Shown piece by piece: positions 1 through 35,265 of a stretch of DNA of 35,265 nt. Below the pieces are notes generated by a model, which was given only the letters and a program-made list of their open reading frames with translations, was not told where the DNA came from and did no database searches. The first letter of the stretch is position 1; each line of letters opens with the position of its first letter. Made by a program: the position numbers and the translations under genes. Source of the DNA: an uncultured Oscillospiraceae bacterium (GTDB taxonomy: Bacteria; Bacillota; Clostridia; Oscillospirales; Ruminococcaceae); NCBI GenBank assembly GCA_949298535.1, contig CASFXA010000005.1:1-35265 (forward strand), in the 5' to 3' direction.

Positions 1-570
1 TATGTCGTTCCTCCCGACGGCCATGAGGGGGACGTCCTGCTGATGTTGGGGGAACATCTGAACTACGCGGTGGGTCTTTATGAATCCGGCAGCAGGCAAA
101 TCACCCTGCTGGAGCCTCAGAAGGACGCATGGCAGTTATTCTCCCTGGATGGGCAGGCCCTGGCCCTTATGAAGGATGCCGGACTCACCCTTTGCAGCTT
201 TTCCCCGGAGGGAAGTCTGCAACCCTTTGCCCGGCTGGAAGGGGAGGGAGGCGTTCTGGGGGAAGAGGAGGTTTTTATTTTCTACCAGATCGCCACCCTT
301 CGGGGTCAGGGAGGAAGTCACGCCATTCTGTACTACCGGCAGCAGCAGCGGCTGTGGCGTGTCTGCACCTTCGATACCAGCGGAAACATTTTGTCGGACT
401 TCTCCACCGGTCTGCCGGTGGTGGACGATTACCTGGACGGACCGGCCTTCCAGGACGGGCTGGTGTATTTCGGCTATTTCCGGGAAGGAACCGGTGTGTC
501 CGATTCCCTGGAACGGTACTGCATCGACGCCCGGCCAGACAGGGAACATCTGCTGCAACAAATTGGTTAG
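1..570 (+). CDS. Hypothetical protein, C-terminal part (truncated by window edge)
   Basis: The reading frame is open from the first base and ends at TAG 568-570, so this is the last 189 residues of a longer protein. An internal ATG at 43 exists but has no ribosome binding site and the frame continues upstream, so I do not take it as the start. The visible part is soluble, rich in Gly, Leu and short hydrophobic/polar alternations typical of beta structure (for example ILYYRQQQRLWRVCTFD), with no membrane segment or recognisable catalytic motif. The stop is 14 nt before the TTG start of the next lipoprotein gene, so the two are probably co-transcribed and may act together at the cell surface. 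I do not recognise the family. Confidence 0.75.
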   Translation, partial: YVVPPDGHEGDVLLMLGEHLNYAVGLYESGSRQITLLEPQKDAWQLFSLDGQALALMKDAGLTLCSFSPEGSLQPFARLEGEGGVLGEEEVFIFYQIATLRGQGGSHAILYYRQQQRLWRVCTFDTSGNILSDFSTGLPVVDDYLDGPAFQDGLVYFGYFREGTGVSDSLERYCIDARPDREHLLQQIG

Positions 571-584
571 GAGGAACAGAAATC

Positions 585-2066
585 TTGAAACACGTCGCAT
601 CCATCATCCTTATGCTCATCGTCATCACAGGGCTGCTGACCGCCTGCGGCGGGGAAACAACCGCTCCCGCTTCTGAAACCGGCGGCAATCCTCCTGTATC
701 GGAAAGCGCTTCCCCCAGCGGGGACGAAAGAACTTCCTCCGGCAGCGGCGGAGGGCAGATGGTTTTCTACAACAGCTGGCGGCTGGAGGATTTCGTCATC
801 GCCGGCTTCAGCAAGGACGGCCCCGGAGACTTCGGCTACCAGGCGCGTCTCACGGCGGAGGAACAACAGCAGCTTTCCCGCCTGCTGCAAACAGACAGCT
901 GGCAGGAGGCGGAGCCGGTGGAGCATGGCCTGAGCAGCGTGCTGGACCTGCGGGATCAGGAGGGACGGCGGTATCTGTCAGTTTATGACGGCGCCCAACT
1001 GGGGGCGCTCATCAGCCTGCGGGATGAGGAAACGGGGGAAAGCTGGCTCTTTTCCGCTCCGGACCAGGTGCTGGAGGAGGCCAGGGCCCTGGGGGGATCC
1101 CTGGAGGCACGGGCCAAAGGGGAACAGGAAGGGGGGACAGGTTCCGGCGACACGGGGGAGACGGAGGTTCTGTTTCCCCAGCTGCTTTCCCATGAGGTAC
1201 TGGCTTCCCCGCTGTATGCCCAAGCCCTGACCCGCCCTTCGGTGATCCTCTTTGACGACCAGCCGGTCACCTCCCGGGCAGTTGTGGACCGCTTTCTGCA
1301 AAGGGTGGAGGAAGGAAGCGACGGGGAGCTGTATCTCTATTCCTTCATCACCATCGGGGAGGAAAGAAGCTGTCTGCTCATCCGCCTTACCTCCAAAGGC
1401 GGCAAGGTAACAGAATCCCTGGCTTCGGAACGCAGCTGGGATCAGGAGCTCGCCTTTGACAACAGCTATGCCGTCACCAAAATCCAGCTGACGGAGTATG
1501 GCTATCTCACCTATGAGGGAGAAAGCGGCAGCGAACCGATGGGTTACCAGGTGGTCAATGACCGGGAGCTGTTTTCCGACGCCTCCCAGCGGCAGGAAAT
1601 GGAGGAAAAATATCTGGATCCCATCTTTCCCACTGCCCTCAGCGGCCACTGGGATGACCCGACGGAGATGAGCCTTCTTTGGGTATTTGAGGACCTGTAC
1701 CGCTGCGAAAACGGCGGCAGTCCCTTTGACCAATACGGTACAGACTGGCCGGTGGGGGAAATGGTGGAGCTGCTTGGCCGGTATTTTGACGGCATCACCA
1801 GAGAACTGATCCTCAGCGAAGAAATGGCTTCCGCCTATGATTCCCAAACCGATACCATCCACTATGAAGGAGGCCGGGGCGGCGGGCCTTTCTGTCTGCG
1901 GGTTACCAGCTGGGAGACGGAGGAGGAGCTTCTTACCCTCCATTATGAACACTACGACTGCGCCACCGGCATCCCCTATGAAAACGGGCAAAGCCTGCTG
2001 ACCATACGTCTGATGGAAGACGGCAGCTTCCGCTACCTTTCCAACCAGGAGGATCCCTCAGCCTGA
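585..2066 (+). CDS. Putative lipoprotein of unknown function (TTG start)
   Basis: A 493-residue protein exported and lipid-anchored to the outer face of the membrane, judging from its N terminus: a Lys/His start, a hydrophobic stretch and the lipobox LLTAC with the modified Cys at residue 21. The Cys is followed by a Ser/Pro/Gly/Glu-rich linker to about residue 55, usual for Gram-positive lipoproteins. The start is TTG 585, chosen because TAGGAGG lies 10 nt upstream and because the signal peptide begins there; the frame stays open further upstream but that part overlaps the preceding gene. The rest is acidic and soluble with no motif I recognise. It follows the preceding gene by 14 nt. Candidate roles (surface sensor, solute binding) are guesses only. 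Confidence 0.85.
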   Translation: MKHVASIILMLIVITGLLTACGGETTAPASETGGNPPVSESASPSGDERTSSGSGGGQMVFYNSWRLEDFVIAGFSKDGPGDFGYQARLTAEEQQQLSRLLQTDSWQEAEPVEHGLSSVLDLRDQEGRRYLSVYDGAQLGALISLRDEETGESWLFSAPDQVLEEARALGGSLEARAKGEQEGGTGSGDTGETEVLFPQLLSHEVLASPLYAQALTRPSVILFDDQPVTSRAVVDRFLQRVEEGSDGELYLYSFITIGEERSCLLIRLTSKGGKVTESLASERSWDQELAFDNSYAVTKIQLTEYGYLTYEGESGSEPMGYQVVNDRELFSDASQRQEMEEKYLDPIFPTALSGHWDDPTEMSLLWVFEDLYRCENGGSPFDQYGTDWPVGEMVELLGRYFDGITRELILSEEMASAYDSQTDTIHYEGGRGGGPFCLRVTSWETEEELLTLHYEHYDCATGIPYENGQSLLTIRLMEDGSFRYLSNQEDPSA

Positions 2067-2183
2067 TCCCGCGCTTGCCTCCGGAAGGGGGAGCGGTTTT
2101 GAATCACGGAGTATGTTTCCCCTGATGGGCCGCCATTTCAGGGCAGAATAACAGCAAGGGTTTCTTTCCGCCCCCAAATAATA

Positions 2184-2233
2184 AACAGGAGAAGGGCGCC
2201 GGCTTTGGAAAAAGCCGGCGCCCTTCTCCTGTT
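2184..2233 (-). terminator. Long perfect hairpin, likely transcription terminator
   Basis: A perfect 23-bp inverted repeat (2184-2206 with 2211-2233) closes on a GGAA loop. On the minus strand it is followed by TTATTATTT, a fair U-tract; on the plus strand no T-run follows. It lies 117 nt after the plus-strand lipoprotein stop and could block transcription from both sides. Confidence 0.6.
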
Positions 2234-2518
2234 CGTCTGGGGTGAGCCTTCCGCGCTTCCGGGGGAAACCCCACTCCCGGACAGTCTATGGGGCGCCTGA
2301 GGAAGCTGATTCCGTCCTGGTTTTTTCCACCCCGGCAGGGGAAGACCGGGGAAAAATCAGATTTCTGTCCCCATTTTGATTCGCCCCAATGTTGCTCCCT
2401 TCTGAAAGAGACTCCCCAGTCTGCTGCTGAAAGGCTCTGATGGTTTCCCGCGGCGATTGGGAAAACACAACGGATCAGAAGGGAGACAATCAGCGGCCTT
2501 ATCTGCATTTTTTCCATG

Positions 2519-2556
2519 AAAAAATCCCCTGGGAGCGAAAACCGCCGCCAGGGGAT
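2519..2556 (-). terminator. Rho-independent terminator of the DUF4358-like gene
   Basis: On the minus strand ATCCCCTGG pairs with CCAGGGGAT (9 bp, loop 15) and is followed directly by TTTTTTC. It begins 24 nt past the stop codon of the lipoprotein gene at 2580-3209. Confidence 0.8.
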
Positions 2557-2579
2557 GCCTTCTTCCCAACAGGGGAAAA

Positions 2580-3209
2580 TCAACCGTTCAGAGCGCTGAC
2601 GATGCCGTCATACACCGCGTCCTGACCTTCGCACATCACCAGAATCATGGTGCCGTCCTCCAGGGTCTCCACCCGGGCGGCTTTGGCCACTTCATACTGG
2701 TCCGCCAAATACTGCTCAAAGGCTTTCTTCTGATACTCCACAAAGCCCTCCAGACCGGCCTTGACCGTTTCCTCATGGCCAGCGACAGGCTTCACCACCA
2801 CAACGCCGTAGGCTTTGACGTTAATCATGGACAGGCTGATGGCGGCAGCCTCCACATCGTCAGGGCCAAAGCCCAGCAGTTCGATGAGATAGGCGTCATT
2901 CTCAGCGTCCAGGGTGGTTTGGACCGGCATCGCCTCATTCATCTCGTCGTCCCGGGCAGCCACGATGGCGTCGGCGTATTTCTGGGCCAGGTCATTGGTT
3001 TGGCCCTGGGAGGCCTCGCCGGGTTCGCTGCCGCTCGCTTCCTCGGAGGACTCGGGAAGGCTGCTCTCAGGGGTGCTTTCCACAGCGCTGCTGCTCTGGG
3101 AGGACTGGGAGGAAGAGGATGCGTCGTTTCCGCCGCAGGCCACCATGGAGGCAGCCAGAGCCAGGGCCAGCATCAAAGCGGCGGTTCTTTTCAAATACAA
3201 TTTCATCAT
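2580..3209 (-). CDS. DUF4358-like lipoprotein
   Basis: A 209-residue predicted lipoprotein. The N terminus is a signal peptide with the lipobox SMVAC (Cys25), then a long Ser/Glu linker (about residues 28-65), then a compact domain of about 130 residues. That domain has the look of DUF4358: an early helix LAQKYADAIVAARDD, a central YLIELLGFGPDDVEAA segment, a beta strand with VKAYGVVVVKP, a helix EYQKKAFEQYLADQYEVA and a final strand GTMILVMC. DUF4358 proteins are surface lipoproteins of clostridia with no established function. The start is ATG 3209, with AAGGAG about 10 nt upstream; a longer frame to 3317 has no signal for translation. The gene is followed by its own terminator, so it looks monocistronic. 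Confidence 0.88.
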   Translation of the reverse strand: MMKLYLKRTAALMLALALAASMVACGGNDASSSSQSSQSSSAVESTPESSLPESSEEASGSEPGEASQGQTNDLAQKYADAIVAARDDEMNEAMPVQTTLDAENDAYLIELLGFGPDDVEAAAISLSMINVKAYGVVVVKPVAGHEETVKAGLEGFVEYQKKAFEQYLADQYEVAKAARVETLEDGTMILVMCEGQDAVYDGIVSALNG

Positions 3210-3366
3210 GTTTATACTTCTCCTTTTGACAAATTGATGGTTACCAAACAGGAACACAGGACCGGCCATTGGCCGTTTGCGTATTAATAGTGTTTCCAGG
3301 AAGGATTTTTCTTGCATCCACCCTGAAAAAATTTTTTAAGATTCTCCTTTTATTTGATTTTTTTCA

Positions 3367-3396
3367 TTGACAGCCGCTCCGGTTTCATTTTATCCT
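3367..3396 (+). promoter_or_regulatory. Sigma-A-type promoter for the RraA-family gene
   Basis: TTGACA (3367-3372), an 18-nt spacer and TATCCT (3391-3396). The -35 box is perfect. Transcription would start near 3404, giving a leader of about 90 nt before ATG 3497. Confidence 0.6.
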
Positions 3397-3496
3397 AAAA
3401 GACATGACTCGGCGCGGGACGGCAAATCACCGGCTGCCGTCCGGATGGAGCCCTCCTCCCGCTGCCGGCAATGAGGAAAAGGAGTGTTTTGAAACC

Positions 3497-4180
3497 ATGC
3501 CGATCGGTTTTCGCGCCATCACCAGCTTTGAGCGGCCAGACCCCCAGCTAGTGGAGGATTTGGGGAAGATCCCCAGCAGCAATATTGGCGATTGTGTCCG
3601 CCGGATGTATTGTATGTTCGGCGGGATTCGTCCCTTTAATAAACGCCCGCTATCAGGGGTTGCCTTTACGGTGAAGGTGCCCTCCGGCGACAACCTGGTG
3701 GCCCAGATGGCGTTGGATTATGCCAGCCCCGGCGACATTATTGTGGTGGATGGTGCAGGTTATCCGGACCGGGCCCTGGTGGGCGGGATGATGCTCGCCT
3801 ATGCTGAATCCAGGGGACTGGGGGGCTTTGTGGTCAACGGCGCTGTCCGGGATCTGGATGACATCGCAGCCAGCAGTTTACCGGTTTTTGCCATGTCCGC
3901 CACCCCGCTGGGACCCTACCGGGAAGGCCCCGGCGAGATGAACGTGCCGGTGGTGTGTGGCGGCCAGGTGGTGATGCCGGGGGACATCCTGGTGGGGGAT
4001 TCCGACGGGATTGTGGTGATCCCCAGAAAGGACGCTTCAACAGTGCTGGAGCTGGCCCGGCAGAACCTGGCCAAGGAGCAGGAGGAAATGCAGAGTATGC
4101 GCACCGGCGCTTATTCCGCTCAGCTGCACCAGGAGACCTTCCGGCAGGAGTTCCTCCGCCACGGGGGAAGTTTTGTGTAA
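3497..4180 (+). CDS. RraA-family protein (HMG aldolase / oxaloacetate decarboxylase type)
   Basis: A 227-residue protein of the RraA/MenG-like fold. Members include 4-hydroxy-4-methyl-2-oxoglutarate aldolase, which splits that acid to two pyruvates and also decarboxylates oxaloacetate, and the RNase E inhibitor RraA. Family features visible are the N-terminal SSNIGDC segment, PSGDNL, the block GDIIVVDGAG near residues 80-90, GGMMLAYAESRGLGGFVVNGAVRD with the Arg-Asp pair expected at the substrate/metal site, and the later PGDILVGDSDGIVVIP. The GG...R-D arrangement favours the aldolase/decarboxylase type rather than an RNase regulator; the natural substrate is not readable. ATG 3497 is the start, with AAAAGGAG 12 nt upstream. 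It stands next to an MFS transporter and LysR gene, so it may serve the same catabolic pathway. Confidence 0.88.
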   Translation: MPIGFRAITSFERPDPQLVEDLGKIPSSNIGDCVRRMYCMFGGIRPFNKRPLSGVAFTVKVPSGDNLVAQMALDYASPGDIIVVDGAGYPDRALVGGMMLAYAESRGLGGFVVNGAVRDLDDIAASSLPVFAMSATPLGPYREGPGEMNVPVVCGGQVVMPGDILVGDSDGIVVIPRKDASTVLELARQNLAKEQEEMQSMRTGAYSAQLHQETFRQEFLRHGGSFV

Positions 4181-4201
4181 CAAAACCGGCAGAAAAATCG
4201 G

Positions 4202-4244
4202 AAAAAGCCCCGCCGAAGACGCGTCAGAGCAGCTTTCGGCGGGG
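4202..4244. terminator. Bidirectional terminator between RraA-family and MFS genes
   Basis: CCCCGCCGAA (4208-4217) pairs perfectly with TTCGGCGGGG (4235-4244). On the minus strand the stem is followed by CTTTTTC, a good U-tract for the MFS gene; on the plus strand TCTGTTTC follows, a weaker one for the RraA-family gene. Confidence 0.75.
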
Positions 4245-4312
4245 TCTGTTTCAATGGGAATCGGCCAGAAGGAACACTTGACGGGATGAAAAGAAGCGGG
4301 GATGGGAGGCGG

Positions 4313-5578
4313 TCAGGAAGATGATTTCAGAGACGCCCGCTTTGCCATGGCTTTCGCGCTGTAGTCCGGCGTAAACAGGCAGAGGAGGGAATACCAGAGA
4401 GGAGTGGCGCAGCAGACCGCCAAACCGGTGTAAAGGCCGTATTGGGTAATCAGTTTTCCAATCACAGAGGAACCCAACGCCGATCCCAAAGAAACCATTG
4501 TCAGCAGCACGCTGGTAGCCATCTGCACCGCCTTGGGAGGCAGCCCCAATTTGTAAACATTGGTGAAATACAAAGGGACCGGCAGATAGGAAACGAAGCC
4601 GGTGAAGGCGGAAACCAGGCACAGCAGGGGAAGGCTGGAAATTTGCAGAATGACAAAATACAGCACAGCCAGCGCCACGCCGCTGCCCACCAGAACGGAT
4701 TTGTTGACATCCAATTTTTTAGAAAGTTTGGGGGAGACGATGGAAGCGATGGCGGAAAATACCGGGAAAAGTCCTGTGGCCAGCCCCGCCTGAACGTCGG
4801 TAAAGCCCCGTTCAGACATGAAATAAGAAGGAAAATAGTAGAAAAATCCAATCCAGATGATAATGGTGCCGGGGTAGGCCAGAGCGTACAGAATCACCGT
4901 CCGCTGGGACAAGGCCTGCAGCAAGGGGCTTTTTTCCCTGCCGGCTGCCTCCTGCTTCCGGCTCTGAAGCGGGACGTCAGGATCCCGGCGGTTGACTTTG
5001 GTATAAAACAGGATCCACAGCCCTGCGCACAGAACCATCAGGACACAAATTCCCTGATAAACAGCCCGCCAGCCTCCCAGCAGCGCCAGAATCTGGGCCA
5101 TCAGCAGGGTGCCGCAGGTTTGTCCCAGGGGCTGGACGAAGTTCTCAATGCCGTTGATTTCCACCATCTTCTCGGCGGGAACCCGGCGAATTTTGATGAC
5201 CACCATGCAGCTGACCAAACCGGTGGCCCCGGCCCCGGCGATCATACGGCCAATGTACAGCATCGGCAGATTGTCGGCCAGGGAAAACAACAGGCATCCC
5301 AGGGCGAAAACCAGATAGATGGCCGGCAGGGAATATTTGGGATTGGAACGGGCCGCCATAGCGGTCACGGGAATGTTGGCCACCACTGCGACCCAGGAGG
5401 CTATGGCTCCTACCGCGCCAATGGTGTCGTAGTCCGTGGCGAAGTCCTCCATGATCCCCGGGACCATCATGCCGTATCCGAAGGTCAGAATCTGGGAGAG
5501 GGCGATTGCCAGCCAGCCTACCCACAGAAGAATCCAGACATCGCCGCTGATTTTGCTCTTCGTTTTGTTTTGGGCCAT
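4313..5578 (-). CDS. MFS transporter
   Basis: A 421-residue polytopic membrane protein of the major facilitator superfamily with about twelve hydrophobic segments in two six-helix halves, separated by a charged loop around residues 200-220 (NRRDPDVPLQSRKQEAAGRE). The region after helix 2 contains AARSNPKYSLP, in place of the usual GxxxDRxGRR, and helix 4 begins YIGRMIAGAGATG, typical of the superfamily. Substrate cannot be read; the context (LysR, amidase, amidohydrolase, aldolase) suggests an organic acid, amide or peptide-like compound. I take ATG 5578, because AGAGGTG lies 6 nt before it; a GTG three codons upstream overlaps that ribosome binding site. It is transcribed divergently from the LysR gene, the usual layout for a LysR-controlled transporter. 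Confidence 0.9.
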   Translation of the reverse strand: MAQNKTKSKISGDVWILLWVGWLAIALSQILTFGYGMMVPGIMEDFATDYDTIGAVGAIASWVAVVANIPVTAMAARSNPKYSLPAIYLVFALGCLLFSLADNLPMLYIGRMIAGAGATGLVSCMVVIKIRRVPAEKMVEINGIENFVQPLGQTCGTLLMAQILALLGGWRAVYQGICVLMVLCAGLWILFYTKVNRRDPDVPLQSRKQEAAGREKSPLLQALSQRTVILYALAYPGTIIIWIGFFYYFPSYFMSERGFTDVQAGLATGLFPVFSAIASIVSPKLSKKLDVNKSVLVGSGVALAVLYFVILQISSLPLLCLVSAFTGFVSYLPVPLYFTNVYKLGLPPKAVQMATSVLLTMVSLGSALGSSVIGKLITQYGLYTGLAVCCATPLWYSLLCLFTPDYSAKAMAKRASLKSSS

Positions 5579-5840
5579 CTCATTCACCTCTATGAATCAA
5601 AATTTGAAATGATCGGTGTTCTCAGTCTGTTTTATAAGGGGGATACTTTTTCATTGGATCCGGTATTTTGCCGGACGCTGGGCGCGGGAGGAAGCGGTGC
5701 TTCCCGTCAGGTTCCGGAAGGGATCTTCCATCCCCGGAAAGCGCCCTGCCCCGTCATCCGGCTGCCGAAAAAACAGGGTGTTTCCGCGGCGCTTCCAGCC
5801 TGGCGGCTGCGCCAATTTGCTTTTCGCAGAGGCTTGAAAA

Positions 5841-5860
5841 GGATTATTTATTCATAATCC
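5841..5860. promoter_or_regulatory. Inverted repeat upstream of LysR gene promoter, candidate LysR site
   Basis: GGATTAT and ATAATCC form a perfect 7-bp inverted repeat with a 6-nt spacer. It ends 4 nt before the -35 box of the regulator's own promoter, centred about 50 nt before the expected start of transcription, and lies in the divergent region shared with the MFS gene. Assignment to the LysR protein is inferred from position. Confidence 0.45.
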
Positions 5861-5864
5861 GGTG

Positions 5865-5894
5865 TTTACAACATCTTTTCCTCTATTATATAAT
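5865..5894 (+). promoter_or_regulatory. Promoter of the LysR gene, overlapped by a palindrome
   Basis: TTTACA (5865-5870), 18-nt spacer, TATAAT (5889-5894). The -10 box lies inside the perfect 14-bp palindrome CTATTATATAATAG (5883-5896), so a protein bound there would cover the promoter. Confidence 0.65.
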
Positions 5895-5929
5895 AGAAAA
5901 GTAGTAAAAATATCCAAAGGGGGAGCGCT

Positions 5930-6856
5930 ATGCAGTATCATCAGCTGCTTTATCTGGTTCGGGCTGCCCAATACGGCAGCTTTCGCAAGGCGGCCAAGGC
6001 ATTGGGAATTTCACAACCCAGCCTGAGCGCCGCCATCATCTCCCTGGAAAAGGAACTGAAAATCCAGCTGCTGACACGCACCAACAAGGGAATCGTGGTG
6101 ACGCCGGAGGGACAGCAGTTTGTGACCCTGGCCCAGGACATTGTCAACAAGACCATGATGCTGCAAAACCTTTATCACAGCGGCAACGCCCAGCCCGCCA
6201 TCCAGACCCTGAACATCGCCACCAACCCCAGCCAGATCACCCTGCGGACCCTGCGGGAAATGCGATGTCAGGATCCGGCAACAGATTGCCGGGTGTCGGT
6301 GCGCAATCTGTCTGTGCTGGAATGTGCCTGCAGCGTCCGCAACCAGCAAAGCGAGATCGGCGTGGTCTTTATCACCTCCGGACAGTACAAACGGTATATG
6401 GAGGTTTTTGAGGACAATCAGCTGGAATACAACAGGGTTTCCACCAAAAGGTGCTGCGTCAATCTCAGCAGGCACAATCCCCTTTATCACCGGGATCTGG
6501 TGGAATATCAGGAGCTGCTGCCCTTTCCTTTGGCCCGGTTTGTGGAGGATGAATTGTCGCTGCTGGACAATGTGGTGTGCAGCATCGGCACGGGACGTCA
6601 GGATTTTCGCCAGGTGTATTATTTTGACAGCGATTCCTCCATCATTTCCTTTATTAAACAGACCGACGCCATCAAGTTTGGCTTTCCCTGGTGCCGGGAG
6701 GACTATGAATCCATTGGCGTGCGCTGCATTGATTTTGTGGGCAACACCCAACCCCTGGAGCTGGGCTGGATCCGCAGAAAAAACCGGGCCCTCACCCAGG
6801 CTGCCCAACGCTTTGTGGAGACGCTGACCCGATTGTTTTCCGACGGGAAAGAATAG
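5930..6856 (+). CDS. LysR-family transcriptional regulator
   Basis: A 308-residue regulator. Residues 1-60 form the LysR winged helix-turn-helix: YLVRAAQYGSFRKAAKALG, then ISQPSLSAAIISLEKEL, then LLTRTNKGIVVTPEG. The remaining 240 residues match a LysR effector-binding domain in length (LNIATNPSQITLRTLREM opens its first lobe). LysR proteins bind a small molecule and usually activate an adjacent or divergent gene. ATG 5930 follows AAAGGGGGAG. It is divergent from the MFS gene and convergent with the amidase unit, so it is the likely local regulator; its effector is presumably a substrate or product of the catabolic enzymes nearby. The C-terminal domain sequence is not close to any well-studied member I know. 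Confidence 0.93.
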   Translation: MQYHQLLYLVRAAQYGSFRKAAKALGISQPSLSAAIISLEKELKIQLLTRTNKGIVVTPEGQQFVTLAQDIVNKTMMLQNLYHSGNAQPAIQTLNIATNPSQITLRTLREMRCQDPATDCRVSVRNLSVLECACSVRNQQSEIGVVFITSGQYKRYMEVFEDNQLEYNRVSTKRCCVNLSRHNPLYHRDLVEYQELLPFPLARFVEDELSLLDNVVCSIGTGRQDFRQVYYFDSDSSIISFIKQTDAIKFGFPWCREDYESIGVRCIDFVGNTQPLELGWIRRKNRALTQAAQRFVETLTRLFSDGKE

Positions 6857-6903
6857 GGGCCCCGTTTCCCGGCGGGAGAGGGAAAAACCGGAAAACGGAG
6901 CCC
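6857..6903. terminator. Hairpin between convergent LysR and 85-aa genes
   Basis: A 14-pair stem with two mismatches: GGGC-CCGTTT-CCGG pairs with CCGG-AAACGG-GCCC across a 15-nt loop. It lies between two convergent stops (6856 and 6911). No long T-run follows on either strand, so termination efficiency is uncertain. Confidence 0.5.
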
Positions 6904-6910
6904 GGAACAC

Positions 6911-7168
6911 TCAGTAATGGAACTGTTTTTTCAGTTCTTTGGTTTGGGCCGCCATATAAGCGTTGTAAAAGAAGGTGGCGTTGTCGTAGTATTCCGGCAC
7001 CATCCGTTCCAGAATGGAGCGCAGGGTGACATATTTGTCAAAATCCACCTTGACTTCCAGATCGCCCGCTTTGGCCAGAGCGTCCGCCTTGGAGATGGGG
7101 AAGGAAATGCCCGCCTTTGTCACTGCTTTCATCATAAAATGAGGTTCACAGGTAAAGTTTCTGACCAT
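6911..7168 (-). CDS. Uncharacterised 85-residue protein
   Basis: A small soluble protein I do not recognise. It starts at ATG 7168 with AAAGGAG 9 nt upstream. It begins MVRNFTCEPHF, has an alternating segment (GDLEVKVDFDKYVTLRSILERM) and ends in an aromatic, Lys-rich tail (ATFFYNAYMAAQTKELKKQFHY). It has one Cys (residue 7) and two His, with no zinc-finger spacing and no membrane segment. Its start is 28 nt after the amidase stop, so the two genes are probably one transcript; a subunit, chaperone or carrier for the amidase is possible but only inferred from position. The good ribosome binding site and the tight spacing argue that it is real. Confidence 0.8.
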   Translation of the reverse strand: MVRNFTCEPHFMMKAVTKAGISFPISKADALAKAGDLEVKVDFDKYVTLRSILERMVPEYYDNATFFYNAYMAAQTKELKKQFHY

Positions 7169-7196
7169 GGTGCAAGCTCCTTTCTGCCGGCAAATG

Positions 7197-8087
7197 TTAT
7201 TTGTTGTACACGGTATAATCCTCGTATCCCAGGCCGAAGCCGTCCAGATCGGGACAGGAGGCGCCCCTGTGGGCGGAATCCCAGACACGGTTGGTTCCCA
7301 CAGCCTGAATGGTGGAGGCTGTGGCGGCCAGGGGAGAGATGTCTGCCCGGAGCATCCATTCGCCGGTGAGGGGGGCCTCCGCCAGGATGACGCCGTTGGG
7401 GCTGACCACCATGGAATCGCCGCAGTAAACAAAGGCCTCGTCCATTCCCACGGAATTGGCCGCCAGCACATGGACGTTGTTGAAATAAGCGCCGGCTTGG
7501 TTGCTCAGCTTCCAGGCTGCCTCATAGGGCCCCATCCAGTGGGAGACGTGGATGATGACGTTTGCCCCGTTGTGAACCGCTTCCCGCCAGATTTCCTGAT
7601 AGTTGGAATCAGCGCAGATGATGACCGCGAATTTGGCGCCCTTGGGGCCCTGGCATACGCCGCATTCGTGACCGGGAGCGGTGGGTTCCCAGGGGAGCCA
7701 GGGGCACATCTTCACATATTTGTGAACGATTTCCCCCTCGTCGTCTACAATGATGGCGGTGTTTTCAATGAAGCCGCCGTGATCCGGCTTCACCCAGGGA
7801 TCAAATACCCCCCAGACCCCCAGCTCCTTGCACTTTGCCCGCACCCGGCGAATGGGCTCCGAATCCATCTTCAGCGCCACCTTGATCCAAAGGTTGGGGC
7901 ACATTCCCTGGAAACAACATTCAGGAAAAACGACCATGTCGATTCCGGGAAAGCCTGTGACCGCCCGATCCATGAACTCCAGGATCCGATCCGTGTTGTA
8001 GTCCACGTCCTCCATGCAGGTGGCGCTTTTGGGGGCGAATTGCACCAATACGGCACTTAATACGCCATTGCCAATGTCAACACTCAT
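7197..8087 (-). CDS. Nitrilase-superfamily amidase, AmiE/AmiF (aliphatic amidase/formamidase)-like
   Basis: A 296-residue carbon-nitrogen hydrolase. The catalytic set is visible: Glu56 in VVFPE, Lys126 in HKYVKMCPW, a second Glu at 134 in LPWEPTAPG, and nucleophile Cys158 in AVIICADSNY. The KxxPWxPxE arrangement after the catalytic Lys, and the segment CADSNYQEIWREAVHNGANV, resemble aliphatic amidase (AmiE) and formamidase (AmiF), which release ammonia from short amides, more than nitrilases or biotinidase-like members. It is shorter than AmiE (about 345 residues). ATG 8087 has AAGGAGG 8 nt upstream. A good promoter and an upstream palindrome precede it, and the 85-residue gene follows it. 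The actual substrate is unknown. Confidence 0.88.
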   Translation of the reverse strand: MSVDIGNGVLSAVLVQFAPKSATCMEDVDYNTDRILEFMDRAVTGFPGIDMVVFPECCFQGMCPNLWIKVALKMDSEPIRRVRAKCKELGVWGVFDPWVKPDHGGFIENTAIIVDDEGEIVHKYVKMCPWLPWEPTAPGHECGVCQGPKGAKFAVIICADSNYQEIWREAVHNGANVIIHVSHWMGPYEAAWKLSNQAGAYFNNVHVLAANSVGMDEAFVYCGDSMVVSPNGVILAEAPLTGEWMLRADISPLAATASTIQAVGTNRVWDSAHRGASCPDLDGFGLGYEDYTVYNK

Positions 8088-8132
8088 GATAGTTCCTCCT
8101 TTTTTATTCCTTTATGAAATCCTTACATCATC

Positions 8133-8161
8133 ATTTTATCCAATAGTTTTCAACATTTCAA
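8133..8161 (-). promoter_or_regulatory. Promoter of the amidase gene
   Basis: On the minus strand TTGAAA (8161-8156), a 17-nt spacer and TAAAAT (8138-8133). Transcription would start near 8126, about 39 nt before ATG 8087. Confidence 0.6.
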
Positions 8162-8174
8162 TTTATATTTTGTA

Positions 8175-8193
8175 TTTATAATACAATTATAAA
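8175..8193. promoter_or_regulatory. Palindrome upstream of amidase promoter, candidate LysR activator site
   Basis: TTTATAAT-ACA-ATTATAAA is a perfect 8-bp inverted repeat. It is centred about 58 nt before the predicted amidase transcription start, where LysR-family activators commonly bind. The neighbouring LysR protein is the obvious candidate, by inference. Confidence 0.45.
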
Positions 8194-8259
8194 GAACTTC
8201 TATGGCGATAGAGAAAAACAATCACTGGGAAATAATTCCGGTGTATCCCCAAAGGAAAA

Positions 8260-8279
8260 GCTGCCGGACCGCCGGCAGC
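8260..8279. repeat. Hairpin GCTGCCGG/CCGGCAGC
   Basis: An 8-bp perfect stem with a 4-nt loop (8268-8271). It is the third and farthest of three hairpins downstream of the PLP-enzyme gene; CTTTTCC follows on the minus strand. Confidence 0.45.
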
Positions 8280-8303
8280 CGCCTGGCAGCAGCGGACGAA
8301 AAG

Positions 8304-8342
8304 AAAAAAGCCCACGCCTCCGGTCCGGAGGGCAGAAGGGCT
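8304..8342 (-). terminator. Second terminator-like hairpin after the PLP enzyme gene
   Basis: On the minus strand AGCCC pairs with GGGCT around an inner perfect hairpin CCTCCGG-A-CCGGAGG (8317-8331), followed by TTTTTTCTTTT. It may back up the terminator at 8353-8400. Confidence 0.6.
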
Positions 8343-8352
8343 GTTTTCCCAT

Positions 8353-8400
8353 AAAAAAACATCCGGCGTCCCCCTTCAGGGAGGTTGTACCGGATGTTTT
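8353..8400 (-). terminator. Rho-independent terminator of the peptidase/PLP-enzyme unit
   Basis: AAAACATCCGG pairs with CCGGATGTTTT (11 bp) and, on the minus strand, the T-run is TTTTTTT. It begins 107 nt after the stop of the PLP enzyme gene. Confidence 0.8.
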
Positions 8401-8507
8401 AATTTGTTGACTTGTTGACCAAAGTCAGGTTTTTGACAGCAAACAGGCCCCGGACAAGAAAGAAAAATCAGGGAAACCAGCAGCTGTCAGTGGTTTTGCC
8501 CCACTTC

Positions 8508-9482
8508 TCAGTGGGAGGAGGGCTCCTCTGTCAGCAGCCTGGTCATCAACCCTCCGTCCAGATTGCCTCCGGTAATCACAATGGCGGTGTGGTGGCCCCG
8601 GAACAGCTCCGGATAAGCACGGAAAGCAGCCACTCCCACTGCGCCGGCGCACTCAGCCACCACCTTTTCCCGGGTCAGGAGGAAGGCTGCCGCGGCGCGG
8701 ATGTCGGATTCCTCCACCACCAGCACCTGATCGATGCAGCGCTCCGCCATGGCGTAGGGGATCTCCCCAACACCTCCCACCAGGGCGTCGCAGACCGTCT
8801 CCCCGATGGGATACTCCAGATAACAGGTATGATCCCGCAGGGAAGCGGCCATGGCGGGACAGGCAGCGGTTTGTACGCCGATGATCCGGATGCCGGGCTT
8901 CAGGTGCTTGGCAGCGACGCTGATGCCGGTGATGATGCCGCCGCCTCCGATGGGCACCAAAATGGTGTCAATGTCCGGCTGCTGCTCCAGAATCTCCAGA
9001 CCGATGGTCCCCTGGCCGGCGATCACCTCCACATCGGAGCAAGGGTCGATGTAGGTCATTCCCTCCCGGGCCAGGGCCTCCATGGCGATGGCGTGGCACT
9101 TGTCGTAATCCTCTCCGGCCAGCACCACCTGGGCGCCGTTCCAGCGGATCTTGTCGGTTTTGGCCTTGGGGGTACAGAGAGGAACATAGACCTTCACCTG
9201 GTCCACCCCCTCCAGCCGGGCTGCCAGCGCCACTCCGGCGCCGTGGTTGCCGGAGGAAATGGCCATCACCCCCCGGGCCCGCTGCTCCGGCGTGAGGGAG
9301 GTCATCTTGTTCAGGGCTCCCCGGCACTTGAAGGACTTTAATTTTTGCTGGCACTCCAGTTTGTAATACACCTGGGTGTCCCCGTCGCTCAGCTCCATGG
9401 ATAGATCCAGAGGGGTTACCGGCAGACGTCCGGCGATCCGCTGACGGGCCTTGAGCACGTCCTCAAACGCCACCTGCTCCAT
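8508..9482 (-). CDS. PLP-dependent threonine/serine dehydratase-family enzyme (threonine ammonia-lyase type)
   Basis: A 324-residue fold-type II PLP enzyme. Lys52 in SFKCRGA should hold the cofactor, SSGNHG (76-81) binds the substrate carboxylate, and GGGG (179-182) grips the phosphate. The length matches catabolic threonine dehydratase (TdcB type) with no C-terminal ACT regulatory domain. The known reaction is L-threonine to 2-oxobutyrate plus ammonia, or serine to pyruvate; related enzymes act on hydroxyaspartate. I choose ATG 9482, with GGGAGG 9 nt upstream; a TTG start at 9509 would overlap the previous gene. It begins 14 nt after the M20 amidohydrolase stop, so the pair is co-transcribed: the hydrolase may free a hydroxyamino acid that this enzyme deaminates. 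Confidence 0.9.
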   Translation of the reverse strand: MEQVAFEDVLKARQRIAGRLPVTPLDLSMELSDGDTQVYYKLECQQKLKSFKCRGALNKMTSLTPEQRARGVMAISSGNHGAGVALAARLEGVDQVKVYVPLCTPKAKTDKIRWNGAQVVLAGEDYDKCHAIAMEALAREGMTYIDPCSDVEVIAGQGTIGLEILEQQPDIDTILVPIGGGGIITGISVAAKHLKPGIRIIGVQTAACPAMAASLRDHTCYLEYPIGETVCDALVGGVGEIPYAMAERCIDQVLVVEESDIRAAAAFLLTREKVVAECAGAVGVAAFRAYPELFRGHHTAIVITGGNLDGGLMTRLLTEEPSSH

Positions 9483-9496
9483 TGCCAATTCCTCCC

Positions 9497-11071
9497 TTAT
9501 AAATTCCAATAGCCGATCAGCTGCTGCTTTCCGTCCTCTCCGGTGGCGAACACCGAGAGGCTGTCCCCCTGGCCCAAGGCCATCTGGGACTGGGCGGAAC
9601 CGCTTTGCTCAAAGGAAGCGGCCACTTTCCCTTCCTTTTCCACCGTTACCCTGCCGGAAAAATCCTGAGGCAGCAGAATCAGCCGGGAGAAATCCACAGC
9701 GATCTCCTGACCGGAAATCTCCACCCCCTGGCAGTTGAGGAAAGCCTTGGGATCCGGCCAGTAAGCGGGATTTTTGGGATAGCGGTCCTCTCCCATCTTC
9801 TTTTTGTGGGCGGCTTTCAGCAGCTCCACCGTCTGGGGATGGGCAAAAAGATCCAGAATCATGGCGGACACCGCTTTCACCTGGGTTTCCATAGCGGTAT
9901 AAGCGGCGGAGCAGTTGCCCTGGGCAGTCATCTGCAGGGTGTGGCCGGGGGTGTTCCGGGCCACATTGGCGACATAGATGGACACATGGGGCATGATCCA
10001 GGAGACATCGCCCTCGTCGGTGGCGCCGCCCTGGTAACCCTCCGCCCAGGGCAGGGGGGTGATCTCCTGATGAAGGCCGGAGCCGTCCCCGTACTGCCGG
10101 GCGTTTTCCAGCTCCTCCCGGGTGAAAGCGGGTGCCCCTACCGCTTCCAGATACTTCTGGGCCAGCTCCGCATACTCCCGCAGCAGCACGGTGTTGTAGG
10201 TCCGGTCCACATAGTCGATGTCCACGGTGCAGCCGGTGGCCAGAGCGGCGGCATGGGCGCAGTCGTCCACCCGCTCAGACACCCGGTCCATGGTGGCCCG
10301 GCGGGCTGCCCGGACCACATACTGGCTTTGGGCGATCTCCGGAACGATGTTGGGGGCGTCGCCGCCCTTGGTGATGATGTACTGGATCCGCACATCGGTG
10401 GGGACGTGTTCCCGCAGATAGTTGCAGGCTACGTTCATCAGCTCCACCGCGTCCAGAGCGCTGTTGCCCAGCCAGGGATAGTTTCCGGCATGGGCGGGCT
10501 TGCCGTGGAAGGTATAGTTCTTGGTGAGGGTGCCGGCGGAAACGGTGTAATTGACCTTGTTCTCGTCATGAGCGTGGAAGCCCACGGAGAAATCCACGTC
10601 ATCCATCAGCCCCTGGTTGACGTAATAGGCTTTGGAGGCATAATTCTCTTCGCCGGGGGTTCCATAAACCCGAATGGTGCCGGGGAGCTGTCCCTCCCGC
10701 AGAACATCCCGCAGCACCAGAGCGGTGCCCACCGCGGCGGCGGCAAAGAGATTGTGACCGCAGCCATGGCCGTTGGCTCCCGGAGTGGCAGTGGACAGAT
10801 TGGGCAGGGCGTCATATTCGCACAGGATAGCGGCCACGGGACCGCCCTGTCCAAATTCCGCTACGAAACCGGTGGGGAAGCCGCCGATCCCCGCCGTTAC
10901 CCGAAAGCCCTCCCGGCGGAACAGCGACAAAAGCAGCGCGGCGGAATGGTATTCCTCCAGCCCCACCTCCGGTTTTGCCCAGAGGGCCCGGCCCACCTGC
11001 TCCATTACGGCCCGGTACCGGTTCGCCAGCTCCAGCGCCCGCTGTTGGTTTCGATCCAAAATCTCTGCCAT
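9497..11071 (-). CDS. M20-family amidohydrolase, AbgB-like
   Basis: A 524-residue zinc/manganese amidohydrolase of the M20 family. Visible are CEYDALPNL (84-92), HGCGHN (102-107, metal Cys/His), TPGEEN (138-143, catalytic and bridging Glu), FHAHDE (165-170), a dimerisation domain opening FHGKPAHAGNYPWLG, GGDAPNIVPE (236-245), and a late NTPGHT with the last metal ligand. These fit AbgB, the p-aminobenzoyl-glutamate hydrolase subunit, better than acetylornithine deacetylase or plain aminoacylase. AbgB is about 480 residues; this protein has a C-terminal addition of about 70 residues beginning near VEISGQEIAVDF that looks beta-rich. ATG 11071 follows AAAGGA about 10 nt upstream. A good promoter precedes it and the PLP dehydratase follows. 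The substrate is probably an N-acyl or amide-linked amino acid, unproven. Confidence 0.9.
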   Translation of the reverse strand: MAEILDRNQQRALELANRYRAVMEQVGRALWAKPEVGLEEYHSAALLLSLFRREGFRVTAGIGGFPTGFVAEFGQGGPVAAILCEYDALPNLSTATPGANGHGCGHNLFAAAAVGTALVLRDVLREGQLPGTIRVYGTPGEENYASKAYYVNQGLMDDVDFSVGFHAHDENKVNYTVSAGTLTKNYTFHGKPAHAGNYPWLGNSALDAVELMNVACNYLREHVPTDVRIQYIITKGGDAPNIVPEIAQSQYVVRAARRATMDRVSERVDDCAHAAALATGCTVDIDYVDRTYNTVLLREYAELAQKYLEAVGAPAFTREELENARQYGDGSGLHQEITPLPWAEGYQGGATDEGDVSWIMPHVSIYVANVARNTPGHTLQMTAQGNCSAAYTAMETQVKAVSAMILDLFAHPQTVELLKAAHKKKMGEDRYPKNPAYWPDPKAFLNCQGVEISGQEIAVDFSRLILLPQDFSGRVTVEKEGKVAASFEQSGSAQSQMALGQGDSLSVFATGEDGKQQLIGYWNL

Positions 11072-11134
11072 GAAAATCGGTTCCTTTCTCCCCGCTGGTT
11101 TTGCGGTTGTCCCGCGGCGGGTGTAACTGGGAAT

Positions 11135-11163
11135 ATTATAGGACCGGGAGAAGGAAAATGCAA
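11135..11163 (-). promoter_or_regulatory. Promoter of the amidohydrolase/PLP-enzyme unit
   Basis: On the minus strand TTGCAT (11163-11158), a 17-nt spacer and a perfect TATAAT (11140-11135), about 64 nt before ATG 11071. Confidence 0.7.
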
Positions 11164-11183
11164 GGGCGTCCCGAAAAGAGCGA

Positions 11184-11226
11184 TTCCCCTGAGGCCGCCC
11201 GCTAAAATGGAGCGTCCTCAGGGGAA
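11184..11226 (-). terminator. Terminator-like hairpin after the sigma operon
   Basis: TTCCCCTGAGG pairs perfectly with CCTCAGGGGAA (11 bp, 21-nt loop). On the minus strand TCGCTCTTTTC follows, a weak U-tract. It lies 20 nt after the stop of the coiled-coil membrane protein gene. Confidence 0.6.
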
Positions 11227-11246
11227 GATGATGCTGTGCTGTTTTT

Positions 11247-12698
11247 CTAGGAGACAGCGGCTTGTTCCTGCGGGTAGGAAGCGGAACTCGAATCCGGGAG
11301 GGGTTGCGCGGCTGTCTCCTCCCCGGAGCCATCGGAAAGTTCGGCGGCAGCTTCCGGCGGGGCGGACTGGGGGAGGGAATCCTCCTCAGAGGGAACCGGC
11401 TCCACAGTAACGCCATAGGTTTGCTGGTAGTAGGCGATCACATCCTCCCACAGCTCCTCCGGCAGGCCGTAAAGGTCCAGGGAAAAAACGGGGGGATAGA
11501 CGATGGAGCCGGAGCCGTCGGCGATGGTGATGGTTTGCCCCAGAATCTCGTCGCTTACACGATATTCCACCAGAGGCAGCAGGGACTCGGGGGAGAAATC
11601 CCCCATATAATCCTTCCGCAAGTACAGCCCGAAATCATATTGCTGGCTGCTGGAATGGATCTCCAGGCGGTTGGGCAGCGTGTCTCTGTCTGCGGTGAGG
11701 GCGGCGAGCACCTCCGAGGCGCTTTGGGCGAAATCCTCGCTGGCGGTGTAGACAGGAGTCAGTTCAATAGAAACGGAGACAAAATCAGGGGTGTTGTCCG
11801 GAGGGGACAGGGGATCGTAAAACTGGTTGTAAGAGAGGCTGGAATTGACATAGAGGGAGGTCACCTGGGAGCAATCCTTCAGCAGCGACTGAATCCGCTG
11901 GGTTTCTGCCGCTTCAAATTCCGCCCGGGCCTCGTAACGCTGAGGACCGAAGTACCACAGCGCCATGGGAATAAAGGACATCACCAGAGCGATTCCCAGA
12001 GCGCAGAAGGAAATGAACAGGCTGCCAAAGTCGAAACGGAACTTTTTGGGCCCCAGCAGATGGCACAGCAGAATTTCCACTCCCAGCAGAATGATGACTG
12101 CCGGGCCGAACCATTGCAGGAAGGTCAGCTGAGCGCCGGGATGGGTCATCCACCACAGGATGGCGCACCCCAAGGCGATGCAGGTCAGCCCCAGGGTGAG
12201 GGTACCCATCCGCCGCAGACTGCGCCGCTGGCGCTTTTCCTCCCGCTCCTCGGCCCGGATCCGGGCGGCCTCCTCCTGCCGCAGGCGACGCTCTTCCGCT
12301 GCCTGCTCCTGCCGCTGACGCTTTTCCTCCTCTGCCTGCTGCTGGCGAAAACGCCGGTCCTGTTCCGCCTGCTGCTGCCAGTGGCGACGGTCCTGTTCCA
12401 CCTGCTGCTGCCAGGCCTGCTTTTCCGCCTGAGCTTGGTGAAACCAGGCACGCTTTTCCTGCTGCTCCTGCTGGCGGCGCTGTTTTTCCCCGGAAGTATC
12501 CCGGGGCCCGGTGGAGAAGCGATCCTCAAAGATGGAACGCTCCCCGCCGTCGGAAGGAATGTTGGGGGCAGGGGAGCTGTCCGCTGTCTGCGGCTGTGCC
12601 GTCCCGGACTCTGTTGAAATCTTGCGGGAAGGGTCGGCATCCGTCTGACGCGGTTCTTCCGGCTGGAAGGAGAGATCATTGCGTTCTTCCGGTGTCAT
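11247..12698 (-). CDS. Membrane protein with hendecad coiled coil, last gene of ECF sigma operon
   Basis: A 483-residue protein. Residues 1-70 are polar and disordered. Residues 74-161 are eight consecutive 11-residue repeats, for example WQQQVEQDRRH, WQQQAEQDRRF, RQQQAEEEKRQ, RQEQAAEERRL, a highly charged Gln/Glu/Arg coiled coil. Three hydrophobic segments follow (about 168-186, 195-213, 225-248); the first two, with Gly and a RFDFGSLF link, resemble the LiaF-like/DUF5668 membrane module. Residues 250-430 form an extracytoplasmic or cytoplasmic domain of unknown fold, and the C terminus is an acidic Ser/Glu/Pro tail. ATG 12698 follows AAGGAGG by 7 nt and overlaps the previous stop as ATGA, implying translational coupling. 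Its place behind sigma and anti-sigma genes suggests an envelope-stress effector or sensor. Confidence 0.88.
   Translation of the reverse strand: MTPEERNDLSFQPEEPRQTDADPSRKISTESGTAQPQTADSSPAPNIPSDGGERSIFEDRFSTGPRDTSGEKQRRQQEQQEKRAWFHQAQAEKQAWQQQVEQDRRHWQQQAEQDRRFRQQQAEEEKRQRQEQAAEERRLRQEEAARIRAEEREEKRQRRSLRRMGTLTLGLTCIALGCAILWWMTHPGAQLTFLQWFGPAVIILLGVEILLCHLLGPKKFRFDFGSLFISFCALGIALVMSFIPMALWYFGPQRYEARAEFEAAETQRIQSLLKDCSQVTSLYVNSSLSYNQFYDPLSPPDNTPDFVSVSIELTPVYTASEDFAQSASEVLAALTADRDTLPNRLEIHSSSQQYDFGLYLRKDYMGDFSPESLLPLVEYRVSDEILGQTITIADGSGSIVYPPVFSLDLYGLPEELWEDVIAYYQQTYGVTVEPVPSEEDSLPQSAPPEAAAELSDGSGEETAAQPLPDSSSASYPQEQAAVS
12216..12479 (-). repeat. 33-bp coding repeats encoding eight 11-residue units
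   Basis: The region encoding residues 74-161 of the membrane protein is built of 33-base units; the best conserved are the third and fourth (WQQQVEQDRRH and WQQQAEQDRRF), whose DNA is also nearly identical. Units are diverged toward both ends. Such DNA is prone to unit gain or loss, so length may vary among strains. Confidence 0.8.
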
Positions 12699-13258
12699 GT
12701 CAGGTCCTCCTTGTCGTTTGACGGTTCTCTGCCGCCCCCATAAAAGGTGACGTCATCTTTGCTGTCCTCAGGCAGCTTCTTTCCCCGGATGAGGTAGATG
12801 CCGAAGAGGATGATGGCTACCCCCAGCAGCAGGGAGGGCAGCGCCCAGAAAAAGCTGCTGAGCCAGGGAAGAAAGCGATCCACCAGCCGGCGGAGGAACC
12901 GGTCATAGATGAGATAGGCCCCTATCAGGATGAAGCCCCAGCCGATGACAACGGGAAAACGTCCGGAAATTTCCTTGAGATTGAGACCGAACAGGGTGCC
13001 GTCGGCGGAAAAAACCGGATCATCCGGCACCGCGTCCAGCTGGGCCCAGGTCATGTTCCTCAGGTTGAGGGTTTCAAAGAAGGAGAAAAACCAGATCACC
13101 GGCAGCAAAAACATCAGATAAGGGATGAGGGTACACAGGGCGACGATGCCCCAGAACAGGAGCATGATGGAAGCGCCCCGTTTCAGCAGTCCCATATACA
13201 TCTCTCCGGCGCCGGGACAAAAGGCGCACAGCAGGGAGAACAGGCGGCTCTTTTTCAT
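12695..13258 (-). CDS. TM2/DUF5668-like membrane protein of ECF sigma operon
   Basis: A 187-residue integral membrane protein. The first 65 residues resemble a TM2-type hairpin: KSRLFSLLCAFCPGAGEMYMGL followed by two long hydrophobic segments. Residues 100-165 carry two more (VVIGWGFILIGAYLIYDRFL and SLLLGVAIILFGIYLIRG), each ending in a basic residue, in the style of the LiaF-like/DUF5668 module found with cell-envelope stress regulators. The C-terminal tail is charged and cytoplasmic. No enzymatic motif is seen. Start ATG 13258 overlaps the anti-sigma stop as ATGA, and its own stop overlaps the next start the same way. It probably works in the membrane with the anti-sigma factor; that is inference from the operon. 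Confidence 0.85.
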   Translation of the reverse strand: MKKSRLFSLLCAFCPGAGEMYMGLLKRGASIMLLFWGIVALCTLIPYLMFLLPVIWFFSFFETLNLRNMTWAQLDAVPDDPVFSADGTLFGLNLKEISGRFPVVIGWGFILIGAYLIYDRFLRRLVDRFLPWLSSFFWALPSLLLGVAIILFGIYLIRGKKLPEDSKDDVTFYGGGREPSNDKEDLT

Positions 13259-13737
13259 GATTGTTGATGACTCCTCTCAGGTAAGATTTGTTCCATCAGT
13301 TGGGTCAGGCTTTGGGAAAAGCTCTGGGAAACTTCCTCCATCCGTTGGCTGAAGCTGTCGCTGTACTGGCTCAGGCTCCTGTCCTCCATCATCTCCGGAG
13401 GGGTGGCGAGCATGGTGAAACAGCCGGTAAACCACAGAATCATAGCGATACAGGCAGCCAGACCCATGGAGCAGTATTTGCTCAGGTAAAAGCGCCTCAG
13501 CCGCTGGCGGATCTTTTCCAGCACCCCCCGACGCAGGGTGTCCGGAGCGTCCAGCAGCACCTGATCGGTGAGCAGGGCGGTGTAGCGGTCAATACACCGG
13601 TCGCAAAAGGACAGATGTTCCGCCGCCTCCAGCCGGGACAGCTCATCCAGCTCCCCGGAAATCAGTTTTCTCAGGGCCTCGTCGGTGAGATGCCCGGTGT
13701 CGTTATCAAAACAAAGAAAAGTTTTGCCTTCATCCAT
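13255..13737 (-). CDS. Zinc-finger anti-sigma factor
   Basis: A 160-residue single-pass membrane protein. Residues 20-55 contain the zinc-binding anti-sigma signature HLSFCDRC (His-x3-Cys-x2-Cys) in a short helical domain that would clamp the sigma factor. A basic stretch (KIRQRLRRFYLSK) precedes one transmembrane helix (GLAACIAMILWFTGCFTML), and the outer part is a short Ser/Gln/Met-rich region. I prefer ATG 13737, which has AAGGTG 6 nt upstream; a GTG three codons earlier sits inside that ribosome binding site. It overlaps the sigma gene by 8 nt, so both are translated in step, as usual for sigma/anti-sigma pairs. Confidence 0.9.
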   Translation of the reverse strand: MDEGKTFLCFDNDTGHLTDEALRKLISGELDELSRLEAAEHLSFCDRCIDRYTALLTDQVLLDAPDTLRRGVLEKIRQRLRRFYLSKYCSMGLAACIAMILWFTGCFTMLATPPEMMEDRSLSQYSDSFSQRMEEVSQSFSQSLTQLMEQILPERSHQQS

Positions 13738-14245
13738 CCCTGTCACCTTCTTTCAGCAGTTTTCGCAGTTGTTCTCTGGCCCGGTAGATTTGGGTCTGCA
13801 CCGTTTTCTGAGGCCGTCCCAGGGCCAGAGCGATCTCCTCGGTGCTTTTTTCCTCCAAAAAGTAGAGAACCGACACCTTTTGGTAGGGCTCGTTGAGAGA
13901 AAAGACCGCTTTCCGGATCTTTTCCACCCCTTCCTGCACCAGAATCCGTTCCTCCGGCCCCGTTCCCGGCGGTCCGGGCTGATCCGGAGCTTCCTCTCCG
14001 CTGTCCAGCTGCACCTTCCGGGCATAAGCGCTTTTGAGATAATCCCGAGCTTTGTTGGAAGCAATGCGGGCAAGCCACGGCTTCAGCTCGTTGGGATTGC
14101 ACCGGTCAATGTGGGTGTAGGCGGAAAGAAAGGTTTCCTGGGCCAGATTCTGGGCCTCAAAATGATCCCGGACCATTTGATAACAGATGGTGTAGACCAG
14201 CCGCTGGTACTGTTCTACCACATCGCTGAACTGTTTGTTTGTCAT
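13730..14245 (-). CDS. ECF-type RNA polymerase sigma factor
   Basis: A 171-residue sigma-70 family factor of the extracytoplasmic-function group, which directs RNA polymerase to stress promoters when its anti-sigma factor is inactivated. Region 2 spans about residues 10-75 (YQRLVYTICYQMVRDHFEAQNLAQETF, then the DNA-melting segment LKPWLARIASNKARDYL). A Pro/Gly-rich linker (80-100) joins region 4 (about 112-162), whose helix-turn-helix reads STEEIALALGRPQKTVQTQIYRAREQL. Length and the missing regions 1 and 3 fit ECF factors. ATG 14245 has the purine-rich AGGTGGTGAG about 12 nt upstream. It heads an operon with the anti-sigma gene and two membrane protein genes. Confidence 0.95.
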   Translation of the reverse strand: MTNKQFSDVVEQYQRLVYTICYQMVRDHFEAQNLAQETFLSAYTHIDRCNPNELKPWLARIASNKARDYLKSAYARKVQLDSGEEAPDQPGPPGTGPEERILVQEGVEKIRKAVFSLNEPYQKVSVLYFLEEKSTEEIALALGRPQKTVQTQIYRAREQLRKLLKEGDRDG

Positions 14246-14294
14246 TGGCCGGTCGTCTCACCACCTGTCCATGGAATTTGCCCGTTCAGTCAAT

Positions 14295-14323
14295 AGAACG
14301 ATGGAAGGGGGGTGTTTTCTTCA
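14295..14323 (-). promoter_or_regulatory. Possible ECF-type autoregulated promoter of the sigma operon
   Basis: On the minus strand TGAAGA (14323-14318), a 17-nt C-rich spacer and CGTTCT (14300-14295), resembling the TGAAAC/CGT pattern of Bacillus-type ECF promoters. About 50 nt before ATG 14245. The match is partial. Confidence 0.35.
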
Positions 14324-14400
14324 AAAAAAGGAGAAATTTTTTCGGCTCCCCCAGGGGGAGGGGAGAAGCGGCCGGTGGAATCAGTTCCCGGAACAGAGAA

Positions 14401-14434
14401 CAAGGACCCGTTCCGCATCGGAAACAGGCCCTTG
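14401..14434 (-). terminator. Hairpin after the glycosidase gene (end of rpe-Rnf unit)
   Basis: CAAGGGCCTGTTTCCG on the minus strand pairs with CGGAACGGGTCCTTG, a stem of about 13-14 pairs including a few G-U pairs. TTCTCTGTTCC follows, a mediocre U-tract. It lies 18 nt after the stop at 14452. Confidence 0.6.
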
Positions 14435-14451
14435 AGAAAAAATGTCGGTTT

Positions 14452-15729
14452 TTACTGCTGGGGATAGATGCCGCTGGGGCTGTAGCGATAGAACTGCGTC
14501 ACACCGTACTGGGCCGCAGCTTCCTCCTGACTGACCACGTCGGCGGCGGTATAGGTGCGGTTGCCTCCTCCGGAGACAGCGGTGGAGGTGTAGGCCTGCA
14601 CCATGGCGGCCAGCTGCAGAGGCGTGTCCTCCCCGCCGGCGGCGGCCAAAGTGTCTTCACAGACGGCCAGCACTGCGGTGATGGTCCCGGCGGGATCCAG
14701 CAGCGGATCAGAGAGGGTCAGTTCCTCGGTGGTGATCCCGGCGCCAAATTGCTCCGGACGGACATCCAGCATGGCCCGCCCCGCGGCAGCCAGGATCAGT
14801 TCCGGCTGTTCCCCGCAGCGGATGGTGCTGAGCCGGGACAGAGAGGTCAGGTTCATCACCGGCCACACCTCTCCGCCATTGGCCGCAGCGGCAGCCTCCG
14901 CCTGGGTGACAAACTCCGCCAGCACCGCCGATTTATCCAAAGGACCAGTGTTGCCGTAGGTAGCCAGTTCCAGGGAGTAGCCTTCGGGAAACTGAAGGCC
15001 GTCCAGCAGGATATACTCCACGCCCCGGCGGCTGGCTTCCTCCACCAGCTGCACCAAATAATCCCTGGCCATGGGATGATTGGGATTGAGCCAGGGAACG
15101 CCCCCTGCCGATTGGGCGTTGTCAATCCAGTTGATCTGGCTGTCCATATATTTGACCGCCGCGTCGTACATGGAAGCGGTGGAGACATGATCCCGGAAGG
15201 TGTACAGAACCCCCACCGGGGTCATCTCATGCTCCAGAATGGCAGCCGTCACCGTCTCCAGAGAGTAGGGTGCGGAGGAAAGGGCCAGATTGTTGGCCAC
15301 GATCTCCAGCTGACTGTCATACAGCACCACGCCGGTGGCGTCCTTCAGTTCAAAGGCCACCCCCTCTATCCCCTGAGCCTTGAGGCTGTCCAGCGCCGCG
15401 GAAAGAGAAGCGGGATCCAGCAGGGTGTAGGAGGGCAGATAGGCGGTTTTTTCCGGCAGGCCGGTGTGTTCCCCGCTCTCCGGCACCGCGGGAACGGAGG
15501 GGACGGAAGACTGGGAGGATTCGGAAGAAACCGACGGCTCCTCCTGAGATGATCCGAAATTGGGCAGCTGAAAGCCGCTGACCAGCCGGTTGATGGGATC
15601 AAAGGCGAACCAGCCCACCGCGCCAAAAATCAAAATAATGGCGACAATGAGCAAATTACGAAAGATCCGGGCGTTTCGCTGCCGGCGGCGGTCATAGTTG
15701 TACCGCTTGATTTTAACAAATTTTGCCAA
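14452..15729 (-). CDS. Membrane-anchored putative glycoside hydrolase (DUF4015-like)
   Basis: A 425-residue protein with a basic cytoplasmic N terminus, one membrane helix (about 25-43), a Ser/Pro/Glu linker (about 60-90) and an extracellular (beta/alpha)-barrel-like domain. The barrel has features of DUF4015 glycosidases related to GH13: LKAQGIEGVAFELKDATGVVLYDS, the strand MTPVGVLYTFRDH, and after it NPNHPMARDYLVQLVEEASRRGVEYILLDGLQFP, where the Asp/Glu residues would act on sugars. Members are thought to act on cell-surface or polysaccharide sugars; the substrate is unknown. The start is TTG 15729, supported by GGGAGG 8 nt upstream and the Lys-rich N terminus. It follows the RnfA-type gene by 63 nt with no terminator between, so it is probably the last gene of that operon. 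Confidence 0.8.
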   Translation of the reverse strand: MAKFVKIKRYNYDRRRQRNARIFRNLLIVAIILIFGAVGWFAFDPINRLVSGFQLPNFGSSQEEPSVSSESSQSSVPSVPAVPESGEHTGLPEKTAYLPSYTLLDPASLSAALDSLKAQGIEGVAFELKDATGVVLYDSQLEIVANNLALSSAPYSLETVTAAILEHEMTPVGVLYTFRDHVSTASMYDAAVKYMDSQINWIDNAQSAGGVPWLNPNHPMARDYLVQLVEEASRRGVEYILLDGLQFPEGYSLELATYGNTGPLDKSAVLAEFVTQAEAAAAANGGEVWPVMNLTSLSRLSTIRCGEQPELILAAAGRAMLDVRPEQFGAGITTEELTLSDPLLDPAGTITAVLAVCEDTLAAAGGEDTPLQLAAMVQAYTSTAVSGGGNRTYTAADVVSQEEAAAQYGVTQFYRYSPSGIYPQQ

Positions 15730-15792
15730 AGGTTTCGCCTCCCTGAGAGCAACAGGATAAGGAAAAAAGCACTGTGGGGCTGCGTCCCGCCG

Positions 15793-16389
15793 TCACATCC
15801 CCAGCTGATGCCCCACGATGCCGAACAGCGCCAGGGAGATCAGGCCGAAGTAGATCAGCGAGATGGGCGCCCCCTGAAGGGAAGCCGGCACCTGACTGAA
15901 CTGCAGCTGACGATCCAGGGTATGGTGAATCAGCAGCGCCAGCAGATAACCGCCCCCCACTCCCACGCCATAGGCCAGGGTTTGGGGCAGATCGTAAGAG
16001 CTGAAGCACAGCACCAGCATGGTGCCCAAAGGCACGAAGGAACAGGCCAGCGCCACCCGGGGATGGAGGGGAGGACAGCGGTGAAGCAGGTCCAGCCGGC
16101 GGCAGAGAAAATAGAAGGGGAGGAACATCGCCAGATAAAGGGCCAGGCAAAGAGCGGGTCTGGTTAAAAGGGGAATATTCCACAGACGTTCCGATACCAG
16201 ACGCCCCAGCCAGCCCCCCAGGGCCGCCAACAGGGACAACAAAGACAACACGATTCCACGCTGGAAAACCGCCCGGGGAGATTCTGAGCTGTCCAGCAGA
16301 ATGCCGTGACCGAAGGCCCGGGAAAACACCACGTTTTCTCCCAAGGCGGCGGTGAGCCCCACAGCCAAAAGGGACCAAAACAATTCCAT
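15793..16389 (-). CDS. Rnf-Nqr domain membrane subunit, RnfA-like (divergent)
   Basis: A 198-residue, six-helix membrane protein, close in size to RnfA/NqrE (about 195). Conserved anchors are GENVVFSRAFG (17-27, for the canonical NNFVLSRFLG) and the C-terminal block VPASLQGAPISLIYFGLISLALFGI, matching VPKAFRGTPIALITAGLLSLAF. In known Rnf/Nqr complexes RnfA and RnfE together hold a [2Fe-2S] cluster through a Cys in the first motif (GICPFLG) and one in TTNC. Here the first motif reads GHGILLD with no Cys, and the second region reads VPLGTMLVLC, with Cys128 two residues out of register. The protein may therefore keep the fold without the cluster. ATG 16389 has AAGGAG 12 nt upstream. It follows the RnfE-like gene by 32 nt. 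Confidence 0.8.
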   Translation of the reverse strand: MELFWSLLAVGLTAALGENVVFSRAFGHGILLDSSESPRAVFQRGIVLSLLSLLAALGGWLGRLVSERLWNIPLLTRPALCLALYLAMFLPFYFLCRRLDLLHRCPPLHPRVALACSFVPLGTMLVLCFSSYDLPQTLAYGVGVGGGYLLALLIHHTLDRQLQFSQVPASLQGAPISLIYFGLISLALFGIVGHQLGM

Positions 16390-16421
16390 GGTTGGGATCT
16401 ACTCCTTTCAGACAAGGGGCC

Positions 16422-17141
16422 TCAGCGGGCTCGATGGCGGTTGAGAACGGCGTACAGACTGCGGAAATACCGCAGCAGGCCGATGAACAGTCCCAGAACA
16501 ATCAGCCCGAAGAAGGGCATCTTCGCCCCTTCCAGGGAGAAGGAAGAGGGCAGCAGGGAAATCCCCCAGATCTGACCGTAGGCCAGCAGCTCCCGCACCA
16601 GGCCCACCATTCCGGTGACCAGGGCGAACAGCAGCACAAACTGAATGGCCCAGCCTGCGGCTCCCTGAGCGGTACGGACCTTTTTCTCAGAAAAAACCGC
16701 CGCTACCACCGAGTAGGAGGCGAAGAGAAACAGGTACAGCCCCAGAGAATCCAGCGCCAGAGGGAACAGCCGGGGCAGCAGCACCGCCCCCAGACAGGCC
16801 ATTGCCATGGAGGAAAGGGTACACAGGGGAACCTCCACCCATCGGGGAAGGTCCGCTTTTTCCCGCAGGCAGAAGCGAAGCAGGGAGGCGGGCAGCAGGG
16901 TCATCAGCAGCGCCAGCGTCATGGCTGCGCTGTTTTTCAGGGTGGTGGCTCCCACCGCCGCGAAGGGCCCCGCCAAAGCGGTGATGGCCACAATGCCGCT
17001 GCGGGCGAAAAAGGCGTCCTCGTGGGGATCCCTGGAAGGAAAAGCCGTCTCCCCCGGGACGCCCTTCCCCTTAGGCCTGCGCCGGGGCGTCGTCATCGTC
17101 CGGTCCGAAGTCGTCAGATGAGCGGGTTCCCGCTTTTTCAT
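16422..17141 (-). CDS. Rnf-Nqr domain membrane subunit, RnfE-like (divergent)
   Basis: A 239-residue protein: a basic hydrophilic N-terminal extension (1-45) followed by six membrane helices of the Rnf-Nqr family. Recognisable are the position of GLCPALAVTTS, here ALAGPFAAVGATT (55-67), and the segment LVTGMVGLVRELLAYGQIWG, matching the RnfE ending TLIGAIREILGSGTLFG. Both Cys residues that hold the membrane [2Fe-2S] cluster in known complexes are missing: the first is replaced in LAGP, and the VNCIILGRAEAF region reads FASYSVVAAVFSEK. I choose ATG 17141, with AAAGGAGG 7 nt upstream, which makes the gene overlap the end of the RnfD gene by 71 nt. Inner ATG 17096 lacks a ribosome binding site. 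Confidence 0.78.
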   Translation of the reverse strand: MKKREPAHLTTSDRTMTTPRRRPKGKGVPGETAFPSRDPHEDAFFARSGIVAITALAGPFAAVGATTLKNSAAMTLALLMTLLPASLLRFCLREKADLPRWVEVPLCTLSSMAMACLGAVLLPRLFPLALDSLGLYLFLFASYSVVAAVFSEKKVRTAQGAAGWAIQFVLLFALVTGMVGLVRELLAYGQIWGISLLPSSFSLEGAKMPFFGLIVLGLFIGLLRYFRSLYAVLNRHRAR

Positions 17142-18105
17142 AGGTGCGCCTCCTTTCTCTGGTGCAATAGGCTTCCGCCGCCAGATCGAAAAGAGGAACA
17201 AAGGCGTTCATCAGCAGCAGCGCGAAGGGAAACATCATTTCATAACCGCCGTAGCGGGTGAGCAATACACAAAGGATGCCCGAAAAAATAGCATATAGTC
17301 CTTTGGCGACGCTCCGCATGGGAGTAGTCACCGGGTCAGTGAAAAGAAACACCCCAAAAAACACCACCGGGGTGAAAAACAGCTCGTTGACCACCGCCGT
17401 CAGCCCCTCAGACATCCCCCGGGGAAACAGCCAGCTGCAAAGGGCCACGGTCCCCAGCATCAGCAGGGGCTGGAGGAGATGGATGGTCCGCCGGGCAGCC
17501 AGATAGAGACCGCAGGCGGCGATCACCAGCACATTAGTGGTACCCATAGGGCCGGAAATCACCCCCTGCAGAAGGGTGCTGACATCCAGGCGGGGCACGC
17601 CGCCGATATACAGGGTGTAGGCGGGGCCGGAGGTGAGAGGGGCGGTAACAGCCCCCACCGTCTCCAAAGGCGTGAAGGGAGTGGGGTAGGCGAACATGGC
17701 GCTGCTCCAGCAGACAATGGCGAAGGCCACTCCCGCGGCAGCAGGGTTGAAAATATTGCTCCCCAAACCGCCAAAGGTCTGCTTGGCGATACAGATGGCA
17801 AACAAGCCGGCGATCACCGGTACGCGGTAGGGAATGGAAGCGGGCATCATCAGAGGCAGCAGCATCCCGGTGACCACCGGCGACAGATCAGTCAGCTGCG
17901 GTCTGTGTCCCCGCAGCAGGGTGCAGACCAAATCCGCCGCCACGCAGGTGACGACTGAAACCGCCCCCAGCAGCAGGGCCCGCTGTCCATAGTAATACCA
18001 CGCCATGAAATAAACCGCCGCCAAAGTGACGATCATATCCAGCATGACGGAGCGGTTATTGCGGATTCCCCGAATATGGGGGGCCACAGGGGAGGAAAGT
18101 TTCAC
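17071..18105 (-). CDS. rnfD: RnfD-like membrane subunit of Rnf-type complex
   Basis: A 344-residue polytopic protein. The family is clear from SSPVAPHIRGIRNNRSVMLD at the N terminus, SPVVTGMLLPLMMP, KQTFGGLGSNIFNPAAAGVAF (109-129), FLFTDPVTTP near residue 265, and the ending RYGGYEMMFPFALLLMNAFVPLFD. Canonical RnfD carries a covalently bound FMN on the Thr of an S/T-G-A-T/S motif; the aligned region here is GAVTAPLTSG (151-160), which lacks it. The usual GxxGE(T/V)S is GPMGTTN. The C-terminal tail is very acidic (DDFGPDDDDAPAQA). Start is GTG 18105, with AAGGAGG 8 nt upstream, overlapping the RnfC stop as GTGA. The fold is intact but flavin binding is doubtful. Confidence 0.88.
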   Translation of the reverse strand: MKLSSPVAPHIRGIRNNRSVMLDMIVTLAAVYFMAWYYYGQRALLLGAVSVVTCVAADLVCTLLRGHRPQLTDLSPVVTGMLLPLMMPASIPYRVPVIAGLFAICIAKQTFGGLGSNIFNPAAAGVAFAIVCWSSAMFAYPTPFTPLETVGAVTAPLTSGPAYTLYIGGVPRLDVSTLLQGVISGPMGTTNVLVIAACGLYLAARRTIHLLQPLLMLGTVALCSWLFPRGMSEGLTAVVNELFFTPVVFFGVFLFTDPVTTPMRSVAKGLYAIFSGILCVLLTRYGGYEMMFPFALLLMNAFVPLFDLAAEAYCTRERRRTYEKAGTRSSDDFGPDDDDAPAQA

Positions 18106-19169
18106 GGCGTCTCCCTCCTTCCCTGGCGGTATTCCTTGATGGTTTGGGCGATTTCCAGCCGTGCGGGACACTCAAAGCTGCAGCACATACATTCGATGCA
18201 GTGTTTATAATCCAGCGCTTCCGCTTCCTGTTCCAGCCCCCGTTGGATCGCCCGATACAGCATCATGGGGTTGAGCCCCATGGGGCACACCTGGACACAC
18301 CGGCCACAACGGATGCAGGGGGAACGGTCTGTTTGTTCCTTGTCCCGGAAGGCCAGCACCCCTCTGGTGGTTACAGATACAAGGGCTTGATCGGTATCGG
18401 AGATGGACTGACCGGTCATGGAGCCGCCCACCACCACCCGGGTAGGGGTATCGGTGAGGCCGCAGCGATCCAGCACATCGGTGACCGGAAGCCCCAGGCT
18501 CACCTCCAGGTTGCAGGGACGGGCGACACAGTTGCCCCCCACGGTGAGGAAGGCGGTGGTTTGGGCAATCCCCTGAAACACCGCCCGATGAAGATGGATC
18601 AGGGCGCAGCTGCCCAGATAAAGGTAGCGTTTGCCTTCCTCCTCCACCAGGCTGTAGCCGCTGCGGATCTCGGTGGGATAGAAGCCGCCGATGCGCCGCA
18701 CCCGCACCCCCTCAATGGACCGGGGAATTTTCACTTCCAGATCCGCCATGTTCCGGTAGATCTCGATGACGCCGCTGTCGGCGGCGGAGATGGCCTTGCA
18801 GGCCAGGCGCAGCCCGCTGGCACATTCTTCCCGGAAGTGAAGCAGCGGACCCAACTGACTGGAAAGATAAGGCTCGTCGTCCACCGCGTCCACCCGGATG
18901 GAGACCCCCTTGGCCACGCAGGCCCGAAGTTTTTTGTATAACGGCAGGCCGTCCCGCTCGTCGATAATATGGGCGGCCTTGGCGGCGCGGATGATTTCAA
19001 AGGGCTCCACCTGGTCCAGGTCCTGATAAACCGGCTGCCCCTCCACCCGCAGAGGCTCCGGGGTATTGGTCAGCAGATCCAGCGGTTGAGACAGGGCTGG
19101 CTCCTTATGCTGCTCCATGGGAATCCCCCGGTGAAAAACCCCCACAGGGGGCAATTTGAGATGCTTCAT
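18102..19169 (-). CDS. rnfC: RnfC-like subunit with two [4Fe-4S] motifs
   Basis: A 355-residue soluble subunit, shorter than usual RnfC (over 430). Residues 1-30 keep the N-terminal LPPVGVFHRGIP; the middle shows an SLBB-like segment (VGGNCVARPCNLEVSLGLPV, 210-229) and VVVGGSMTGQSI, equivalent to the GGPMMG stretch. Two ferredoxin-type motifs are complete: Cys285/288/291/295 and Cys324/327/330/334, each followed by Pro. The Gly-rich FMN/NADH motif of RnfC (GxGGAGFPT) is replaced by AHIIDERDGLP (66-76), so NADH and FMN binding is uncertain. ATG 19169 has AAGGAG 6 nt upstream. It starts the Rnf-like gene series, 51 nt after rpe. Confidence 0.87.
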   Translation of the reverse strand: MKHLKLPPVGVFHRGIPMEQHKEPALSQPLDLLTNTPEPLRVEGQPVYQDLDQVEPFEIIRAAKAAHIIDERDGLPLYKKLRACVAKGVSIRVDAVDDEPYLSSQLGPLLHFREECASGLRLACKAISAADSGVIEIYRNMADLEVKIPRSIEGVRVRRIGGFYPTEIRSGYSLVEEEGKRYLYLGSCALIHLHRAVFQGIAQTTAFLTVGGNCVARPCNLEVSLGLPVTDVLDRCGLTDTPTRVVVGGSMTGQSISDTDQALVSVTTRGVLAFRDKEQTDRSPCIRCGRCVQVCPMGLNPMMLYRAIQRGLEQEAEALDYKHCIECMCCSFECPARLEIAQTIKEYRQGRRETP

Positions 19170-19220
19170 GAAAAACTCCTTGCAAAACGGCGCGAAACGC
19201 GCCGGTTATGGGAAGATCCG

Positions 19221-19895
19221 TCACTCCCCGGCGGCCTGCCGGGCCAGCTGCCGCAGAAGGGAGACCTCGGCGGCGTAATCCTCCTTGCCGAAGATGGCGG
19301 AGCCGGCTACAAAGCAATTGGCTCCCGCCTGGGCGCACAACCCAATGGTGTCCCTGGCGACGCCGCCGTCCACCTGCACCACCAGATCCTTTCTGTCCAT
19401 CCGGTCCGCCTCCCGACGGATGGCGGCGACCTTGGGCATCATCTCCCCCCGGAACTTTTGTCCGCCAAAGCCGGGCTCCACCGTCATCACCAGCGCCAGA
19501 TCCGCCTGTTCCAGCCAGGGAAACACCGTTTCCGCGGGGGTACCGGGCCGCAGGGAAATCCCCGCCTTGAGGCCCAGACGATGGATGGCGTCAATGGTTT
19601 CTCCCGGATTTCCCTCCGCTTCCAGATGGAAGGTAATCAGATCCGCTCCGGCTTTGGCCAGGTCCTCCAGGTACCGTTGAGGCTGAGAGATCATAATATG
19701 CACATCAAAAAAAAGGGAAGAACATTTCCTCAGAGAAGCGATCACCGGCATCCCGAAGGAAATGTTGGGAACAAAATGGCCGTCCATCACGTCCAGATGG
19801 AGCATATCCGCTCCGGCGGCCTGAATCGCAGCGGTTTCCCGGTCCAGACGGGAAAAATCCGCGGCCAACAGCGAGGGGGAGATGAGCATCTCCAT
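19221..19895 (-). CDS. rpe: Ribulose-phosphate 3-epimerase
   Basis: A 224-residue TIM-barrel enzyme that interconverts ribulose 5-phosphate and xylulose 5-phosphate in the pentose phosphate pathway. Diagnostic motifs are ISPSLLAADFSRL at the start, LHLDVMDGHFVPNISFG (about 33-49, metal His and Asp), FDVHIMI with a second metal His, LVMTVEPGFGGQKF, and VQVDGGV with the second catalytic Asp, then VAGSAIF for phosphate. ATG 19895 follows AGGAGG by 10 nt. A strong promoter lies 62 nt upstream and the RnfC-like gene follows 51 nt after the stop, so rpe appears to lead the Rnf-like operon; that pairing is unusual. Confidence 0.96.
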   Translation of the reverse strand: MEMLISPSLLAADFSRLDRETAAIQAAGADMLHLDVMDGHFVPNISFGMPVIASLRKCSSLFFDVHIMISQPQRYLEDLAKAGADLITFHLEAEGNPGETIDAIHRLGLKAGISLRPGTPAETVFPWLEQADLALVMTVEPGFGGQKFRGEMMPKVAAIRREADRMDRKDLVVQVDGGVARDTIGLCAQAGANCFVAGSAIFGKEDYAAEVSLLRQLARQAAGE

Positions 19896-19956
19896 GGTTG
19901 TGGCACCTCCTGCAATTGAAAAGAATAGGAAATGAAAAAAGCCTGTAATCGTTCTT

Positions 19957-19985
19957 ATTTTACCGTATTCGGGGCAAAAGGTCAA
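19957..19985 (-). promoter_or_regulatory. Promoter of rpe and probably of the Rnf-like operon
   Basis: On the minus strand TTGACC (19985-19980), exactly 17 nt, TAAAAT (19962-19957). No other clear promoter was found before the Rnf-like genes. Confidence 0.7.
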
Positions 19986-20039
19986 TGTTTGCCCTCCGGG
20001 GCCCTGTGAACAGTCTGTAAAAGATGGCTGGAAAATTGT

Positions 20040-20068
20040 TTGCCAGAAAGCGGCAATTGTGTTATGCT
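20040..20068 (+). promoter_or_regulatory. Promoter of the aldo/keto reductase gene
   Basis: TTGCCA (20040-20045), 17-nt spacer, TATGCT (20063-20068). Transcription would begin near 20075, giving a leader of about 28 nt, and excludes the upstream ATG at 20064 as the start. Confidence 0.6.
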
Positions 20069-20102
20069 GAAATTGGAACAAGAATCAAGGAGTGATGATT
20101 TC

Positions 20103-21230
20103 ATGCTGACACGGAGCTTTCATCCCGGACAACGTCCCCACTCCCTGCTGGGCTTCGGCGCCATGCGCCTGCCGGTGGACGGGGAAGGAAAGATTTGCTA
20201 TGAAAAGGCCAAGGCTATGGTGGACCGGGCCATTGCCGGCGGAATCAACTACTTTGATACCGCCTATCCCTATCACCAGCAGACTTCGGAGCGCTTTCTT
20301 GGCAGGGCTTTGGCGGATTATCCCCGGGAAAGCTATCTGCTGGCGGACAAGCTGCCGGTTTGGCTGCTGGAAAAGGAGGAGGACGTTCCGGGACTTTTCG
20401 CTCAGCAGCTGGAGCGATGTCAGGTGGACCGGTTCGACTGTTACCTCTGCCATTCCCTGGATCGGGAGCGGCTGGAGATCATCCAGAAATACCGGGCCCT
20501 GCCTCAGCTGGAACAGCTGAAAAAAGAGGGGAAAATTGGTCTGCTGGGCTTTTCTTTCCATGACAAGCCGGAGGTGCTGCGCAGGGCGCTGGAACTGTAT
20601 CCCTGGGATTTTTGTCAGCTTCAGCTCAATTATGCCGACTGGGCCATGGAGGACGCCAGACAGCTCTATGAATTGACAGTGGAGTTCGGGGTGCCGGTTA
20701 TTGTGATGGAACCGGTTCGGGGCGGTTTTCTGGCGCAGCCTCCCGAGGAAGTGGCCCGGATCCTCCGTCAGGGCGGCGAACGCTCCATGGCCAGCTGGGC
20801 CCTCCGCTTCGCGGCCAGCCTGCCCAATGTCAGCCTGGTGCTCAGCGGCATGACCACCATGGAACAGTTGGAGGATAACCTGTCCACCTTCAGCGATCCG
20901 GGACTTCCCCTGACCGAAAAAGAGCAGCAGCTGGTCAAAGAGGCGGGAGAGACGCTCAAAGGCTTGCGGAGCATCCCTTGCACCGGCTGCCGGTACTGTA
21001 TGCCCTGCCCCATGGGGGTGAATATTCCCGAGGCGTTTCATATCTACAATTCAGTCAAGCTCTTTGGAAAGGGGCTGGGAGGCTACCGGGAACTGATGGA
21101 GCAAAAGGCTGCCGCCGATCAGTGCGTCCGGTGCGGCGCCTGCGTCCGGGCGTGTCCTCAGAGCCTGACCATTCCCCGGCTGCTGGAGGAGCTGCATCAG
21201 CAGCTGACCCAAGAGCTGGCAAAAAAATAG
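20103..21230 (+). CDS. Aldo/keto reductase with C-terminal [4Fe-4S] ferredoxin domain
   Basis: A 375-residue two-part oxidoreductase. Residues 1-280 are an aldo/keto reductase barrel with the catalytic set Asp52 and Tyr57 (FDTAYPYH), Lys83 (LADKLP) and His117 (CHSL). Residues 285-375 hold two ferredoxin-type motifs: CTGCRYCMPCP and CVRCGACVRACP, each able to bind a [4Fe-4S] cluster. This fusion is widespread in anaerobes; members are predicted to move electrons between ferredoxin or another carrier and a carbonyl substrate, but physiological substrates are not established. ATG 20103 has AAGGAG 10 nt upstream. It is divergent from rpe and monocistronic with its own promoter and terminator. Confidence 0.92.
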   Translation: MLTRSFHPGQRPHSLLGFGAMRLPVDGEGKICYEKAKAMVDRAIAGGINYFDTAYPYHQQTSERFLGRALADYPRESYLLADKLPVWLLEKEEDVPGLFAQQLERCQVDRFDCYLCHSLDRERLEIIQKYRALPQLEQLKKEGKIGLLGFSFHDKPEVLRRALELYPWDFCQLQLNYADWAMEDARQLYELTVEFGVPVIVMEPVRGGFLAQPPEEVARILRQGGERSMASWALRFAASLPNVSLVLSGMTTMEQLEDNLSTFSDPGLPLTEKEQQLVKEAGETLKGLRSIPCTGCRYCMPCPMGVNIPEAFHIYNSVKLFGKGLGGYRELMEQKAAADQCVRCGACVRACPQSLTIPRLLEELHQQLTQELAKK

Positions 21231-21262
21231 AAAAAAGGAATCCCGGGTATCTCCGGGAGAAA

Positions 21263-21311
21263 ACCGATCCTTTTTCCCAGCCATCCAGGCGGGAAAAGGG
21301 GATCGGTCTTT
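21263..21311 (+). terminator. Terminator of the aldo/keto reductase gene
   Basis: ACCGATCC with CCC further in pairs with GGG and GGATCGGT (21291-21307), followed by CTTTTC. It begins 33 nt after the stop. Confidence 0.7.
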
Positions 21312-21496
21312 TCGCGGGGGGAAAACTTTTATCCAATGAAGAACCGGCAGAGAAGATCTGAAGTGCCGCCAGTTTGTGACAGACCTCTCATAAGCTGCGC
21401 CCGCCCGGTGGAAACCGGACGGGCATTCCTCTATCAATGAAGGCGAAGGAATGGAGAAAGAGGCTGTTCATGGGCCCTGAGGCCACCTTTTTCTGC

Positions 21497-21652
21497 CTCC
21501 GCCGGTTTTTCCCCTGTTAAAGCGGGAGATCCGCCCCGGAAAACAGGGGAACGAATCCCCCTGGGCGGCTTCAGGCCGCTGGAATATCCTATGCGCCGGC
21601 GGAAAAAGAGGCTCCCCGCCTTGAAAGAAGGCGACGGAGAAAACCGGCGGAG
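21497..21652. repeat. Possible remnant element bounded by 13-bp inverted repeat
   Basis: CTCCGCCGGTTTT (21497-21509) recurs inverted as AAAACCGGCGGAG (21640-21652). Just inside is a second inverted repeat, TTCCCCTGTT (21509-21518) with AACAGGGGAA (21542-21551), whose 23-nt loop includes GCGG/CCGC. The nested symmetry over 156 bp could be a short non-coding mobile element or a structured transcript; no target duplication is evident. Confidence 0.35.
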
Positions 21653-21903
21653 AAGAAAGCGGGACAAGGGTTTTGAAAGAAAAAAATGGGCGTGGGGAGG
21701 CTGAAAAAAAGATTGCGTTTTCCCCGTTCCATCCTGCCGCCGGGGACATGAAGTTTTCCATCCCGAAAAGTGGGGAGCTTCCCTTCAGGTCAGTCCGGTC
21801 CAGGGGGAGGAGCCGTTAGGGAGGCGTTCGCTGTGCTGAGAGGGATGGCGGACCGAGGGCGGGGGGCGTTGCGAACCGATTCTTCCTGGGAAGTTTTTGG
21901 ATA

Positions 21904-22163
21904 GCGGCGGCGGTTTATCCGCCGCCGCCTGAGCGTGTCGAAAAAGTTCGACACGCTTCCAGGGGGTATCCCATACCCCCTGGATACGATTCTGGTTCCA
22001 GAAGAAACTAGAATCGATACCCCCGGTTTCGCGCCCCTGTGGGCGCGGGTCGGGGGATAAAAATCAGGCGCATGTCCTGATTTTTATGATTTTGAATGTT
22101 GTTTCCTTTTTGAAGGTGGGTTTTTCGACAGCCTGTGGCGGCGGAGGTTTATCCGCCGCCGCC
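21904..22163. repeat. Array of perfect hairpins with inverted end units
   Basis: Seven hairpins in 260 bp: 21904-21928 (10-bp GCGGCGGCGG stem, loop TTTAT), 21932-21957 (11 bp, loop AAAG), 21959-21983 (11 bp, loop CCC), 21987-22016 (11 bp with one G-U), 22020-22056 (CGCGCCC/GGGCGCG inside CCCCCG/CGGGGG), 22057-22087 (12 bp, loop 7) and 22137-22162 (GGCGGCGG/CCGCCGCC). The first and last units are inverted versions of each other: both pair a GGCGGCGG hairpin with TTTTTCGACA, which occurs inverted at 21936-21945 and direct at 22121-22130. There is no gene inside. It looks like a palindromic intergenic element. Confidence 0.7.
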
Positions 22164-22406
22164 TTTGGGTCGCGTACCTGGGAATTTTCCTTTTGGATTT
22201 GAGCCTTCCGCCCCTCAGGCGGCCGCCTGTAGCGCAGAAGCATGGCTGTCGTTGCAAAGCCAGGAGCAGGGGAACGCATTTGGGGGACTGCCCCATTGGA
22301 AGCGGAGCCGGAAAGGGGCAAGAAAAGGGGGAACATCTTCCCCCAGGGGCCGGGACGGATGTACATCATCTCTCCAGGGGGTCCCTGGACGGTGCCTAAT
22401 AGTTTG

Positions 22407-22446
22407 GGGGAGGAGCGCCTTGCAATGTAACAAGGCGCTCCTCCCC
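22407..22446 (-). terminator. Strong hairpin after glgP
   Basis: GGGGAGGAGCGCCTTG pairs perfectly with CAAGGCGCTCCTCCCC (16 bp, 8-nt loop), 30 nt after the glgP stop on the minus strand. AAACTATTAG follows, so there is no real U-tract; it may end transcription or protect the 3' end. Confidence 0.6.
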
Positions 22447-22476
22447 TCGCTGATGGAAACAGAGGGCAGACGGCAG

Positions 22477-24813
22477 TCAAAGTCCCCAAATTTCCCTGGC
22501 ATATTGAATAATCGTCCGGTCACTGGAGAAGGGACCGGCATGGGCGATATTCATCAGACACTTGTGGGCGAACTCTCCCCGGTTCTGATAATCCCGGTTG
22601 GTCCGCAGCCGGGCGTCGCAGTAGGAGGCAAAGTCCAGCAGCAGATCGTATTGATCCGGCTTGTGCCAGCTGGCCCCCTTCATCAGGGAATCGTACAGCT
22701 CCCGGAACATTCCGGTGCCGCCGTCGTTGAAGGTTCCATCCACCAAAGATTCCACCACCCGCCGCAGCCGGGGCTGTGCCTCGCAGAGGCCCTCCGGGGT
22801 GTCGGTGCGGCCAGGGTCCTGAATCTCCTCCACTGTGGCGCCGAAGATATAATTGTTTTCCGCGCCTGCCTGCTCCACAATTTCGATGTTGGCCCCGTCC
22901 AGAGTCCCCAGAGTGACGGCGCCGTTGAGCATAAACTTCATGTTGCTGGTGCCGCTGGCTTCGGTGCCGGCGGTGGAGATCTGCTCCGACACATCGGCGG
23001 CGGGGATCAGTTTTTCGGCGTAGGAAACGTCGTAATTCTGGACGAAAAGCACCTGCATCAGGTCCTTCATCTCCGGGTCGCCGTTGATGAGTCGGGCCAC
23101 CTCCCCGATGTATTTGATGATCCCTTTGGCCCGGTAATAGCCGGGGGCCGCCTTGGCGCCAAAGAGATAGGCGGTTGGCTGGAAATCGGTGATTCTCCCT
23201 TCCTTCAGCCCCCAGTAGGCGTCCAAAATGGAGAAAGCGTTGAGGAGCTGCCGTTTGTACTCATGAAGGCGCTTGATCTGCACATCAAAGAGGAAATCTT
23301 CCCGCAGCTCAAAGCCCTCCCGCCTGGCCACATAATCCCGCAGCTGCCGCTTTTTCTCCTCCTTCACCTGCTGGAACCGGGCGATTACCGCTCCGTCCTC
23401 CAGCACCGGAACCAGCTGTTCCAGCTGACCGAGATCGGTGAGCCAGCCGTCTCCTATTTCATCGGTGATGAGGGAGGACAGCTCCGGATTGCAGAGGGCC
23501 AGCCAGCGCCGCTGGGTGATGCCGTTGGTCTTGTTGCTCAGCCGCTCCGGCCACAGGGCGTACCATTCCCTGAGGGTTTGCGCCTTGAGAATATCGGTGT
23601 GGATGCGGGCAACGCCGTTGGTGGAGTGAGTGGCGTAAACAGCCATCCGGGCCATATGAACCCGGGTTCCGTCCAGGATGAAATAGGGCTCCGCTTCTTT
23701 GCCGGTGATGCCCCGGTCCCGCAGCTCCCGCCGCAGCCGGTTGTTCAGCAGCACGATATAAGGATACACCTGGGGAACCACCGACAGCAGCAGTTCCACA
23801 TCCCATTTTTCCAACGCCTCCGCCATGATGGTGTGATTGGTGTAGGCGAACACTCCCTGCACCAGAGGAAAGGCCTCCTCAAAGGAGAGGAGATGCTCCT
23901 CCATCAGCAGCCGCAGCAGCTCCGGAATGGAGACGGTGGGATGGGTGTCGTTGAGCTGGATGGCCACCTCCTCCGACAGATGGGTGAAGTCCTCTCCCCG
24001 GCGGGCGATATACCCCCGAAGGATGCTCTGGAGGGAGGCGCTGGAGAAGAAATACTGCTGTTTGAGGCGCAGACGCTTTCCCTCCAGGGTGTCATCATTG
24101 GGGTAAAGAACGGCGGAGAGGGCTTCCGCCCGGTTCCGGTCCCTATAGGCGGCGTCGTAATCCTGACGGTTGAAAGCGGTGAGGTCCAGTTCCTCCACCG
24201 GCTCCGCCTGCCACAGCCGCAGGGTGTTCACCAGCCCCTTTTGACCGTAGCCGATGACCGGCATATCGTAGGGCACCGCCCGCACCTGCTGGTCCCGGAA
24301 GGAAATCAGAATGCTCTCCTCTTCCCGCCGGACGCTCCAGGGGTCTCCAAAACGGAGCCAGTCGTCAGGATATTCCCGCTGAAAGCCGTCTTCAATTTTC
24401 TGACGGAACAAGCCGTACCGGTAGCGGATGCCATAGCCGTCCAGGGGCACCCCCTGGGTGGCGGCGGAATCCAGAAAACAGGCGGCCAGCCGTCCCAGCC
24501 CGCCGTTGCCCAGGGCGTCGTCCTCGATCTCCTCCAGAATGTTCAGGGGGAGATGATGCCGTTCCAGCCATTGATTCCACTCCTCCAAAAGCCCCAGATT
24601 CATCAGATTGGCGGAGACCACACGCCCCAGGAGAAATTCCGCCGAAAAGTAGCAGGCCCGCTTTCCTTCCGGCTGCGCCTGCCAGCGGGGCATCAGCAGC
24701 TTCATGGCCGCCTGGGAAACAGCGGTATATAGTTCCTTGGGGCTGGCCGTTTCCGGGGATATGCCCAGCCGTGCCAGCTCCCGGTCTATTTCTTTGGAAA
24801 AGGTGTTGTCCAT
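22477..24813 (-). CDS. glgP: Glycogen/maltodextrin phosphorylase
   Basis: A 778-residue GT35 enzyme that uses phosphate to release glucose 1-phosphate from alpha-1,4-glucans. Clear motifs are CYFSAEFLLGR near residue 55, EIEDDALGNGGLGRLAACFLD near 95, QLNDTHP, and the PLP site EASGTSNMKFMLNGAVTLGT with the cofactor Lys626. Length is a little short of E. coli GlgP (815), as in clostridial enzymes with a shorter N terminus lacking regulatory extension. The start is ATG 24813, which has AAGGAGG 9 nt upstream; an ATG seven codons earlier lies before that site. Its start follows the malQ stop by a single base, so the two are translationally linked and act in the same maltodextrin/glycogen pathway. 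Confidence 0.97.
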   Translation of the reverse strand: MDNTFSKEIDRELARLGISPETASPKELYTAVSQAAMKLLMPRWQAQPEGKRACYFSAEFLLGRVVSANLMNLGLLEEWNQWLERHHLPLNILEEIEDDALGNGGLGRLAACFLDSAATQGVPLDGYGIRYRYGLFRQKIEDGFQREYPDDWLRFGDPWSVRREEESILISFRDQQVRAVPYDMPVIGYGQKGLVNTLRLWQAEPVEELDLTAFNRQDYDAAYRDRNRAEALSAVLYPNDDTLEGKRLRLKQQYFFSSASLQSILRGYIARRGEDFTHLSEEVAIQLNDTHPTVSIPELLRLLMEEHLLSFEEAFPLVQGVFAYTNHTIMAEALEKWDVELLLSVVPQVYPYIVLLNNRLRRELRDRGITGKEAEPYFILDGTRVHMARMAVYATHSTNGVARIHTDILKAQTLREWYALWPERLSNKTNGITQRRWLALCNPELSSLITDEIGDGWLTDLGQLEQLVPVLEDGAVIARFQQVKEEKKRQLRDYVARREGFELREDFLFDVQIKRLHEYKRQLLNAFSILDAYWGLKEGRITDFQPTAYLFGAKAAPGYYRAKGIIKYIGEVARLINGDPEMKDLMQVLFVQNYDVSYAEKLIPAADVSEQISTAGTEASGTSNMKFMLNGAVTLGTLDGANIEIVEQAGAENNYIFGATVEEIQDPGRTDTPEGLCEAQPRLRRVVESLVDGTFNDGGTGMFRELYDSLMKGASWHKPDQYDLLLDFASYCDARLRTNRDYQNRGEFAHKCLMNIAHAGPFSSDRTIIQYAREIWGL

Positions 24814-24814
24814 T

Positions 24815-26344
24815 TTACGGTTCCTCCTTCTCATCCGTTGGGGAAATCAGCCGTCCGTACACCAGCGCCAGGCGCTTCATCCGGGCGGCCAGGTCCTCTG
24901 TCAATTGTCCCGGCAGCAGCCGCCACATCCAGTTTTCCCCCAAAGTGGAGGGGGTATTGGTGCGGGCGGTGTCGTCCAGCTCCAGCCAGTCCTGCATCTG
25001 AATGACGGCGGTATCAGCCACACTTGCCATAGCGCAGCGGATCACCGCCCGGGGCAGCTGCTTATTGGTGCGGACATTCAGATATTCCCGGGCGAAGGCC
25101 AGAGATTTCCGGTCCATCCGTCCGAAAAGGCCCACGAGGGTTTGGTTGTCATGGGTGCCGGCGTAGACCACCGAATTTTTTTCGTAACAATGGGGCAGAT
25201 AGGGGTTGCTGCTGCCGCTGTCAAAGGCGAAGGACAGCACCTTCATCCCGGGATAACCGCTGCGCTGCTGCAAACGGCGCACCGGGGCAGTCACCACCCC
25301 CAGATCCTCGGCGATGATCCGCCCCTGTCCCAGGGTATCGCTGAGGGCTGCCAGCAGCTTGTCCCCGGGTCCCGGCATCCATCGCCCTTCCACGGCGGTG
25401 TCGTTGCCGGCGGGGATGGAATAATAGTTGACGATGCCGATAAAATGGTCGATGCGGATGATGTCGTACAGCTCCCCCTGGGCGGCCATCCGGGCACGCC
25501 ACCAGGAAAAGCCGTCCTTCTCCATCACCTCCCACCGGTAGAGGGGATTGCCCCACAGCTGCCCGGTGGCGGAAAAGAGATCCGGCGGCACCCCTGCCAC
25601 ATGGGTGGGCCGGCGATCCTCATCCAGCTGGAACTGCTCCCCGTGTACCCACACATCGGCGCTGTCCATGGCCACATAGATGGGGATGTCCCCAATGATG
25701 GCGATCCCCCGGCTGTTGGCGTATTCCTTGACCTGGCGCCACTGACGGAAAAAGTGATATTGGCAGAAGGCCCAGAAGGCCATCTCTTCCCCAAGCTCCT
25801 TTTTGGCCCGGTCCAGCGCTTTGGGCTGCCGCAGCCGCAGGGGATCCGGCCACTGCTGCCAGGACCGGCCCTCATACCGCTCCTTCAGGGCCATGTAGAG
25901 GCAGTAGTCCTCCAGCCAGTTCTTCCGGACGTCCATGAAGGAAAGAAATTCCGGATCCTTCCGGGTCCACCGGGAGAAGGCCAGCCGCAGCAGGGAAAAG
26001 CGGTTTTGATAGATCAGACCGTAGTCCACCTGGGCGGGGTTCTTTCCCCAATCCCACTGCTCCCCTTCGCCCGGCAGCAGCAGGCCATCCTCCTCCAGCA
26101 CCCCCGGATCGATGAAATAAGGGTTGCCGGCAAAGGCGGAAAAACTTTGGTAAGGGCTGTCCCCATAGCTGGTAGGCCCCAGGGGCAGCACCTGCCAGCA
26201 GGTTTGTCCCGCCGCCGCCAGGAAATCCACAAATTCCAGCGCCGCCCGCCCCAGGGAACCAATGCCCCAGGGGGAGGGAAGACTGGCCACCGGCAGCAGC
26301 ACCCCGCAGCGCCGGGGAAGGGAAGGTTGTTTTTTCAGTCTCAT
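24815..26344 (-). CDS. malQ: 4-alpha-glucanotransferase
   Basis: A 509-residue GH77 amylomaltase that transfers glucan segments between malto-oligosaccharides, giving longer chains for phosphorylase. Family motifs: RCGVLLPVASLPSPWGIG at the start, SYGDSPYQSFSAFAGNPYFI, GDIPIYVAMDSADVW, YDIIRIDHFIG with the nucleophile Asp, IIAEDLGVV with the acid/base Glu, and YAGTHDNQTLVG with the third Asp. Length is standard for bacterial MalQ of this type. ATG 26344 has only a weak ribosome binding site (GGCGGTGA). glgP follows after 1 nt; the YihY-like gene lies 55 nt upstream on the same strand. Confidence 0.96.
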   Translation of the reverse strand: MRLKKQPSLPRRCGVLLPVASLPSPWGIGSLGRAALEFVDFLAAAGQTCWQVLPLGPTSYGDSPYQSFSAFAGNPYFIDPGVLEEDGLLLPGEGEQWDWGKNPAQVDYGLIYQNRFSLLRLAFSRWTRKDPEFLSFMDVRKNWLEDYCLYMALKERYEGRSWQQWPDPLRLRQPKALDRAKKELGEEMAFWAFCQYHFFRQWRQVKEYANSRGIAIIGDIPIYVAMDSADVWVHGEQFQLDEDRRPTHVAGVPPDLFSATGQLWGNPLYRWEVMEKDGFSWWRARMAAQGELYDIIRIDHFIGIVNYYSIPAGNDTAVEGRWMPGPGDKLLAALSDTLGQGRIIAEDLGVVTAPVRRLQQRSGYPGMKVLSFAFDSGSSNPYLPHCYEKNSVVYAGTHDNQTLVGLFGRMDRKSLAFAREYLNVRTNKQLPRAVIRCAMASVADTAVIQMQDWLELDDTARTNTPSTLGENWMWRLLPGQLTEDLAARMKRLALVYGRLISPTDEKEEP

Positions 26345-26399
26345 AAAAAAGCGTCACCGCCTTTGTTGAAATTCATTGTGAAAAAGAGGTGTCCGGCAG

Positions 26400-27254
26400 T
26401 CATTTTTTCCCCGGCTCTTTTTTCAGCTCAGCCAAGGCGCTGCTGAACTCCGAACCCATAATCAGCACCACCGACAGGGCGTACAGCCACATCAGCAGCA
26501 CAATGATACCGCCGATGGAGCCGTACAGCAGGGAGTATCGGGCGATATTTTCCACATAGAAGGAGAAGGCCACAGAGAAAGCCAGCCAGCACACCAGGGT
26601 GGCAATGGTGCCGGGAAGGACGTCCGCGGGGCGCATGGGCTTGTTGGGAGCCATGAGGTATAACAGGGAGATCAACACCAGCATCACAACCCCCAGCAGA
26701 AAGAAACGCAGAATATCCCAGATCCGGATGGTGTCTACAGGGATATGAATAAACCGGGAAAGGAAGGTGAGCAGCCAGCTGCCCGCCATGGTCAGCACCA
26801 GGGAAAGAACGATGGTCAGCAGCACGCCCACCGTCATGGTCAGCACCACCAGCTGCCGGGCGATGGGACTGCGATGACGGGTGATGTGCCAGGCCTTGTT
26901 GATGTCGTCCACCAGGGAGGAAACCGCCCGCATGGGGAACCAGATGGAAAAGACCAGTCCAAAGATCATCAGGGCCTGACTTTGATTTTCGGAAACATAT
27001 TCCAGATACATATTCACCAGATTGAGCACGTCGTCAGGAATAATGGCGCGCAGCTCCTCCACCGGCAGAGGGTTGAGATGCAGACGTCCCAACAGGCTGC
27101 TGAGGAAGATGAGAAAGGGAAAGAAGGAAAAGATGAAGTAATAGGTGAGAGCGGCGGCGGATTTCCCCACATCATGGCGGAAGTACCGGCGCACCAGGGC
27201 CTCGGTCAGCAGGAAAAACTTGTTTTGAGGCTTCTTAAAGGGGAAAACGCCCAT
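26400..27254 (-). CDS. YihY/BrkB-family membrane protein
   Basis: A 284-residue inner-membrane protein of the YihY/BrkB (formerly 'ribonuclease BN') family, with about six membrane helices. Family features visible are SAAALTYYFIFSFFPFLIFL near the N terminus, VFSIWFPMRAVSSLVDDINKAW, YLMAPNKPMRPADVLPG and the last YGSIGGIIVLLMWLYALSVVLIMGSEF. The molecular role of the family is unsettled; RNase activity was disproved for E. coli YihY and a transport or envelope role is suspected. I choose ATG 27254, with GGAGGG 6 nt upstream; the TTG at 27278 has none. It lies between bcp and malQ with short gaps (72 and 55 nt) and may share their transcript. Confidence 0.92.
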   Translation of the reverse strand: MGVFPFKKPQNKFFLLTEALVRRYFRHDVGKSAAALTYYFIFSFFPFLIFLSSLLGRLHLNPLPVEELRAIIPDDVLNLVNMYLEYVSENQSQALMIFGLVFSIWFPMRAVSSLVDDINKAWHITRHRSPIARQLVVLTMTVGVLLTIVLSLVLTMAGSWLLTFLSRFIHIPVDTIRIWDILRFFLLGVVMLVLISLLYLMAPNKPMRPADVLPGTIATLVCWLAFSVAFSFYVENIARYSLLYGSIGGIIVLLMWLYALSVVLIMGSEFSSALAELKKEPGKK

Positions 27255-27326
27255 TCTGGTCCCTCCTTCCAAAAACAACAGGATTCCGTTTAGTGTATGC
27301 CGGAAAGGAAGGAAAAAAACAGCTTT

Positions 27327-27791
27327 TTATCCCTCTGCGCCCAGATAGGCGAGAATTTCTCCGGCGTTCTGCTCCGGTTTCACCTTGGGCCAAACCTTTT
27401 CCACCCGTCCGTTTTCGTCGATGAGATAAGTGGTTCTCACCACGCCCATGGAGATTTTTCCGTACAGCTTTTTCTCCTGCCACACACCGTAATCATTCAG
27501 AACTGTCAGCTCCGGATCGGAGAGGAGAGTAAAGGGCAGCTGATACTTCTGGGCGAACTTTTCGTGGCTGCTTACGCTGTCCTTGCTGATCCCAACCACC
27601 GGGATCCCCAAAGACTCAAACCGATCCCAAACCGAGGCGAAGGCACAGGCCTGTTTGGTACAGCCGGGGGTGTTATCCTTGGGATAAAAATACAGCACCA
27701 CTTTTTTTCCCGCAAAGTCAGAGAGGGAGACCTCCTCCCCCTTTTGGTTCCGGAGGGTGAAGTCCGGAGCCCTGGTTCCCTGTTCCAGCAT
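27327..27791 (-). CDS. bcp: Thioredoxin-dependent thiol peroxidase (Bcp/PrxQ peroxiredoxin)
   Basis: A 154-residue peroxiredoxin of the Bcp/PrxQ subfamily, reducing hydrogen peroxide and organic peroxides with electrons from thioredoxin. The peroxidatic Cys44 and resolving Cys49 lie in the signature TPGCTKQACAF, five residues apart as in the alpha-2-linked PrxQ type; Thr41 and the Arg in VVRTTYLID complete the active site. Full length. ATG 27791 follows AAAGGAGG by 6 nt, and a strong promoter lies about 93 nt upstream. In an anaerobe it is part of oxygen defence. Confidence 0.95.
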   Translation of the reverse strand: MLEQGTRAPDFTLRNQKGEEVSLSDFAGKKVVLYFYPKDNTPGCTKQACAFASVWDRFESLGIPVVGISKDSVSSHEKFAQKYQLPFTLLSDPELTVLNDYGVWQEKKLYGKISMGVVRTTYLIDENGRVEKVWPKVKPEQNAGEILAYLGAEG

Positions 27792-27883
27792 AAAAATCCT
27801 CCTTTAGACAGGCAGTTTTTCCCAAAGACCGGCGTTCATGCGGAAGCCGCATCTCCGGGAGCACAGAGGGATAACTGTATTCT

Positions 27884-27912
27884 ATTGTACCGTTTGCACA
27901 GAGAAATGACAA
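27884..27912 (-). promoter_or_regulatory. Promoter of bcp
   Basis: On the minus strand TTGTCA (27912-27907), 17-nt spacer, TACAAT (27889-27884). It could also serve the YihY-like, malQ and glgP genes, because no terminator is seen between them. Confidence 0.7.
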
Positions 27913-27940
27913 GACTTCCCGCTTAAAATGCTGAAAACAC

Positions 27941-27978
27941 AAAAATCTCCGGCCCGGACGAAGCGCCCAAGGCCGGAG
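27941..27978 (-). terminator. Terminator of the small 70-residue gene
   Basis: On the minus strand CTCCGGCC pairs with GGCCGGAG (8 bp, 16-nt loop) and is followed by ATTTTTG. It starts 31 nt after the stop at 28009 and directly precedes the bcp promoter. Confidence 0.75.
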
Positions 27979-28008
27979 GAGGGAATATGGAATTATTTGC
28001 GGGATCTT

Positions 28009-28221
28009 TTACAGCCCCGCCAGTACCCGGTAGCGCTGCTCCAGACGCCAGCTGCGAAAACCGCTGCGGGCGATCCGGTCCGAGAGTTCCACCAGCTCCG
28101 GGGACATCCAGGGCGTTCCCGCGTCAATGAGGCGAAAAGCCTTTCGCCTCCAGGCGGCAATCCTGCGCCATTCCGATTCAATGAGGCATCCAATCATCCA
28201 AAGCCGTATAGATTTCAGCAT
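28009..28221 (-). CDS. Small basic protein, possibly Spo0E-like
   Basis: A 70-residue, mostly helical, Arg-rich protein. Residues 36-54 (LIDAGTPWMSPELVELSDRI) resemble the second helix of Spo0E-type aspartyl-phosphate phosphatases, which remove phosphate from Spo0A and delay sporulation, but the typical SQxLD signature is only half kept (LSDRIARS). The assignment is therefore weak. ATG 28221 has AAGGA 13 nt upstream, longer than usual; a GTG at 28290 is less likely. Support for a real gene comes from the terminator directly downstream and a TATAGT box upstream near 28302. Confidence 0.6.
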   Translation of the reverse strand: MLKSIRLWMIGCLIESEWRRIAAWRRKAFRLIDAGTPWMSPELVELSDRIARSGFRSWRLEQRYRVLAGL

Positions 28222-28441
28222 AATCAGTTTCCGGTCCTTTTTGTCAAATTTTTGCCAGCTGTCCCAAAAGTGGGACCTTTTTGCCGGCACCTTTACTATA
28301 CCTCATCTGGCGCCGGGAATTTGTCGAAGGCCGTCGAGATCCTCACTTTTTAACAACTTTTGGGGAAATCCTGTTGAATCGCCCTGTTTTTCCGGGGGAA
28401 AATCTGGGGAAAGAAGGGGAAAACGGGTGGAAAATTTATTC

Positions 28442-29479
28442 TCACCTAAAAGCGCTCTTTTTCTTCCGGGGCAGCAGATGAAGGGCGGCGGTGCCCAGCG
28501 CGCTGACACCCAGAGGCAGATAAAAGCTGACCGCGCGGCTGAGGACCATGGCGGGAGCCACCAGGGACAGGCCGAATACCTGGCGGAACAGCACCAGAAA
28601 GCTCCCTTCCGAAGCTCCCGCGGATCCCGGCAGGGGGAGCGTGGAGACGGAGATGGTCAAAGCGGACTGCACCGCCAACAGCTGAGCCAGGGAAAATCCA
28701 CTGAGATGAAAGGCCCCGTAGATGGCGGCGGGAATCAGATACATCAGCAGCGCCTGCGAGACGGTCATCCCCATCAGCCAGGCCATGCGGCCAGGATGGG
28801 CTTTGGCGGCCTGTCTGCCGCGGCCATAGGCCCCCGCCGCTTGCTCCAGACGCCGGTGAAGCTCCCATGGATCCCGCAGCAGCTTTTTCCGACCCAGCAG
28901 GGAGATAAGGCCGCTGACGGCGCGGAGGGCCGGTTCCGGCCGGACAATCAGGGCCAGGATGCCCGCCAGCATGGCCAGATTGGCTCCCCAGCCCACCAGA
29001 AACAGCAGCCCCAGCCCTGTCATCTGTCCCAGGAGGAATTGGCGCTGCCAGGCGAAAAAGATCCCGCCCAGGGTGACCATGGAGATCTGATGGGCAAGGG
29101 CCATCAGCAGCAGGGTCAGGGCAGCCGCCGCTCCATCCTCCCCGTCCCGGGACATATAATAGATCTGAGCCGGCTGTCCCCCGGTGGAGGAGGGCGTGAC
29201 GGCGCTGAAATAAAATCCCACAAAAGCGTAGCCCAAACTGCGGCGCAGCCCCAGTTTTTTCCCGGTGAGGCCGAAAAAGAGCCCCCGCAGTTTCAGCGTT
29301 TCCAAAGCCATGAAAGCGGCCATCAGCCCCCCGGCCAGCCACAAAAAGCGAAGGTCAGCCTGACGGAAAGCGCCGATGAGGGCCAGGGGGTCCACATCCC
29401 GGAAGAGCAGCAGTCCGGTGCCGCCCATCAGCCCCAACAGCAACAGAATTCCAAAGAGCTTTTTGAAACGTGACGCCAT
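28442..29479 (-). CDS. Flippase-like membrane protein (lysylphosphatidylglycerol synthase TM-region / YbhN family)
   Basis: A 345-residue polytopic membrane protein with about eight hydrophobic helices, matching the transmembrane half of MprF and free-standing YbhN-type proteins (UPF0104). Hallmarks are GFYFSAVTPSSTGGQPAQIYYM (about 89-110) and LPLPGSAGASEGSFLVLF (about 279-296). The MprF half flips aminoacylated lipids; the role of stand-alone members is inferred as glycolipid or polyprenyl lipid movement. The C terminus is basic (PRKKKSAFR). ATG 29479 follows GGAGG by 10 nt. It starts 15 nt after the stop of a diacylglycerol glycosyltransferase-like gene, so it may move that enzyme's glycolipid product across the membrane. 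Confidence 0.88.
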   Translation of the reverse strand: MASRFKKLFGILLLLGLMGGTGLLLFRDVDPLALIGAFRQADLRFLWLAGGLMAAFMALETLKLRGLFFGLTGKKLGLRRSLGYAFVGFYFSAVTPSSTGGQPAQIYYMSRDGEDGAAAALTLLLMALAHQISMVTLGGIFFAWQRQFLLGQMTGLGLLFLVGWGANLAMLAGILALIVRPEPALRAVSGLISLLGRKKLLRDPWELHRRLEQAAGAYGRGRQAAKAHPGRMAWLMGMTVSQALLMYLIPAAIYGAFHLSGFSLAQLLAVQSALTISVSTLPLPGSAGASEGSFLVLFRQVFGLSLVAPAMVLSRAVSFYLPLGVSALGTAALHLLPRKKKSAFR

Positions 29480-29494
29480 ATCTTCCGCACCTCC

Positions 29495-30580
29495 TCAGCA
29501 GGCTGCCGGCACCAGCTGCCGCAGAGCCAGCCCCACCAGACGGCAATCAAACTGGGCCTTGAGCCGGCGGATATTCTCCCGCATCTGTTCCAGGGCCCCC
29601 GGATCCGCCAGCATCTGACGGATCTGCCGCAGACATTCCCGCTGGTTGCGGTCCAGCACCCGGCCTATCTGGTATCGGTCCAGCAGGCGGCTGTTGTTGA
29701 TCTCCTGCTGCAGGAAGGGGGAGAAGGCCAGCAGCGGAAGCTCGGAGCAGATGGTTTCGAACAGGGTGATTCCTCCCGGCTTGGAGAGGATGAGATCCGC
29801 CTGGGCCATATACCGGTGGACCTGGTCGGTATATCCCACAACGTGGATATTCTCATAACGGCCGCACAACCGGTCATAGGCCTTTTGATTGGAGCCGGTG
29901 ATGACGGTGGTGTGGACCCGGGGCAGAGCGTCCAGCTGCCGGTAAAAGCTGTCGGACCGGGGCAGCAGCCCCAAGCCGCCCCCCATAATCAGCAGCTCCT
30001 TTTGATCCCCGGGAACCTTGGTGCGATGGATGCGGCGAAATTCCGGACGCACCGGGATACCGCTGACCAAAATCTTTTCCCGGGGAACCCCTTGGGAGAC
30101 CAGTCCCTCCCGCACCAGCTCCAGCCCCACCAGATAGCAGTCGGTTCCGGGGCTGATCCACTCCCTGTGGGTGCTGATGTCGGTGATGCAGGTAATCAGA
30201 GGCAGAGCGCTGCCCGCGCGCTCCTTGTACAGGGAAACCAGCTGGGCGCAGAGGGGAAGGGTGGCAATGACGGCGTCTGGACGCTGCCAGGCAAGAAGAG
30301 ATTCCATTTTCTCCAACAGGTACCGTTCCAGTAGAAGGGGCAGCTCGCTTCCCGCTTTTTCGGTCATGCGGTAATAGGCGTTATAAAAACTGCTGCCCTT
30401 GCTCACCAGCAGGGAGAAGGCTTCATAAATGCTGTGGGAATAATCCGGTACGGCGTATTCAAAAAAGTCCATGACCTCTACCTGGGCCTGGATGAAGTCG
30501 TCCTGGATCTGGCGGGAGAGGGAGCGGGAGGCGGAGAAGTGTCCCATTCCAAATTTTCCGGTCAAAATCAGCAGCTTCAT
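29495..30580 (-). CDS. Diacylglycerol glycosyltransferase-like enzyme (MGDG synthase/UgtP family, GT28)
   Basis: A 361-residue GT-B glycosyltransferase. The N-terminal domain opens with GKFGMGHFSAS (8-18), the GxGH motif of MGDG synthase and processive diacylglycerol glucosyltransferase (UgtP), and includes CITDISTHREWISPG. The C-terminal domain has ILVSGIPVRPEF, LIMGGGLGLLP and the nucleotide-sugar site SKPGGITLFE. Such enzymes add glucose or galactose to diacylglycerol at the membrane, giving glycolipids that anchor lipoteichoic acid; the sugar used here is not readable. I choose ATG 30580 with AAGGA 10 nt upstream; a GTG three codons earlier is too close to it. The flippase-like gene follows 15 nt later. 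Confidence 0.9.
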   Translation of the reverse strand: MKLLILTGKFGMGHFSASRSLSRQIQDDFIQAQVEVMDFFEYAVPDYSHSIYEAFSLLVSKGSSFYNAYYRMTEKAGSELPLLLERYLLEKMESLLAWQRPDAVIATLPLCAQLVSLYKERAGSALPLITCITDISTHREWISPGTDCYLVGLELVREGLVSQGVPREKILVSGIPVRPEFRRIHRTKVPGDQKELLIMGGGLGLLPRSDSFYRQLDALPRVHTTVITGSNQKAYDRLCGRYENIHVVGYTDQVHRYMAQADLILSKPGGITLFETICSELPLLAFSPFLQQEINNSRLLDRYQIGRVLDRNQRECLRQIRQMLADPGALEQMRENIRRLKAQFDCRLVGLALRQLVPAAC

Positions 30581-30658
30581 AACCTTCACATCCTTTTTCA
30601 GCGAACAGAATCATGGCAGCTTTACCTGACGATGATTCTGATTTTACTTCCGTATTAT

Positions 30659-30681
30659 CTGTACTACTTCTATTAGTACAG
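30659..30681. promoter_or_regulatory. Palindromic operator candidate upstream of the glycosyltransferase
   Basis: CTGTACTA (30659-30666) and TAGTACAG (30674-30681) form a perfect 8-bp inverted repeat with a 7-nt spacer, about 80 nt before the glycosyltransferase start and next to a GATAAT sequence in the minus direction. Such symmetry fits a dimeric repressor, perhaps GntR type; the regulator is not in the window. Confidence 0.5.
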
Positions 30682-30892
30682 AACAAGGATAGCACATTTC
30701 CCACTCTTCTTCGGTGACAGGAAGGAGAAATATTTGTAAAAATTTTAAGAATTTCTTTCCTTAGGCAGAAAGAAAAAGGGGGAGGGGAGAGTTTGAAAAA
30801 ACTGCGTCCGGGGCCCCGTCCTTCCAACAGCTTTTTCAACTGATAAAACGAGATGCGCCCCACTGGATCTTCAGCCAAAGAGAAGAGGATGG

Positions 30893-30921
30893 TTGCGGTT
30901 TTTTCCTGTCTGTATTATGAT
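30893..30921 (+). promoter_or_regulatory. Promoter of the isochorismatase-like gene
   Basis: TTGCGG (30893-30898), 17-nt spacer, TATGAT (30916-30921), about 54 nt before GTG 30975. Confidence 0.5.
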
Positions 30922-30974
30922 GATAGCAACGAAAGCTCCATTTTTTCTGTAAGGCTTGGAAAGGATGTGTCATT

Positions 30975-31502
30975 GTGAGTAAAGTTTTAGTGGTGGTGGA
31001 TTATCAAAAGGATTTCGTGGACGGAGCGCTGGGCTTTCCCAAAGCGGCGGAGCTGGAGGAAGGAATCCGGAAGCTGGTGGAGGAATTTGTTTCCCAGGAC
31101 GCTCCGGTGGTTTTTACCCTGGACACCCATGGGGAGAACTACCTGGAAACCCGGGAGGGCAAGCATCTTCCGGTTCCCCACTGCCTCAAGGGCAGCGAAG
31201 GCTGGACCCTCTACGGAAGCCTGGACCATTACCGCAGCGCCAGCTATCCCCATGTATACCTGATGACAAAACCCTGCTTCGGCGCCCTCAACTGGAATTT
31301 TCTCAAGGAATATGAGCCCACAGAGGTGCATTTTGTGGGGGTGGTGACCAATATGTGCGTTATCAGCAATGCCATTCTGATGCAAACCACCTATCCTCAG
31401 GCGGAAATTGTGATTCATTCCCAGCTGTGCGCCAGCTTCGATCCGGAGATGCACCAAAAGGCTCTGGATGTGATGAAGGGCCTTCAAATGGAGATCCGCT
31501 GA
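30975..31502 (+). CDS. Nicotinamidase/isochorismatase-family cysteine hydrolase
   Basis: A 175-residue hydrolase. The triad expected for the family is present: Asp9 in VVVDYQKDFVDG, Lys99 in LMTKPCFGA, Cys128 in TNMCVISN. Asp50 and His52 (TLDTHGENY) and His69 (PHC) match the metal ligands of nicotinamidase PncA, which turns nicotinamide to nicotinate for NAD salvage, so this role is more likely than isochorismate hydrolysis; ureidoacrylate-type amide hydrolysis is not excluded. Size is slightly below PncA (about 210). The start is GTG 30975, with AAGGA about 10 nt upstream; no in-frame ATG suits the family N terminus. It stands alone with its own promoter. Confidence 0.9.
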   Translation: MSKVLVVVDYQKDFVDGALGFPKAAELEEGIRKLVEEFVSQDAPVVFTLDTHGENYLETREGKHLPVPHCLKGSEGWTLYGSLDHYRSASYPHVYLMTKPCFGALNWNFLKEYEPTEVHFVGVVTNMCVISNAILMQTTYPQAEIVIHSQLCASFDPEMHQKALDVMKGLQMEIR

Positions 31503-31702
31503 AAAATCCCAAAGGAGAGGCGGACATCGCTGAGGCGGTCAAGGCCATCCCCCGAAAGCCGCCTTTCTACGGAAAACGGGAAACGGTTCCTTTTCGCTTG
31601 TTCCCGCAGGACTGGGCGATGATATGGAGGGAAAAGACCTTCCCGGGATGGGGAGAACTGCCTGTCTCCCAGGCTGCGCCCCTTTCCATTCCCCTGCAAA
31701 CG

Positions 31703-31744
31703 AAAAATCCCACTGGAAAGATTGGACTTTCCAGTGGGATTTTT
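31703..31744. terminator. Bidirectional terminator between hydrolase and feo genes
   Basis: A perfect 18-bp inverted repeat, five A, TCCCACTGGAAAG, mirrored by CTTTCCAGTGGGA and five T, with loop ATTGGA. T-runs follow on both strands. On the minus strand it begins 15 nt after the last feo gene; on the plus strand it lies 200 nt after the hydrolase stop. Confidence 0.9.
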
Positions 31745-31758
31745 GCGTAATTGTGTTG

Positions 31759-31926
31759 TCAGCGCCGCTCCTGCCGGGAAGGACCGGAGGGACACCCGGC
31801 GCATCCGCCGGCGCAGCCGCTGCAGCCAGAGCAGCCGCCCTTTTTCCGCCTGCGGCGGATGCTGGCCAGCGCCAGGACCACCAGCAGCCCCAACAGCAAT
31901 AATACAAGCACATCCTGAATCCCCAT
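31759..31926 (-). CDS. FeoB-associated Cys-rich membrane protein (55 residues)
   Basis: A small gene: residues 4-22 form one membrane helix (VLVLLLLGLLVVLALAS), then a basic stop-transfer run RRRRKK, then a Cys-rich tail with five Cys at 32, 35, 38, 42 and 45 (GGCSGCSGCAGGCAGC). This is the layout of the FeoB_associated family, small partners of the ferrous iron transporter whose Cys tail may handle iron; direct function is unproven. ATG 31926 has AAAGGAG 8 nt upstream. It lies 31 nt after the feoB stop and ends just before a strong terminator, so it is the last gene of the feo operon. Confidence 0.9.
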   Translation of the reverse strand: MGIQDVLVLLLLGLLVVLALASIRRRRKKGGCSGCSGCAGGCAGCPSGPSRQERR

Positions 31927-31956
31927 AGCTCAGACTCCTTTCAGAGACGGGTGGGA

Positions 31957-33957
31957 TCAAAACAACAGCGCAAGGTGGTACACGCAAAAGGCGACACACC
32001 AGGCGATGACGGTTTGAGTGGCCATAATGCCGGTGGCTTTGATTCCGGAGCCATATTCCCGGCGGATGGCGGCGAAAGCAGCCACGCAGGGCATATACAG
32101 CAGCGTGAACACCAGGAAAGCCAGAGCGGCCTTGGGGGCGAAGATCTCCCCCAGCGCCACTGCCAGACCGGCGCTGTCGGCGGCTCCGGTGAGAACGGTG
32201 AGGGTGCTGACCACCGCCTCCTTGGCGGTCAGGCCGGTGACCAGGGCGGTGGAAGCCATCCAGTTGCCAAAGCCCAGGGGGGCGAAGATGGGGGCGATCA
32301 GGGAGCCCAGCATGGCCAGCATACTGTGGGCGCTGTCCTCCACCACATTGAAGCGGGTATCAAAGCTCTGGAGGACCCAGATGACAATAGTGGCCACAAA
32401 AATGACGGTGAAGGCCTTATGAATGAAATCCTTTGCCTTATCCCACATATGCAGGGCGATGGTTTTGGCGGAGGGAAGGCGATAGGCGGGCAGCTCCATG
32501 ACAAAGGGGATGGGTTGTCCCCGGAACAACGTGCTTTTCAGCGCAAGACCGTACAGGATGGCCACAACCATTCCCAGGAGATAGAGAAAAATCATCACCA
32601 GGGCGGCGTTGTCCGGGAAAAAAACCGAGGTAAACAGACCATAAACCGGCAGTTTTGCGCTGCAGGACATGAAGGGGGTGAGGATAATGGTCATCTTCCG
32701 GTCCCGCTCGCTGGAAAGGGTCCGGGAAGACATCACCGCCGGAACGGTGCAGCCAAAGCCGATGAGCATGGGGACAAAGGATTTTCCGGACAGTCCGATC
32801 TTTCGCAGCAGCTTGTCCATGACAAAGGCCACACGGGCCATATAACCGCTGTCCTCCAGCAGGGAGAGAAAGAAAAAGAGGATGAGAATGGTGGGCAGAA
32901 AGGAGAGAACGCTGCCCACGCCGGCAAAGATGCCGTTGATAATCAAGGATTGCAGCACCGGATTGATGCCATAGGCTGTCAGACCGGCATCCACCAGGGC
33001 AGTCACCTGATCCACCGCCAGAGCCATCAAATCACTGAGGAAGGAGCCAAACACCCCGAAGGTAAACCAGAACACCAGGGACATAATCAGCAAAAACAGG
33101 GGGATGGCCCAAACCGGATGGGTCAGCAGATTGTCGATTTTCACCGAGCGCTGCTGTTCCCGGGTTTCCTGAGGCTTGTGGACGGTGTCCCTGGTGAGCT
33201 TTTCAATATAGGTATACCGCATATCTGCCAGGGCTGCTTCCCGGTCGGTCCCCAGGGCCTGCTCCATCTCGGTGGTGATATGGACCAGCGTTTCCAGCTC
33301 GTTCTGGTTGAGGTGGAGGGCCTCAATGGTGGGCTGGTCATCTTCCACCAGCTTGGTGGCGGCAAAACGCACCGGCATCTTGATGGCCTGGGCATGGTCC
33401 TCAATGAGGTGGGCGATGCCGTGGATGGCCCGATGGACCTCCCCGGTGCAAAAATCCAGCCGGGCGGGGAGGATATGCTGTTCCCCCACCCGGAGAGCCT
33501 GGTCCACCAGCTCGGAGATGCCCTCGTTTTTGCTGGCGGAGATGGGGACAACCGGAATCCCCAGATCCTGGGCAAGGCGTTGGACGTCAATGGAACCGCC
33601 GGAGGAGGTCACCTCGTCCATCATGTTCAGCGCCAGCACCATGGGCAGCTGCAATTCCATCAGCTGAAGGGTCAGATAGAGATTTCGCTCGATGTTGGTG
33701 GCGTCCACAATATTGATAATGCCATCCGGCTTTTCCTTGAGCAAAAAGTCCCGGGTCACCACCTCCTCGGCGGTGTAGGGGGAGAGGGAATAAATCCCCG
33801 GCAGATCCACCACGGTGCTGTCGGTGCGGCGGATACGCCCCTCCTTCTTTTCCACTGTCACCCCGGGGAAGTTGCCCACGTGCTGATTGGAGCCGGTCAG
33901 CTGGTTGAACAGGGTGGTTTTGCCGCAGTTCTGGTTGCCGATGAGGGCGAAAATCAT
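31957..33957 (-). CDS. feoB: Ferrous iron transporter B
   Basis: A 666-residue membrane GTPase that takes up Fe(II). The N-terminal G domain shows G1 GNQNCGKT (7-14), G3 DLPG (51-54) and G4 NMMD (111-114), then a helical regulatory domain to about residue 270. The membrane part carries the Gate motifs, including a Cys in GFGCTVPAVMSSR and the second in FMSCSAKLPVY, and a last GLTAKEAVVSTL segment. It is shorter than E. coli FeoB (773) as usual in Gram-positives. ATG 33957 overlaps the feoA stop as ATGA with AAGGAGG 7 nt upstream, so translation is coupled. Confidence 0.98.
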   Translation of the reverse strand: MIFALIGNQNCGKTTLFNQLTGSNQHVGNFPGVTVEKKEGRIRRTDSTVVDLPGIYSLSPYTAEEVVTRDFLLKEKPDGIINIVDATNIERNLYLTLQLMELQLPMVLALNMMDEVTSSGGSIDVQRLAQDLGIPVVPISASKNEGISELVDQALRVGEQHILPARLDFCTGEVHRAIHGIAHLIEDHAQAIKMPVRFAATKLVEDDQPTIEALHLNQNELETLVHITTEMEQALGTDREAALADMRYTYIEKLTRDTVHKPQETREQQRSVKIDNLLTHPVWAIPLFLLIMSLVFWFTFGVFGSFLSDLMALAVDQVTALVDAGLTAYGINPVLQSLIINGIFAGVGSVLSFLPTILILFFFLSLLEDSGYMARVAFVMDKLLRKIGLSGKSFVPMLIGFGCTVPAVMSSRTLSSERDRKMTIILTPFMSCSAKLPVYGLFTSVFFPDNAALVMIFLYLLGMVVAILYGLALKSTLFRGQPIPFVMELPAYRLPSAKTIALHMWDKAKDFIHKAFTVIFVATIVIWVLQSFDTRFNVVEDSAHSMLAMLGSLIAPIFAPLGFGNWMASTALVTGLTAKEAVVSTLTVLTGAADSAGLAVALGEIFAPKAALAFLVFTLLYMPCVAAFAAIRREYGSGIKATGIMATQTVIAWCVAFCVYHLALLF

Positions 33958-34199
33958 TTCCGCTCCTCCTTCCCATCCACAGGTTCCACAGTGATTTTGG
34001 AGGCCTCTTCCTTACGCAGGGTCAATTCATAGCTGCGCAGATAGATTTCAATGGGGTCCCCCATGGGCGCCACTTTACGAACCATCACCCGGGTTTTGGG
34101 GGTCAGGCCCATGTCCAGCAGCCGGCGGCGCAGCACCCCGCTGCCTCCTACGGTGGTGATGATGCCGGCGGAACCGGTCTTCAATTGGTCCAGTGTCAT
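33954..34199 (-). CDS. feoA: Ferrous iron transport protein A
   Basis: An 81-residue SH3-like cytosolic protein that assists FeoB. Typical features are MTLDQLKTGSAGIITTVGG at the start, the central RRRLLDMGLTPKTRVMV and the late GDPIEIYLRSYELTLRKEEASKI. The likely start is ATG 34199; a TTG at 34208 in frame is possible, and neither has an ideal ribosome binding site (GAGG-type sequences lie 3-13 nt upstream). It leads the feoA-feoB-Cys-rich peptide operon. Confidence 0.95.
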   Translation of the reverse strand: MTLDQLKTGSAGIITTVGGSGVLRRRLLDMGLTPKTRVMVRKVAPMGDPIEIYLRSYELTLRKEEASKITVEPVDGKEERK

Positions 34200-34220
34200 A
34201 TGCCTCAACCGTCCTCAATG

Positions 34221-34239
34221 TTAGATTAGGCTAACTTAT
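34221..34239. promoter_or_regulatory. DtxR/IdeR-type iron box upstream of feoA
   Basis: TTAGATTAGGCTAACTTAT agrees with the DtxR/IdeR consensus TTAGGTTAGGCTAACCTAA at 16 of 19 positions. It lies 22 nt before the feoA start and about 30 nt after the predicted transcription start, where a bound metal repressor would block elongation. The regulator gene is not in the window. Confidence 0.7.
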
Positions 34240-34274
34240 TTTCCGAAAGAAAACGGCTTTTCGCCGCAGGATAA

Positions 34275-34303
34275 ATTTTAGTGTATCCCAGCGGAAAAGT
34301 CAA
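34275..34303 (-). promoter_or_regulatory. Promoter of the feo operon
   Basis: On the minus strand TTGACT (34303-34298), 17-nt spacer, TAAAAT (34280-34275). Leader of about 68 nt before feoA, containing the iron box. Confidence 0.7.
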
Positions 34304-34362
34304 TGTATTTGGTCGCTTTTCTTGGGAAAAGGGGGAGATTCGTCGCCAGAGACAAAATTTTC

Positions 34363-34390
34363 TTGACTTTGCCCAGGAGAACAGTATAAT
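34363..34390 (+). promoter_or_regulatory. Promoter of the metal exporter gene
   Basis: TTGACT (34363-34368), 16-nt spacer, perfect TATAAT (34385-34390). Transcription would start near 34397, inside the Fur-family-like palindrome. Confidence 0.75.
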
Positions 34391-34394
34391 AAAT

Positions 34395-34415
34395 AAATGC
34401 GAATGATTTGCATTT
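34395..34415. promoter_or_regulatory. Fur-family (Fur/Zur/PerR-type) operator candidate
   Basis: AAATGCGAATGATTTGCATTT is a 21-bp palindrome with one mismatched pair. Its core TGCGAAT-G-ATTTGCA matches the Fur 7-1-7 box TGATAAT-N-ATTATCA at the outer TG/CA and inner AAT/ATT positions. It overlaps the expected transcription start of the exporter, ideal for repression. Which metal is sensed cannot be told. Confidence 0.55.
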
Positions 34416-34449
34416 GCTTTTAATGGGATTTTTGGAAGGAAATTTGACT

Positions 34450-35265
34450 GTGGAACTGATTTTACACCTGCTGGAAGACGCCTTGATGGATACGCTGAAG
34501 ATGCTCCCCTTTCTTTTTGGCGCCTATTTGCTGATGGAATATTTGGAGCATCATTCCTCCGGCCAGATGGAGCGGCTGCTGGCCGCGTCCAATAAAAGCG
34601 GCCCGGTCACCGGAGCGCTGCTGGGGTGCGTTCCTCAATGCGGCTTTTCCGTGGCGGCGGCCAACCTTTACTGCGGCAGGGTCATCACCCCCGGCACCCT
34701 GCTGGCGGTCTTCTTTTCCACCTCGGACGAGGCGGTGCCCCTGCTGTTGGCCAGCCCCGGCGGAGTGCCGGTGCTGCTGCGGCTGATGGCCTGGAAGGTG
34801 GCGCTGGGAGCAGCCTTGGGGCTGGGAGTGGACGCCTTCCTCCGCAGCCGGGGAAGACTGCCGGGAGCCCGGGATCCCCAGGCGATGGAGGAGCTGTGCG
34901 AGGATTGCCACTGCGAGGAGCGGGGCGTTCTCCGTTCCGCCCTGCATCACACGGCGGAGATTTTTGTTTTCCTTTTTCTCACCACCCTGGTGTTGGGAGG
35001 CGTGCTGGAACTGATTGGGGAGGACCGCCTTTCCCTGGTGCTGATGGAAGGAAGTATCTTGCAGCCGGCGTTGGCGGGAATCATTGGCCTGATCCCCAAC
35101 TGCGGCGCGTCGGTGCTGCTGACCCAGCTGCTGCTGGACGGCACCCTCAGCTTTGGCGCGGCGCTGGCGGGGCTGTCCACCAACGCTGGCGTGGGTCTGC
35201 TGGTGCTGCTGCGGGTGGGCAGACGCCATCAGGGGCGAAATTTGCAGCTGATGGGGGTGCTGTAT
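34450..35265 (+). CDS. ArsP_2-type putative heavy-metal exporter (truncated by window edge)
   Basis: The first 272 residues of a polytopic membrane protein; the frame is open to the window end. It matches the '10TM heavy-metal exporter' family (ArsP_2), annotated variously as arsenic efflux protein or manganese transporter. Signature segments are LLGCVPQCGFSVAAANLY (Cys60, Cys64) and, in the second half, GLIPNCGASVLLTQLLL (Cys218) followed by SFGAALAGLSTNAGVGLLVLLR, an internal duplication. Between them a loop ELCEDCHCEE (149-157) holds Cys150, 153, 155 and His154, a likely metal site. The start is GTG 34450, with GGAAGGA 9 nt upstream. Its own promoter carries a Fur-family-like box and it is divergent from feoAB, so metal control is likely. 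Confidence 0.85.
   Translation, partial: MELILHLLEDALMDTLKMLPFLFGAYLLMEYLEHHSSGQMERLLAASNKSGPVTGALLGCVPQCGFSVAAANLYCGRVITPGTLLAVFFSTSDEAVPLLLASPGGVPVLLRLMAWKVALGAALGLGVDAFLRSRGRLPGARDPQAMEELCEDCHCEERGVLRSALHHTAEIFVFLFLTTLVLGGVLELIGEDRLSLVLMEGSILQPALAGIIGLIPNCGASVLLTQLLLDGTLSFGAALAGLSTNAGVGLLVLLRVGRRHQGRNLQLMGVLY

Follow-up and report, generated by a model that had tools for sequence, protein, structure and literature searches.

The window, a stretch of 35,265 nucleotides from an uncultured Oscillospiraceae bacterium, carries on its minus strand four consecutive genes for relatives of Rnf and Na+-NQR subunits, referred to below as C, D, E and A (Table 1). This run of an RnfC, an RnfD and two Rnf-Nqr proteins, recognised in the initial annotation from the letters of the sequence, is confirmed by Pfam and TIGRFAM model matches, though the unit proves to extend beyond the four genes to the downstream DUF4015 gene. 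A Shine-Dalgarno-like sequence lies ahead of each of C, D, E and A. The E reading frame stays open to position 17201, and AAAGGAGG precedes the ATG at 17141. The DUF4015 protein has a hydrophobic segment at its N-terminus.

Table 1. Genes of the variant cluster and its flanks in the window.
Feature	Coordinates	Strand	Evidence or remark
rpe, ribulose-phosphate 3-epimerase (upstream neighbour)	19221..19967	-	51 bp before C
RnfC-like gene (C), 355 aa	18102..19169	-	two CxxCxxCxxxCP [4Fe-4S] motifs, SLBB domain
RnfD/NqrB-like membrane protein gene (D), 344 aa, GTG start	17071..18105	-	PF03116 E=7.8e-68
RnfE/NqrD-like membrane protein gene (E), 239 aa	16422..17141	-	PF02508 E=1e-5, above curated cut-off
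RnfA/NqrE-like membrane protein gene (A), 198 aa	15793..16389	-	PF02508 E=4.5e-8, above curated cut-off
DUF4015 (PF13200) putative glycoside-hydrolase-like gene (downstream neighbour)	14452..15729	-	PF13200 E=2.7e-21

All four genes are genuine, have unbroken frames and evolve under purifying selection, with dN/dS between the window and locus L028 of 0.054 for C, 0.115 for D, 0.123 for E and 0.140 for A (0.094 for rpe). Ribosome binding sites and intact frames had been taken at first reading as arguments against decay, and both the Shine-Dalgarno-like sequences and the purifying selection bear this out. A decaying duplicate, which the loss of many cofactor residues might suggest, is barely credible, being already contradicted by the dN/dS of 0.05-0.14, the ribosome-binding sites, and the persistence of the genes in several families and in reduced genomes; the description of the complex as possibly degenerate is not supported.

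For comparison we examined 151 loci, picked from the best matches and not randomly; removal of 20 that duplicated another at the D or A end left 131, of which 123 are variant and 8 canonical, a class set by neighbours and residues, variant-model scores alone not separating the two outside the family. The C protein of the window matches the rnfC model TIGR01945 (E=4.8e-41) at 140.7 bits, under the model cut-off of 245.95 bits, and the N-terminal part of RnfC is missing. Its predicted structure (mean pLDDT 86) has RnfC as all five of its best PDB matches. As originally noted, both [4Fe-4S] motifs are present while the Gly-rich loop is altered, with IIDERDG at the loop position. The same pattern holds in the relatives: the GGA-FP loop that binds FMN/NAD is found in 9/9 canonical and 0/69 variant sequences, and the two [4Fe-4S] motifs are kept in 68 of the 69 variants, the exception being L115, where the last CP reads CL.

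The membrane subunits have lost cofactor residues to different degrees. Both [2Fe-2S] cysteines of E are absent from the window, as from all variants (0/118 at both positions). The predicted structure of E matches RnfE/NqrD, with TM-scores of 0.59-0.67, normalised to the query, in the nine hits at or below E=0.001. For A, the early claim that both cysteines are missing stands for the GxCP position, where one variant in 123 has the residue, and depends on the alignment for the TNC position: an ungapped reading places Ser-Phe there and the MAFFT alignment Ala-Cys, so that a shift of two residues decides. By alignment, 64/123 variants have the second cysteine, the window and L028 being ambiguous. 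The D protein of the window lacks the covalent-FMN motif, as the initial annotation had it, and has no Thr at the aligned column; Thr occurs there in 9/117 variants, in a Ser-Thr context (Ser-Ser-Thr) in just three Faecalibacterium loci, against Ala-Thr or Ser-Thr in 8/8 canonical loci. The broader claim that the usual membrane cofactor residues are missing goes too far, however, for while the covalent-FMN motif and the E cysteines are gone, the riboflavin site of D is intact: all five NqrB-type contacts (T79, G115, N117, N120 and D257), taken from PMC9325719 and PMC10643135 and mapped through NqrB 7xk3_B, are present.

No rnfB or rnfG lies between or beside the four genes, in agreement with the original observation. 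Across the 123 variant loci, 11 of which are shorter than 6 kb, the rnfB model gave only two weak matches (28 and 33 bits) and the rnfG model none; canonical loci carry rnfG. A complete canonical rnfCDGEAB operon is present in the same assembly on a different contig (C126), which rules out that the window simply holds an incomplete Rnf. A separate rnfB/rnfG locus, named beforehand as evidence that would speak against a distinct complex, thus exists, but as part of a complete Rnf that has an A, C, D and E of its own. The products of the window could in principle join the canonical RnfB and RnfG as alternative subunits, given that such an operon occurs in the same genome and that rnfB scores above the model cut-off in 116/146 genomes of the family. 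We regard this as very improbable, as A, D and E are without residues that the electron path needs, and as two genomes (G068 and G087, 97% estimated completeness) have the variant although no canonical Rnf is detectable in them.

The variant set, with or without C, has members in several families of the order to which the window belongs, with Faecalibacterium and Anaerotruncus among the named hosts; many gut relatives of Faecalibacterium carry it, often alongside a normal Rnf. The order (C)-D-E-A recurs in related genomes, as was to be checked, mostly flanked by rpe and a DUF4015 gene. In a class-wide search beyond the order, loci were taken from the best 30 matches, so weaker variants may exist there. 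Variant D proteins are monophyletic relative to canonical RnfD (117 tips, support 0.998), and the trees of A, C and E, which include only 9 canonical sequences apiece, likewise show these as separate clades. Together with the recurring gene order, the dN/dS and survival in two strongly reduced genomes that have no detectable canonical Rnf, the monophyly of D lends good support to the initial proposal of a distinct complex sharing the Rnf scaffold.

Not all members of this set include C. On the D tree, which does not include G068 and G087, C has been lost at least three times (branching as drawn) with D, E and A retained. Searches of 18 whole C-less genomes, five of them below 90% completeness, found no variant C that might be hidden elsewhere: the best match reached at most 172 bits, against 542-546 bits for three controls, though the diverged variant C of G102 scored only 240. 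In G068 (0.7 Mb) and G087 (0.9 Mb), D, E and A lie at three separate places, and searches of both genomes turned up neither an RnfC-like match nor a canonical RnfA/E.

Loss of C is accompanied, loosely, by decay of the riboflavin site. All five contacts are present in 66/69 loci with C and in 13/47 without it (counts that omit L161, a locus too short to show C), and in loci without C the contacts are often eroded while the remainder of D is conserved. Among the 25 D sites that are at least 95% conserved where C is present, the riboflavin contacts are unusually eroded in its absence (exact permutation 0.0005 for the five contacts, 0.002 for the four side-chain contacts), a test whose unit is sites, not lineages, with only three C losses counted. 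The tie is a loose one, since the 13 C-less loci and the D proteins of G068 and G087 keep all five contacts; so does L034, one of the three losses on the tree.

These data bear on whether the variant is a small reductase, in which a cytosolic donor would pass electrons through the two C clusters to riboflavin in D and on to an acceptor in the membrane or at its interface, with E and A as scaffold. The C clusters and the riboflavin site are co-conserved where C is present, the nearer C cluster lies 11.7 A from riboflavin in C. tetanomorphum Rnf according to PMC9588780, and the riboflavin of NqrB, by analogy, passes electrons to quinone. Still, no acceptor is known, and C is absent in 47 of the examined loci, in 18/18 C-less assemblies searched, and in G068 and G087. 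As D-E-A persists without C, reduction cannot be the core function, and we hold this explanation unlikely. The suggestion of the initial annotation that the complex uses only the RnfC clusters is likewise to be amended, in that the riboflavin site is kept along with C, and in that many lineages have no C, so the core cannot depend on the [4Fe-4S] clusters.

By its sequence, then, the variant cluster is without the electron entry through RnfB, the periplasmic RnfG shuttle, the four-cysteine A/E cluster and a recognisable FMN/NAD loop in C, and the covalent-FMN motif of D is absent from the window and from almost every relative. It retains the membrane core of D, E and A, to which loci with C add the two [4Fe-4S] motifs of that subunit and a cytoplasmic-side riboflavin site in D. 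Rnf (RnfABCDGE; Acetobacterium woodii 9eri, Clostridium tetanomorphum 7zc6) shares with it homologous C, D, E and A in the order C-D-E-A, the two [4Fe-4S] motifs and the riboflavin site, but has the components just listed as missing, and in the variant C itself is often absent. The likeness to Na+-NQR lies in homologues of NqrB, NqrD and NqrE and the five riboflavin contacts; in contrast, no gene for NqrC or NqrF was found among the window neighbours examined, the A/E cysteines are lost, and C has Fe-S motifs, NqrA by contrast being devoid of redox cofactors, as stated in the available text of PMC12174285. The 'NQR/RNF-like' systems of Meheust et al. 2021 (PMC8238504; also PMC10979944) are, as far as the accessible parts of these papers describe them, likewise reduced derivatives of the scaffold in which the D-like flavinylation Thr is not conserved. 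They have D fused to a PF00175 NAD domain and an RnfG/NqrC-like flavinylated partner, of which the variant has neither, having E and A instead; D of the window matches PF03116 only, and adjoins C, E, A, DUF4015 and rpe.

A closer counterpart is 'rnfDEA' (CG447_09840-830) of Faecalibacterium duncaniae A2-165, named a putative rnf operon in PMC10781979. Its gene name, and the rpe-D-E-A-DUF4015 arrangement of the F. prausnitzii loci L153 and L156, indicate that it is very probably the C-less form of the variant complex. There it is drawn as part of an NADH:ferredoxin oxidoreductase, cofactor loss not being discussed in the available text, and we found no description of such loss in the variant set in the literature. 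For gut bacteria, Faecalibacterium among them, variant rnfC, rnfD and rnfDEA genes should not be counted towards energy-conserving Rnf.

What might such a complex do? We see about an even chance that this Rnf paralogue, which can no longer be a ferredoxin:NAD+ oxidoreductase, has D-E-A as a conducting core, with a redox gate or modest driver formed by riboflavin and the clusters of C. The core would move an ion or solute across the membrane, the route being either D or the alternating access that RnfA/E are described to undergo. In forms with C, a cytosolic reductant would feed the clusters and riboflavin, which would gate or modestly drive transport; in forms without it the core would operate free of redox control, making the redox arm regulatory and dispensable. 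Transport by D-E-A is an inference from the scaffold. The Na+-site Asn of RnfA (position from PMC11889175, as far as its available text gives it) speaks for it in being kept in 117/123 variant loci, and against it in being replaced in the window and lost in the window's own genus; the E counterpart is kept in only 74/116. A further point against is that the same source, in the part available, argues that RnfD does not carry Na+. Conservation of the Fe-S and riboflavin sites over wide divergence would also fit a catalytic redox role. More tentatively, and with somewhat under even confidence, we propose that a respiratory redox pump was converted once, anciently, in this order into a transport machine whose D-E-A core needs no electron transfer, the redox arm being first pared down to riboflavin plus the clusters of C and later discarded on at least three occasions; the bare core persists, scattered over three places, in genomes of 0.7-0.9 Mb. 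If true, the pump may have found a new use that does not require full electron flow. Electron-ion coupling in Rnf and NQR is disputed, the Na+ site being placed in D by PMC9588780 and in A/E by PMC11889175 in their available text; the gradation from a full Rnf, by way of forms with C and riboflavin, down to bare D-E-A amounts to natural evolutionary deletions and could reveal which part conducts.

The flanking genes suggest another possibility, that the complex, whether or not it includes C, serves the cell envelope by providing the adjacent, presumably exported DUF4015 enzyme with a substrate or an ion gradient. Of 97 family genomes with both genes among the matches listed, 95 have DUF4015 no more than 2.5 kb from the A relative, and the domain occurs fused to a YkyA domain, which in other proteins is joined to polysaccharide deacetylase domains, as reported in the accessible part of PMC12700454. 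On the other hand, 14 genomes have DUF4015 with no A relative among the matches listed, 21/118 with A among the matches listed have no DUF4015 match (some of those A being canonical), G068 and G087 have none either, and the linkage may reflect inherited gene order. DUF4015 is a partner by linkage only, and we think such a role quite unlikely. On the other side of the cluster, rpe is a conserved neighbour of C rather than an evident functional part. An open reading frame that recurs between rpe and C or D, considered as a possible further same-strand gene, in fact runs in the opposite direction, and both of the examples tested encode MecA.

The assembly to which the window belongs (2.54 Mb, 86% complete; the window is its contig C5) carries, on another contig (C126), a full rnfC-D-G-E-A-B with the usual cysteines. 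The initial annotation, which described a Rnf-like set lacking RnfB, RnfG and membrane cofactor residues, allowed that rnfB and rnfG might lie elsewhere and serve these subunits; they do lie elsewhere, as members of a complete canonical Rnf. The window's C-D-E-A (RnfC-, RnfD-, RnfE- and RnfA-like) is a second set, rather than a first Rnf gone broken. In the D tree, 117 such variant sequences form a single clade (0.998 support) against nine canonical ones, which are also a clade of their own in the A (0.903), C (0.987) and E (0.997) trees, the canonical sample being small and, except for L157, from the same order.

Within the window, the intergenic gaps from rpe to the DUF4015 gene are short or negative and a purine-rich site lies 5' of the start in all five genes after rpe, so the run is likely to share one transcript. 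By sequence search, C, D and A group with Rnf/NQR subunits of known structure. E is the weakest sequence match of the four, and its predicted structure (mean pLDDT 83) has nine PDB matches at E <= 0.001, all RnfE or NqrD; the top match for C (mean pLDDT 86) is RnfC. ORFs of the aldo/keto reductase cluster are present in 11 of the mapped loci, the window counted among them.

Features in the window and at other loci
Feature	Sequence	Position	Strand	Remark
rpe	window	19221-19967	-	first gene of the run
RnfC-like gene	window	18102-19169	-	
RnfD-like gene	window	17071-18105	-	
RnfE-like gene	window	16422-17141	-	
RnfA-like gene	window	15793-16389	-	
DUF4015 gene	window	14452-15729	-	
Aldo/keto reductase with C-terminal 4Fe-4S dicluster domain	window	20118-21230	+	adjoins rpe on the other strand
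Carbohydrate phosphorylase and 4-alpha-glucanotransferase genes	window	22477-26344	-	adjoining
FeoB ferrous iron transporter	window	31957-33957	-	
MecA (PF05389)	L032	11405-11977	opposite	between rpe and C/D; one of the two tested of 13
MecA (PF05389)	L059	9898-10461	opposite	between rpe and C/D; the other of the two
Long E protein, ~500 residues	L163	7857-9374		family f7; charged, low-complexity N-terminal extension
Long E protein, ~500 residues	L164	7852-9363		family f7; same extension
Dispersed D, E, A	L219, L220, L221, L222, L158, L225			two reduced genomes of the window's family (0.7 and 0.9 Mb)

We aligned 131 distinct loci, 123 variant and eight canonical (151 were examined and 20 duplicates left out). 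Neither of the two RnfE cysteines occurs in any of 118 variants, and of those in RnfA the first is found in 1/123 and the second in 64/123. The Na+-site asparagine of RnfA, reported as N112 in A. woodii (PMC11889175), is retained in 117/123 variants, and the matching asparagine of RnfE in 74/116; the window's own genus lacks the RnfA residue, an ungapped reading giving Ser-Phe at the Asn-Cys position. At the covalent-FMN column of D, all eight canonical loci have Ala-Thr or Ser-Thr; threonine is present in 9/117 variants, with a Ser-Thr context in three Faecalibacterium loci only. The Gly-rich loop of RnfC is found in 0/69 variant C proteins against 9/9 canonical ones; DE-x-DG is found in 54/69, and both [4Fe-4S] motifs are kept in 68/69. 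The 123 variant loci gave no match to the rnfG model and just two, weak, to that of rnfB (28 and 33 bits). As read from the sequences, the U-shaped Rnf path is demonstrably cut at its entry, the A/E cluster, the periplasmic shuttle and the FMN of D. In loci with C, two [4Fe-4S] clusters and riboflavin could remain as a short wire on the cytoplasmic side, leading from the clusters to the flavin.

Riboflavin contacts have been described from structures of NqrB (Thr162, Asn200, Asn203 and Asp346, with further backbone contacts at Gly198, Ala205 and Phe342; PMC9325719, PMC10643135), and these were transferred to variant D by alignment with NqrB chain 7xk3_B. The window's D has all five (T79, G115, N117, N120, D257). 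Allowing D or E at the last position, all five are retained in 66/69 loci with C vs 13/47 without. Of the 25 positions in D whose conservation reaches at least 95% in loci with C, the contacts belong to those most eroded in C-less loci (exact permutation: 0.0005 with the five, 0.002 with the four side-chain contacts, 0.001 once Ala205 is added); Gly198 makes its contact through the backbone, and the Phe342 position is under the 95% line and not eroded. The eroded positions had been noticed before the contact list was looked up. Mean conservation at the contacts is 0.62 and 0.50 in the two large C-less clades, against 0.89 and 0.91 for other conserved sites. The third loss, with L034 as its single member, retains 5/5, as do two reduced genomes without C, G068 and G087. 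With only three C-loss events counted, the association between C loss and erosion of the riboflavin site is clear across sites but loose across lineages.

The variant-C profile was run against 17 whole C-less genomes and G072, the source of L034, and gave at best 172 bits, against 542-546 bits in three control genomes with C and only 240 bits for the diverged variant C of G102. In the 15 C-less genomes with a match of at least 79 bits, that match shares a contig with rnfB or a canonical RnfA/E match, and three of the 17 (G076, G079 and G043, 83-89% complete) had no RnfC-like match above 31 bits. Judged by these searches, C is truly absent from the C-less genomes searched.

A reductase linked to riboflavin is one rival reading of the set, and alternative subunits of the canonical complex are another. 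We favour a conserved function seated in D-E-A for which electrons would not be needed, and which C and riboflavin would gate or modulate. The scaffold and the retained asparagine of A suggest that D-E-A is a putative mover of ions.

NG86 estimates of dN/dS for the window compared with L028 are 0.054 (C), 0.115 (D), 0.123 (E) and 0.140 (A), with 0.091 for the neighbouring DUF4015 gene and 0.094 for rpe. We took 15 family genomes with rnfB below cut-off. Thirteen have D and PF02508 matches that are variant-like, classed by score with sequence read for some (only three being at least 90% complete), and no PF02508 match at canonical level; G080 has neither kind and G089 a canonical set. D is in pieces in G128, and two additional weak D fragments occur in G037. 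G068 (0.7 Mb) and G087 (0.9 Mb), both 97% complete, each carry D, E and A as intact genes in three different locations and have no match to the C profile; G102 (1.0 Mb, 94% complete) has C-D-E together and A elsewhere, beside rpe. The persistence of scattered copies in reduced genomes points to a shared, important role for D, E and A. In both G068 and G087 the E gene lies near what we take to be efp and a cysteine-desulfurase-like gene.

The window's A protein is matched in at least 133 of 148 sampled family genomes, where weak matches may represent canonical RnfA. Both rpe and DUF4015 neighbour 91 of the 123 variant loci in the stretch examined, rpe only 19, DUF4015 only nine and neither four, some stretches stopping at contig ends. 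DUF4015 occurs in 111/146 family genomes, and lies within 2.5 kb of the A relative in 95 of the 97 for which a place of that relative is listed; an envelope machine formed together with DUF4015 is a further rival reading. Variant loci occur in six families of the window's order (f1, f5, f7, f9, f15 and f24), and 29 further loci among the best matches of a class-wide search comprised six variants, all in that order, and 23 canonical loci. Named hosts include Faecalibacterium prausnitzii, Anaerotruncus colihominis, Clostridium methylpentosum, Massilioclostridium, Massiliimalia and Hydrogenoanaerobacterium.

The name rnfDEA is already in use: in F. duncaniae it denotes one of two putative rnf operons, to which NADH:ferredoxin oxidoreductase activity is ascribed (PMC10781979). 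PMC8238504 and PMC10979944 describe 'NQR/RNF-like' systems that are reduced differently from the window's variant, and the rnfCDEAB of PMC11456536 and PMC10215811 includes B. In our searches of open PMC papers we found no account of cofactor loss for this clade.

Apart from the two long proteins in the table, the variant E proteins examined are roughly 200-315 residues. A gene on the opposite strand lies between rpe and C or D at 13 mapped loci; the window has no such gene there.
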